Of a stretch of DNA of 42,475 nt, positions 1 through 42,475 are shown piece after piece. The position numbers and the translations under genes are program-made. The notes under the pieces are model-generated. The model had not been told where the DNA came from. It worked only from the letters and a program-made list of their open reading frames with translations, and did not search any database. The stretch spans positions 1-42,475 of the IMG/VR virus record IMGVR_UViG_3300031576_000127; one strand, written 5' to 3'. This stretch comes from a virus. Numbering within the stretch: position 1 is the first letter of the stretch; each line of letters starts with the position of its first letter.

Positions 1-106
1 CACGACGCCGAAAGGTGATCGGCCACCGTTTCTAGCCGACCTCGAATGGCTCTGCCGAGAAGGGAATTACGTCAAAGTGTGGGAGGGGAGATATCATCAT
101 GACTAA
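1..106 (+). CDS. C-terminal fragment of the DUF1376 replication-type protein (gene wraps the contig ends)
   Basis: This is the last 34 codons of the gene that begins at 41669, repeated here because of the terminal redundancy. The frame reads through a Trp-rich tail and ends in two His and an Asp before TAA at 104-106. The stop overlaps the ATG at 99 of the next gene by 8 bases, which indicates translational coupling across the joint. It is not a separate gene. Confidence 0.85.
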   Translation, partial: TTPKGDRPPFLADLEWLCREGNYVKVWEGRYHHD

Positions 107-126
107 GCAGAAGTTCGACAGTGCCG
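1..126. repeat. Terminal direct repeat, left copy
   Basis: These 126 bases are identical to 42322-42447. The repeat carries the end of the DUF1376 gene and the first codons of the next gene, so the two ends join into one reading context. This fits a circular assembly of a circularly permuted or cohesive-ended phage genome, with a unit of 42,321 bp. It does not by itself prove biological terminal repeats. Confidence 0.95.
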
Positions 127-530
127 TCCCCGAGATCCGTGAGGCGACCCCCGCGCCGATCGATGTTACGCGGTTCCGCGAGCCTCTAGACGGCGTGGAG
201 CGCAGATGGCGCGAGGATCTGGCGCCGCGTCTCGGCCTTGATCCGAAGCTCACCGGCTTCGCGCGCTTTGCTGCCGTGAAGAAGCGCATAGCGTTCAACC
301 CGACGCGGCGCGGCGAGCCGAACTTGACTCACATGACGCACCTGCTCCAGGCGGTGAGAGACGGAAAACCGTTCGGCGGCCGGGTCGTGTCGTACAACGA
401 CGCCACCGATGCTTGGCCTGCCTATTTCATCACGCGCGACGAGGTCGCTGCCGCACAACGCGCCGTTAACCGATCCCCGCAGCAACCGCGCGAACCCGGT
501 CAAGACGACGAGGAACGCGGAGGGCGCTGA
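99..530 (+). CDS. Hypothetical early protein, 143 aa
   Basis: I do not recognise this family. The product is charged and soluble-looking, with no membrane segment. Its first half is Arg-rich, and the C-terminal 25 residues are polar and rich in Gln, Pro and Glu, probably disordered. The ATG at 99 follows a purine-rich GGGAGGGGAG stretch that is a strong ribosome binding site, and the gene overlaps the end of the DUF1376 gene. It ends one base before the DUF5131 gene at 532, so it belongs to the same rightward early operon. Position beside a replication-type gene suggests a DNA-metabolism accessory, but no motif supports a specific role. Confidence 0.7.
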   Translation: MTKQKFDSAVPEIREATPAPIDVTRFREPLDGVERRWREDLAPRLGLDPKLTGFARFAAVKKRIAFNPTRRGEPNLTHMTHLLQAVRDGKPFGGRVVSYNDATDAWPAYFITRDEVAAAQRAVNRSPQQPREPGQDDEERGGR

Positions 531-531
531 A

Positions 532-1488
532 ATGACGAAGATACAATGGACCGATGAGACCTGGAATCCTGTGACGGGCTGTACGAAGGTTAGCCAAGGC
601 TGCAAGAACTGCTATGCGGAACGGATCTTCCCTCGTCCATACGGCAAGACGGGGCGAAAGTTCACCGACGTTGCAACGCACCCCGAGCGCCTCGAGCAGC
701 CGCTTCGCTGGCGGAAACCGCGCCGGATCTTCGTCAACTCGATGAGCGATCTCTTCCATGAGGCCGTGCCTGACATCTTCCTCGACCGCGCATTCGCCGT
801 TATGGCGAAGGCGGAGCAGCACGAGTTTCAAATCCTGACCAAGCGCCCGGAGCGTATGCTCGAGTACGTCTCCAAGGCGATGGGGGACCCGGACTGCGGG
901 TACGATGGCTGGTACGAGGCGCTGGAGGTGCTAGGCGTCAAAGACGCTTCCCCGCTTCAGAACGTCCTCCTCGGGGTCAGCGTGGAGAACCAGGAGACCG
1001 CGGACCAGCGCATCCCGCTCCTGCTCGAAACGCCGTCCGGCCGCGGGAGATTCGTTAGCTACGAGCCGGCGCTCGGGCCGGTGAATTTCACCCACATCGA
1101 GACTGGCGACTATCGCAGCCGTCTCGGGACGTGGTGTGCGCCCTTGACCGGCACCTACACGGACTCACCGCGCATCAACTGGGTCATCGTCGGCGGCGAG
1201 ACCGGTCCCGGCGCGCGGCCCTTCAACATCGCATGGGCGCGGGACACGATCCGGCAGTGCCGGGAGGCCGGCGTGGCATGTTTCGTCAAGCAGCTCGGCA
1301 CTTTCCCTCTCATCCTCTTTCAGGAGGAGCAGATGGCCGGGAGCTGGCAGCAAGATGGGATGAGATACAGGATTGATAGACCGGGAGCCCATGCTGGGAA
1401 AGTATTATTCCGCGATCGCAAGGGCGGCGAAATGAAGGAATGGCCGGAAGATCTCAGGATTCGTCAATTTCCTGAAGTGACGCGATGA
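532..1488 (+). CDS. Phage Gp37/Gp68 family protein (DUF5131), radical-SAM-like
   Basis: The protein is 318 residues and opens with the hallmark of the DUF5131 (phage Gp37/Gp68) family: an IQWTDETWNPVTGC block followed by a three-cysteine cluster C17-x6-C24-x2-C27 and YAE. Later family-like blocks are FVNSMSDLFHEAVPD near residues 63-77, LTKRPERM near 103-110 and VIVGGETGPGARP near 217-229. The cysteine spacing and the overall plan resemble radical-SAM enzymes, so an Fe-S cluster is a reasonable inference, but the substrate is unknown. The ATG at 532 was chosen over an in-frame ATG at 409 because it begins the conserved domain and abuts the previous stop. Confidence 0.85.
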   Translation: MTKIQWTDETWNPVTGCTKVSQGCKNCYAERIFPRPYGKTGRKFTDVATHPERLEQPLRWRKPRRIFVNSMSDLFHEAVPDIFLDRAFAVMAKAEQHEFQILTKRPERMLEYVSKAMGDPDCGYDGWYEALEVLGVKDASPLQNVLLGVSVENQETADQRIPLLLETPSGRGRFVSYEPALGPVNFTHIETGDYRSRLGTWCAPLTGTYTDSPRINWVIVGGETGPGARPFNIAWARDTIRQCREAGVACFVKQLGTFPLILFQEEQMAGSWQQDGMRYRIDRPGAHAGKVLFRDRKGGEMKEWPEDLRIRQFPEVTR

Positions 1489-1491
1489 TCT

Positions 1492-1902
1492 ATGAGCGGC
1501 CGGATCTACCTCGTCGACCGTTGCCCTCACTGTGGTCGCAGGATTCAGCAGCGTAGCGCGGAGCAGAACGCCGCGTTTCATGCCATCTGCGGCGAGCTCG
1601 CGGAGCAACTCGACTGGCCGGCAGGCTCTGGGAACATGATCGACAAGGAGGCGTGGAAGCGGTTGCTCGTCGCCGCAGGCGAGCGCGCCGCGGGGCGCCG
1701 GGCCGAGCTCTACCCGGCCTTGGACGGCCAGGGCTTCGATATCGTCTACCGCCGCACTTCGCGGTTGCCGAAGCAGGACCAAAGCGAGCTCATCGAGTTC
1801 GCCAAGGCGTACGGCGCGGAACGCGGCGCCGTGTTTCGTGAACCACCAACCGAGGAGGATCCGGAATGGAAACCCCAGGCACGGCAGCAACGCTCCAGGT
1901 AA
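1492..1902 (+). CDS. ninB: NinB-like recombination protein
   Basis: The 136-residue product resembles the NinB family (lambda Orf), which binds single-stranded DNA and assists RecF-type recombination in place of host RecFOR. Recognisable features are the QNAAFHAICGELAEQLDW helix, the MIDKEAWKRLL segment, and the C-terminal block with RTSRLPKQDQSELIEFAKAY near residues 88-107. A CPHCGRR motif near residues 12-18 is an unusual N-terminal addition that may bind zinc together with other residues. The gene follows DUF5131 by three bases, and its end overlaps the next gene by 37 bases. Its position in an early operon with RusA is typical of lambdoid nin regions. Confidence 0.75.
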   Translation: MSGRIYLVDRCPHCGRRIQQRSAEQNAAFHAICGELAEQLDWPAGSGNMIDKEAWKRLLVAAGERAAGRRAELYPALDGQGFDIVYRRTSRLPKQDQSELIEFAKAYGAERGAVFREPPTEEDPEWKPQARQQRSR

Positions 1903-2198
1903 TCGACGGCGAGGGCAATAAGCGCGCGGCGAAGGGCCGGATCAACCCGGACAAGCAGGAGGCGATCATCACGCTCGCTCCCGTGAAGGAGCGGATCGAA
2001 GAGCTCGAGCGGCTCTACCAGCGGAAAGAAGATCTTGCGGTGGCGTTCAACGACGGGGTCAAGGCATGCGCGCAGAAGGCCGGGCTCAACGCCTCGGTCC
2101 TCAAGAAGTTCGTGATCGCGCGCCTCAACGATCAACTACCCGAGATGCACTGCGAGCAGGATCAGCTCGCGCTACTGCTCTTCGACGTGGGAGCGTGA
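1866..2198 (+). CDS. Small helical protein, 110 aa, unknown function
   Basis: The product has a basic N-terminus and then a long helical section from about residue 38. This contains an EERIEELERLYQ-type heptad stretch followed by a second helix with ACAQKAGLNASVLKKFV. The plan loosely recalls small DNA-binding helical proteins such as GapR/DUF2312, but the match is too weak to name it. The ATG lies inside the end of ninB (37-base overlap) behind a GAGGA-type ribosome binding site (GAGGATCCGGA), so it is likely co-expressed with it. Confidence 0.65.
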   Translation: METPGTAATLQVIDGEGNKRAAKGRINPDKQEAIITLAPVKERIEELERLYQRKEDLAVAFNDGVKACAQKAGLNASVLKKFVIARLNDQLPEMHCEQDQLALLLFDVGA

Positions 2199-2256
2199 CG
2201 TGACGGAAGCTCCCGAGAAGCCCATGGCTTAACAGCCAGCTTACACAGCCAACCAC

Positions 2257-2565
2257 ATGAACCGTACCGAGCACTTGCTCTTCAAGCTCGCCGAAGAATG
2301 CGCCGAGGTGACGCAGGAAGCCTCGAAGGCGGCAATCTTCGGTATTGACGAGATCATGTCCGGGCAGCTATCCACGAACCGCGAGCGCGTGGTGAAGGAG
2401 TTGAACGATCTCTGGGCGATCGTTGAAATGCTCGGCCTTCAGCAAGTCAACCGCGAATGGATCGAAGCGAAGAAGACCAAGATTGAGCACTGGATGGCCT
2501 ACGCAGAAAACGCGTGCGGCACGCTCGCCGCGGAGAAAGGCGCGAAGATCGAGGAAGCTACATGA
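2257..2565 (+). CDS. MazG-like nucleotide pyrophosphohydrolase
   Basis: The 102-residue helical protein carries the two metal-binding motifs of the all-alpha NTP pyrophosphatase group. EE-x2-E is at residues 13-17 (EECAE) and E-x2-D at 48-51 (ELND). Enzymes of this group hydrolyse nucleoside triphosphates to monophosphates and pyrophosphate. Phage versions are thought to shape the nucleotide pool or lower alarmones during infection, though the substrate here cannot be read from sequence. The length fits the single-domain form. The gene sits in the early nucleic-acid operon between ninB and rusA. Confidence 0.8.
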   Translation: MNRTEHLLFKLAEECAEVTQEASKAAIFGIDEIMSGQLSTNRERVVKELNDLWAIVEMLGLQQVNREWIEAKKTKIEHWMAYAENACGTLAAEKGAKIEEAT

Positions 2566-2568
2566 GAC

Positions 2569-2940
2569 GTGCCTTGGCCGAAAGCATATGCGCTTGTTGG
2601 AGAGCGGACGGTTTGTCCAACGCCGTGTCCGATCTTCGGGGATATATGCCCGACCGATTTAATCACCGTACGCATACGTCCTTTGATAGCTGACCGCAAC
2701 GTTTATGCTAACAACGCCCTTTGGGACGAGAAGTTTGATTTGGCGATCTCGCTGTTGATGCGTTTCGGTCTGAAGGGTCCGCAGCGTCTAGGAGCAAAGC
2801 CCGCAGCTCGAGCGGGCGCGGATTTGAAATCTCAAACCTTGCGTCAGGCGGTAATCGCTAAACTTAACAGCGCAAAATTTGATCGTGCTCTGCGATCGAG
2901 CTGGTCAACCGTGAAAGCCGTCAGATCGAAAACGAGATGA
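2569..2940 (+). CDS. Hypothetical protein, 123 aa, GTG start (uncertain)
   Basis: This reading frame fills the space between the MazG-like gene and rusA. Its TGA overlaps the rusA ATG in an ATGA junction, which is the best evidence that it is translated. The product has three Cys near residues 16-27, then a helical, basic C-terminal half rich in Lys, Arg and Ser. I recognise no family. Base composition here is visibly more AT-rich than in the neighbouring genes, and codon use is less typical. The region may therefore be a recent acquisition, or largely non-coding with a chance open frame. Confidence 0.45.
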   Translation: MPWPKAYALVGERTVCPTPCPIFGDICPTDLITVRIRPLIADRNVYANNALWDEKFDLAISLLMRFGLKGPQRLGAKPAARAGADLKSQTLRQAVIAKLNSAKFDRALRSSWSTVKAVRSKTR

Positions 2941-3401
2941 TCTCGTTCACGGTCCTTGGTACCGCCCAGACGGCCGGCAGCAAGCGCGCCTTCGCTCTTC
3001 GGCGAAAGGACGGCTCGATCGTCACGCGCCCGGGCGGCTCCCCCGTGATCGCCGTGACAGACGACAACCCGCGGTCGAAGGATTGGAAACAGCAGATTGC
3101 TTCCGCGGTGCGGGAGCGGTACGACGGTCCTTTGCTCGACGGGCCGCTCGCCGTGGTGATGACGTTCTACCGCCCGCGCCCGAAGGCGCACTATCGTAGG
3201 AGCGGCGAGCTCTCGACGCTCGGGCTCGAGACGCCGTTCCCGGACGGGCGTCCCGACGTCCTGAAGCTGGCGAGGGCCGTGGAGGACGCGCTCTCGGGCG
3301 TCGCGTGGCGGGACGATGCTCAGATCGTCGAGGAGACGTTGCGCAAGCGTTGGGGCGAGCCGGCGCGCGTGGATATCGCCATACGGCAGTTCGGTTCATG
3401 A
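2937..3401 (+). CDS. rusA: RusA-type Holliday junction resolvase
   Basis: The 154-residue protein shows the RusA family plan. It starts with a beta-strand FTVLGTAQTAGSKRAF, and then has the acidic catalytic set: D107 in RPDVLKL, D117 in VEDAL and D126/D127 in RDDAQI. RusA dimers bind four-way junctions and nick symmetric strands at the crossover, which resolves recombination or replication intermediates before packaging. The length is close to the E. coli phage-derived enzyme (about 120 residues), with an extra N-terminal loop. The ATG overlaps the previous stop by four bases. A second nuclease with a possible overlapping role, DUF1064, lies in the leftward operon. Confidence 0.88.
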   Translation: MISFTVLGTAQTAGSKRAFALRRKDGSIVTRPGGSPVIAVTDDNPRSKDWKQQIASAVRERYDGPLLDGPLAVVMTFYRPRPKAHYRRSGELSTLGLETPFPDGRPDVLKLARAVEDALSGVAWRDDAQIVEETLRKRWGEPARVDIAIRQFGS

Positions 3402-3455
3402 CCAGTGTAGCGAGCCAGAGGACGGGCATCGGTGCGTAAGCGTAGGATAGCGCCT

Positions 3456-3647
3456 ATGCCCTGCCGACCGTGTGAGGATATGCGCTGGCGATGGGGTGAG
3501 GGACCGTGCGAGTACGCTAGCCGTGAGGAGTGTGAGCGAGCACACGCCAACGAATACCCCTATGGCGTATCCGTACACCTACCGTTGGCAACAGACGGCA
3601 CGCGCCTTCCTACAGGCGCACCCCCTCTGCCAATGCCCCCGCTGTGA
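3456..3647 (+). CDS. Small Cys-rich protein, 63 aa (tentative)
   Basis: The frame starts MPCRPCEDMRW and contains GPCEYASREECERA. The paired cysteines and the aromatic GEGPCEY segment look like a folded mini-protein in its first half. The second half, rich in Pro and Leu, overlaps the HNH gene in another frame by 86 bases and is less convincing. An upstream in-frame GTG at 3432 is an alternative start. I cannot name a function. It may be a small gene partly overwritten by the HNH reading frame. Confidence 0.35.
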   Translation: MPCRPCEDMRWRWGEGPCEYASREECERAHANEYPYGVSVHLPLATDGTRLPTGAPPLPMPPL

Positions 3648-3864
3648 TGAAGGCCGCATCCGCGCGCGCATCTCTCAGGTGGTAGATCACCGCATACCAC
3701 ATCGTGGCAACATGAGGATCTTCTGGGACGACGCCAACCTCTGGGCACTGAACAAGCAATGCCATGACGCATGGAAGCAGAGCTGCGAGAAGGGCGGCTA
3801 TGCTGGTGTGCGTGAAGACGGCCTGCCCATCGATCCTGCGCATCCTTGGAACTCGGAACGCTAA
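3562..3864 (+). CDS. HNH endonuclease beside the terminase genes
   Basis: The 100-residue protein has the compact HNH fold seen in nucleases encoded next to small terminases. It has zinc-type cysteines at 23, 25 and 28 (LCQCPRC), the VVDH core with H43 followed by H47, N59 in the FWDDANL block, and a final C67-H68. In HK97-like phages such HNH proteins are known to stimulate or carry out DNA cleavage for cos packaging together with the terminase. The ATG at 3562 was preferred because the conserved AYPYTYRWQ start begins there. An in-frame upstream extension to 3472 is unlike the family. Confidence 0.85.
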   Translation: MAYPYTYRWQQTARAFLQAHPLCQCPRCDEGRIRARISQVVDHRIPHRGNMRIFWDDANLWALNKQCHDAWKQSCEKGGYAGVREDGLPIDPAHPWNSER

Positions 3865-3997
3865 GACCTTCGGCGCCAGACAGTATGAGTGAGGGGGATA
3901 TGCCCTTCTCATCGCTGGCCGTCGATCTTCTAGAGCGGCGCGCCAAAGAGATTTTCACACGGCCAAAATGGGCCGTTCGGTTTTTCGGAGAGTATCC

Positions 3998-4429
3998 ATG
4001 CCCGGACCGGCAAAGACACCGCGCCAATTCAAGTTGATCGCGGGTACGCTACGGAAGCACCGCGAGAGGGGACTCGAAAACCTCCCCGAGTTCCCCACGA
4101 TCGGGCATGGTGCGTTCCCGGCGCCGCCGCAGCATATGAACCCCGATGGTGCCAGGCTCTGGCGCGAGCTCGGCGCATTACTGGTCGGTGCGGGCGTGCT
4201 TCAGCAGCCGGATCTCTATGCGCTCGAGCAGCTCTGCTACGCTTGGCAGCGTTTTCAGGGTAAATTCAAGGCGGGGATGGAGTTCACGGCCTCGGAGGAC
4301 AATGCGCTCAAGGCGCTCTTCGCGGAATTCGGCCTCACGCCGGCGGCGCGACGGCGCGTCGTCTCGAACCTCGTCGAACCGCCAAAGGCGAATCCATTCG
4401 CGAAGCACGGTAAGCGCCCCGTATCCTGA
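3998..4429 (+). CDS. terS: Terminase small subunit, P27 family
   Basis: The 143-residue product matches the P27 (HK97-type) small terminase plan. It starts with MPGPAKTPRQFKLIAGTLR, has a YxLEQLCYAWQRF-type helical core near residues 67-81, and a C-terminal LTPAARRRV motif followed by a Pro/Lys-rich tail. Small terminases recognise the packaging site and load the large subunit. The ATG at 3998 begins the conserved motif and has GGAG seven bases upstream. The stop lies within the region encoding the N-terminus of the large subunit, so the two are translationally linked. Bases 3865-3997 upstream hold no convincing gene. Confidence 0.88.
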   Translation: MPGPAKTPRQFKLIAGTLRKHRERGLENLPEFPTIGHGAFPAPPQHMNPDGARLWRELGALLVGAGVLQQPDLYALEQLCYAWQRFQGKFKAGMEFTASEDNALKALFAEFGLTPAARRRVVSNLVEPPKANPFAKHGKRPVS

Positions 4430-4466
4430 CTACGTTGCGGTCGCCGTCGCCTATGCCGAAGGAGCA

Positions 4467-6134
4467 GTGGCGGATGAACAAGGCCTGCGGTACGGTAAAT
4501 GGCTGCGACTCGCGGCGCGGCGATTCTTGCGCGATCTGAAATCGGCCAAGGGCGAGGCGTCATTTCGCTTCGACGCTTGGCATGCCAATGATGCATGCGC
4601 GTTCATCGAGAAATTGCCGCATATTGAAGGACGGTGGGAGACACCGACGATCGTGCTGCATCCGGCACACGTCTTCTTCATCGTTCAACTCTTCGGATTT
4701 CGCCGGCGCGATGACGACGCGCGGCGTTTCAGTATGGCGTTGTTTGCGGTCGGGCGGAAAAATGCGAAATCGCTGATTTCTGCCGCGGTCCTGCTTTACT
4801 GCCTCTGCTGTGAAGATGAACCGGGGCCGCAAGTCATCTCGGCGGCCACAACGGGAGACCAGGCGCGCATCATCTGGGGTACGGCGCGGCGAATGGTCGA
4901 GCGCACACCGGCCTTACGCGAGGCCTTCGGGCTGGAACCGTTCGCGAACGCCATCGCGCGTTGGCCGGTGGGCGGTACCTTCAAGCCGATCAATGCCAAG
5001 GCATCGACTCAGGACGGGCTGAACCCGTCGCATGTCGGGCTCGATGAGATACATGCGCACAAGACGCATGATCTGTTGAACGTGCTGCAATCGGCCGCGG
5101 GCGCGCGCGCGAACCCCTTATGGCTCTACACGACGACGGAAGGCTATGAGACGCCGGGCCCCTGGCCTGAGTTGCGCCGATTCGCGCAACAGATGCTCGA
5201 GGGCGTGTTCGAGGCGCATCACTTCCTGGCCGTCATCTTCGCGCTCGACGATGAAGAAGGCGAGGAAGGTAAGCCGGGGCATCGGCCGGCGGACCTCGAC
5301 TTCGATGAGACGCGATGGGTGAAGGCCAACCCACTGATCGAAGTCAATCCCGTGCTGCGTCGCGAGATTCAGAAAGCGGCGGTCGAGGCGCAGCAGATGC
5401 CCGGGCGGCATGCGGAGTTCCGGATCAAACGACTGAACCGCCAGAGTTCCACGGCGCGCGGCTGGATCAAGTTCTCGAACTGGAAAGCGTGCGCGAAGCC
5501 GGTTGATCTCACGTGGCTCCGCGACTTTCCATGCTGGGGCGGGCTGGATCTCGCGAGCACGACGGATCTATCCAGTTTCCGCCTCTTGTGGAAGATAGAG
5601 GGCGTCTACTACACGTGGGGCAGGCGATGGGTCCCCGAGCACGCGGTCGCACAACGGACGGTGCGCGGGACGGTCCCCTATGCGGCATGGGTTGCCTCCG
5701 GTGCGCTTGAGCAGACACCCGGCGAGGTGACCGATCATGCGCTAATCGAAGCTGCGATCCTGGACGCATACGCCAAGTACCGGATCATGGCGCTGTACTA
5801 CGACGCCTGGAACGCGGCGCAGCTCGTGGCGAAGCTCAAAGCCGGCGGCGTGCCCATGCGCCAGTTTATCCAGGGGCCGAAAAGCTATCACCCGGCCATG
5901 CAGGAGTTCGAGCGGGCGTATGTGGCGGGGCAGTTGCATCATGGCGGTGATCCGGTGCTCACCTGGTGCGCCTCGAATCTGGTGGTCCGGCTGGACGTCA
6001 ACCTGAACATGGCGCCGGATAAGCGGCGCTCCGCAGAGAAGATCGACGATATCGTGGCGTTGCTGATGGCCTTTGGCGGCGCCGCGGGCGATGAAAACGC
6101 CCCGTCCCCCGCCTGGGAGGTGATTTCGGTATGA
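4467..6134 (+). CDS. terL: Terminase large subunit
   Basis: The 555-residue packaging motor has an ATPase with a Walker A-like GRKNAKS at about 96-102 and Walker B LDEIH at about 192-196. The C-terminal RNase H-type nuclease shows GGLDLASTTD, YYDAWNA and a final KIDDIVALLMA block with the conserved acidic residues. It translocates DNA into proheads and cuts concatemers. The only ordinary start near terS is the GTG at 4467. However, family-like sequence (DYVAVAVAYAEG) continues upstream in the same frame to about 4413, where no ATG, GTG or TTG exists. A rare start such as the ATC at about 4392, or reinitiation after terS, is possible. Confidence 0.92.
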   Translation: MADEQGLRYGKWLRLAARRFLRDLKSAKGEASFRFDAWHANDACAFIEKLPHIEGRWETPTIVLHPAHVFFIVQLFGFRRRDDDARRFSMALFAVGRKNAKSLISAAVLLYCLCCEDEPGPQVISAATTGDQARIIWGTARRMVERTPALREAFGLEPFANAIARWPVGGTFKPINAKASTQDGLNPSHVGLDEIHAHKTHDLLNVLQSAAGARANPLWLYTTTEGYETPGPWPELRRFAQQMLEGVFEAHHFLAVIFALDDEEGEEGKPGHRPADLDFDETRWVKANPLIEVNPVLRREIQKAAVEAQQMPGRHAEFRIKRLNRQSSTARGWIKFSNWKACAKPVDLTWLRDFPCWGGLDLASTTDLSSFRLLWKIEGVYYTWGRRWVPEHAVAQRTVRGTVPYAAWVASGALEQTPGEVTDHALIEAAILDAYAKYRIMALYYDAWNAAQLVAKLKAGGVPMRQFIQGPKSYHPAMQEFERAYVAGQLHHGGDPVLTWCASNLVVRLDVNLNMAPDKRRSAEKIDDIVALLMAFGGAAGDENAPSPAWEVISV

Positions 6135-6177
6135 TGCTAGGTACTGATGGCTGCCCCGAGCTGTGAGCTGAACGAGC

Positions 6178-6342
6178 GTGAAGCCGATCGTCTTCAATGC
6201 TTCGCTGTTCGCCGGCGTGCTGCTGATCGGCATAGGGGTCTACGTCGAGTTTGGTGTAGGCTACGGTCTGCTCGCATCGGGAGCCGTTGTGGTTGGGCTT
6301 ACGCTGTATCTTGCTCGCCTCGCCGGCGTAAGAGCGCATTGA
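6178..6342 (+). CDS. Small membrane protein between terL and portal, 54 aa
   Basis: A GTG start at 6178 opens a 54-residue frame that is almost entirely hydrophobic. Residues about 4-24 and 28-49 form two membrane spans separated by a short loop with a single Glu. The stop at 6340-6342 lies one base before the portal ATG at 6344 (TGAGATG), which supports coupled translation. Small two-span proteins are often found between terL and portal in HK97-like phages and their role is unknown. No signal peptide or conserved catalytic residue is visible. Confidence 0.65.
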   Translation: MKPIVFNASLFAGVLLIGIGVYVEFGVGYGLLASGAVVVGLTLYLARLAGVRAH

Positions 6343-6343
6343 G

Positions 6344-7873
6344 ATGTTCCTGAGCTCGGAAATCGGAACTTCGGGCCGCGCCCCCGGGGATGATTTCTGG
6401 TTCCTTCCGATCGGCGGCACGAGCGCCGCCGGCGTCCGCGTGTCGCCGACCACGGCGCTTTCGGTCTCCACGCTCTACGCCTGCTGTCTCGTGCTGGCGC
6501 AAACGCTTGCGATGGTGCCGATTCATCTCTATCAGCGCCTGGAACCGCGAGGCAAGCGGCGGGCAATCGAACATCCGTTGCATCGGCTCATCCATATGCG
6601 GCCGAACCGCTGGCAGACGAGCTATCAATGGCGTCAGATGATGCAATGGCATCTGGCGCTTCGCTACAACGCCTACTCGCGCATCCATTACGATGCCACC
6701 GGCGCGATCGACGAGCTTGTGCCGATGCACCCGGACCGAATCGTGGTCGAGCGGTTCGTCGCACCCAACGGCAACGACACCTTTCGCTATCACTATCGGC
6801 CCTTGAATGGTCGGGAGTTCGTGTTGACGCCCGGGGAGGTCTTTCACGTCCGGGGCATGGTGTCCGATGGGATCGAGGGCTTCTCGCCGCTCGAGGCGCA
6901 GAAAGACTCGATCGGCGAGGCTATCGCTGCCCAGCGCTTCAACGCGCGGCGCATGGACAACGATGCCAGACCCGGCGGCGTGCTCGAGTGGGCGGGCTCG
7001 TTCAACGATGACGAAGAACGACGAAAATTTCGCGCGAGCTTTCAAGCGGCGCAATCGGGGATCAACCGCGGCAAGATCGCGGTCCTCGAACGCGGCATGA
7101 CCTGGAACGAGATCGCCGTCAAGAACACGGATCTGCAATTCATCGAGATCCGTGAGCTGAAGGCTTCCGATATCGCGGCGATCTATCGGATGCCGCCGCA
7201 CAAGGTGGGCCTGCTGCAACACGCGACCTTCTCGAACATCGAACACCAGGGGATCGAGTTCAAAACGGACACGATGCTGCCGTGGTTCGTCAACTGGGAG
7301 CAGGAGCTCTCGATCCAATTGTTGACGCAGGATGAACAAAGGGACTTCTTCTTCGAGTTCCTCGCCGAAGGCTTGCTGCGCGGTGACTCAAAGGCACGAG
7401 GCGAATTCTACGGTAAGCGGTTCATGACAGGATCCCTCTCGCCGAACGATATCCGCGAGCTGGAGAACGAGAACCCCGTGGGTGGTGGCGATCGGTATTT
7501 CGTCCCCGTGAACATGATGCCCTTGGACCGAGCAGATGACATGGTGGTGTCCCGGACAGCAGAATCCGTTCCGGAGGACCAGGACTCCCGCGATCGCGAA
7601 GCTGACGAGCGCGCAGGTGAAGCGGCCGGGCTTGTGCGCAAGGAAATCGCGCAGATGCGGCGCAAAGGCCGCAAGGATGCGGCGAGCTTTTACGCTGCGC
7701 ATACTGCGCAAGTAGGCGAAAAACTCGGGCTCGACGAAACGGCGGCCCGTGGCTATTGTGCGTCCCGCCTGGCGGGCATCCAAGCGGCCGCGAACCTCGA
7801 TACCTGGCTTGCGGACTTGGAGGAGAATGGTATGCACCAGCTGCTCGCCTTGACGCGGAAGGACGAAACATGA
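6344..7873 (+). CDS. Portal protein, HK97 type
   Basis: The 509-residue protein has the HK97-type portal plan. It has an N-terminal VSPTTALSVSTLYACC helix, PLHRLIHMRPN near residues 77-87, MHPDRI near 128-133, and the stem/clip region with FNARRMDNDARPGGVLEW. A conserved IPPHKVG-like turn appears as MPPHKVGLLQHATFSNIE near 284-301. The C-terminal 90 residues are charged and helical, and longer than in minimal family members. Twelve copies form the ring through which DNA passes and onto which the connector docks. The final TGA overlaps the protease ATG in an ATGA junction. Confidence 0.92.
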   Translation: MFLSSEIGTSGRAPGDDFWFLPIGGTSAAGVRVSPTTALSVSTLYACCLVLAQTLAMVPIHLYQRLEPRGKRRAIEHPLHRLIHMRPNRWQTSYQWRQMMQWHLALRYNAYSRIHYDATGAIDELVPMHPDRIVVERFVAPNGNDTFRYHYRPLNGREFVLTPGEVFHVRGMVSDGIEGFSPLEAQKDSIGEAIAAQRFNARRMDNDARPGGVLEWAGSFNDDEERRKFRASFQAAQSGINRGKIAVLERGMTWNEIAVKNTDLQFIEIRELKASDIAAIYRMPPHKVGLLQHATFSNIEHQGIEFKTDTMLPWFVNWEQELSIQLLTQDEQRDFFFEFLAEGLLRGDSKARGEFYGKRFMTGSLSPNDIRELENENPVGGGDRYFVPVNMMPLDRADDMVVSRTAESVPEDQDSRDREADERAGEAAGLVRKEIAQMRRKGRKDAASFYAAHTAQVGEKLGLDETAARGYCASRLAGIQAAANLDTWLADLEENGMHQLLALTRKDET

Positions 7874-8793
7874 ACGCCAAAACGCTGCACCTCCTCTCGG
7901 AGTTCTACCGGACACCGTGGGCGTTGCTGCCCGCGACCTTGCAGATGGCGCGGATGGTGATCGAGCGCTGGGCAAGCGGCGAGAAACTTCCCGAGGAGGA
8001 AGTTCGTACGATCGCAGAATCGCGGCCTGCCAGGTCAACGCGCGAGTTTGAAGGGATGATCGCCGTCCTGCCGATTTTCGGCATCCTCGGGCATCGGGCG
8101 CGACTGGTGAAGGACATCTCATCCGGGGTCGGCACGTCGACCGAGCTGCTGGCGCTTGCGTTCCGCGCCGCCGTCAACGACCCGAACGTGAGCGCGATCG
8201 TTTTCGACGTGGACTCGCCCGGGGGCAGTACCTTCGGGGCGGATGAGCTCGCATCCGAAATCTTCGCCGCGCGCGGAGTGAAACCGATCATCGCGTCCGT
8301 GAATTCGATGGCGGCGAGCGGTGCCTACTGGATCGCCTCCGCTGCCGATGAGGTGGTGATCACACCCGGCGGCGTGGCCGGTTCGATCGGCGTCTGGACC
8401 GCGCACGAGGACTGGAGCAAGTTCCTCGACGCGAAGGGCGTCAGGGTAACGCTCATGTCTGCGGGGCGGTACAAAGTCGAGGGCAACGCCTATGGTCCGC
8501 TCGAGGACGAGGCCCGCGGGGCGGCGCAGGCCCTCGTCGATAAGTACTACAATCTCTTCGTCCGCGCCGTCAGGAGGAATCGCGGCGCGGAGGATCTGAA
8601 GGCGGTGCGCGAGGGCTACGGCGAAGGCCGGATGCTGATTGCGCAGGATGCCGTGAAGGAGAAGCTGGCGGACCGGATCGCAACATTCGACGAGGTCATC
8701 GGCGAGCTGCAAGCGAAGTTCGCCAAGATGAAGGAGAAACGCCGATACCGCACGCAGGACGAACGCGCGTTGCGAATCGCCGCAGCGAGATAA
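7870..8793 (+). CDS. S49 (SppA/protease C-type) head maturation protease
   Basis: The 307-residue product belongs to the S49 serine peptidase group. FDVDSPGGS lies near 112-120, and the nucleophile S150 sits in NSMAASGAYWIAS. The general base is K202 in MSAGRYKVEG, giving the Ser-Lys dyad typical of the family. In phages this enzyme cleaves the scaffold and capsid propeptides during head assembly. The charged C-terminal tail (FAKMKEKRRYRTQDERALR) could act as a built-in scaffold-type region, but that is inference. The ATG at 7870 overlaps the portal stop by four bases. Confidence 0.9.
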   Translation: MNAKTLHLLSEFYRTPWALLPATLQMARMVIERWASGEKLPEEEVRTIAESRPARSTREFEGMIAVLPIFGILGHRARLVKDISSGVGTSTELLALAFRAAVNDPNVSAIVFDVDSPGGSTFGADELASEIFAARGVKPIIASVNSMAASGAYWIASAADEVVITPGGVAGSIGVWTAHEDWSKFLDAKGVRVTLMSAGRYKVEGNAYGPLEDEARGAAQALVDKYYNLFVRAVRRNRGAEDLKAVREGYGEGRMLIAQDAVKEKLADRIATFDEVIGELQAKFAKMKEKRRYRTQDERALRIAAAR

Positions 8794-8865
8794 GACGCCT
8801 GATCGGGGGCGTCGCAGCTTCCCGCAGCTTGTTGAAGCTCCGGGAGTGCGCGGCTGGTGAGCCGC
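8794..8865 (+). promoter_or_regulatory. Three tandem hairpins in the leader of the capsid gene
   Basis: Three perfect short hairpins lie between the protease stop and the capsid start. They are 8794-8799 with 8808-8813 (6 bp, directly after the stop), 8826-8830 with 8835-8839 (5 bp, GTTG loop) and 8850-8855 with 8860-8865 (6 bp, GGTG loop). None is followed by a T run, so they are poor terminators. They could stabilise or mark a processing point for the capsid mRNA. Confidence 0.45.
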
Positions 8866-8913
8866 CGGGCCGATCGGAGATGTGATGTTCAACCCATCAT
8901 AAGGATGATGACG

Positions 8914-10200
8914 ATGAATCCGAGACTACGTGCTCTGCTGGAACGCAGGGCGAAAGCATTGGTCGCCGCGAAGAGCATCACGGACGCTGCCGCGAAAGAC
9001 GGCGCCCGCGATCTGACGGCGGACGAAGCGAAACAGTTCGACGCGCACATGGAAGAGGTGGAGCGGCACAACGCCGACATCTCGCGCGAGCAGGCGCTGA
9101 TTGCGGCCGAGCTCGCCACGCCCGGCGTCCCGGTGGGCAACGAGCGGATCGAGGAAGATCCGCGTCGCGGCTTCCGGAGCTATGGCGAATTCTGCGTGTC
9201 GGTGATGAATGCCGGAGGGCGCGGCGGTGCCGTGATCGTCGACGATCGCCTGCGTGCGATGTATGCCGCGGCGCCGTCGACTTACGGTAACGAGGCGGTC
9301 GGCGCGGACGGTGGCTGGCTCGTGCCGCCGGAATACTCGCAGGCGATCTTCGAGCTCGCCCTGGAGGAGGACTCGCTGATCCCGTTGACCGACAGCTACC
9401 CGGTCGAAGGCAACAGTATGGTCTTCCCGTCCGACGAGACGACGCCCTGGGGGGCCGATGGGGTCCGCTGCTACTGGGAAACCGAGGCCGGGGTGGCGAC
9501 GCTGACGAAGCCGAAGGTCGGCGGCCCGCTGCAACTGAGGCTTTCCAAGCTCATGGCGCTGGTGCCGATCACCGATGAGCTCGCGGCCGATGCCTCGGCG
9601 TTGGATCGCTGGGTTGGACAGGCGTCGGCACGCTCGATCCGGTGGAAGACGAATCTCGCCTTCTTCCAGGGTTCGGGCGTCGGCCAGCCGCTCGGCTTCT
9701 TCCTGCATGCCTCGAACGTCTCGGTGGCGAAGGAAGCGGGCCAGGCGGCGGACACGGTGGTCGCGGCGAACGTCGCCAAGATGTTCGCGCGCGCGCTGGG
9801 TCGCCGCGAGGCGATCTGGATGATCCAGGACGACGTGCTGCCGCAGCTGATCACGATGACGATCAGCAACCAGCCGATCTGGACGCCGCCGAACGCCGGG
9901 ATGGCGCTGGTGCCGAACGGCATGCTGCTCGGCCGGCCGATCATGGCATCGCAGCTCTGCAAGACCGTCGGCGACAAGGGCGACATCGTGCTCGTGAACT
10001 GGCGTGCCTATCGGACGATCACGAAACGGGGCGCGGGGATCGAAACGGCATCGTCGATGCACCTCTACTTCGATGCTGGTATCCAGGCGTTCCGCGCGAC
10101 GTTCCGCGTGGATGGGCAACCCTCGCTGCGACTGCCGGTGACGCCGGCGAACGGAGCGAACACGCTCTCGCCGTTCGTTACGCTCGACGATCGCGCGTGA
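8914..10200 (+). CDS. Major capsid protein, HK97 fold
   Basis: The 428-residue protein begins with about 95 residues of charged coiled coil (MNPRLRALLERRAKALVAAK onwards), the delta-domain scaffold that is normally cleaved off. The HK97-fold part follows, with VGADGGWLVPPEYS near 129-142, DSYPVEGNSMVFPSDETTPW in the N-arm/E-loop area and the P-domain repeats ending in RVDGQPSLRLPVTPANGANTLSPFV. The start at 8914 places AAGGA eight bases upstream; an ATG at 8905 would have no spacing. The gene follows the protease after 120 bases of structured leader, as expected for the most highly made structural protein. Confidence 0.92.
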   Translation: MNPRLRALLERRAKALVAAKSITDAAAKDGARDLTADEAKQFDAHMEEVERHNADISREQALIAAELATPGVPVGNERIEEDPRRGFRSYGEFCVSVMNAGGRGGAVIVDDRLRAMYAAAPSTYGNEAVGADGGWLVPPEYSQAIFELALEEDSLIPLTDSYPVEGNSMVFPSDETTPWGADGVRCYWETEAGVATLTKPKVGGPLQLRLSKLMALVPITDELAADASALDRWVGQASARSIRWKTNLAFFQGSGVGQPLGFFLHASNVSVAKEAGQAADTVVAANVAKMFARALGRREAIWMIQDDVLPQLITMTISNQPIWTPPNAGMALVPNGMLLGRPIMASQLCKTVGDKGDIVLVNWRAYRTITKRGAGIETASSMHLYFDAGIQAFRATFRVDGQPSLRLPVTPANGANTLSPFVTLDDRA

Positions 10201-10231
10201 TCCGGGACATCTTTCAGGAAAGGAAACCATC

Positions 10232-10690
10232 ATGACACTGAACGTGAACCAGAAGGCATCGGAGGTGATCGCGGTCGTCGAGACGATCGATCCGATCTCG
10301 CAGGGTGCGGGAGCGGTCTCGAGCGGCTGGGTGCCGGTCAAGGACTTTCATCGCTTCATGGCCGTCGTCTTCGCCGGCGTGCTCGGCGCGGCCGCCACGC
10401 TCGATGGGAAGATCGAGCAGGCGACCAGCTCGGGCGGTGCGGGCGTGAAGGACGTGGTCGGCCGTGCGATCACGCAATTCACGAAGGCGGGATCGGACGA
10501 CAACAAGCAGGCGGTGATCAACATCAAGCCGGACGATCTCGACCTCGACGGGTCGTTTTACTTCATCCGGCTGACGTTGACGGTCGGCGTCGCCGCCTCG
10601 CTTGTCGGCGGCGTGTTGGTCGGCCTCGGAGCGCGCTTCGGCCCCGCGTCCGATGCCGATGTCTCGACGGTCGATGAGATCGTGGGTTAA
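10232..10690 (+). CDS. Capsid-associated structural protein (possible decoration protein), 152 aa
   Basis: The product lies directly after the capsid gene and before a strong terminator. Its sequence is beta-rich, with alternating hydrophobic strands, a SGWVPVKDFHRFMAVVFAGVLGAAATLDGKIEQAT core, and a C-terminal FYFIRLTLTVGVAASLVGGVLVGLGARFG block. Proteins of this size at this position in related phages are virion components, sometimes capsid decoration. I infer a structural role from position and composition only. An AGGAAAGGA ribosome binding site lies at about 10214-10222, which predicts strong expression together with the capsid. Confidence 0.65.
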   Translation: MTLNVNQKASEVIAVVETIDPISQGAGAVSSGWVPVKDFHRFMAVVFAGVLGAAATLDGKIEQATSSGGAGVKDVVGRAITQFTKAGSDDNKQAVINIKPDDLDLDGSFYFIRLTLTVGVAASLVGGVLVGLGARFGPASDADVSTVDEIVG

Positions 10691-10691
10691 C

Positions 10692-10757
10692 GGGGCTTCG
10701 CAGCCCTTCTGCGCGATGCCCGGCGTGATGCGCAAGGTCACGCCGGGCATACTTTTT
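10692..10757 (+). terminator. Rho-independent terminator after the capsid genes
   Basis: A perfect 13-bp stem (10716-10728 with 10738-10750) encloses a 9-base loop and is followed by ACTTTTTC. A smaller stem, GGGCT with AGCCC and a TCGC loop, lies just upstream at about 10693-10706. Read on the plus strand this is a strong intrinsic terminator. It probably gives partial termination, so that capsid message exceeds connector and tail message, because no obvious new promoter follows. Confidence 0.85.
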
Positions 10758-10771
10758 CGGACGAGTAGGCG

Positions 10772-10963
10772 ATGACGACTAAGATCCGGTTCATCCATTC
10801 CGTCTATCGCGATGGGGCGCTCCTTTACGAAGCGGGTAAGGACTACGATCGGAGCTCGGAAACCGAGCGTGAGATGCGTCGCGGTCATGCCGTCAGCGTC
10901 GAACAGTCGGAGCCGCGGCCGGTGGTAATGAACGAACCGAAACCGGCTCGGCCGAAGAAGTAA
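10772..10963 (+). CDS. Small basic protein, 63 aa, after the capsid terminator
   Basis: The product starts MTTKIRFIHSVYRDGALLYEAG, a short beta-hairpin type domain with a glycine turn. It continues with an acidic/basic helix (SETEREMRRGHAVSV) and a Pro/Lys-rich tail. Small proteins of this pattern often lie between capsid and connector genes in HK97-like phages and are annotated only as hypothetical or head-associated. The start at 10772 has no strong Shine-Dalgarno; GTAGG at about 10765 is the best candidate. It is separated from the connector gene by four bases. Confidence 0.65.
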   Translation: MTTKIRFIHSVYRDGALLYEAGKDYDRSSETEREMRRGHAVSVEQSEPRPVVMNEPKPARPKK

Positions 10964-10967
10964 AGAC

Positions 10968-11522
10968 GTGAATCTCGCACTCGTCATCGGGCCGCAGAGT
11001 GAACCCGTTGCGATTGCGGAAGCAAAACTGCACGCGCGCATCACGATCACGAGCGAGGACTCGATGATCCAGGAGCTCATTATTGCCGCGCGCCAATTCG
11101 CGGAGAGTTTCACGCGGCGTAGGCTCATCACGCAGACTTGGGACGGCCTGCTCGATTGCTTCCCGGCCTGGGGGATCGAGATGCCGCATGCGCCATTGAT
11201 ATCCGTCACGTCGATTCAGTATATCGATACTGCCGGAGGGCTCCAGACGCTCAACCCGACGACCTACGTCGTCGATGTGAAATCTTCACCGGGCCGGATC
11301 ACACCCGCATTCGGCCAAACGTGGCCGCCCACGCGCACGGAGTTGAATGCGGTGACGATCCGCTTCGTATGTGGTTACGGCAATGCGAGTGCCGTGCCGG
11401 ATTCGATCAAGAACGCGATGAAGCTCCACATCCAGGCACATTACGATCGTGGGGAGCAGATGGAAGCGCTGGTCGATGCTGCCGAGCGCCTGCTGGCACC
11501 TTACCGGCTCATCCGGTTCTGA
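10968..11522 (+). CDS. Head-tail connector protein (HK97 gp6-like / phiE125 gp8 family)
   Basis: The 184-residue protein shows the connector family plan: PQSEPVAIAEAKLHARI near residues 9-25, a helix with IAARQFAESFTRRRLITQTWDG, a PLISVTSIQYIDTAG beta block, and VTIRFVCGYGNASAVPDSIKNAMKLHI before the final helix. Connector rings attach beneath the portal and form the first layer of the neck. Translation starts at a GTG. Unusually, the matching head-closure and tail-completion genes are not next to it but begin at 17914, after about 5.9 kb of other genes. Confidence 0.87.
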   Translation: MNLALVIGPQSEPVAIAEAKLHARITITSEDSMIQELIIAARQFAESFTRRRLITQTWDGLLDCFPAWGIEMPHAPLISVTSIQYIDTAGGLQTLNPTTYVVDVKSSPGRITPAFGQTWPPTRTELNAVTIRFVCGYGNASAVPDSIKNAMKLHIQAHYDRGEQMEALVDAAERLLAPYRLIRF

Positions 11523-11535
11523 AGGAGAAGTGATC

Positions 11536-12021
11536 ATGCTGCTGAAACGGCTCTACCGCCGCAAACCGATCGAGGATGGCGGCGATTTGCTGCTGAACGA
11601 AGCCGGCGAGCCGATGCTCGAAGCGATCGAGCTGCGGCACACCGGGGTCTCGAAAGAGCAGAACTTCTCGACGCGCCTCGTCATCACCGGCATCGAGAAT
11701 GGCTGGATGCATCTAGCCGGCGATGAGTTGGTTTTCAAGGTTCGCCCCGAGCCGTTGAAATATCGCGTGTCGCGTCATCCCGGCCGCTACTGCGATCATT
11801 GCGGCGAGAAACTCTCCGACGATGATCGTGGCGAGCTCGCACGGCTCCATGTACTGACCTTTCACCTTGGCAAGCCGCCGCCGAACGCGGCCAATCCATC
11901 CGGATATATGAGGATTAATCACTTCGAGTGCGTGCTCGATCCCGAGCAGCATCGGAGATACCATGCGCTTCCGATCGGCGAGGCGCGACGACGCGCGGCG
12001 AAGATGGCGAAGGGAGGGTAA
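11536..12021 (+). CDS. Putative zinc-binding protein, 161 aa, unknown function
   Basis: I do not recognise the family. A YCDHCGEKL motif lies near residues 80-88 and a later HFECVLDPEQH block near 136-146. With H105 between them, these could form a zinc site of the C-x2-C...H/C type. The N-terminal half is predicted beta-strand with polar loops. The ATG at 11536 has GAAGGAGAAG upstream. Placed among structural genes and after the connector, it may be a virion or assembly protein, but nothing direct supports this. Confidence 0.6.
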   Translation: MLLKRLYRRKPIEDGGDLLLNEAGEPMLEAIELRHTGVSKEQNFSTRLVITGIENGWMHLAGDELVFKVRPEPLKYRVSRHPGRYCDHCGEKLSDDDRGELARLHVLTFHLGKPPPNAANPSGYMRINHFECVLDPEQHRRYHALPIGEARRRAAKMAKGG

Positions 12022-12026
12022 GGCTC

Positions 12027-12500
12027 ATGGCAAACCAAGTCTTCAACATCGCGCTCGGCCGGCTGGCCGAGCTATACAACCGAGTGGATACGAACGATCC
12101 TGCCGCCTCGGCGCTCATCATCGTGATCCTCGCCACCGCCGGGATCGAGACGGATGCGGTACTCAAGGACAAGGACGAGCTCGCGGCGCTCGTGTCCGGC
12201 ACGACGAACGAGGTCACGAACACCGGCTACGCTCGCAAAACATTGACGGACGCCGATATCGTGGCATTCGCGCCGGACGACACGAACGATCGGGTCGATC
12301 TCGACATCCCGGATCAGACATGGACGGCGGTTGCTGCGGGCGACGGATGGAACGATTTCATCGTCTGTTATGACGCCGACACTGGTGCCGGCACGGATGC
12401 TGCAATCGTGGTCGGCACTATGCATGATTTTGTCGTGGTCCCGGACGGCAGCGACATCACTGCTCAGATCGCTGTTGCAGGATTTTTCCGTGCGAGCTAG
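12027..12500 (+). CDS. Hypothetical structural-region protein, 157 aa
   Basis: The first third is helical (NIALGRLAELYNRV...SALIIVILATAGIE). The rest is beta-rich with acidic loops, including an aspartate-rich FAPDDTNDRVDLDIPDQTW stretch, a WNDFIVCYDADTGAG block and a final AQIAVAGFFRAS strand. Proteins of this design occur in the structural region of tailed phages and are probably virion parts. No catalytic motif is seen. It begins the block of unusual genes between connector and closure proteins. The start at 12027 follows a GGGAGGG site. Confidence 0.6.
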   Translation: MANQVFNIALGRLAELYNRVDTNDPAASALIIVILATAGIETDAVLKDKDELAALVSGTTNEVTNTGYARKTLTDADIVAFAPDDTNDRVDLDIPDQTWTAVAAGDGWNDFIVCYDADTGAGTDAAIVVGTMHDFVVVPDGSDITAQIAVAGFFRAS

Positions 12501-12524
12501 TTGAAGTAGTCGACGGAAGGCGAC

Positions 12525-13025
12525 ATGGCACTCACCACGGCACAGAAGCAAACGCTCGCTGCGCACATCCGGGCGAACCTCGATCCTATCGTGGTCGCCG
12601 CACTGGCAGCGCGCAACGACGTGGCGATCACCGCGTACTACAACGCGCCGGGGGCGACGCTAGCATGGCGCGTAGCTGCTCCTAGGGAACTCCTCTTCGA
12701 AGAGACGCCGATCGCGCAGTTCGATACCCTCTCGGCAGGTAAGCGAGACGCTTGGAGCTTGGTCCTCGGCATGGCGAACGTGAACGCGACGCGCAATAAG
12801 GTACGCAAGGGGATCGTGGACATCTGGGGGAACACAGCTACAACGACTGCGATCTTGACCGACGCCTGCACTGAGTTCGCCAGGCTGATCGAGACCGTTC
12901 TCGGAGGAGCGACGGTGACTGAGGTCGTATTGTCGCCTGGGACAGACGTGACGGCGCTCCGCAGGAACTTCGTCGGCCAGGCGCTGCTCGCCGATGTCTC
13001 TGACGCGCTGAACGAGAATCCCTGA
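12525..13025 (+). CDS. Conserved phage structural-region protein, 166 aa
   Basis: The protein begins MALTTAQKQTLAAHIRANLDP, then has an ARNDVAITAYYNAPGATLAWRVAA segment and a helical middle with SAGKRDAWSLVLGM and TRNKVRKGIVDIWG. I recall similar proteins from the structural gene cluster of many siphoviruses, without an assigned role. Its TGA shares its last base with the ATG of the next gene (TGATG). This tight linkage continues through the following genes and argues that they make parts of one assembly. Confidence 0.65.
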   Translation: MALTTAQKQTLAAHIRANLDPIVVAALAARNDVAITAYYNAPGATLAWRVAAPRELLFEETPIAQFDTLSAGKRDAWSLVLGMANVNATRNKVRKGIVDIWGNTATTTAILTDACTEFARLIETVLGGATVTEVVLSPGTDVTALRRNFVGQALLADVSDALNENP

Positions 13026-13465
13026 TGGCGACGAACGACCTCAAGGTAGTCTATGGGACCGTCAAGACGCTGGAGGCGAGCGGCGCCTCGGTCGCCAACA
13101 ACGTCATCGCCCAGGCGAACGACGCAGACTGGTCCTCGACTGACACAGCGGATTTCCCGCACGCGACCTTCGCCCTGTCCGTGACCTTCTCCGTTGCACC
13201 GACTGAGAACGCTGGTATCGACTTGGTCCTGCGGAGGATGAACGTCGATGGCACTAATGACGAGCTAGCCCCAGAGGCGACGCGCCTTGTCCACTACGAA
13301 GCCACCTTCGTCGTGGACAACATAACCACGATCCAGTACATGGCCGAGGACGTGCTTAAGGTTCCGAAGGAAGGCCAAGCATGGATCTATAACAACGCCA
13401 CCGGGCAGACGATCAGCGCCGGTTGGACGCTGAAGATGACGCCCTTTAGCTACGCACCCACCTGA
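13025..13465 (+). CDS. Beta-rich hypothetical protein, 146 aa
   Basis: The sequence is a regular series of beta strands separated by polar loops (FPHATFALSVTFSV, IDLVLRRMNVDG, VHYEATFVVDNI, WTLKMTPFSY), like a jelly-roll or Ig-type virion domain. No enzyme motif is present. Both ends are linked by TGATG overlaps to the flanking genes, so expression is coupled with the lectin-like gene that follows. I infer a capsid- or tail-surface accessory role; the exact role is unknown. Confidence 0.6.
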   Translation: MATNDLKVVYGTVKTLEASGASVANNVIAQANDADWSSTDTADFPHATFALSVTFSVAPTENAGIDLVLRRMNVDGTNDELAPEATRLVHYEATFVVDNITTIQYMAEDVLKVPKEGQAWIYNNATGQTISAGWTLKMTPFSYAPT

Positions 13466-14292
13466 TGGCCTACCTCATCAACCAGGAGCGCTGGAAGCGC
13501 AAGCCGCCGCAATTCGGGCGCGTGGATCTCTCGCACCCGCTCGCGCGTGGGCTTCGCATGTTTGCCGATTGCCGTGGCAGTTTCGCTGTTGACTTGGTGA
13601 GGAGAATCCGGTTCGACAGAACGGGTGTGATTCCTGGCGCGTGGGACGTTAAAGCTGGGAATATCGTCAGTAAGCTGGATACTACTGATACTTACACAGC
13701 ACCGCTCGTGCCTGTCAACATCACCGGCAACGTAGCAATAGTTTGGCGTGGGAGTGTAGCGGACAATCAAGTTAACGCAGATCAAGCGGCCAACGTAGAT
13801 GGTACAGCTTGGGGCTGGGGTGTTCGCTACAACTCTCTCTTCCCGGGCTTAATGCTCTCTCGATACAACGCAGCCGCCACAGACTTTAGAGATTGGAATG
13901 CGGCGACGCAACCTTCAAGCAACGTAGATTTCACCTGGGGCGCTTGGCAATCAGGTGGGATTCAGCAGACGCCAGTCGGTTACTTCAACCGTGCTGTTGA
14001 AACATTTGTCGATGCTGGCGGGACTGGAACAGGCACCGCATATAGCAGTACCGCTGGTCCAACAATCGGCGTTTGGACAAGCCCTTCAAGTGCTGGCCGT
14101 ACCTCTCACGTTCTTGTGTTTGCGCGCACTATTGATCCGGGCTGGTACTTCGCGCTCGAAGAGAATCCGTGGCAGATCCTGGAGCCCGCGCCGAGGCTGT
14201 GGTTCGTTCCTCCTCCAGCTGCTCTAGGTGGTCCTAGCTTCCGGCACCGCAGCTACCGTCCGGCACCGTTCGCTCCAGGCATCGCAAGATGA
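13465..14292 (+). CDS. LamG/concanavalin-like surface protein
   Basis: The 275-residue product has a family-like start (MAYLINQERWKRKPP, then DLSHPLARGLRMFAD) and end (DPGWYFALEENPWQILEPAP), which I associate with phage proteins built around a concanavalin-like (LamG) domain. The central part, roughly residues 45-215, is beta-rich with many Asn, Thr and Gly and would form the carbohydrate-binding-type sandwich. GC content of the central part (about 13590-14130) is visibly lower than in both ends, as if the domain had been exchanged. Glycan or surface binding is inferred from the fold only. Confidence 0.65.
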   Translation: MAYLINQERWKRKPPQFGRVDLSHPLARGLRMFADCRGSFAVDLVRRIRFDRTGVIPGAWDVKAGNIVSKLDTTDTYTAPLVPVNITGNVAIVWRGSVADNQVNADQAANVDGTAWGWGVRYNSLFPGLMLSRYNAAATDFRDWNAATQPSSNVDFTWGAWQSGGIQQTPVGYFNRAVETFVDAGGTGTGTAYSSTAGPTIGVWTSPSSAGRTSHVLVFARTIDPGWYFALEENPWQILEPAPRLWFVPPPAALGGPSFRHRSYRPAPFAPGIAR

Positions 14293-14301
14293 GGAGAAAT
14301 A

Positions 14302-14835
14302 ATGAGTAAGCAGTACTGGTCTGAAGAGCTTGCGTGGGCAGTAGCTGATGGCGCTGCAGTCGCCAACACCGCGAGCGAGACGATCATCTTCCCTAACGTC
14401 ACGGTTCCTGCAAACTACATGGCGGACGGGCGGACGTTGCGGTTACGGGTATTCGGCAAGCTCTCGACTACGGCCACGCCGACGATGATCTGGCGGCTCA
14501 GGTGGGGAGGTGTCGCGGGCACGCTGCTCGCGCTCTCCGAAACGCTGACGATGGGCTCTGGCGTAGCCAACGTCAACTGGGACCTCGAGCTCTATATCCA
14601 GACGCGAACGAATGGCGCGACGGGCACGCTGATCGTGATGGGGGTACTACGGGTCCACACGGCGGCAGGTACGGTTCTCATCAACGTCTGGGGCGTATCA
14701 GGCTTTGACGCGCCGGCAGCGGTGACCGTGGACTTGACCGCCGATACCGCGCTCTCGCTGACCGCGCAGTGGGGCACCGCATCGGCGTCGAACACGCTCA
14801 CGGGCCTGATGTACCACCTCGAGTCGCTGAACTAA
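14302..14835 (+). CDS. Beta-rich structural protein, 177 aa
   Basis: The product is composed of amphipathic beta strands throughout: SETIIFPNVTVPANYMADG, RLRVFGKLSTTATPTMIW, VNWDLELYIQTRT, TLIVMGVLRVH and a final SNTLTGLMYHLESLN. This is the pattern of head-fibre or tail-fibre knob domains in siphoviruses. No signal peptide or catalytic residues are seen. A GAGGAG ribosome binding site at 14289-14294 precedes the ATG. It is part of the surface-protein block between connector and closure genes. Confidence 0.6.
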   Translation: MSKQYWSEELAWAVADGAAVANTASETIIFPNVTVPANYMADGRTLRLRVFGKLSTTATPTMIWRLRWGGVAGTLLALSETLTMGSGVANVNWDLELYIQTRTNGATGTLIVMGVLRVHTAAGTVLINVWGVSGFDAPAAVTVDLTADTALSLTAQWGTASASNTLTGLMYHLESLN

Positions 14836-14837
14836 CC

Positions 14838-15968
14838 ATGCGCCACGTTCATTCCGGCCACCTCGAACGCTGGCTCGGCAGAGAGCCAGTCGAACGGATC
14901 TCGCTCGCCATGCGCGATTGGTACGGCCCGCCGATCACCCTCCAGGGCGTGCCGGGTGCGGTCTGGGCGGCCCGCGGCGGCGATTTCCTGGGGCACGTTG
15001 ATGCGGGGCAGTTCGGCTCGGTGTACGACCGAGCCGAGGACGTCATCCGGCGATATGCGCACAAGCTGCGGGTGCAAGTGGCTCGCGGGATGCGCGTCCG
15101 TCACGGTACGCTCTACATGGGCTTCGCTTCGCTTTCGGACGCTATAGCGGAGGCTACTGCTGGTAAGAAGCGCGACTTTCACTGGCAGAAAGTTGGCGCG
15201 ACTGGCGTCGTCGGCGTGACCAATAGCTTGTGGGGTGTCGGCAATCAGCCAGCGGCTGGCGCGAACGCATCGGCCGCGCCTGGAGGCGATGCGCCGACGG
15301 ATGCGACCACCGGCGCGATGCCGTTTGACAACGTCTCGACCGATACGCGGCATGTGGTCTCCGGCTATGCCTCCTGCGAGGACGCCGGGAATTCCCTACT
15401 CTTGTATGACCGGATTTTCCAGGTCAACACGACGATGAACAGCACCGCTACCGAGGCGGTGACGGGAGTTCCGACACGCTATCAAGCTACGACCCAGGGC
15501 GCGCAGGACTCAGCCGAAGGAAACTTTCTCTTCGTCGAGGTCGGTGGCACGGCGCTTGCGGCGACGGCCCACAACTGGACCGTGTGCCTGTACACGGATC
15601 AGTCTGGCAACGGCACGATAACCCTGCCATCGCTGACGGGCGCCTCTGGCGCGATCGTGCGCCGCCTTGATCACCCGACGCAGCAGTGGTTTGCCCCGTT
15701 GGCGAGCGGCGATACAGGCATCAAGGCGCTCACCCAGATGCAGTGCTCGGCGCTCGTGGCGACTGGAGTCATCAACTTCGTGATCGGACATCCCCTGTGC
15801 TGGATGCCGATTCCGATCGCGAACCTGACTTGCCTCTACGACTACATCGGCACGGCATTCAATCCGGCGCGGATCTTCGACGATGCCGCGTTGGCGTTCC
15901 TTGAAGTGATGAAGCCTTTGACGTCGGCAACGACCTACAACGCCGGGATCACGGCGGTCCACGGCTGA
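14838..15968 (+). CDS. Structural protein of the surface block, 376 aa
   Basis: The N-terminal 90 residues contain helices and a FLGHVDAGQFGSVYDRAEDV segment. A Gly/Ala/Asn-rich linker (GNQPAAGANASAAPGGDAP) follows near residues 137-155. The last 220 residues form a beta-rich domain with VLYTDQSGNGT-like turns and a helical end (DDAALAFLEVMKP). The architecture suits a virion protein that anchors with its N-terminus and displays its C-terminus. I do not recognise a named family. The start at 14838 lies two bases after the previous stop, and the final TGA shares a base with the next ATG. Confidence 0.6.
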   Translation: MRHVHSGHLERWLGREPVERISLAMRDWYGPPITLQGVPGAVWAARGGDFLGHVDAGQFGSVYDRAEDVIRRYAHKLRVQVARGMRVRHGTLYMGFASLSDAIAEATAGKKRDFHWQKVGATGVVGVTNSLWGVGNQPAAGANASAAPGGDAPTDATTGAMPFDNVSTDTRHVVSGYASCEDAGNSLLLYDRIFQVNTTMNSTATEAVTGVPTRYQATTQGAQDSAEGNFLFVEVGGTALAATAHNWTVCLYTDQSGNGTITLPSLTGASGAIVRRLDHPTQQWFAPLASGDTGIKALTQMQCSALVATGVINFVIGHPLCWMPIPIANLTCLYDYIGTAFNPARIFDDAALAFLEVMKPLTSATTYNAGITAVHG

Positions 15969-16165
15969 TGCATAAGTTCACCGGAGTGCTCGGCGCTCGC
16001 GTCCTGTCCGGCTGGGAGCGGTACTGGCATCCCACGCTTTCCCGCCACGACCCGAGCCCGCCGTTGCGGCTGGAGAGCGCCCCGGAGCCGCCCTTCATCA
16101 AGCTCAACAACTACCTCGCCGTCAGGGTCGGCGACGGCATGAGCTGCACGGAGCGGATTAGATGA
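15968..16165 (+). CDS. Small hypothetical protein, 65 aa
   Basis: The frame is linked at both ends: its ATG shares a base with the previous TGA, and its TGA overlaps an ATG at 16162 (ATGA). The product is Pro- and Trp-containing (SGWERYWHPTLSRHD) and ends with a GDGMSCTERIR segment. No family or fold is recognisable. The overlaps are the main reason to accept it as a gene. Confidence 0.55.
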   Translation: MHKFTGVLGARVLSGWERYWHPTLSRHDPSPPLRLESAPEPPFIKLNNYLAVRVGDGMSCTERIR

Positions 16166-16305
16166 GCGTGCTTGGATCGAACACGCCTACTGCATCGGCC
16201 AACGACAGCTCAGTAGGTAGTCGTGGCGTGGGCTGCGGCAAATCTATGGGGTACGACGTGGGGACCGACCGACGCCAACCACGTGAACTTCGGCGCCGTG
16301 CTTAG
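16162..16305 (+). other. N-terminal half of a probably split gene (47-codon frame)
   Basis: This frame begins MSVLGSNTPTASANDSSVGS, which looks like the start of a family of small phage structural proteins. After about codon 20 the composition turns Arg/Gly-rich and the frame ends at 16305. The next frame (16223-16450) continues with the expected type of sequence (VAWAAANLWG) if one base is skipped near 16222. The two parts are probably one gene broken by a +1 shift, by mutation, sequencing error or slippage. Confidence 0.45.
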
Positions 16306-16450
16306 CGGCTCGGCCATCCTGGTGGTCACCGCCTCGGCGGATTACGAGCGCATCACGATCTCGTATGAAGGCAGCAATCGCTCGGCTGCCGGCGCCGGCC
16401 GCATGAGGTGCGGTGACGGCATGGCGGTATCGGATTCGCGCAGGTACTAG
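16223..16450 (+). CDS. C-terminal half of split structural gene, 75 aa frame
   Basis: The frame opens at a GTG and reads AWAAANLWGTTWGPTDANHVNFGAV, then strands AILVVTASADYERITISYEG, a beta-sandwich-like pattern. The GTG at 16223 lacks a convincing ribosome binding site, and the sequence looks like the continuation of the frame that starts at 16162. The stop TAG at 16448-16450 directly precedes the ATG of the repeat protein. I read it as the second part of one approximately 95-residue protein. If it is translated alone, the product would lack its N-terminus. Confidence 0.5.
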   Translation: MAWAAANLWGTTWGPTDANHVNFGAVLSGSAILVVTASADYERITISYEGSNRSAAGAGRMRCGDGMAVSDSRRY

Positions 16451-17623
16451 ATGAGCTTCATCCAGCGACGCTCGCCGTATTTCAGCTTCCCTCGCGCTAG
16501 CCCCACGGTGGGGGCACTCATTATCGCGGTGGGTCAAGCAACGGAGGTCGATCTTGCGCAATCGGTCACATGGGCACCCAAGCATCGCTTGGTCGATCGT
16601 GCTCTTGAATCCGACCTCGCGCAGACGATCACGGCACGCAAGACAAGTACCCTAGGCCAAGTCATCGAGCTGGACCTGGCGCAGGGCATCACGGCGCGGA
16701 AAACGCGGCTCCTCGGCCAAACTATCGAGATTGATCTCGCGCAGACCATCGCCTGGGCACCGAAACATCGCCTCGTGGTTCCTGTGCTCGAAACAGACCT
16801 CGCGCAATCGATCACGGCACGCAAAACGCTTGGAGTAGGCCAATCAATCGAAGTCGACATCGCGCAGGGAATCACGGCGCGCAAGAGCAAGCTCCTTGGG
16901 CAGGCATTCGAAACGGATGCAGCGCAAGCATTGACGATCCGTAAAACCGCGCCAGTCGGCATGGTGACGGAAACGGATCTTGCACAGGGGCTCACGCCTC
17001 GCAAAACCCGCAATCTTGACCAAGTTGTCGAGACGGATCTCGCCCAGACCGTTACGCGTAGTGGCGCAAAGATCATCGCGGTTGGGCAAGTGATAGAAAC
17101 GGATCTCGCTCGGACCATTGCCTGGGCACCGAAGCATCGCCTCGTCGCACAAGCGGTTGAGCTCGATCTCGCGCAGGCAATCGGGCGAACGAAGACGAAA
17201 ACTGTCGGGGCCGTTGCCGAAATAGACACGGCACAGACGATCACGGTGCGCAAGAGCAAGCTCCTCGGGCAGGCAATCGAAATCGATCTGGCGCAACCCG
17301 TCTCGCGGCTCAAGCTCAAGACGATCGAGCTCGCGCTGGAAATCGATCTTGCCCGATCGGTGAGCTGGGCGCCGAAGCGGCGCCTGATCGGTCAAGTCTT
17401 CGAGATCGACCTGGCACAGCCAGTGCTGTTCTTGATCGGCGCGACGCTCGGCCGGATCGCACTCTCGGATGCGAATCTCACCGCCGTCTTGATCGCCGAT
17501 GCGGCATTGACGGGGCTCATGGCCGGTGATGCAGCGAGTGCTGATCTCGCGAGCGATGTCGCTCTGACGGGGATTGCAGGCAGCGATGTAAGCGCGATTA
17601 CAGTTACGGTGAGAGACGAATGA
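16451..17623 (+). CDS. Repeat protein with 15 'Glu-x-Asp-Leu-Ala-Gln' units, 390 aa
   Basis: After about 22 introductory residues the protein consists of 15 repeats of about 19-23 residues. Each repeat is close to G-Q-x-[IVT]-E-x-D-L-A-Q-x-[IV]-T-x-R-K plus a linker. Four repeats (1, 4, 10 and 14) carry a W-A-P-K-[HR]-R-L linker instead of the R-K type, so the array has a higher-order pattern. The last about 55 residues form a second, Asp/Ala-rich pattern (LSDANL, IADAAL, SDVAL). Similar E-x-D-x-A-Q-P repeats occur in phage and actinobacterial surface proteins, I believe. A fibrous virion protein is the likely role. The stop overlaps the next ATG (ATGA). Confidence 0.7.
   Translation: MSFIQRRSPYFSFPRASPTVGALIIAVGQATEVDLAQSVTWAPKHRLVDRALESDLAQTITARKTSTLGQVIELDLAQGITARKTRLLGQTIEIDLAQTIAWAPKHRLVVPVLETDLAQSITARKTLGVGQSIEVDIAQGITARKSKLLGQAFETDAAQALTIRKTAPVGMVTETDLAQGLTPRKTRNLDQVVETDLAQTVTRSGAKIIAVGQVIETDLARTIAWAPKHRLVAQAVELDLAQAIGRTKTKTVGAVAEIDTAQTITVRKSKLLGQAIEIDLAQPVSRLKLKTIELALEIDLARSVSWAPKRRLIGQVFEIDLAQPVLFLIGATLGRIALSDANLTAVLIADAALTGLMAGDAASADLASDVALTGIAGSDVSAITVTVRDE
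16520..17440 (+). repeat. Array of 15 coding repeats of about 57-69 bp
   Basis: Each unit keeps a GAxxTxGAxCTxGCGCA-like core that encodes E-x-D-L-A-Q. DNA copies have diverged in third positions, but whole segments such as the WAPKHRLV units at about 16567-16596 and 16750-16779 stay nearly identical. This suggests growth by internal duplication followed by drift. The boundaries given are approximate. Confidence 0.75.
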
Positions 17624-17910
17624 CCGTCAACACGTATCAACGAGGGGATCTCGTGCGGATCTCCGGCGAATTCCGCGATCTGCTGGGAGTGCTGATCGAT
17701 CCGAGCACGGTGACGCTCAAGGTGGAGAAGCCGGCCGGAACGATCACGACATACACCTATCCCGCCACGGTGATTCGGGATGCGCTCGGCAAGTACCACG
17801 TCGACGTCAACATCGACGCAACCAAAGGGTGGCGCTATCGGTGGGAAACTACGGGGACAGGACAGGCGGCAGAGGAAGGACAGTTCATCGTCGAACCGAC
17901 GGAATTCTAG
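17620..17910 (+). CDS. Small Ig-like-fold structural protein, 96 aa
   Basis: The product reads as one beta sandwich: YQRGDLVRISGEFRD, DPSTVTLKVEKPAG, TYTYPATVIRDALGKYHVDV, WRYRWETTGTGQAAEEGQFIV. This resembles small proteins with a 'DPs-V-...-P-G' motif common near neck genes of siphoviruses, usually of unknown role. It overlaps the repeat protein by four bases and precedes the head-closure gene by three, so it belongs to the neck or to the display of the repeat protein. Confidence 0.65.
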   Translation: MTVNTYQRGDLVRISGEFRDLLGVLIDPSTVTLKVEKPAGTITTYTYPATVIRDALGKYHVDVNIDATKGWRYRWETTGTGQAAEEGQFIVEPTEF

Positions 17911-17913
17911 GCA

Positions 17914-18246
17914 ATGGAAGCAGGCGCGCTCGACCGGCAGATCACGCTGGAATTCAAGACCTCGGGGCAGACCGCGTCGGGTGAACCGACCGAAACCTGG
18001 GGCACTGCGACGGTGATTGCGGCAAATGTGCGCGCGGTATCCGGCCGAGAGTACTATGCAGCATTAGGAGCCCAGATCGTCGCCGAGGAGATGCTGGTGT
18101 GTACCGTTCGCTATCACGCGAACCTGAATATTCGACCGGGCACCGCGCGGGTGCTTTACGAGACCAGAACCTATAACATCCGCCGCGTGGTAGAGCTTGG
18201 CCGGCGCCAATGGCTCGAGATCCACGCGGATACGGCGGTCGCCTGA
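17914..18246 (+). CDS. Head-closure (head-tail adaptor) protein, SPP1 gp16-like
   Basis: The 110-residue protein matches the head-tail joining family. LDRQITLEFKTSG near residues 6-18 is followed by GEPTETWGTATVIAANVRAVSGREYYAA and the VCTVRYHANLNIRPGTARVLYETRTYNI core. Closure proteins bind below the connector ring and gate the DNA channel. In typical HK97-like genomes this gene directly follows the gp6-like connector; here they are 6.4 kb apart, measured from connector end to closure start. The gene ends two bases before the HK97 gp10-like gene. Confidence 0.85.
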   Translation: MEAGALDRQITLEFKTSGQTASGEPTETWGTATVIAANVRAVSGREYYAALGAQIVAEEMLVCTVRYHANLNIRPGTARVLYETRTYNIRRVVELGRRQWLEIHADTAVA

Positions 18247-18248
18247 CG

Positions 18249-18719
18249 ATGCAATACGTTCATGGCGTTGAAACGGAGCTGCGGAAGCTGGCGGGTTTCC
18301 CGCTCAAAATCCAGCAACGGGTCGTCGCTGGCGCGTTGCGTGCCGGTGCATCGGTCATGCGCAAGACGATCAAGCCCCGCGTGCCTGTGCGAACTGGCGA
18401 GCTCGCGGCCACACTCCGCATTTCGACGGGCCGCCGTGCTGGGCTGACGGTTTCGGCGGTCAAGATCGGCAAGCGCTCGAAGGGCGTCTTCTACGCGGCA
18501 TTCGTCCTCGGCGGCACCAAGGCGCACCGAATTGCGAGCCAGGGCGGGTTGAGCTTCGCCGGCTCGGTGCGACGATCGGTGCGACATCCCGGTATGCGTG
18601 CGCAGCCGTTCATGGACGAAGCCGCGGCGAGCTCCAGTTCGAGTGCTTTGAAGGCCGTCTTCGATTACGCCGACGGTCGCGTGCGCAAGATCGTGGAGGA
18701 GCAGAGGAACGCGCCATGA
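18249..18719 (+). CDS. HK97 gp10-like neck/tail-completion protein
   Basis: The 156-residue product shows the HK97 gp10 family plan. A helix with GAASVMRKTIKPRVPVRTGELA-type sequence (VPVRTGELAATLRI near residues 41-54) is followed by a beta sheet, FYAAFVLGGTKAHRI, and a final HPGMRAQPFMDEA motif before a helical tail. Proteins of this family act at the head-tail junction or tail terminator. The ATG at 18249 was chosen because it begins the family-like helix and lies just after the closure gene. The stop overlaps the next ATG by four bases. Confidence 0.85.
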   Translation: MQYVHGVETELRKLAGFPLKIQQRVVAGALRAGASVMRKTIKPRVPVRTGELAATLRISTGRRAGLTVSAVKIGKRSKGVFYAAFVLGGTKAHRIASQGGLSFAGSVRRSVRHPGMRAQPFMDEAAASSSSSALKAVFDYADGRVRKIVEEQRNAP

Positions 18720-19144
18720 TCGCGGGCGACGTCATCAAAACGCGGTTGGGCCAGGTGGCCGGCGTGACGAACATCGTGGGCGCGCCGCCGAATGACCGCA
18801 TCCACAAGTTCATGCTGCCGCAAGCGCCGACCTATCCGGCGATCGTCTATCGGCAGATCGCGGCCAATCGGCTCCTTGGAACCTACAGCGACCCAGGCTA
18901 CGCGCAGGTAACGGTACAAATCATCTGCTATGCCAGGACGGCCGACGCGGCGGACAGCCTGCATGAGCAGGTACGGCTTGCCTTGGAACGCTTCGGCAGC
19001 AGCCAGCCGGCAGGCATCCCGTTCGCTGGCGCGACGCTTTATGATCTCGTGATGGGATCAAGCGCCGACGGATACGACCAGGAATCAGAGGCGTTTTTCG
19101 TTACGACCGACTGGACCGTGCATCATCTGGAGACTACGCCATGA
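18716..19144 (+). CDS. Tail terminator/completion protein (DUF3168, gp17-like)
   Basis: The 142-residue product has a DUF3168-type pattern. The N-terminal helix IKTRLGQVAGVTNIVG is followed by a PTYPAIVYRQIAANR strand, AQVTVQIICYARTADAADSLHEQVRLALE and a DGYDQESEAFFVTTDWTVHH end. Proteins of this family form the ring that closes the tail tube at the neck. Both ends overlap neighbouring genes by four bases (ATGA), as usual in this operon. Confidence 0.82.
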   Translation: MIAGDVIKTRLGQVAGVTNIVGAPPNDRIHKFMLPQAPTYPAIVYRQIAANRLLGTYSDPGYAQVTVQIICYARTADAADSLHEQVRLALERFGSSQPAGIPFAGATLYDLVMGSSADGYDQESEAFFVTTDWTVHHLETTP

Positions 19145-19335
19145 CGCAGAAACCAACGAAACCGCTGCCGCCGCCCGAGACCGATTTCGCGACGCTGCAG
19201 CAGGACGAATACGCAGGACAGGGCGGGGCGTATATCATCCGCAACGGGAAGCGCCTGCTCGTGGAGCGCACTCGACCGCCCGAAATCGAAGCACCGCCGC
19301 TTACGCGCGAGGTTGACCTGACCGAAGGAGTTTGA
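19141..19335 (+). CDS. Small acidic protein upstream of tail tube gene, 64 aa
   Basis: The product is Pro-rich and polar, with a QDEYAGQGGAYIIRNGKRLLVERT core and a PPEIEAPPLTREVDL tail. Short proteins of this kind often precede the tail tube gene and carry no assigned function. It overlaps the tail terminator gene by four bases and carries the ribosome binding site (AAGGAG at 19324-19329) for the tube gene in its last codons, so it also serves as a translational lead-in. Confidence 0.6.
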   Translation: MTQKPTKPLPPPETDFATLQQDEYAGQGGAYIIRNGKRLLVERTRPPEIEAPPLTREVDLTEGV

Positions 19336-19337
19336 CC

Positions 19338-20282
19338 ATGCCTCACCGGCTGATGAAACGCAGTGCCTTGCTCGCCAAGATCGAGGTGACGTATGGCACG
19401 GACCCGACGCCTACAGGCGCCTCGGATGCGATGTACGTCTACGATCTCGCGTTCACGCCGATGGAGCTCGTCTCAGCGGGCCGGATGCCGGTCCGGCCGT
19501 TCTTCGGAGCGGACACGCCCGCCATCGGCGGGACGCCAGTCAAAGTTACGTTCTCCGTGCCTATCGCCGGTTCTGGCGCGGCCGGGACGGCCGTCCCTTA
19601 CGGGCCACTCCTGCGTGCCTGCGCGCGGGCGCAAACCGTCAACGTCGGGGTAGACGTGATCTACCCGCTCGTTTCCAGCGCATTCGATTCCCTGACGATC
19701 TACGTGAACCGGGATGGCGTGCAGCACCGGATCACTGGTGCTCGAGGATCGGTCGCCGTCGCGATGGCGCACAACGCGCTCCCGCTGTACAAGTTCAGCT
19801 TCACCGGGATCTACAACGTGCCGACCGACACGGCATTGCCCGCCCTCACGTTCGGGGCGACGTGGGTCAAGCCGCTCGTTCAGAATCGCGTGAACACGAC
19901 ATTCTCTCTGCATGGGTTCACGGCCGTACTCTCCAAGCTCGATTACGACACCGGAGTGGAAGTTCCGTGGAAGGACTACGTGAATCTGACCGAAGAAGTC
20001 CGCGTCACCGGACGCGCAGCTCCGATTAAAGGGAGCTGCAGCATCCAGGCGGACACGATCGCCAATAAGGATTGGTTCACCATCGCCAAAGGTGGCACGA
20101 CCGGAGCACTCGCATTGGTCCACGGGATCACGGCGGGGAACAAGTGGAAGCTCGACGCGGCCACCGTGCTCGTCTCGAATCCTTCCGAGGAGGAAGAGGA
20201 CGGCATCCTGATGTACAAGCTGGCGCTGGAGTTCTTCCCGACCGGCGCCGGCAACGACGAAATCGTCGAGCGCGTCCTGTAA
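19338..20282 (+). CDS. Major tail tube protein
   Basis: The 314-residue protein follows the neck genes and precedes the G/GT chaperone pair, the fixed place of the tail tube gene. Features include MKRSALLAKIEVTYGTDPTP at the start and beta strands throughout, ending with EEDGILMYKLALEFFPT. The ATG at 19338 lies eight bases behind AAGGAG; a TTG at 19332 is too close to serve. Tube proteins polymerise as hexameric rings around the tape measure. The sequence is longer than the shortest family members, leaving room for an additional surface domain. Confidence 0.82.
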   Translation: MPHRLMKRSALLAKIEVTYGTDPTPTGASDAMYVYDLAFTPMELVSAGRMPVRPFFGADTPAIGGTPVKVTFSVPIAGSGAAGTAVPYGPLLRACARAQTVNVGVDVIYPLVSSAFDSLTIYVNRDGVQHRITGARGSVAVAMAHNALPLYKFSFTGIYNVPTDTALPALTFGATWVKPLVQNRVNTTFSLHGFTAVLSKLDYDTGVEVPWKDYVNLTEEVRVTGRAAPIKGSCSIQADTIANKDWFTIAKGGTTGALALVHGITAGNKWKLDAATVLVSNPSEEEEDGILMYKLALEFFPTGAGNDEIVERVL

Positions 20283-20286
20283 AGTC

Positions 20287-20640
20287 ATGGCGTTCACGAT
20301 CAAGAAGCGCGAGTCCTACTGCTGGACCGTCGAGCATGCGATCGAGAAGCGTGAGGGCAAGACCGAGCTGATGGTCTTCGATGCCGAATTCCGCGCGCTT
20401 CCCTCGTCGCGGATCGATGCGTTGCTGCAACGGGCGCGGGACGCCCAAGTGAACGATGTCGCGTTTCTCGACGAGATCCTGATCGGTTGGCATGGCCTGC
20501 GCGCAGAGGACGGCACGGAGTTCGCGCACAGCGAGGAGCATCTGCGGCAACTGCTCGAGGTCTTTCCGGGGATTACGGCGGCGCTCATGCGCGCCTGGGT
20601 CGATTCCGTGGTCGGTGGCGGGGCCGCCCGAAAAAACTGA
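20287..20640 (+). CDS. Tail assembly chaperone G
   Basis: The 117-residue product has an N-terminal strand region (FTIKKRESYCWTVEHAIEK) and two helical blocks, ending GGGAARKN. It lies between tail tube and tape measure, as gpG does in lambda-like tails. The last codons CGA AAA AAC TGA contain a classic slippery heptamer that allows a fraction of ribosomes to continue into the overlapping frame. gpG and the longer gpGT bind the tape measure protein and guide tube assembly but are absent from the virion. Confidence 0.82.
   Translation: MAFTIKKRESYCWTVEHAIEKREGKTELMVFDAEFRALPSSRIDALLQRARDAQVNDVAFLDEILIGWHGLRAEDGTEFAHSEEHLRQLLEVFPGITAALMRAWVDSVVGGGAARKN
20631..20637 (+). promoter_or_regulatory. 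-1 ribosomal frameshift site A AAA AAC
   Basis: The heptamer fits X-XXY-YYZ in the zero frame (CGA AAA AAC) and the zero-frame stop TGA follows at once. After a -1 slip the ribosome reads CTG ATC GAG, entering the open frame that ends at 20999. Position between tail tube and tape measure genes is where lambda-like phages make their GT fusion. Confidence 0.88.
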
Positions 20641-20999
20641 TCGAGGCCGCGACCTGGTGGGCGCGGCTCCCACAAGCCGAGGTACGGAAAGACACCGTGG
20701 CCGAGGACATGATAGCGTTTGGCGTAACGGATTTCCGGCCGCCGGACTGGATGGCCGAGGAGGATGATCCCGAGGAGTTCGGCATCCTGCCGGAGAACTG
20801 GGATGCGGTAAACGCATTCCTGGCCTGCGGCACGCAATGGCGGCAAGACCGCAACGGCAAGCCACAGGGGATGCGCTACGAAGGAGTTGAAACAGTGTTG
20901 CGGCGACGTTGCATCGCGATGATGGATGATGCCTTTGCGCGGATTCAGATCATGGAAACCGCAGCAGTACGCGAGTTTGCGAAAACCCCGCAAGCCTGA
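20637..20999 (+). CDS. T extension of the GT tail assembly chaperone
   Basis: This 120-codon open part has no independent start with a usable ribosome binding site and is translated by the -1 shift at 20631-20637, giving a fusion of about 237 residues. The sequence LIEAATWWARLPQAEVRK followed by FGVTDFRPPDWMAEED is a helical, acidic domain, as in other T domains. The end (EFAKTPQA) leads directly to the tape measure gene. The T part should bind tape measure protein and recruit tube subunits. Confidence 0.82.
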   Translation: MIEAATWWARLPQAEVRKDTVAEDMIAFGVTDFRPPDWMAEEDDPEEFGILPENWDAVNAFLACGTQWRQDRNGKPQGMRYEGVETVLRRRCIAMMDDAFARIQIMETAAVREFAKTPQA

Positions 21000-21004
21000 A
21001 TCGC

Positions 21005-23032
21005 ATGGCGATCACATATTCCATAGAGTTCGCCGCGCAGATCGCACGGCTGGAAGCCGGGGTCAAGCAAGGCTCGCAGGCCGTACAACGCATGGCCTCC
21101 GAGATGGAATCCGCTGCCGGTTTCGCCCGCACGGCGTTGCTCGGCCTGGCGAGCGCACTCGGTATCGGTTCCTTCGCGGCGGCCATCAAAGGCGCGTCGG
21201 AAGCCGCGGATGCAGCCGCGAAGATGGGCGATCGGTTCGGCATCGCGACCGACATGATGATCGGGATGCAGCATGCCGGCAAACTCGCGGGCGCAAGCAA
21301 CGAAGCGCTGGCGACCGCCTTGCGTAGCATGGCGCGATCCGGCATCGATGCTGCTCGCGGCGGGGAGGAGGCCGCCAAGGCATACGGGATGCTCGGCATT
21401 CGCGCTGGCGAATTCGTCAAGCTGCCGATGGATCGTCAATTCTCGATCATCATCGAAAAGCTCGGCGCAGTCGAGAACGTCACGCTGCGCAACGCGCTCG
21501 CGCAAGAGGTGCTCGGCAAGGCGGCCGGCGAGGTGATGGGTCTGGTCGCCGAGGGAGCTGATAGCTTCGCCCGGGCGGCCGAGGACGCGCGTGATTGGGG
21601 ACTTGCGATCGACCGGGTGGATGCGGCGAAGCTCGAGATGGCGAACGATGCTATCACGCGGGCACAGGCGGCGGCGCAAGGGCTCTTCACGACGATCGCG
21701 CTCCACGTCGCGCCGGCGGTCAAGGCGCTCGCGGATTACTTCGCCGACTCGTCGAAGGAGGCGAAAGGCTTCAAGACTCAGGCGGCGGACGCGGCCGAGG
21801 TGGTGATCACCGGGATCGGCTACGCCGCGAACGTCGTGCAGGGCCTACGCTTCGCCTACGTCGGCGTGAAGCTCGTCCTTGCGGAACTGCTGCGCATCGC
21901 GGCGGAGGGGTTCGCATGGCTCGCGGAGAACGCGGCGACCTTCGGCGCGGTTCTCAAATACCTGCCCGGGCCGATCGGACTGGCCGGCCGGATGATGGCA
22001 GGCCTCGTCAGCCGGGGGGCCGAGGACTTCCGGATGTTCGCCGACGCGGCGACCGAGAGCGCGACCGTGATCCGCGCCGAGCTCGAGGCGCTAGCGGATG
22101 AAGGCTTGCCCAAGGAAAAGATGATCGCGCGCATCCGCGAGATCCGCGAAGTCATGCAACGCGAAGCGGAACAGATAGCCGCCGCACGGACCAAGATGAT
22201 GCGCGGCAGTCCGGAGGAAATCGAACGCGACAAAGCACCGAAAGAACAAGCCGCAATACGCGACACCTGGCGCGAGCAGCTAGCGCAGAAGATCGAACGC
22301 CTCCGCGAAGAGACGATGACCGAGCTCGAGCTGCTCGATGAGCGACGGCGCGAGAAGAACATGCTACTTCAGGCTGCGATCGAGGCTGATCTCTTGACAG
22401 AAGCGGCAGGCTTAGAGCAAAGCAGGCAGCTGCGCCAGAAATACGAGGCGGACCGTACCAAGATCGAGGACGAGGCGATCAAGCGCCGATTCGGGATCGC
22501 GAACGTCTATCGACAGCTTGACCTTGCGTCGGCAAGCTCGTTTTTCGGCCAGCTCGGGGCGATGATGAGTTCGCAGCATCGCACGGCGTTCAACATCGGC
22601 AAGGCGGCAGCGATCTCGCAGACGATCATCGATACATACCGCGGTGCGCAGGGTGCCTTCGCAGCGCTTGCAGGGATCCCGATCGTCGGGCCGATCCTCG
22701 GCGCAGCGGCGGCGGGTGCGGCAATCATCGCGGGCATGGCGCGTGTGCAAGCGATCCGCTCGCAGCAGTTTGGCGCAGGCGGCGGCGCAACGCCTGTATT
22801 CGCCGCGAATCCGGCCACGGGCCTATCCACTGCACCGATCGGCCCCGTCACGACAGCCGTGGAACCACCGACGCAGCCAGCCATCACGCAGGCGCAACGG
22901 CGCGATGTCACGATCACGTTCATCGGTTCGGGGCGCTACACGCAAGAGGAGATCAGAGAATCATTGTGGCCGGCGCTCTCCGAAGCACTCGGCGATGGTG
23001 TTAGCGGGGCTAACCTCGTGCTGAACCGTTAG
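21005..23032 (+). CDS. Tape measure protein
   Basis: At 675 residues this is the largest tail protein. It is mostly helical, with hydrophobic stretches near 40-60, 300-345 and about 555-595 (GAFAALAGIPIVGPILGAAAAG). It also has a charged coiled coil around 375-490 and a FNIGKAAAISQTIIDTYRGA segment typical of tape measure C-termini. The Gly/Pro-rich region beyond residue 600 ends in a small domain with TFIGSGRYTQEEIRESLW. At the known ratio of about 0.15 nm per residue it would predict a tail near 100 nm, an estimate only. No peptidoglycan-hydrolase motif was seen. Confidence 0.9.
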   Translation: MAITYSIEFAAQIARLEAGVKQGSQAVQRMASEMESAAGFARTALLGLASALGIGSFAAAIKGASEAADAAAKMGDRFGIATDMMIGMQHAGKLAGASNEALATALRSMARSGIDAARGGEEAAKAYGMLGIRAGEFVKLPMDRQFSIIIEKLGAVENVTLRNALAQEVLGKAAGEVMGLVAEGADSFARAAEDARDWGLAIDRVDAAKLEMANDAITRAQAAAQGLFTTIALHVAPAVKALADYFADSSKEAKGFKTQAADAAEVVITGIGYAANVVQGLRFAYVGVKLVLAELLRIAAEGFAWLAENAATFGAVLKYLPGPIGLAGRMMAGLVSRGAEDFRMFADAATESATVIRAELEALADEGLPKEKMIARIREIREVMQREAEQIAAARTKMMRGSPEEIERDKAPKEQAAIRDTWREQLAQKIERLREETMTELELLDERRREKNMLLQAAIEADLLTEAAGLEQSRQLRQKYEADRTKIEDEAIKRRFGIANVYRQLDLASASSFFGQLGAMMSSQHRTAFNIGKAAAISQTIIDTYRGAQGAFAALAGIPIVGPILGAAAAGAAIIAGMARVQAIRSQQFGAGGGATPVFAANPATGLSTAPIGPVTTAVEPPTQPAITQAQRRDVTITFIGSGRYTQEEIRESLWPALSEALGDGVSGANLVLNR

Positions 23033-23033
23033 G

Positions 23034-23786
23034 ATGGCGACCGGACCGCTCTTCCTCTATGAGACGCGCCTGCTCGACGCGGTGCCGGTCGCCTCGAGCA
23101 CGGCCGCGGGCTTCGACGTGTTGAACCTCCGCGACCTGCGCGATTACACGTTCTGGAAACCGGCGTCGCTGCCCGCGACCGTGACGGTGGACTCCGGGGT
23201 CTCGAAGGCGGCCGATTACGCGGCGATCTATGGACACGAGCTCGGTAGCAAGGGCGTGACGATCGAGGTCCGGAAGTCGACGGACAACTTCGTCGCGAAC
23301 GATGTGCTCGTGGACACGCATGCGCCGGCCGATGATAAGCCGATCCTGCGGCTCTTCACTTCGACCTCGAGCCGGTACTGGCGGCTCAGGATCTTGAATG
23401 GCACTGCGCCGGCGATGGCAATCGCGCTTCTCGGCATACGGCTCGAGGTTCCGGTGGGCATGAATCAGGGGTTTGACCCGATCGGACGCGACGTGAAGGC
23501 GCAGTACAACCGCTCGATCATGGGTCGTGGGCTCGGCAAGGTGATCAACTATCGCCAATGGAAAGCACGGCTCGGCTTCGAGACGGTGACCTGGACCTGG
23601 GTTCGCGATACGTGGTCATCGGCGGCGACAGCATGGCTCGAGGGCGAGCCGTTTCTCTTCGCCTGGAATGCAGACGCCTATCCGAAGGAGACCTATCACG
23701 TCGCGATGGATGGCGAATGGGAAGCGCCGCATCGGTCCGGTAGCGTTTGCGACTTGCGCGTGCCCGTTGTTGGCTTGATCCCCTGA
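23034..23786 (+). CDS. Distal tail-type protein with discoidin-like N-terminal domain
   Basis: The 250-residue product follows the tape measure gene. Its first 140 residues look like a beta sandwich of the F5/8 (discoidin) type: VLNLRDLRDYTFWKPASLPATVTVDSG, ADYAAIYGHELGSKGVTIEV, and SRYWRLRILNG. The C-terminal part has WTWVRDTWSSAATAWLEG and FLFAWNADAYP, as in proteins that form the ring at the tail tip. I infer the distal tail role from position and domain order. The discoidin-like part might contact surface glycans. Confidence 0.7.
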   Translation: MATGPLFLYETRLLDAVPVASSTAAGFDVLNLRDLRDYTFWKPASLPATVTVDSGVSKAADYAAIYGHELGSKGVTIEVRKSTDNFVANDVLVDTHAPADDKPILRLFTSTSSRYWRLRILNGTAPAMAIALLGIRLEVPVGMNQGFDPIGRDVKAQYNRSIMGRGLGKVINYRQWKARLGFETVTWTWVRDTWSSAATAWLEGEPFLFAWNADAYPKETYHVAMDGEWEAPHRSGSVCDLRVPVVGLIP

Positions 23787-23787
23787 G

Positions 23788-25731
23788 ATGACCGAGCGCG
23801 TCCTTTCACAGATCGTCGAGCTGGACATCGACAAATGCCAGAATACCTATGGCGTCACGCCATGCACGGCGGGGCGCAAGGATACCGGGACAGCGCAAGC
23901 GGGGAGCGCGCGGACGATTACGCTGCGGGCCGGCGCTTCCGGCGTCGACGACTTCTACGTGCCGATGACGGTGCGGATCACCGGCGGGGCAGGGAGCGGA
24001 CAGGAACGGCACATCGGAGATTACGTCGGCGCGACGAAGGTGGCGACGATCGCGACGTCGGATACGGACTTCTCGCCGGCGCCGGATGCGACCTCGACCT
24101 ACGACGTGATCGATCGGCCAAACGCCTGCTACAACGTCTTCGCCGGCCGTTCGCCATGCCAGGACAAGCCCAACTACGTCAAGGGCACGCAAACCCTCAA
24201 ATTCACCGGCACGGGTAGTCCGATTCCGATCGGTCAAACGGTCCGTGCATACGTGCGACAAATTTCACGAGCGCCGACGAAGCTCGAACCGGAAGAGGGG
24301 CTGTCGGTGCGCGCCTCGACGTCGTTGACGTTGATCGATGAGAAGGTGCCGGATCTCGACGGCGATCCTTACCTGCGTGAGCGTGCGGCAGCAGCAGGCG
24401 GCACTTACTGGTCACGCTTCTTCGCGCGCAACACAAACTACAGCGGCCGAGCTGCGCGGGTAAAACAAGCGTTTGTCGATCACGGAGTTTTCGGGTCGAC
24501 GATCACGGAACGCTATATCATCGACTCGATGGTTGGACCAAGCGGTACGGGAGATGTGACGGCGACGCTCAAAGACCCAACCAAGCTGCTCGATCGAACC
24601 AAGGCGCCGACGCCGACCTCTGGCAAACTCGCCATCGCGTTGGAGCTCACCGATCTACAACTAACCCTCGGATCAGGCGAGGGCGCGCAATATCTAGCAA
24701 CGGGTTGGGTGCGGATCGGCAGCGAAGTCATCCGGTACGATGGCAAAAGCGGGGATATACTCACCTGGTCCACGTCCGCATTCCGCGCAGTATTCGGCAC
24801 CGATGCTGCCACCGCGAAAGTAGGGGCAGGCGTGCAACAATGCCTCGTCTACTCCGATGTCGCATTCGCGGCCGTGGTCGAGGATCTCTACAACCGCGCG
24901 GGCATCCTGGACGCGGACATCGATCTCGCAGGATTGCAAAGCGAGGACAATATCTGGCTGGGGACGAATTACCGGGTGACAGCGGCGATCACCGATCCGG
25001 AGAGCATCGCGAGTCTGGTGAAGGAGCTGCTGAAACAAGCACAGGCGATGGCATGGTGGTCGCCGACCGAACAGAAGCATAAGTTCAAGGTCTACGCGCC
25101 GGCATCGCCGACGATAGTTGTGAGCGTGACGCTCGATGAGACCGCCTATCTCCGTGAAGCGAGCATCGATCTCGAGCGGCTGGAATCGGCGCGGATCACG
25201 CTCTGCGCCGTCAACTACGAGCTACTTGATGCTACGGCTAACTTGCGGGAACCGAAGAGTTACGGCCGCACGGATCTCACGATCGACGCAGACGCAGAAA
25301 GCGCGAACGAGTACAACGGGCGAATCCCCCAGTCGATTCAGTCGCGATGGTTCGGCGAGGCGAATGCGCTAGCGATGCGGGCACTTGCGCAGCGGATGGT
25401 GGCGCGCTATCGTGATGCGCCGGAAAACATCCGCAAATTCTCACTTGACCCCAAGGATGCGGCGATTGCCGAGGGGCAGATCATCGACGTCAAGACGGCG
25501 GGACTCGTCAACGCGGCTGGAGCAACCCGAACGGCGCGGGTACTTGTCACCTCGCGCGATGATCGGGGGACACACATCGACTACTCGGCGCGGGTGACCG
25601 GATTCGACCGGCGATACGCTTTCATCGCGCCGGCGGGAACGAGCAACTATCCGAACAATGGGGGCTACGCCTGCGTGAGCAGCGCGGCGGGGCTGATGAA
25701 CGACGGCACCCAAGGATATCTCATCATTTAG
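23788..25731 (+). CDS. Tail hub protein with four-Cys N-terminal region and inserted beta domain
   Basis: The 647-residue protein has two Cys pairs, C17-x8-C26 and C114-x9-C124, separated by a beta-rich insert (about residues 33-108). The insert reads SARTITLRAGASGVDDFYV and SGQERHIGDYVGATKVATI, a module I have seen in other tail and fibre proteins. The four cysteines recall the iron-sulphur site of lambda gpL, but that is inference. The later part (residues about 190-620) has the beta-strand pattern and long helices of a tail hub, with DPESIASLVKELLKQAQAM. It would form the centre of the tail tip. Confidence 0.75.
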   Translation: MTERVLSQIVELDIDKCQNTYGVTPCTAGRKDTGTAQAGSARTITLRAGASGVDDFYVPMTVRITGGAGSGQERHIGDYVGATKVATIATSDTDFSPAPDATSTYDVIDRPNACYNVFAGRSPCQDKPNYVKGTQTLKFTGTGSPIPIGQTVRAYVRQISRAPTKLEPEEGLSVRASTSLTLIDEKVPDLDGDPYLRERAAAAGGTYWSRFFARNTNYSGRAARVKQAFVDHGVFGSTITERYIIDSMVGPSGTGDVTATLKDPTKLLDRTKAPTPTSGKLAIALELTDLQLTLGSGEGAQYLATGWVRIGSEVIRYDGKSGDILTWSTSAFRAVFGTDAATAKVGAGVQQCLVYSDVAFAAVVEDLYNRAGILDADIDLAGLQSEDNIWLGTNYRVTAAITDPESIASLVKELLKQAQAMAWWSPTEQKHKFKVYAPASPTIVVSVTLDETAYLREASIDLERLESARITLCAVNYELLDATANLREPKSYGRTDLTIDADAESANEYNGRIPQSIQSRWFGEANALAMRALAQRMVARYRDAPENIRKFSLDPKDAAIAEGQIIDVKTAGLVNAAGATRTARVLVTSRDDRGTHIDYSARVTGFDRRYAFIAPAGTSNYPNNGGYACVSSAAGLMNDGTQGYLII

Positions 25732-25744
25732 TATCCTCCCCGCC

Positions 25745-25957
25745 ATGAACGACAAGATCCAGATTCCCGAGACGGCCTTCGTGCCATGTCCCAAGGCGAG
25801 CTTCAAGCATGTGCGCGTTGCGAATCATTGCCCGGGATGCGAGTACTTCCGCGGGTTCGTCATGGTTGATGGCAGTCCGCGCGCGAGCTTCATTCAGGCA
25901 CAACGCGTAGGATGCGCACATGCGGTCACGCGCACGATGATCCAGATCGAGACCTGA
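25745..25957 (+). CDS. Small Cys-rich tail-region protein, 70 aa
   Basis: The product contains C15, C29, C32 (CPGCEYF) and C58 followed by an His (GCAH), a spacing that could hold one zinc or an Fe-S cluster. Two His lie between the first two Cys. No name can be given. It follows the tail hub gene, which itself has four Cys, so a partnership is a possible but untested idea. The ORF ends just before the next gene at 25959. Confidence 0.6.
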   Translation: MNDKIQIPETAFVPCPKASFKHVRVANHCPGCEYFRGFVMVDGSPRASFIQAQRVGCAHAVTRTMIQIET

Positions 25958-25958
25958 A

Positions 25959-26189
25959 ATGCCGGCACCGTCCAAACCCTTCACTGCGATCGCCGACGGC
26001 GATATCGATCCGGAGAGCCCGTTGACCGTAACCCTGATGACCGCCTACCGCGATCGCGATCAGCATCTCAAGGAATGGCTCGGCGGCAGCTTCGCCGCGG
26101 CAGTCGACCACGACCACGACGGGACGAACAGCAAGCTGCTGTCGGGCAACGTCGCCGGCGCGCTCTACATGTTCTATACCTTTGGCTAG
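25959..26189 (+). CDS. Tail tip/fibre adaptor protein, 76 aa
   Basis: The sequence FTAIADGDIDPESPLTVTLMTAY, then DRDQHLKEWLGG and DHDHDGTNSKLL, is a pattern that recurs at the N-terminus of siphovirus tail fibres, where it serves as an attachment domain. Here it ends at residue 76 as a stand-alone protein. The His/Asp-rich loop DHDHDG may bind metal. It precedes two further tip-type genes and the Gly-rich adhesin, so a role in fixing a fibre to the tail tip is likely. Confidence 0.65.
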   Translation: MPAPSKPFTAIADGDIDPESPLTVTLMTAYRDRDQHLKEWLGGSFAAAVDHDHDGTNSKLLSGNVAGALYMFYTFG

Positions 26190-26198
26190 GAGGATTTC

Positions 26199-26630
26199 GT
26201 GTCTACATCACCTAACTATGGCTCGGTGCCGCCGGGTACTTTCACTCCTGGCGCGCTCACTGCGGCGAATACCGCGCTAGATGGGACCGGGACGACGCTT
26301 CTCATTGCGACCGCGCCACTCGTGGCATCGCCAGCCGGTTCTTTCATCGAACGCATCCGTTGCATGCACAAGGGTACGAACGTCGCGACCGTCGCGCGCG
26401 TCTTCTGGAACAACGGCTCGACGCCGACCGTCGCCGGCAACAACAGCCTGATCGCCGAGAAGACGATACCCCTGAACACGCTCTCGCAGGTAGCTGAATC
26501 GGTGCCGCAAGATATCACCATCAATCAGGTGCTCAAGGGGCACGCGAGCACGCCGGAGCGGATCTACGTATCAATCGGCACTGCGGTTGCCGCCGGAATC
26601 CAGTTCACGGCAATGGGCGGTGATCTGTGA
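26199..26630 (+). CDS. Tail tip structural protein, 143 aa, GTG start
   Basis: The product is beta-rich with a Gly/Thr/Ala-rich start (SVPPGTFTPGALTAANTALDGTGTT) and strands SFIERIRCMHKGTNVATVARVFW and RIYVSIGTAVAAGIQFTAMGG. This is the composition of small tail-fibre or baseplate accessory proteins. A GAGGA ribosome binding site lies at 26190 just upstream of the GTG. The stop TGA overlaps the GTG of the Gly-rich gene. Function is inferred from position only. Confidence 0.6.
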   Translation: MSTSPNYGSVPPGTFTPGALTAANTALDGTGTTLLIATAPLVASPAGSFIERIRCMHKGTNVATVARVFWNNGSTPTVAGNNSLIAEKTIPLNTLSQVAESVPQDITINQVLKGHASTPERIYVSIGTAVAAGIQFTAMGGDL

Positions 26631-27178
26631 GAGCACGTACTTTCCATCCGGGTTTCCTCCTGGGCTTTCCGCCGCTCGGGCAGAATCAAACGCACGGGAT
26701 GCGGATTATTCTCGCGTCGGAACTTTTCAAAGTTCTGCCAGGAGTTCAGGAACTCGGATATTGGCTTCTGGGCGGCGGCGGCGGAGGTGGGGGTGGTGAT
26801 AATGTCAATAGCGGCACCGGGGCTGGAGGCGCAGGCGGCACCATCGTAACTGGGGTTGCTGTAGTACGTCCAGGCGATGCGGTGACAGTCACCGTCGGTG
26901 GTGGCGGCAGCGGCGGGTTGGTGGAGCTCGTGGGGGGCACCGGAGGCACAACGTCATTGGGCGCCTTTGATTCTGCCGCTGGCGGGACCGGTGGTAGAGG
27001 CTCACCGGCAAACGTCGGGGGTAATGCCGCTGGCACGGGGGGAGGGAATGGTGGCGGGATAGGTGGCTCGGGTGGTGCGGGCGGTGGGGGTTCCGGTCGT
27101 GGTTCCGGCGGCGGCGGCGGCGGCGTCAGCTCTAGCGGTGGCAGTGGTGTCGTTGGACTTGCGATTCTTTGGTGGTAG
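26627..27178 (+). CDS. Glycine-rich tail-tip adhesin
   Basis: After a hydrophobic, Pro-containing N-terminal segment (about residues 1-45) the protein becomes glycine-rich. It has runs of Gly near residues 49-57 and 140-172, with repeated GG-x-GG, GTGG and GGAGG motifs, ending in the hydrophobic strand VVGLAILWW. This resembles glycine-rich domains of phage adhesins such as T-even gp38, in which glycine-rich motifs pack as polyglycine II helices with loops that contact the receptor. Receptor contact is inferred. The gene starts at a GTG overlapping the previous stop. Confidence 0.7.
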   Translation: MRARTFHPGFLLGFPPLGQNQTHGMRIILASELFKVLPGVQELGYWLLGGGGGGGGGDNVNSGTGAGGAGGTIVTGVAVVRPGDAVTVTVGGGGSGGLVELVGGTGGTTSLGAFDSAAGGTGGRGSPANVGGNAAGTGGGNGGGIGGSGGAGGGGSGRGSGGGGGGVSSSGGSGVVGLAILWW

Positions 27179-27187
27179 GAGGCAACG

Positions 27188-27493
27188 ATGGTTGCAGAAC
27201 CCGGAAGACGGTACGCGCAGGTGATCGGCGGGCGCGTGCATTGGACGTTCACGATTGTCGAGCTGCCGGAATGGAACGAGAACGCGTTCCTGACGGTGGA
27301 TATCACCGATCAGCCGAACGTGGTCGAGGGTTTCATACATCGCGGGGGAATGAGTTTCCAGCCGCCTCCCCCGCCGCCCGGGCCGCGAGCCGAGACCATC
27401 GCGCTACGCAACCATCTCGATGCACTGCAACTCAACCCGACCGCCGACCCGGACTTGAAAGCGTTGGCGGCGAAGCTGCGGCCAGTCTTTTGA
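27188..27493 (+). CDS. Tail-fibre accessory protein, 101 aa
   Basis: The N-terminal half reads GGRVHWTFTIVELPEWNENAF followed by TVDITDQPNVVEGFIHRG, a pattern found in small proteins next to tail-fibre genes and similar to fibre assembly proteins. A run of six Pro (about residues 59-64) separates it from a helical end (NHLDALQLNPTADPDLKALAAKL). It probably supports the preceding adhesin. An AGGAGG ribosome binding site at 27177-27182 precedes the ATG. It is followed by 34 bases without a gene. Confidence 0.6.
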   Translation: MVAEPGRRYAQVIGGRVHWTFTIVELPEWNENAFLTVDITDQPNVVEGFIHRGGMSFQPPPPPPGPRAETIALRNHLDALQLNPTADPDLKALAAKLRPVF

Positions 27494-27527
27494 CCATGTG
27501 CTGATCTAATCTCGCTCAGATCGAACC

Positions 27528-27881
27528 ATGAATTTCTTCGTCGCGGTCGTGCTTTCCTGGTCCGTGATCGACGGCGATACGATTGCGGTCTCCGCGCGCG
27601 CCTGGCCGAACATCATCGTCGAAGAACGCATCCGTCTGGATGCCGTGGATACGGCAGAGCTGCACGCGAAATCTGCGTGCGAGCGCGCGCTGGCATTGAA
27701 AGCCAAGGAGTTCACGACAACGAAGCTCAGGGCCGCCAAGACGATCAAAGTGTTCACGACTAAGCGCGACAGTTTCGGGCGGATAATCGGCAATCTCGTC
27801 CTGGACGATGAGGATCTGGGCGCTGCGCTCTTGGCCGCGAAGCTCGCGAGGGTTTACGGCACACAAAGCGCTTGGTGCTAG
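27528..27881 (+). CDS. SNase-like thermonuclease
   Basis: The 117-residue protein has the staphylococcal nuclease fold signature: VIDGDTIAV at residues 13-21, IRLDAVDTAEL near 35-45 and DSFGRIIGNLVL near 81-92. R36, D41, E44 and R85 align with the known catalytic and calcium residues R35, D40, E43 and R87. The enzyme would cleave DNA or RNA with calcium. The N-terminus is hydrophobic (MNFFVAVVLSW) but too short for a clear signal peptide. It is placed between the tail tip genes and the lysis region rather than with replication genes. Confidence 0.8.
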   Translation: MNFFVAVVLSWSVIDGDTIAVSARAWPNIIVEERIRLDAVDTAELHAKSACERALALKAKEFTTTKLRAAKTIKVFTTKRDSFGRIIGNLVLDDEDLGAALLAAKLARVYGTQSAWC

Positions 27882-27892
27882 GGTTATCCATC

Positions 27893-28141
27893 ATGAACGA
27901 TAAGATCATGGCACTGCACAACGGCTGGCGCGGCTGGGCGCTGACGGTCGTGCTCGCGCTCCTCATCGCCATCTCCGGGTGGACGTGGCACGCGTTGGCG
28001 ACGCGAGTCGATGTGATCCAGACGACACAGGCGCATCGCGGCGAGCGCATCACGAAACTTGAAGCGGAGATTTCACTGGTCAAGATGCAGCTCGAGCGCA
28101 TCGAAAGCAAGCTCGACCGCGTCCTGGAGCAGAAGAGATGA
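27893..28141 (+). CDS. Membrane-anchored coiled-coil protein, 82 aa
   Basis: Residues about 14-38 form one membrane span (RGWALTVVLALLIAISGWTW), followed by a short basic linker and a helical region with heptads (ITKLEAEISLVKMQLERIESKL). This is the layout of XhlA-type lysis-associated and similar small phage membrane proteins. It could be a holin accessory, an inner-membrane spanin or simply a lysis-region membrane protein. It overlaps the next gene by four bases. The ATG at 27893 is preferred over 27872 since it lies outside the SNase gene. Confidence 0.6.
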   Translation: MNDKIMALHNGWRGWALTVVLALLIAISGWTWHALATRVDVIQTTQAHRGERITKLEAEISLVKMQLERIESKLDRVLEQKR

Positions 28142-28434
28142 GCGCGAAGCGAGCGAGCATTCTGATGTGGAGTCTCCTCGGCGGCGTGGTCCTAAGCCTC
28201 ACCGGAGGTGGCTGGTACGTGCGCGATTTCGTTGCCACGGAACTCGCCTCCAAGGACGAGGTGATCATCGTAGCGCAGAAGGCCGACTTCGCGATCGATC
28301 GGCAGATGGAGGCGGTGATCGCGCAGATCGCGCATCTCGACGGCAAGGCGAAGAAGACGCCCGAGGAGATCGAGCAGCTGAAATACCTGCGCCAGCAGCT
28401 CGAGCTGATGCGCAAGATTCGGAGAGGCAAATGA
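28138..28434 (+). CDS. Second membrane-anchored coiled-coil protein, 98 aa
   Basis: Like its neighbour, the product has a single span near residues 8-27 (ILMWSLLGGVVLSLTGGGWY) followed by a long helical part with acidic and basic heptads, including EEIEQLKYLRQQLELMRKI. A type II orientation, with the coiled coil outside, would fit an inner-membrane spanin or holin partner. The two tandem genes may form one complex. Coupling by ATGA at both ends is seen. Confidence 0.58.
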   Translation: MSAKRASILMWSLLGGVVLSLTGGGWYVRDFVATELASKDEVIIVAQKADFAIDRQMEAVIAQIAHLDGKAKKTPEEIEQLKYLRQQLELMRKIRRGK

Positions 28435-28670
28435 ACGTCGGCGTCGTTTGGTATATTCTGCTGATCACCATCTCAGGCCAACCGAACAGCACTTACGATT
28501 GGCGCGTCGAGGGCGGATGGGATTCGTGTCTCCTCATGGAGCGCATGGTGCGGAGCTACGCGAGCATGAAGCTCGAAACCGAGTGTCTGAGCGCGAAGGA
28601 TTGGGAAGCTCGCGGTCGCCCTGGTTCGAAGAAGCGTTTAGCGCCAGGCCGATCCGGAGATCAACGATGA
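28431..28670 (+). CDS. Small protein with hydrophobic N-terminus, 79 aa
   Basis: The frame begins MNVGVVWYILLITISGQPNS, a signal-like hydrophobic start of about 15 residues. A W-containing domain with two Cys (WDSCLLM and ETECLS) follows, and the tail is basic (RPGSKKRLAPGRSG). Export to the periplasm with one disulphide is a reasonable inference. It is joined to both neighbours by ATGA overlaps, placing it inside the lysis-region operon. No family recognised. Confidence 0.55.
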   Translation: MNVGVVWYILLITISGQPNSTYDWRVEGGWDSCLLMERMVRSYASMKLETECLSAKDWEARGRPGSKKRLAPGRSGDQR

Positions 28671-29080
28671 GCGACAATTTCGACGGTTTACGCAAGCTCT
28701 GGCGCGGCAATCTGGAAAATGACGACGTGCCTACCGATGCGGAAATTGGACGCATCCCGCGCGTCATCCGCGCCGTCGGCTGGACGCTACTCACCATCGC
28801 CGGCGCAATGGTGATCCTTCTGCTCCTTGTCCTTGTCAACTTTGCGCTAGCGGCGCCGGTCGCCGTGGCGAAGGATGCGACGCGACAGATCACGCTGCAC
28901 GATGATCCATGTTTGCTCGAGGCGATCGAGAACCTTCCGCTACGGGCGACATGGGAAGAGAGAACCAGAACGTTTGAAGGATGCTGGGAGCGCATCGATG
29001 GGTTGATCGTCACCTACTGGTCGGATCGGACGGTCGTGCTGTTCGAGCTGCGTCATTTCCGGCCGCTGGGATCGATTTGA
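28667..29080 (+). CDS. Single-span membrane protein upstream of the endolysin, 137 aa
   Basis: A charged N-terminal 37 residues are followed by one membrane span (about 38-62: WTLLTIAGAMVILLLLVLVNFAL). The remainder lies probably outside, with two Cys (C82 and C106) that could pair. The arrangement may be a holin-like or regulatory membrane protein; a true holin is not proven. The gene ends directly before the endolysin ATG at 29081, which makes a lysis function the leading idea. Confidence 0.58.
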   Translation: MSDNFDGLRKLWRGNLENDDVPTDAEIGRIPRVIRAVGWTLLTIAGAMVILLLLVLVNFALAAPVAVAKDATRQITLHDDPCLLEAIENLPLRATWEERTRTFEGCWERIDGLIVTYWSDRTVVLFELRHFRPLGSI

Positions 29081-29578
29081 ATGGACGACATCCGGCTCTC
29101 CGAGCACTTCTGGCTCTCCGAGCTGATCGTCAGCGACTGGGCGATACGCAACGGCGTGGACAACACGCCAGACGAGGCGGGGATCGAGAATCTGCGCCGT
29201 CTGTGTCGCCTGCTCCTCGAACCGGTTCGCAGCGCTTGCGGGAGCCATGTGCTCTACGTGTCGAGCGGGTATCGGTGCCCAAGAGTGAACACCGAAGTCG
29301 GCGGATCGCAGCACAGCGAGCACATGGATGCCCGCGCGGCCGATTTCCGGGTGCGCGGCTACGGCACGCCGCTCGAGGTCTGCCGGCGCATCCTCGCGGC
29401 CGGTATCCAGTTCAATCAGCTCATTTGGGAGTACGATGCATGGACGCATGCCAGCGTTGCACTAGTTGGGGCGACGCCGAAGTTGGAAGTGCTGACGATA
29501 CGCCGCGGCACAGGTTACATGCGCGGCCTCGTCGTTCCTGCGCCGGGCGGGATTCCCGGCACAACCGGAGGATCTTGA
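29081..29578 (+). CDS. Endolysin, peptidase M15A type
   Basis: The 165-residue protein has the M15A plan. FWLSELIVSDWA is at the start, then VSSGYRCPRVNTEVGGS near residues 60-76, and zinc ligands H81 and D88 in SEHMDARAADF. The final ligand is H123 in WTHASV. Enzymes of this group cut the D-Ala/meso-diaminopimelate-type cross-link of peptidoglycan. No signal peptide is present, so a holin or membrane carrier is needed. The family glycine after the first His is replaced by Ala, a mild change. The holin-like gene follows directly. Confidence 0.85.
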   Translation: MDDIRLSEHFWLSELIVSDWAIRNGVDNTPDEAGIENLRRLCRLLLEPVRSACGSHVLYVSSGYRCPRVNTEVGGSQHSEHMDARAADFRVRGYGTPLEVCRRILAAGIQFNQLIWEYDAWTHASVALVGATPKLEVLTIRRGTGYMRGLVVPAPGGIPGTTGGS

Positions 29579-29579
29579 A

Positions 29580-29978
29580 ATGATCCTGAAATCACTATTC
29601 TACGTTCTCATGGCACTCGGTGTGCTCTTTCTCGCAGGCGCATTTGCGCAAGGACCAGCGCCGATCGATCAAGGCACGCTCGGTGCCTGGATCAAGGGGC
29701 ATGCCGCGGTCACATTCACGGTCGCGGCACTCGCCGGCGTGCTGCTGCACTACGGCAAGAAACGCCTCCGGGGTGAGGTGTTGGGTAATCCGATCGACTA
29801 CTTCCTCGGCGACTATCCCGGCAGCTCGACTGGCATGGTCGGCGCCTTGGCGGTGGCGATCTGGGCGGTCTGGGCGACCGATACACTCTTGGGAGCAACG
29901 GCGAGCCTCATCCTCGCATCCGGGTTCGCCGCCGGCTGGACGCTGGACAGCGGCATCAACAAGGGGAGAGCAGCATGA
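29580..29978 (+). CDS. Putative holin, multi-span membrane protein, 132 aa
   Basis: Three to four hydrophobic segments are visible: residues about 5-22, 42-59 and a long stretch about 85-124 that may contain two spans. A basic cytoplasmic-type loop (GKKRLRGEV) lies between. The size, topology and position next to the M15 endolysin suggest a holin, which would open the inner membrane for the endolysin. The first segment ends in AGAFAQG and could be a cleaved signal. The stop overlaps the lipoprotein ATG by four bases. Confidence 0.62.
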   Translation: MILKSLFYVLMALGVLFLAGAFAQGPAPIDQGTLGAWIKGHAAVTFTVAALAGVLLHYGKKRLRGEVLGNPIDYFLGDYPGSSTGMVGALAVAIWAVWATDTLLGATASLILASGFAAGWTLDSGINKGRAA

Positions 29979-30331
29979 GGCTCAGACGGTGGTATGCGGC
30001 AGCGTTCGCGCTGCAGCTCCTCGTCGGCTGCGCCGGCTGGGCTGCGCTCATCCCGAGCGTCCAGACCCCGACCGACAAGGTTGCTGCGGCGCAACTGACG
30101 CTGAAGACGGCCTATGCCACGGCGGCTGACTACAAGGCGCGCGGGCAGCTCTCGGTCGCCTCCGAACAGGCGATCCTGCGGCTCGGTGACGAGCTCCAGG
30201 TGGCGATCGACGCCACCCGCGGGGTGATCGCCAAAGGCGGCTCTCCCGAGGCCGTGGACGCCGCGCTGAGGCTCCTGGAAGCCCGTTTACTGGCCCTGGA
30301 GCGCGAACGTACAACCAGAGGAGTGAAGTAA
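29975..30331 (+). CDS. Lipoprotein, possible outer-membrane spanin-like, 118 aa
   Basis: The N-terminus MRLRRWYAAAFALQLLVGC has a basic start, a hydrophobic core and a lipobox LVGC with Cys19. The mature part is a long helical chain with heptads and no further Cys. A lipid-anchored helical protein just after endolysin and holin fits an outer-membrane spanin or a small envelope lipoprotein; the mature length, about 100 residues, is larger than the classic lambda Rz1. The evidence is the lipobox and position. Confidence 0.62.
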   Translation: MRLRRWYAAAFALQLLVGCAGWAALIPSVQTPTDKVAAAQLTLKTAYATAADYKARGQLSVASEQAILRLGDELQVAIDATRGVIAKGGSPEAVDAALRLLEARLLALERERTTRGVK

Positions 30332-30532
30332 ATGGACGCACTCAGCCTCACCCTAGGCCTATTGCAGGTGATTCGCGAGACCACGTCGGCTCTAACTGAC
30401 CTCCAGCGTGCGCAAGCGAAGGCTGCCGCCGAAGGCCGGCAACTCAGCGAAGCCGAACTCGATAAGTTCCGCGTCGATACTGTCCTCGAGCGCGCACGGC
30501 TCACCCAGACGAAGCGGCCGGGCGAAGCCTAG
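30332..30532 (+). CDS. Last rightward gene, small helical protein, 66 aa
   Basis: The product MDALSLTLGLLQVIRETTSALTDL is helical, ending in a charged helix (SEAELDKFRVDTVLERARL) and a basic tail. It starts directly after the lipoprotein stop and ends at the TAG in CTAG (30529-30532), the same four bases that contain the stop of the leftward unit. No family recognised. It is likely to belong with the lysis genes. Confidence 0.6.
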   Translation: MDALSLTLGLLQVIRETTSALTDLQRAQAKAAAEGRQLSEAELDKFRVDTVLERARLTQTKRPGEA

Positions 30533-30738
30533 GAAGCGTACTTGCGTGGCCGCCCGCGCGGCGGCTTGTTGTCCTTCTTTTCGTCGCTGTAGAAGTTGGC
30601 CGTCACCAACGGGCTGGCCGTGAAGCAGCCATGCGCCAATTCCATTCTGGTGTGCGGCAGGGTCAGGAGCAGGAACGCCCAGGCAGCAGCTGAGGGCGCG
30701 CGGCGCTCGCTGTGTAGCGTGAGTTCATCCTCGATCAT
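30529..30738 (-). CDS. Last leftward gene, 69 aa, basic C-terminus
   Basis: The product has an amphipathic helical middle (SAAAWAFLLLTLPHTRMELAHG) and ends in a DKKDNKPPRGRPRKY-type basic tail that contains an AT-hook-like PRGRPRK motif. The AT-hook would bind DNA in the minor groove. Its ATG overlaps the methyltransferase stop by four bases, so it is translated together with it. A DNA-binding partner of the methyltransferase is a possible reading but untested. Confidence 0.58.
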   Translation of the reverse strand: MIEDELTLHSERRAPSAAAWAFLLLTLPHTRMELAHGCFTASPLVTANFYSDEKKDNKPPRGRPRKYAS

Positions 30739-31718
30739 TGCTCGATTTCAGCCTCCAGCAGATCGATTGTCGCGTGTTCGTCTTGTCGGTGGCCCTCGGC
30801 CGCGACGGCGACATTCTGCGCGGCTTGGCGGTAGTAGCTCGGCTTGAGTTCGATTCCGACGCCTTTCCGCTTGGCGGTGATGGCTCCATAGACTTCGGAG
30901 CCCACCCCCATGAAGGGGGTCAGGACGACTTCACCTGGGTTTGACCAGAGCGTGATCACGCGGTCGATCACGTCGAGCTGCAGCGGGTGTACGTGTTTCT
31001 CGTCGTCCTGATCGCGTGCTGCCTTGAACGGAAGAACGCGCCCTATCCGCACGTCATCCCAGAAAGCCGAGGCGTACTGTCTCCAGATCCAATGCGAATA
31101 GCGGTTCTCGATCTGGTTGCCTTTCCACCCGCGGTAATGGATCACTTCAGCCGGCGGCCTGCGCTCGCCTGCGTACTCCAGAAGACCGACCGGATGGGCA
31201 ATCGGGATCTTGTTCTCGCCCTTGCGGCGGAACACGAGCAGGTAATCCGCGCTCGCCGCCGAGCAGCGGGAGGAATCATCGACGATCGTCTTGTGCGCCA
31301 AGTTCTTGGCCATCGTGCGATTGCGCACCCCGAGCGGCTCTTTCCAGACCGCATAGCGCGCGATGTAGCGCCAGCCCTCTTTCTCGTGCAGTCGGATGAT
31401 ATCTCCGGGAAAGTCGATCAGAGAATCCGTCCCGCTGTTCCCACTCGGCACGTCCATGCAGTGAACCGCGGTCATTCGGCCTGGATACGTCAGGCGGAAT
31501 AGATCGCGCACCACGAATCTATAATGCTCGAAGAACTGCTGGTAATCGCGGCAATTCGACAAGTCGCGCTCGCTTGAGCTGTAGTGGTATAGCCCGCCGA
31601 ATGGCGGGGAGTAGATCGATAGGTGAACTGATTCCTTCGGGAGTGAAGACATTACCTCGATACAATCTCCGAGATAGATCGCGTAACTGTCGGTGACTTT
31701 CTGCTCCGCTACAGCCAT
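30735..31718 (-). CDS. DNA adenine-N6 or cytosine-N4 methyltransferase, beta class
   Basis: The 327-residue enzyme has the catalytic motif IV SPPF at residues 37-40 near the N-terminus and the S-adenosylmethionine motif FMGVGS at about 269-274 near the C-terminus. That order defines the beta class. The target base cannot be told; SPP is frequent in N4-cytosine and also seen in N6-adenine enzymes. A motif-IV to motif-I span of about 230 residues implies a target-recognition insert. It is coupled to the SNF2 helicase gene by a 10-base overlap. Protection against host restriction is the usual purpose in phages. Confidence 0.85.
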   Translation of the reverse strand: MAVAEQKVTDSYAIYLGDCIEVMSSLPKESVHLSIYSPPFGGLYHYSSSERDLSNCRDYQQFFEHYRFVVRDLFRLTYPGRMTAVHCMDVPSGNSGTDSLIDFPGDIIRLHEKEGWRYIARYAVWKEPLGVRNRTMAKNLAHKTIVDDSSRCSAASADYLLVFRRKGENKIPIAHPVGLLEYAGERRPPAEVIHYRGWKGNQIENRYSHWIWRQYASAFWDDVRIGRVLPFKAARDQDDEKHVHPLQLDVIDRVITLWSNPGEVVLTPFMGVGSEVYGAITAKRKGVGIELKPSYYRQAAQNVAVAAEGHRQDEHATIDLLEAEIEQ

Positions 31719-33127
31719 GCCGGCACCTTCTCCAGTTTGTGGAATGTCCGCGTCTTGTCCACCTTCAGCGCGTCGTTCATATACTCAACGAGCGCAGAGA
31801 ACATCTGGTCCGCTGCGGTGGCTTTGTGTCGCAAGTTCTTCAGTACATTCTGCTCGCCCTCAGTCGTCACGATGTCAACGTGAACGGGCTTTGTCTGCCC
31901 GAACCGCCAACAGCGACGAACGCCTTGGTAGTACTGCTCAAACGAGTGCGAGGGGAAAAACGTGATGTGCGAGCAGTTCTGGAAATTGAGGCCCCACGCG
32001 CCAATCTTGGGCTTGGTGACAAGGATCTTCACTTCGCCGCGAGCGAAGGCGAGGAACATCTCCTCCTTGCGTTCGTCGGAGTCCGAGCCTTTGACTTGTT
32101 CGCTGCCGGTCATTCCCCCTAGCAGGTCGCCCTCGTCGTTCAGGTGGCACCAGACAATGGATTGGCCTTTGTGGCCGGATACCAAGTCCATGACCTTGAG
32201 GCAGCGGTCCACAATCGTGCGGCGGCGTTCGTCGCGTTGTTCTTTGAGGCCGACTGCCGGAAGGTTGAACAGCATTCCGTCAGCGGGCTTGTCCACTTGG
32301 ACTAGGTGCTCTTGCTCGGCCAGCGGCGGCAGGATGAACCGGCCGTCGTCGAAGCCGAGGTCGGACGGGCGGCGTATCGCGCGAGCCCACGAGCATACCC
32401 ACCGCCAGAACGGCGTCTCGGCATGGCCTTTAAAGCGCCACTTCGCGCGGTCGTCAAGTTTCTCGAAATTCATTCCGAAGTGCCGATAGACCATCGGCTT
32501 GATAGTGTTCTGATCGTTTTTGAAAAAGCGTGTGAGCATATCCGTATGCCCAAGCTCGCCAAGCGCCTCGCTGCTCGTCCCTAGTTCGATGTAGTCATTC
32601 GGCGCGGCGGTCGCCGTACAGAGCAGGCGATACGTAATCTTCCGCATGAACTCTGTCACCGCCTGTCGCGTCGCCCCATCAAAGGACTTGAGGATACTGC
32701 TCTCATCACACACCACCCCGGAGAAGTCCTCGGGATTGAGGTAGTGCAACCTCTGATAGTTGATGATGTTGATGCACTTCCGTACCTCGACCACATGGCC
32801 GATACGGTAAGCCTCGATGCCAAACTTCGTCGCTTCGGCTAAAGTCTGATGCGACACCGCGAGCGGAGTCAGAATCAGGACCGGCTTGTTGGTTTTGCGG
32901 ACGACATTTTCGGCCCATACAAGCTGCATCGGGGTTTTCCCGAGTCCGCAATCCGCGAAGATCGCCGCTCGGCCCTTGTGAATCGCCCATTCGACTAACG
33001 CGGCTTGGAAATCGAAGAGGAAGCCTGGCATCCATAAAGGTGGAAAACCGCTCTCGCTGCCCTCATGAATCTTGCGCGTCAGAAACTCGCTATAGCCAAC
33101 GCGTTCATGGAAATCAGGCATCGGCAT
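31709..33127 (-). CDS. SNF2-type DNA helicase/translocase
   Basis: The 472-residue protein shows superfamily 2 motifs. Q-type DFQAALVEWA lies near 39-48, motif I DCGLGKTP near 59-66, motif II DESS at 141-144, motif III TAT (CTATAAPND), and motifs V-VI at the end with WGLNFQNCSHITFF and YYQGVRRCWRFGQTKPVHV. The RFGQ form of motif VI is typical of SNF2 proteins, which move along double-stranded DNA without classic unwinding. It is the second of three tightly linked genes: DUF1064 nuclease, this helicase, methyltransferase. The start ATG at 33127 shares a base with the previous TGA. Confidence 0.88.
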   Translation of the reverse strand: MPMPDFHERVGYSEFLTRKIHEGSESGFPPLWMPGFLFDFQAALVEWAIHKGRAAIFADCGLGKTPMQLVWAENVVRKTNKPVLILTPLAVSHQTLAEATKFGIEAYRIGHVVEVRKCINIINYQRLHYLNPEDFSGVVCDESSILKSFDGATRQAVTEFMRKITYRLLCTATAAPNDYIELGTSSEALGELGHTDMLTRFFKNDQNTIKPMVYRHFGMNFEKLDDRAKWRFKGHAETPFWRWVCSWARAIRRPSDLGFDDGRFILPPLAEQEHLVQVDKPADGMLFNLPAVGLKEQRDERRRTIVDRCLKVMDLVSGHKGQSIVWCHLNDEGDLLGGMTGSEQVKGSDSDERKEEMFLAFARGEVKILVTKPKIGAWGLNFQNCSHITFFPSHSFEQYYQGVRRCWRFGQTKPVHVDIVTTEGEQNVLKNLRHKATAADQMFSALVEYMNDALKVDKTRTFHKLEKVPAWL

Positions 33128-33537
33128 CAAACTACTGTAACGGCCGTTCCGTGCAGCGCCTCGAACAACCGCGACTTAATGAGCCATAGCCCGTGCGCTG
33201 GCGTGCGCTCGTACGTGCGGCGATCGGCGTCGCACTTGAACCTCGGCTTTACGTCCTCGACGATCCGACGCGCGAACGGATCAGCGGCGATCCACGCAAA
33301 GTACATGAAGTCGGCTTCATAGGTCGCGATGACTCGGCCATTGAGGCACAAGTCGAAGCGCGGATGGTGCTCCAAGCTTGAGATTTCGCCGGCCTTTTCG
33401 AGGAGCTTGAGGTCGCTATAGCGCTTAGCCTCGCGCTTCGAGTCGAACATCCTGCCGTCGCTCCGAACCGTGACGTTGCGGAACTTCGAGCCGCGCGCCT
33501 TTAGCTTCCATTTGGCTGTGATCTTGCGAATCATCAT
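33127..33537 (-). CDS. DUF1064 nuclease-like protein
   Basis: The 136-residue protein has the DUF1064 plan: KFRNVTVRSDGRMFDSKREAKRY near residues 18-40, then a PRFDLCLNGRVIATYEADFMYF strand block and a VEDVKP motif. E36, D76 and E94-x2-K97 (or D95-x-K97) form a PD-(D/E)XK-like set, so endonuclease activity is probable. Family members are discussed as Holliday-junction-type or structure-specific nucleases. Its TGA shares a base with the helicase ATG, so the two may act together on DNA. Confidence 0.8.
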   Translation of the reverse strand: MMIRKITAKWKLKARGSKFRNVTVRSDGRMFDSKREAKRYSDLKLLEKAGEISSLEHHPRFDLCLNGRVIATYEADFMYFAWIAADPFARRIVEDVKPRFKCDADRRTYERTPAHGLWLIKSRLFEALHGTAVTVV

Positions 33538-34565
33538 GCGCCTCGCGTCGCCCGGAAAGCCGCCAACACATGCGCGGCGCGATTGATGATCGTCACCTGC
33601 TCGCTCCCGGCGAAGAGGAGCCCGATGAGCCGGTTGTGCTCATCCAGCACCGCGCTCCCGCTATCGCCGCCGGCGCTGAAGCCGGCCGGGCCGATCAGCA
33701 GCTGATCGGTGAACACCGCCACCTGCCCGAGCCCGTACTGCACCTGCACCGTCGCGTCGATCCCTGTGACCTCGCCGCGGGTGATGCCGGTCGTCCTGCC
33801 GGCCTTCACGACGCGCATCCCGAGAGCCGCATCGGCGGTGCCGTTGATCGGGCCAAGACCGAGGATGTGATCTGCGACGTACTCGGGTGCTAATGGCAGC
33901 GCAATGGCGGCATCAACCAAGTTCTCGGCGACCCGCGGACGTACCGCCTGGTAGCGCGTGATGCTTCCGATCAGGCGGCAGCCGAGGTTCAGCATCCCGA
34001 TCACAGCCGCGGCGAACCGGCAATCGCTCGGGTCGCTGCCGAGGAAGTTGATGTGCACGTAGTCAAGCAGCGCCGCGATGGTGTCGCCGCGCACCACGCC
34101 GCCGTCATGCGGGCCAGGTTGCAGGATCGGATCGCCGATCTCGGCCATGTTGGAGTTGGCTAGAACGTGTGCGTTTGAGAGAATGACGCGCTCGCCGTTG
34201 TCGCTGGTGAGCAGACAGGCTAACGTTCCGGCGGTTATGTCCCGATGCCCGATCGAAACTCCGCCGGGTGCGGGACGATGGCGCTTGATCGGCCCCGCAG
34301 GCTGGGGGGCGAATGCGAGCGCGCGGATCACGCCCGTCTCCTGCACGTCCGTCAGCACACCGTCGATCATGCGCGGGATGAGATCCTTCGCCGCGAGCGC
34401 ACTCATCGGGAGCTTGCGAGACACATCGCACACGATGCAGCACGTGCGCATCGTCTTGCCAGCCGTCCACTTGTAGCCGATGTGCGTGCCGATGACGTTC
34501 GCGCGAGCTTCCAGCGCGGGCCGGTGGATCGCGAGGATGCGGCGGAGTTTACTATTGCTGGTCAT
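33534..34565 (-). CDS. Trypsin-like serine protease (Nal1-type), 343 aa
   Basis: The protein has a chymotrypsin-type catalytic triad: H133 in LSNAHVLANSN, D218 in NLVDAAIALPL and S302 in FSAGGDSGSAVL. The second half of the substrate pocket (RLIGLLFAGS) follows as expected. This resembles bacterial trypsin-like proteins with the SNAHVLA and GDSGSA signatures. There is no signal peptide: the first 110 residues are a separate region with a CC-x2-C cluster (41-46), possibly a binding or regulatory domain. A cytoplasmic trypsin-like protease is unusual in this kind of phage genome. Its TGA overlaps the DUF1064 ATG. Confidence 0.85.
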   Translation of the reverse strand: MTSNSKLRRILAIHRPALEARANVIGTHIGYKWTAGKTMRTCCIVCDVSRKLPMSALAAKDLIPRMIDGVLTDVQETGVIRALAFAPQPAGPIKRHRPAPGGVSIGHRDITAGTLACLLTSDNGERVILSNAHVLANSNMAEIGDPILQPGPHDGGVVRGDTIAALLDYVHINFLGSDPSDCRFAAAVIGMLNLGCRLIGSITRYQAVRPRVAENLVDAAIALPLAPEYVADHILGLGPINGTADAALGMRVVKAGRTTGITRGEVTGIDATVQVQYGLGQVAVFTDQLLIGPAGFSAGGDSGSAVLDEHNRLIGLLFAGSEQVTIINRAAHVLAAFRATRGA

Positions 34566-34574
34566 GGTTTCTTC

Positions 34575-34979
34575 CTAAAGTGCTCGGCCGACCGAAAGAT
34601 TCAACACGGCTCCGTGCCAAGTCGGCCCGCCCCCGAAGTAGATGCGCCAGTCCTTGTCGAGCGAGATCCGCGCGAGACCAATCCCGCCCGGCACCAGCGC
34701 GGGACCGTAGCCGGTGGCCACCCCCCCGACGACGCCGAGCTCGAGCCGGCCCCAAGTGGCGAGCGGCAAGTGGTAGGCAGCGTACACGCTCGCCTTGCGC
34801 TGCGAGTTCCGGTAAGCGCCGACCGCGAAGCCGCTGTCACTGAGATAGCCGAGGCCGATCGTCGCGTTGTTCTCGCTACGGTCCGGGATGTGGAGCGAGG
34901 GACCGTGCAGTAGAAGGTCGCCGGCCTGAGCTGCTGAGGAGAACAGCAAGAGGCCAAGAACAACAATGAGGATTTTCAT
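34575..34979 (-). CDS. Exported beta-barrel-like protein, 134 aa
   Basis: The N-terminus is a clear Sec signal (MKILIVVLGLLLFSSAAQAG), with cleavage after AQA predicted. The mature part alternates hydrophobic and polar residues in strands: ATIGLGYLSD, GFAVGAYRN, ASVYAAYHL, RLELGVVGGVATG, DWRIYFGGGPTW, and a final strand ending in Leu (VLNLSVGRAL). That looks like a small eight-strand outer-membrane barrel or a periplasmic barrel. A role in altering the host surface, such as superinfection exclusion, is inferred. The GGAGGAAAGAAG site upstream would give good translation. Confidence 0.7.
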   Translation of the reverse strand: MKILIVVLGLLLFSSAAQAGDLLLHGPSLHIPDRSENNATIGLGYLSDSGFAVGAYRNSQRKASVYAAYHLPLATWGRLELGVVGGVATGYGPALVPGGIGLARISLDKDWRIYFGGGPTWHGAVLNLSVGRAL

Positions 34980-35356
34980 CTTCTTTCCTCCGGTGCGGTT
35001 GGCAGTAGCATCCAGTGTGTCACGTCTATCCACGTTGGGACAGTGTTGGACGGTGATCCGTCACCTCGTGGGTATGTGAAAAACGGCGCATGCATCCCGG
35101 CGCAGATGCGTCCCTCGAATTGGGAGCCATCATGGTTGCAACACCATACATTCTGGTGTCGTGGTGGAAATTCCTCCTTTACACTTATCCACTTCTGCTC
35201 TGCTGTTGGCTCGTCATTTGCAACGAGTGCCTTAAGCACTCCCAGCCGCAAAGCTACTCCGTCAGCGCCATACATAATGGCACTGTCATCCCGATAGTAG
35301 GGCTGGATCGAAGCTAGAAACGCGCGTACCTGCTCTAAGGCCTCGGTTTTGGTCAT
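34976..35356 (-). CDS. DUF551 domain protein, 126 aa
   Basis: The product has an N-terminal helical part with ALEQVRAFLASIQPYYRDD, then the DUF551 pattern: KWISVKEEFPPRHQNVWCC near residues 69-87, and PTWIDVTHWMLLPTAPEER at the end. DUF551 proteins are common in phage accessory operons and their role is unknown. Composition is clearly less GC-rich than the adjoining genes, so a transferred segment is likely. An AGGAG ribosome binding site precedes the ATG at 35356. The stop overlaps the next ATG by four bases. Confidence 0.75.
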   Translation of the reverse strand: MTKTEALEQVRAFLASIQPYYRDDSAIMYGADGVALRLGVLKALVANDEPTAEQKWISVKEEFPPRHQNVWCCNHDGSQFEGRICAGMHAPFFTYPRGDGSPSNTVPTWIDVTHWMLLPTAPEERR

Positions 35357-35381
35357 CGTTGCTCCTGTCGTGATTGCTTCG

Positions 35382-36044
35382 TTAACCGCCCTTGGCAATG
35401 AATGAACGCCATGCGCGCCGACGCTTGGACACCAGAAACTCTTCGTGTGTCAACTTTCCTTTTCTGATGTTGCAGCGCGGGCACGTTAAGTGCAGGTTTG
35501 CCTGGGCATTTATCCCGCCGCGAGAAACGGGCTGCTTGTGATCGATGTGGAATCTACCACTTAACAATTCGCCGCAGTACGCGCAACGACCTTCTTGGCT
35601 GCAATTCATCCGCTGAATGTCCCACTTGTCGGGGCCAACGCCACCGGCACGACGTCGCTGATGCGCCAAGTGATTCGCTTCTCGCTTTTTCTGTGCCTTC
35701 TCCTCCGGTGTGAGGCGGTATGCTGCTCGGTATGGCCGACGCTGCGCGGGTGGAATGCCGCGCCTTTCAGCAAAGTACACCGCATTGCATGGCTTGCAAT
35801 AAGATTGTGGCTTGCCGCGCTTGCCACGGACAAAATCGGCAACCGGTTTCCATTCTCGACATCTCGCGCATTTTGCCGTCCCATCGGCTTCGTTCACTCG
35901 CACCGCCCTTCTGGCGGCGTCTCTGCAATCGAAACTGCAATACTTGTGCCCGAGATTGCTCGGATGTCGATAGATCGGCTTACCACACTTTGCACAAGGG
36001 ACGAGTTGGCCATTTGGTGGCCGACCGCGTTTGGCATTAGGCAT
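35382..36044 (-). CDS. HNH endonuclease with multiple zinc fingers, 220 aa
   Basis: The first 110 residues hold two zinc-binding sets: CAKCG with YCSFDC near 17-41, and CARC with YCKPC near 58-86. A basic linker of RRPYRAAYRL and KKREANHLAHQ leads to the HNH part: CAYCG, HIDHKQPVSRGG, NLHLTCPRCN. The layout resembles free-standing HNH endonucleases that behave as homing elements. The region is less GC-rich than neighbours. It lies against the truncated Ref-like reading frame, whose last codons overlap its start. Homing insertion is a likely explanation. Confidence 0.85.
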   Translation of the reverse strand: MPNAKRGRPPNGQLVPCAKCGKPIYRHPSNLGHKYCSFDCRDAARRAVRVNEADGTAKCARCREWKPVADFVRGKRGKPQSYCKPCNAVYFAERRGIPPAQRRPYRAAYRLTPEEKAQKKREANHLAHQRRRAGGVGPDKWDIQRMNCSQEGRCAYCGELLSGRFHIDHKQPVSRGGINAQANLHLTCPRCNIRKGKLTHEEFLVSKRRRAWRSFIAKGG

Positions 36045-36216
36045 GGAAATCGCTCGCCCGCTGTGCTGCTCCCTGGCCCTCGCGTAGGTGATGCAGCTCC
36101 ACGCGGCCAGCACATTCAGCTCCCCATCCTAGCCGCCCGGCGATACAGCCCAGGGCCGCTACGCGGTCTTTCCAGAGACTTGCGGCGGTATATGGTGTCA
36201 CCCGAACCCAGCTCAT
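36037..36216 (-). pseudogene. N-terminal remnant of a Ref-type RecA-dependent nuclease, 59 aa
   Basis: The frame starts MSWVRVTPYTAASLWKDRV and contains RVELHHLREGQGAAQRASDF, which strongly recalls the HH-x-REGQG-x-AQRAS motif of Ref, a RecA-dependent HNH nuclease of phage P1. The family protein continues after ASHF with zinc and HNH residues, but here it stops five codons or fewer later, where the HNH gene at 36044 starts. The first Cys pair also reads CIAG rather than C-x2-C. I read it as a remnant broken by insertion of the HNH gene. Confidence 0.6.
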
Positions 36217-36281
36217 CCTAGTGGTCCCCGCAGATGGTCGCGCAGCGCACGTCGCATCACCTCGACGTAGTCTTGTGGAAA

Positions 36282-36476
36282 CTACGGTAGCAACCCATAG
36301 CGCCATGCGCAGGTCACCGCGCCGAACACGATCGCGAGTACGACCGCAATCCCGGGCGCATTGAGTCGGCACCAGAGCTGCCAACGCGGCGTCACCGTGA
36401 ACATCTCCTCGGCGAGGCGGTCCTGCACCTTGCGCTCGGCGCGCATGGATTCGGCGCAGTCGCGAAGGTCAGGCAT
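36282..36476 (-). CDS. Small single-span membrane protein, 64 aa
   Basis: The N-terminal half is charged and helical (CAESMRAERKVQDRLAEEMF), and a span is seen at about residues 41-60 (GIAVVLAIVFGAVTCAWRY). It overlaps the preceding gene by eight bases (ATGCCTGA), which supports translation. No family recognised. The product may act at the inner membrane on host functions during early infection. Confidence 0.55.
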   Translation of the reverse strand: MPDLRDCAESMRAERKVQDRLAEEMFTVTPRWQLWCRLNAPGIAVVLAIVFGAVTCAWRYGLLP

Positions 36477-36813
36477 GGAGTCCAGCCTCCTCAACAATCC
36501 AACCGTACCCGGTCTCACGCAGGCGCTCGGCCAGCTTGGCGCGCCGGTTGCGCCGGTTCAGACGCGCGATGATCACTGCAACCAGCGCTTCCATGGACGA
36601 GTCGTCCACTGACGGAGCGTCCCGCAGCAGCGCGTAACCGCTATCGTAATGGTCTGCGCACCATCTGCCGTTTTCATGCCGCACACAAATGCGGAAGCGG
36701 TGCCAGCGCCCAGGGAGTTGGCAAGCGAAACCGGAGACCATGCGTGGCGGGCCGGCGAAACAGCCGAAAGACTGATCGATCTGGTATCGCAGGAGCTCGT
36801 AGCGGATTTGCAT
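36469..36813 (-). CDS. Hypothetical early protein, 114 aa
   Basis: The product starts MQIRYELLRYQIDQSFGCF, a beta-hairpin-like start, with a WHRFRICVRHENGRWCADH block in the middle containing two Cys and three His. It ends in a helical, basic region (LNRRNRRAKLAERLRE). A zinc or nucleic-acid-binding role is conceivable. Its ATG shares a base with the TGA of the 49-residue gene upstream (TGATG). Not recognised. Confidence 0.55.
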   Translation of the reverse strand: MQIRYELLRYQIDQSFGCFAGPPRMVSGFACQLPGRWHRFRICVRHENGRWCADHYDSGYALLRDAPSVDDSSMEALVAVIIARLNRRNRRAKLAERLRETGYGWIVEEAGLHA

Positions 36814-36962
36814 CACCGCCCTCCTCTTACCCACGTCGGGAACCGCCGTATCATCCGGTCGGTAATCTTACGCTGGCGCTCGCGATCGAGTCTCGTCCTG
36901 ACATGCCGGTCAGGATGCCGCGCGCGGTAGCGGGAATAGATTTGACGGCGGGTGAGATTCAT
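36813..36962 (-). CDS. Small basic protein, 49 aa
   Basis: This short frame reads MNLTRRQIYSRYRARHPDRH and ends in MIRRFPTWVRGGR. Nearly half the residues are Arg, Lys or His, so nucleic-acid binding is likely. It begins directly after the stop of the annealing-protein gene (TAGATG), and its TGA shares a base with the next ATG, so the reading frame is closed and coupled on both sides. No family is known to me. Confidence 0.6.
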   Translation of the reverse strand: MNLTRRQIYSRYRARHPDRHVRTRLDRERQRKITDRMIRRFPTWVRGGR

Positions 36963-38069
36963 CTAACCGCGAACGTTCCTGAGCCGCCGCACGATCGCTC
37001 GCGCATAAGCCTCGTCCGCGCGCACCTTCTCCGGGGCCGAGGCCGAGAGGTCGCCGACCTCCCTCTTCGATGTGGCTTCGTCGAGCCGCGCGATCTCGTC
37101 GGCGAGGACCTGCGCGAACGATGGACCGGGCGGTGCTATGGGAGCGGACGTAGACGCGACGCCCCCGGTGAAGGGTTCGGTAGCGAGTGGTCTCTGCGCG
37201 CCGCCGGAAGATTCTGGTGCAGCCTGGGGGGACTTCTCTTCGATCTTCTTCAGCGCCTCGTCTTGGGCGTCCGCCGCAGCCCGAAGGCCGGCCGTGCCCG
37301 TGTGCGGTTCCTCCGCCGGCGCCGCTACCTCGAACCAATCACGCGCCGTGCTCATGCCGTCCCGGATCGAGTTGTAGATCCGTCCCAGGCGCATCAGGAG
37401 CCCGGCGCTGATCGCCTCGAGGTTCCGCCCGATCCGGGCCTCGATCATCTCCTTGGTGACGCCCATCGGGGCGAACTTCTCGAGCATCGCGGCGAGCCGC
37501 TCCGGCGTCGGCTCCGCCTTGCCGGCGAGCGTCCGTTCGCACTGCGCGACGGCCTCCTCCTGGATCTCCTGAGGGATCACGGCCATCAAGCAGGCGCGTT
37601 TCCGCCGCGCCGCCATGTTGGCCGTCACCTCGTAGATGTCGCGCTCGTCCGTGACCGCGTAGCCGCCTTTCTTCGTGTCGCGCCAGTGCCGGACCTGGAA
37701 CGTCTTGCTATCCTGGACATTACGCTCGAGATCCCAGGCGAAGGCGAGACATTCGCTGACCCCGTCCCGGCGCGAAAGCTCCTTCACGCCGCAGTAGAGG
37801 TTCCCGAGCTCCTGGGCCATCACCTCGGCGAGCCGGATGCTCGGTCCGACGACGTTCTCCCCGCCACGGTTGTACTCGTAGACCCCGTCATCGGCCACGC
37901 GCGCCTTCGTGCAGCGTTCGAGGATCCGCACCTTCGCCGCCTCGACGTCCCGAGGGAAGCGGGCGGCCATCAGCATGGCGGCCTGTACCTCGGCGACCGC
38001 GCGCTGCTGCTCGACCTCGACGACCGCGGTGCTCGCCGTGGCGATCTTCTGCAGTTCGGTCGTGCTCAC
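36963..38069 (-). CDS. Putative single-strand annealing recombination protein, 368 aa
   Basis: The product reads AMLMAARFPRDVEAAKVRILERCT near residues 31-55, then VYEYNRGGENVVGPSIRLAEVMAQELGN, and YEVTANMAARRKRACLMAVIP near 145-166. I recall this sequence pattern from conserved phage proteins next to YqaJ-type exonucleases, in the place where RecT-like annealing proteins sit. An annealing role is inferred from this pairing, not shown. The last 130 residues are Ala/Pro-rich and disordered before a final helix. The GTG start at 38069 has GGAGGA upstream. Confidence 0.65.
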   Translation of the reverse strand: MSTTELQKIATASTAVVEVEQQRAVAEVQAAMLMAARFPRDVEAAKVRILERCTKARVADDGVYEYNRGGENVVGPSIRLAEVMAQELGNLYCGVKELSRRDGVSECLAFAWDLERNVQDSKTFQVRHWRDTKKGGYAVTDERDIYEVTANMAARRKRACLMAVIPQEIQEEAVAQCERTLAGKAEPTPERLAAMLEKFAPMGVTKEMIEARIGRNLEAISAGLLMRLGRIYNSIRDGMSTARDWFEVAAPAEEPHTGTAGLRAAADAQDEALKKIEEKSPQAAPESSGGAQRPLATEPFTGGVASTSAPIAPPGPSFAQVLADEIARLDEATSKREVGDLSASAPEKVRADEAYARAIVRRLRNVRG

Positions 38070-38521
38070 GTCTCCTCCTTGGCGTTTACCGGCTCCCAAT
38101 ACGCGCGGAACTGCGCGAGGAAATACGCGCGCCGAGCCGCGAGATCGGTGGTCTCATCGCGCTTCCTCTGGATCTCGCGGTCCATCTTCGCGAGGATATC
38201 CGCCTTGTTCACGTCGAGCTGATCGTCGTCGATCGCCTTGATGATCTCGACGTCCTTGGTCTGTGCGTTGAAATAGACGAACTGGACGCCGACGTTATGC
38301 CAGTCGGTCTGGAGGTACGCGACGATCACGGTCGGGAGCTTCTCGAACGGCTCGAACCCGACGACCGTACCGGCGTAAACTTTGTGACTCTTGTCCGTGT
38401 AGCCCTCCGTTCGAAGTACTTTCACGCGATCGCCGATGCGGATCTCCTCGATCCTCCGAGCGTGGCGCAGATCGACCTCAAGCTTAACGCCGTTCACTTC
38501 GATGATGGTTCGTTCGCTCAT
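38066..38521 (-). CDS. Conserved early protein, 151 aa (KOW/SH3-like barrel plus helix)
   Basis: The first 80 residues form an all-beta small barrel: TIIEVNGVKLEVDLRH, IRIGDRVKVLRTEG, KVYAGTVVGFEPFEKLPTVIVAYL. The middle (VEIIKAIDDDQLDVNKADILAKMDREI) and end are helical with charged heptads. The pattern IGDRV-KVL followed by G-x-V-V-G is like KOW or SH3-type nucleic-acid-binding folds. It lies between the exonuclease and the annealing-type gene with four-base overlaps on both sides, so it should be a recombination accessory. The ATG at 38521 was chosen because the conserved barrel begins there. Confidence 0.65.
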   Translation of the reverse strand: MSERTIIEVNGVKLEVDLRHARRIEEIRIGDRVKVLRTEGYTDKSHKVYAGTVVGFEPFEKLPTVIVAYLQTDWHNVGVQFVYFNAQTKDVEIIKAIDDDQLDVNKADILAKMDREIQRKRDETTDLAARRAYFLAQFRAYWEPVNAKEET

Positions 38522-39588
38522 TTGGCTTTCCTCCTGGTTACGTCGACCCGCCGCAGGACGCGGTGCTGAGACTCGACGGTGTACTTCCGGGCGAGCTCCG
38601 GCAGCTCCTCGCGGAACTTGGCCTGATCGAGGTGGCTCGAGCTTTGCAGCTTCCAGGTCGCATAGGGTATGCCGCCCCAAAGAAGCACCGCATCCTCTTC
38701 CGGGGTCTCGGCGACCGCCTGTTTCCAGGCCGCCTCGCGCGCCGCCTTCGCCCCCAGAATCAGCTCGGCCGGGGGAACGCCCCAGGCGTTCCGGACGTGG
38801 TTCAGAACGGCGAACTCGCGCTCGAGGATCCGCGACTCGTTCGTCGCGTTCGCCGCGCGGAGCATCATGATGGCCGCGACCGCGCCCATGGCCTCGGGCG
38901 TCAGGTCGACCGGCTTGCCGCGATGTCGCTCGTAAAGTCGCCGGATGTCCTCGACGCTCCTCGGCTCCGGCGGGACGCGATCGATGACGAGCCGCCAGAA
39001 CTTGATCGCCTCCGCGCGCATCCACGTCTCCGGGATAGAACCACGGAGGATCGGGTAGCAGAGCAGCGTATCGACGCCGAAGAGCACGGCGAGCAGACAG
39101 GCCGGGCGGTCGGCGATCATCATCCCGTAACCGACCTGGGCGGCGTACTCGACGGGGACCTCCTCCTCGGCCTCGTCGCCCCAGCCACGCTGCAGGAACC
39201 AGTACGAGGTCTTGATCTCCCCGTTGAGGACCGTCCCGTCGGGGATCAGCGCGAGGCGCGGGAAGCGCTCGCGGACCGCCGGCGTCATCGGGAACTCGAA
39301 GTCGATCTCCGCGCGCATCCAATCGTACTCGCGATCCGCGTACCTGTTCGGCTCGCCGCCGTAGGACAACTTCGAGACGAGGACCCCTTCGTCGGCGAGC
39401 ATCTCCGCGACGACCGGCTCCTGACGCTTGCGGCGGCGGAAGAAACGTTCCTTCGCCGGATCGAGTGCGCGCGGCGGATCCTCGGAGAGCTTCGCGGTCC
39501 AGCAGTCGAACGGCGTCCGCCGCTTGTCGAGCCCGAGAACGGCCGCGATGTCCCCAGAGCCCAGGTAGCGGCGGCGATCAACAGGCAT
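38518..39588 (-). CDS. YqaJ-type viral exonuclease, PD-(D/E)XK
   Basis: The 356-residue protein has the YqaJ signature: YLGSGDIAAVLGLD at residues 8-21, E57 in the QEPVVAEML helix, D96 in MRAEIDFEF, and E124-x-K126 in NGEIKTS, with Q151 in EYAAQVGYGM. These lambda-exonuclease-like residues hold two metal ions for 5'-3' degradation of one strand, leaving a tail for annealing. It pairs with the annealing-type gene two genes downstream, as YqaJ does with RecT-like proteins. The ATG at 39588 has AAGGA eight bases upstream; one at 39597 has no spacing. Confidence 0.87.
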   Translation of the reverse strand: MPVDRRRYLGSGDIAAVLGLDKRRTPFDCWTAKLSEDPPRALDPAKERFFRRRKRQEPVVAEMLADEGVLVSKLSYGGEPNRYADREYDWMRAEIDFEFPMTPAVRERFPRLALIPDGTVLNGEIKTSYWFLQRGWGDEAEEEVPVEYAAQVGYGMMIADRPACLLAVLFGVDTLLCYPILRGSIPETWMRAEAIKFWRLVIDRVPPEPRSVEDIRRLYERHRGKPVDLTPEAMGAVAAIMMLRAANATNESRILEREFAVLNHVRNAWGVPPAELILGAKAAREAAWKQAVAETPEEDAVLLWGGIPYATWKLQSSSHLDQAKFREELPELARKYTVESQHRVLRRVDVTRRKAK

Positions 39589-39796
39589 CGTCCGCATCCT
39601 TCGCTCTGCTCTCCGCCCTGCGCCGCGCTTCCTCGTGGCCACGCTCCGCCAACTCGCGGGTCTCGTATAGATCGGCCGCAAAGGCGACACCGGGCAAGCC
39701 ATCGGCGTATTGGATCATCGAGAGCCCAGTCACGGGATCGCGGTAAATCACTCGCACGCGCTGGACGAGCCAGGAATCACCGAGCCAGGCGGTCAT
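39578..39796 (-). CDS. Small early protein, 72 aa
   Basis: The product starts MTAWLGDSWLVQRVRVIYRD with a short beta-hairpin pattern (VTGLSMIQYADG), and ends in a charged helix (RELAERGHEEARRRAESRA). It overlaps both neighbours, the 52-residue gene by 20 bases and the exonuclease gene by 11. Such small proteins often accompany early recombination genes. No name can be given. Confidence 0.58.
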   Translation of the reverse strand: MTAWLGDSWLVQRVRVIYRDPVTGLSMIQYADGLPGVAFAADLYETRELAERGHEEARRRAESRAKDADDAC

Positions 39797-39935
39797 TTAG
39801 AGCCGTGAACTGGTCGATCTCATCGCCTGAGATACCTCCGCGTCGCATCGCCTTACGGACCGCCTCGAGAATCGCGAACGCGTTACCATCCCTGCCCGTA
39901 AGCTGAACCTTCACCTCCGGATGCTTGATTTTCAT
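39777..39935 (-). CDS. Small conserved early protein, 52 aa
   Basis: The sequence MKIKHPEVKVQLTGRDGNAF, then AILEAVRKAMRRGGISGDEIDQF, is a pattern I recognise from many small phage proteins near recombination genes: strand, turn, helix, with GNAFAIL as the clearest block. Its function is unknown. A strong AAGGAG ribosome binding site precedes the ATG at 39935. Its stop lies inside the 72-residue gene that follows. Confidence 0.68.
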   Translation of the reverse strand: MKIKHPEVKVQLTGRDGNAFAILEAVRKAMRRGGISGDEIDQFTALNDRLAR

Positions 39936-39969
39936 GGCCGATCTCCTTGCGTGGGCGTGATCGCCCCGA

Positions 39970-39993
39970 CGGCCCCCTCTCGCGAAGGGGCCG
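39970..39993 (-). other. Hairpin between DUF932 and the next gene
   Basis: CGGCCCC at 39970-39976 pairs with GGGGCCG at 39987-39993 with a ten-base loop, just after the DUF932 stop on the minus strand. There is no T run, so it is not a clear terminator. It may protect or partly stop the message between the first leftward gene and the rest. Confidence 0.45.
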
Positions 39994-40000
39994 GCAGCGC

Positions 40001-41089
40001 TCACGCGGCCATCGCGAGGATCTCGCCGCCCTTGCGTTCGAGTTCCACGCGCGTGTCCTGATGCTGAACCCCGCGCGCGTAGGCCGTGATCGCCGCGGTG
40101 GCGTCCCAGAGCGTCTCGATCGGACGGCCCTCCTCCGCCACGTGGACGCTCTTGACGGCCTCGATCAACCGCTTGCCGAACCGCTCCTTGAGGAACGCGT
40201 CGACGTCATCGATCTTCTTCGCCTGGGCCGCGGCGATCGCGTCCTCAACCGGCTTTGCCGAGCCATTCGCGTAGGCGAGCAGCACGGGCTCGACCTCCTC
40301 AAGCCAGCGGTCCGGCGCGCCGGATGTGTGCCGAATGTTGATCTGCTGGAACCCCTCCGCGCCCCATACGATCCTGTTCGCGCAGGCATAATCGAAGAGG
40401 AAGGACGCGAGCCCGAGGACGGTGTTGCCGACCTCGGAGTTCCAGAGGAAGAACCCGCGGGCGAGCGCTCCCGGCTTGCCATCGCGCCGGTTAGGGATCT
40501 CGATTCGGTTCTTCTCGTCGGCGAGGAACACGAACATGTCGCGGTCGGAGGCATAGAGTGTGGTGTTCTTCTTCGTGACCTCAACTGCCTTGCCGAACTC
40601 GCCCGGGATCTTCCAGTCGCCGGAGACGCCGTCGCCGAAGCGCGACGTCAGGGCGCGGATCACGTCCGTGTTCCAGATCCGGCCGTAATTCGGCCCGATC
40701 GCCGCGCGGAGGATCGGCTCGCCGTTGTCGTAGAGCAAGACGCCTACATCCTCGACGCCACGCGCGTAGTGGAGCTTGAAGTTCAGCGCGTCGGCGACGA
40801 TCGGCGATGGGAGCGAGCGAAGATAGCCGGCCGGAGACTCGGCGAGGCCGGCGAGCTGACCGAAGGCCCAGTTCGTCGGAGCGTAGCGCTGTCCGTTCGG
40901 ACCATCGATCTCGAGGCCCCGGTTGTCGGCGGTCGAGACAACCTGAAGAGCACGCGAGCTGACGACGCGGGCGCGGGATGCGGCGCGGACCGCGTCCTGC
41001 GAAGCGAGCATCTCCGGCAGCGAGACGAAGCGCTCGTCGTCGGGACGGGACGCCCACTGATGAGATGCTTGACTGAGGGTGGTGGACAT
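40001..41089 (-). CDS. DUF932 (phage/plasmid-like) protein, 362 aa
   Basis: This is the first gene of the leftward unit. The product matches the DUF932 pattern: a start with QASHQWASRPDDERF, the YAPTNWAFGQLAGLA block, VGVLLYDNGEPILRAAI near residues 119-135, and PGALARGFFLWNSEVGNTVLGLASFLFDY with RIVWGAEGFQQINIRHTSGAP. The family occurs widely in phages and plasmids and its action is not known; proximity to replication and recombination genes is constant. The ATG at 41089 follows AAAGG. The leader is about 58 bases from the predicted start of transcription and contains a hairpin. Confidence 0.8.
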   Translation of the reverse strand: MSTTLSQASHQWASRPDDERFVSLPEMLASQDAVRAASRARVVSSRALQVVSTADNRGLEIDGPNGQRYAPTNWAFGQLAGLAESPAGYLRSLPSPIVADALNFKLHYARGVEDVGVLLYDNGEPILRAAIGPNYGRIWNTDVIRALTSRFGDGVSGDWKIPGEFGKAVEVTKKNTTLYASDRDMFVFLADEKNRIEIPNRRDGKPGALARGFFLWNSEVGNTVLGLASFLFDYACANRIVWGAEGFQQINIRHTSGAPDRWLEEVEPVLLAYANGSAKPVEDAIAAAQAKKIDDVDAFLKERFGKRLIEAVKSVHVAEEGRPIETLWDATAAITAYARGVQHQDTRVELERKGGEILAMAA

Positions 41090-41102
41090 CTGGTACCTTT
41101 CT

Positions 41103-41119
41103 CCCGCCTGCTCGGCGGG
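41103..41119 (-). promoter_or_regulatory. Hairpin in the 5' leader of the DUF932 gene
   Basis: CCCGCC and GGCGGG form a perfect six-bp stem with a five-base loop at 41103-41119. On the minus strand it ends about four bases before the AAAGG ribosome binding site of the gene starting at 41089. It may affect early translation or mRNA stability. Evidence is only the base pairing. Confidence 0.45.
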
Positions 41120-41153
41120 TTGCTGAGTTACGGGCACGGCGCCCGCGGAGATC

Positions 41154-41182
41154 ATTAGATCACAAGGCGGCCGTAAAGTAAA
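41154..41182 (-). promoter_or_regulatory. Leftward early promoter
   Basis: On the minus strand a -35 box TTTACT (41177-41182) and a -10 box TCTAAT (41154-41159) are separated by 17 bases, close to the sigma-70 consensus. Transcription should start near 41147 and read the whole leftward unit. The -35 box lies within GGGTTTAC, one arm of the inverted repeat shared with the rightward promoter. Confidence 0.65.
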
Positions 41183-41215
41183 CCCCTGGTTCCCGCTTGA
41201 TAACGTAAGGTTTAC
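41178..41215. promoter_or_regulatory. Operator-like inverted repeat spanning both -35 boxes
   Basis: GTAAACC at 41178-41184 is the exact reverse complement of GGTTTAC at 41209-41215. A second GTAAAG at 41173-41178 is a partial copy. The two arms coincide with the -35 boxes of the two divergent promoters, so one protein bound to either arm would block one promoter. The Cro/YdaS-like protein encoded at 41248 is the natural candidate. Confidence 0.55.
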
Positions 41216-41240
41216 AACGAGCGGAACTTGTGCCTATAAT
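41211..41240 (+). promoter_or_regulatory. Rightward early promoter
   Basis: TTTACA (41211-41216) and TATAAT (41235-41240) are spaced by 18 bases, a good sigma-70 promoter. Transcription would begin near 41247, almost exactly on the ATG at 41248, giving a leaderless first message. The -35 box overlaps one arm of the GGTTTAC inverted repeat. Confidence 0.75.
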
Positions 41241-41247
41241 CCGCCCC

Positions 41248-41460
41248 ATGCCCGCGGACATGTCGAAACCACGTCAACCCGTCGTGGAGGAGGCCATCCG
41301 CCGAGCGGGCGGTGCCGCGGCGCTAGGGCGCGCGCTCGGCATCACGAAGGTCGCGGTCGGGAAGTGGCGCCAGGTCCCAGCCGGGCGAGTTCTGGACGTC
41401 GCCCGCGTGACCGGGATCGGTCGCAGTCGGCTTCGCCCGGACCTCTACCCTAGATCGTAA
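41248..41460 (+). CDS. Cro/YdaS-like transcription regulator, 70 aa
   Basis: The short protein has a helix-turn-helix of the YdaS/Cro type: VVEEAIRRAGGAAALGRALG, then the recognition segment ITKVAVGKWRQVPAGRVLDV. It should bind the inverted repeats in front of its own gene and switch the divergent promoters. It is the only DNA-binding repressor-like gene in the window; no partner CI with a protease domain was found. Two ATGs (41248 and 41260) are possible. The first coincides with the predicted start of transcription, so a leaderless message is likely. No Shine-Dalgarno is seen for either. Confidence 0.78.
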   Translation: MPADMSKPRQPVVEEAIRRAGGAAALGRALGITKVAVGKWRQVPAGRVLDVARVTGIGRSRLRPDLYPRS

Positions 41461-41668
41461 GCCGGCGAGTGGCGCGCCACGTGAGCCTGCGGCCCCGAGG
41501 GGAAGTGGTTCGAGCTCGCCGTAGTCGTCGCTGCATGACGCCCGGGGCTTTTCTTTTCCCCCCGATTTGCGCTATCCTCTGCTCGCCGGGTGGTGCGGCC
41601 ACACCCGAAAGACGACCGAGCTCCGTTCTCGGACGTGCCCGGCTTCTTCTACTGCGAGCGGAGCGCAT

Positions 41669-42427
41669 ATGGCAATACGCAAGCTGGTCTCGAGAAGCGG
41701 TGCTTACCTGCCGCTCTACGTCGGCGACTACCTGCGCGACACGCAGCACCTCTCCCCCGCCGAGGATGGCGTCTACCATCGCCTGCTGATGGCCTATTGG
41801 GCCGCTGGCGAGCCGCTCCCGGCCGACGACCGCAAGCTCGCTGCCGTCGCTCGTGTGCCCCTGGACGACTGGCTCGGGACCTACAAACCGGCCATGCTCG
41901 AGTTCTTCCGCCCGAACGCCAAAACGTGGCATCAGAAGCGCATGGATTGCGAGCTCCAATTATGGCGTGAACTTTCGCAGCATAATCAAGCGGCTGGCAG
42001 AGCCAGCGGACGAGCACGCGTTCAACGAGTGTTCAACGAGTGTTCAACGAGTGTTGAACCCCCTGACCCTGACCCTAAGAAGAAAGCAAGAGATTCTCCG
42101 CCTACGGCGGAGCTTGCCCTGATCGGGCAAGACCGCATCCCCTACGATCAGATCGTGCAGCTTTACCACCAAATGCTACCCATGTGCCCAGCAGTCAAGA
42201 AATTCACCGAGCGCCGGCGAGGCTTGCTACGGGCACGCTGGCATGCCGGCGAGCTACCGGACATGGAAACATGGCAGAAGTACTTCGCCTACGTCGCCAG
42301 CTCGGAGTTCCTGACGGGCCGCACGACGCCGAAAGGTGATCGGCCACCGTTTCTAGCCGACCTCGAATGGCTCTGCCGAGAAGGGAATTACGTCAAAGTG
42401 TGGGAGGGGAGATATCATCATGACTAA
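41669..42427 (+). CDS. DUF1376 replication-type protein, carrying iterons in its coding sequence
   Basis: The N-terminal 100 residues are a DUF1376 domain: LPLYVGDYLRDTQHLSPAEDG near residues 10-30, GVYHRLLMAYWAAGEPLP, and the RVPLDDWLG end. This winged-helix-like domain is found at the lambda O position of many phages. The C-terminal half is variable and ends with KYFAYVASSEFL and a WLCREGNYVKVW block. Residues about 118-131 are encoded by three direct 11-bp repeats, so the gene probably contains the origin, as lambda O does. It continues past the contig joint into 1-106. Bases 41461-41668 in front hold no clear gene. Confidence 0.85.
   Translation: MAIRKLVSRSGAYLPLYVGDYLRDTQHLSPAEDGVYHRLLMAYWAAGEPLPADDRKLAAVARVPLDDWLGTYKPAMLEFFRPNAKTWHQKRMDCELQLWRELSQHNQAAGRASGRARVQRVFNECSTSVEPPDPDPKKKARDSPPTAELALIGQDRIPYDQIVQLYHQMLPMCPAVKKFTERRRGLLRARWHAGELPDMETWQKYFAYVASSEFLTGRTTPKGDRPPFLADLEWLCREGNYVKVWEGRYHHD
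42020..42060 (+). repeat. Iteron array within the DUF1376 gene (candidate replication origin)
   Basis: Three perfect tandem copies of GTTCAACGAGT lie at 42020-42030, 42031-42041 and 42042-42052. They are followed by GTTGAACC (42053-42060), whose GTTGAAC is the inverse of the core GTTCAAC. Tandem 11-bp repeats inside a replication-type gene are the design of lambdoid origins, where the encoded protein binds its own gene. Confidence 0.7.
42096..42131 (+). other. Two adjacent perfect hairpins next to the iterons
   Basis: CTCCGCC/GGCGGAG (42096-42102, 42106-42112, TAC loop) and CTTGCCC/GGGCAAG (42113-42119, 42125-42131, TGATC loop) abut without a gap. A purine-rich, relatively AT-rich stretch (about 42076-42095) lies between them and the iterons. 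They are inside the coding frame and not followed by T runs. They may belong to the origin or be primer/helicase loading structures. Confidence 0.55.
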
Positions 42428-42447
42428 GCAGAAGTTCGACAGTGCCG
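42322..42447. repeat. Terminal direct repeat, right copy
   Basis: This segment repeats bases 1-126 exactly, containing the last codons of the DUF1376 gene and the start of the next gene. It is the overlap expected when a circular phage genome is assembled into a linear contig. Confidence 0.95.
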
Positions 42448-42475
42448 AACTTCTGCTTAGTCATGATGATATCTC
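42409..42475. repeat. Fold-back inverted repeat at the contig end
   Basis: Bases 42447-42475 are the exact reverse complement of 42409-42437 (29 bp), with nine bases between. The same 29 bp also occurs at 88-116. The palindrome interrupts the copy of the 143-residue gene and lies at the very end of the contig, as a chimeric or fold-back read would produce. It is most likely not part of the natural genome. Confidence 0.85.

Follow-up and report, generated by a model that had tools for sequence, protein, structure and literature searches.

A DUF1376 phage gene as a probable O-type replication initiator that carries its own origin

In this study, we performed a computational analysis of a viral DNA stretch of 42,475 nucleotides (hereafter the window) and of the relatives of one of its genes, a DUF1376 gene located close to its 3' end. 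Our analyses suggested, with a probability of about 85%, that this gene codes for an O-type phage initiator and that its coding sequence also contains the phage origin, the protein binding its own iterons, in a variant of the lambdoid origin. The basis of this reading was taken from sequence, namely the parts of the module and their order, their recurrence across the family, the constraint acting on them as DNA, and the co-inheritance of the iterons with the N-terminal domain. The features concerned are as follows.

41230–41460, plus strand: YdaS/Cro-like regulator gene upstream of the initiator gene (PF15943, 5.6e-13; P22_Cro, 3.3e-7), given for context only
41669–42427, plus strand: predicted initiator gene, 252 aa, comprising DUF1376, a linker and an O-like C-terminal domain
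41705–41956, plus strand: part coding for the DUF1376 domain, aa 13–96 (PF07120, 1.5e-20), a predicted winged-helix-like DNA-binding domain
42020–42059, plus strand: iteron array of four 11-bp units, GTTCAACGAGT three times and GTTGAAC, with the near-palindromic core GTTnAAC
42061–42076, plus strand: CCCTGA repeat of 2.7 units, at the place where the family has its 6-bp tract
42077–42093, plus strand: purine-rich stretch AAGAAGAAAGCAAGAGA, a candidate unwinding region by analogy with the lambda tract
42096–42112, plus strand: hairpin 1, CTCCGCC-TAC-GGCGGAG, with a 7-bp stem and a 3-nt loop
42113–42131, plus strand: hairpin 2, CTTGCCC-TGATC-GGGCAAG, with a 7-bp stem and a 5-nt loop, abutting hairpin 1
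42128–42421, plus strand: part coding for the C-terminal O-like domain, aa 154–251 (phrog_345, 'replication initiation O-like', 1.6e-20)

The match of the protein to PF07120 scored 73.8 bits against a curated cut-off of 30.1, and the Pfam search of its N-terminus returned DUF1376 only and no phage O replication-protein family. Residues 143–250 also matched phrog_5810, annotated 'replication initiation protein' (1.6e-22). In an AlphaFold2 model built on an alignment of 54 relatives, the N-terminal domain reached a pLDDT of about 97 across most of residues 21–90, and the C-terminal part was of low confidence. The helix order of the modelled DUF1376 domain was compatible with a winged helix followed by a long helix. 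Most of its top structural matches were winged helices (Z 5.5–7.3 over 76–83 residues), including ORC2, plasmid RepA-type initiators (4pql, 4pt7, 5kbj) and DnaD, and a Foldseek comparison with the PDB gave no matches at E < 0.001. As the Z scores are middling, the fold assignment is short of certain, and the model makes DUF1376 a likely winged-helix-like DNA-binding domain.

The iterons are located in the linker DNA between the DUF1376 domain and the O-like C-terminal domain. The original prediction had described three perfect tandem copies, an inverted GTTGAAC half-site, a purine-rich stretch and a pair of perfect hairpins that abut, all within one reading frame, and most of this description was reproduced: exact copies of GTTCAACGAGT begin at 42020, 42031 and 42042, the purine-rich stretch and the two exactly abutting hairpins lie at the positions listed above, and the one open reading frame spans them all. 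The half-site had to be reinterpreted. Since the core GTTnAAC is self-complementary except at its centre base, GTTGAAC at 42053–42059, which keeps the same 11-bp register, is better taken as a fourth copy in direct orientation, with a single C to G change. The array was the top tandem repeat of the window (TRF score 73; the next, 43); at shift 11 it scored 26, compared with 8 for the next-best place in the 42 kb and with a maximum of 18 among 1000 synonymous-codon shuffles of the initiator gene over all shifts from 5 to 40. Because a period of 11 is not divisible by 3, the copies fall in different reading frames, which marks the array as a feature of the DNA, not a repeat of the protein. The CCCTGA repeat next to it is GC-rich and is followed by the purine-rich stretch. 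A pair of adjacent stems as long as those of the two hairpins occurred in one of 1000 synonymous shuffles of the gene, and the folding of this stretch as single-stranded DNA gave z = -4.4.

Related genes had been proposed as a check on whether such repeats recur at the same place, and they were found there, strongly and widely. A scan of viral contigs with the window protein alone as query found no relatives, whereas alignment A1 did find them; two scans with A1, supplemented by twelve phage records, brought together 172 genes hit by DUF1376, counting that of the window, and clustering at 70% identity reduced these to 116, 110 of them usable. Periodicity was counted as exact 7-mer matches per shift in the 60 codons after the DUF1376 domain, and the 110 non-redundant genes yielded 252 matches at shift 11 (8.7 ± 3.9 in synonymous shuffles) and 501 at shift 6 (78 ± 18). 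Shifts 12, 18, 22–24 and 33–35 were elevated as well, and shifts 7–10 and 13–17 were not comparably so. Strong shift-11 arrays were present in 36 of the 110 genes and in none of 191 other ORFs of at least 180 aa from the same loci; the corresponding counts for shift-6 tracts were 53/110 and 3/191. About half of the DUF1376 genes were without either array at this strict threshold, and looser spacing was common. In all 22 genes that scored well for both, the 6-bp tract was placed 3' of the iterons, often abutting them. Tract units include GATACA, TTCACC, AATCAC and CCACAA; the tracts had a GC content of 0.38 compared with 0.555 for the genes, were low in GC in 62 of 68 cases, and had a coding strand in which G made up only 10% of the bases. 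DUF1376 genes thus carry a conserved origin-type repeat module, whose function as an origin is suggested by its architecture and by analogy.

Five Bradyrhizobium loci (L006, L098, L105, L112 and L114) had short DUF1376 genes that stop soon past the repeats (160 aa in L006, 183 aa in L114). These genes seem to be without the C-terminal domain, which a separate gene may supply. In addition, O-like genes with other N-terminal domains and a C-terminus of the same kind carried similar linker repeats (L178, 2108–2818; L179, 1994–2788; L180, 2015–2794), the linker of L180 combining 11-bp CCGAACGATCA units with a GAGAAG tract. The presence of such repeats under other N-terminal domains makes the origin within the gene appear to be a general plan in which the N-terminal module and its iterons are exchangeable.

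Hairpins also recurred in the family: stems of at least 7 bp within 70 nt after the tract were found in 15 of 66 genes (2.1 expected). The exact twin arrangement was rare, with 5 cases in a strict search across the gene set (stems of at least 6, gap of at most 6; 1.45 expected) and 3 within 90 nt of the tract (1.2 expected), which does not establish it as a general family feature; the enrichment is one of single strong hairpins. Alternatively, the hairpins could function in the mRNA, through pausing, antitermination or stability and independently of the iterons, and the tract perhaps likewise. The hairpins do form on the coding strand, they are enriched after the tract, and between the variants AGTCCATCTGACGATGGACT and AGTCCTACTGACGTAGGACT (L206 and L204), just upstream of GTTGACGCTTCG, a double change preserves pairing. 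The fold data do not separate RNA from single-stranded DNA, and the position beside the iterons together with the analogous dyad of the lambda origin fits a role in DNA, so we regard the mRNA explanation as rather unlikely, though the best placed of the alternatives.

The type of iteron was observed to be linked to the N-terminal module. The core classes were AACG/CGTT, AGCA/TGCT, TGCA, GCAAA, GCGA, AACA and CCCA, and with six below-threshold genes (the window included) assigned to class AACG by eye, a tree built from the N-terminal domains required 27 changes of class, compared with 45.4 ± 1.9 when the labels were shuffled. Comparing pairs coarsely, at an N-domain identity of 55% or more, did not separate N-linked from C-linked inheritance of the iterons, but binning by identity did: among pairs with unrelated C-termini, the shared fraction was 0.17–0.34 below 60% N-domain identity and 0.55, 0.59, 0.70 and 0.89 in the 60, 70, 80 and 90% bins. 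Correlation of N-domain residues with the iterons ranked columns A46, A42 and K73 highest; as these values are uncorrected for shared descent, we do not claim a recognition code. The iterons adjoin the N-terminal module in the same gene and are therefore linked to it by descent too, so that binding by DUF1376 is what we infer from this association. These data also bear on the explanation that the repeats are operators for transcriptional control, exerted by the protein or by the upstream YdaS/Cro-like repressor, with the origin lying elsewhere. The regulator gene is adjacent, the array is found about 350 bp into an early gene, and cores that are nearly palindromic would be suitable sites for many repressors; operators would nevertheless not be expected to track the DUF1376 domain in class, to be followed in fixed order by an abutting low-GC 6-bp tract and hairpins, or to be placed between a DNA-binding and a helicase-recruiting domain in many unrelated phages. 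We consider this explanation improbable.

One set of Pseudomonas phages was the clearest case of a natural exchange of modules. In their mosaic initiator genes (L197–L217, around position 2501), three N-terminal modules, DUF1376 among them, precede the same C-terminal module, and every one of the three brings repeats of its own; the exchange point falls in or just past the 6-bp tract, and the shared C-terminal module starts near the hairpin AGTCCTAC-TGAC-GTAGGACT. Although this exchange point, the variable tract copy number among the near-identical genes L179, L183 and L191, and the tolerance of low-complexity linkers for repeats would suit linker repeats, above all the tract, that are by-products of slippage or points of module exchange with no direct replication role, the 11-bp period shared by differing sequences, the near-palindromic cores and the fixed order are left unexplained, and we give this account the least weight of all. 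Within the reading as an initiator with an internal origin, we put forward, tentatively and as a possibility that may well prove wrong, a three-part origin code that this widespread class of phages would share and that would be located in the initiator gene. Its parts would be 11-bp iterons specific to the domain, a hexanucleotide tract with strand asymmetry, to be read as single-stranded DNA in unwinding or helicase loading and analogous to the DnaA-trio of bacterial origins, and hairpins that would travel with the C-terminal helicase-recruiting module.

The ends of the window overlap by 126 bp (bases 1–126 equal 42322–42447), so it represents a circular phage genome with a unit of 42,321 bp, despite which the class of the record is not given as circular. 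Its last 33 bases, within 42322–42475, are a near-perfect fold-back of 42409–42441, probably an assembly artefact. Among 50,697 phage records, no close DNA relative of positions 4000–28000 was found. One gene past the initiator gene, at 409–1488, lies a DUF5131 protein (phrog_2045) with weak likeness to a radical-SAM mobile pair protein, and genes for a DNA helicase, a Holliday-junction resolvase and a RecE-like exonuclease (31709–33130, 33127–33537 and 38518–39702, minus strand) form a recombination set on the strand opposite to the initiator gene. The cumulative GC skew of the circular genome had its minimum at about 0.5–1.3 kb and its maximum at about 30–31 kb. The minimum expected near the gene was thus found, within about 1.5 kb of it, but it coincides with a switch in gene direction, and no skew change occurs at the antipode, on either side of which the skew of plus-strand genes is about equal (0.059, 0.031, 0.061). 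As both extremes coincide with such switches, GC skew was ruled out as proof of an origin and neither supports nor refutes one here.

Comparison with known systems points to lambda as the closest parallel. Midway through gene O, lambda has an origin made up of iterons and an AT-rich tract (PMC7466680); the lambda record shows four iterons, then a purine/AT tract and lastly the dyad GTCAGAG...CTCTGAC. Lambda and its lambdoid relatives, such as Stx phages, share with the window origin-type repeats in the initiator gene between two domains, the order of near-palindromic iterons, a tract (purine/AT-rich in lambda, GC-rich and then purine-rich in the window) and a dyad (PMC7466680), an O-like C-terminal domain and a regulator gene upstream. 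The differences are that lambda iterons are 18 bp long at 20–24 bp spacing, compared with one every 11 bp in the window, that the DUF1376 family typically has a 6-bp repeat tract, and that no loader gene was found in the window phage with the profiles searched. Furthermore, as the N-terminal DNA-binding domain is DUF1376 and not that of O, the window system would be a variant of the lambdoid type, not a lambda O protein.

YdaU of the E. coli Rac prophage is itself a DUF1376 protein, with a linker carrying GTTCAAACA repeats spaced by 33 bp and a GATACA/GATAAA tract. In the gene order racR-ydaS-ydaT-ydaU-ydaV, ydaS lies upstream of ydaU, as a YdaS-like regulator lies upstream of the window gene, and a DnaC/P-like gene, ydaV, comes next downstream; the C-terminal domain of YdaU differs from that of the window protein. 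The origin of the Rac prophage, oriJ, is active but repressed (PMC3945230). Its position relative to ydaU was found neither in the annotation of the K-12 record nor in the literature searched. A further analogue, by description and not by sequence, is the replisome organizer G38P/oriL of phage SPP1, which comes with an origin-binding protein of its own. There, a phage protein that binds the origin organises the assembly of the replisome at this discrete site (PMC3485210). Lastly, the iteron-binding winged-helix initiators of plasmids (the N-terminal domain of staphylococcal RepA, 4pt7 and 5kbj, known as an initiator–DNA complex) and DnaD resemble the predicted winged-helix-like fold (Z 5.5–6.4), with no sequence similarity detected and with Z scores in the range of unrelated folds.

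The context of the relatives is in keeping with replication initiation. A scan of 65 downstream genes identified 12 DnaC-like loaders, 11 P-like loaders and 2 DnaB-like helicases, and the gene next after DUF1376 encodes a helicase loader or DnaB in about one third of the relatives. The proposal that the DUF1376 protein is an initiator acting on its own gene thus draws support, by sequence comparison and analogy, from the recurring repeats, the O-like C-terminal half, the loader or DnaB genes downstream of many relatives and the lambda order of parts. As a mechanism, several DUF1376 domains would bind the 11-bp iterons just 3' of their own coding region; since the spacing is about one helical turn, they would sit on one face of the DNA. 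Strain from the bound domains may then melt the adjoining low-GC or purine-rich tract; because the 6-bp tract of the window is GC-rich, its unwinding region is uncertain. Subsequently, the C-terminal O-like domain would bring in the replicative helicase. The window genome gave no matches to DnaB_C, IstB/DnaC or phrog_19, in a genome-wide search that lambda-P profiles lay outside, and the initiator would therefore have to recruit the host DnaB. In relatives, this recruitment may involve a DnaC-like loader, a P-like loader or a DnaB encoded by the phage. Once the strand is exposed, the hairpins past the tract may fold on it and either hold it open or mark the place where helicase or primase is loaded. 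Helicase recruitment, with or without a loader, and the role of the hairpins are the least secure of these steps.

DUF1376 is officially a family of unknown function. Its members, YdaU of Rac included, occur in phages and prophages of Proteobacteria, of cyanobacterial hosts and of others, and in the literature searched, none of the publications mentioning DUF1376 dealt with replication origins, judging by their titles and abstracts. The present comparison gives the family a specific and testable role, that of a replication initiator, together with a likely origin position for each gene. The DNA-binding domains paired with their candidate cognate repeats provide material for a recognition code. 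In addition, a simple rule for finding origins in raw phage sequence follows, namely to look in the initiator gene for a linker in which an 11-bp periodicity stands beside a 6-bp repeat.
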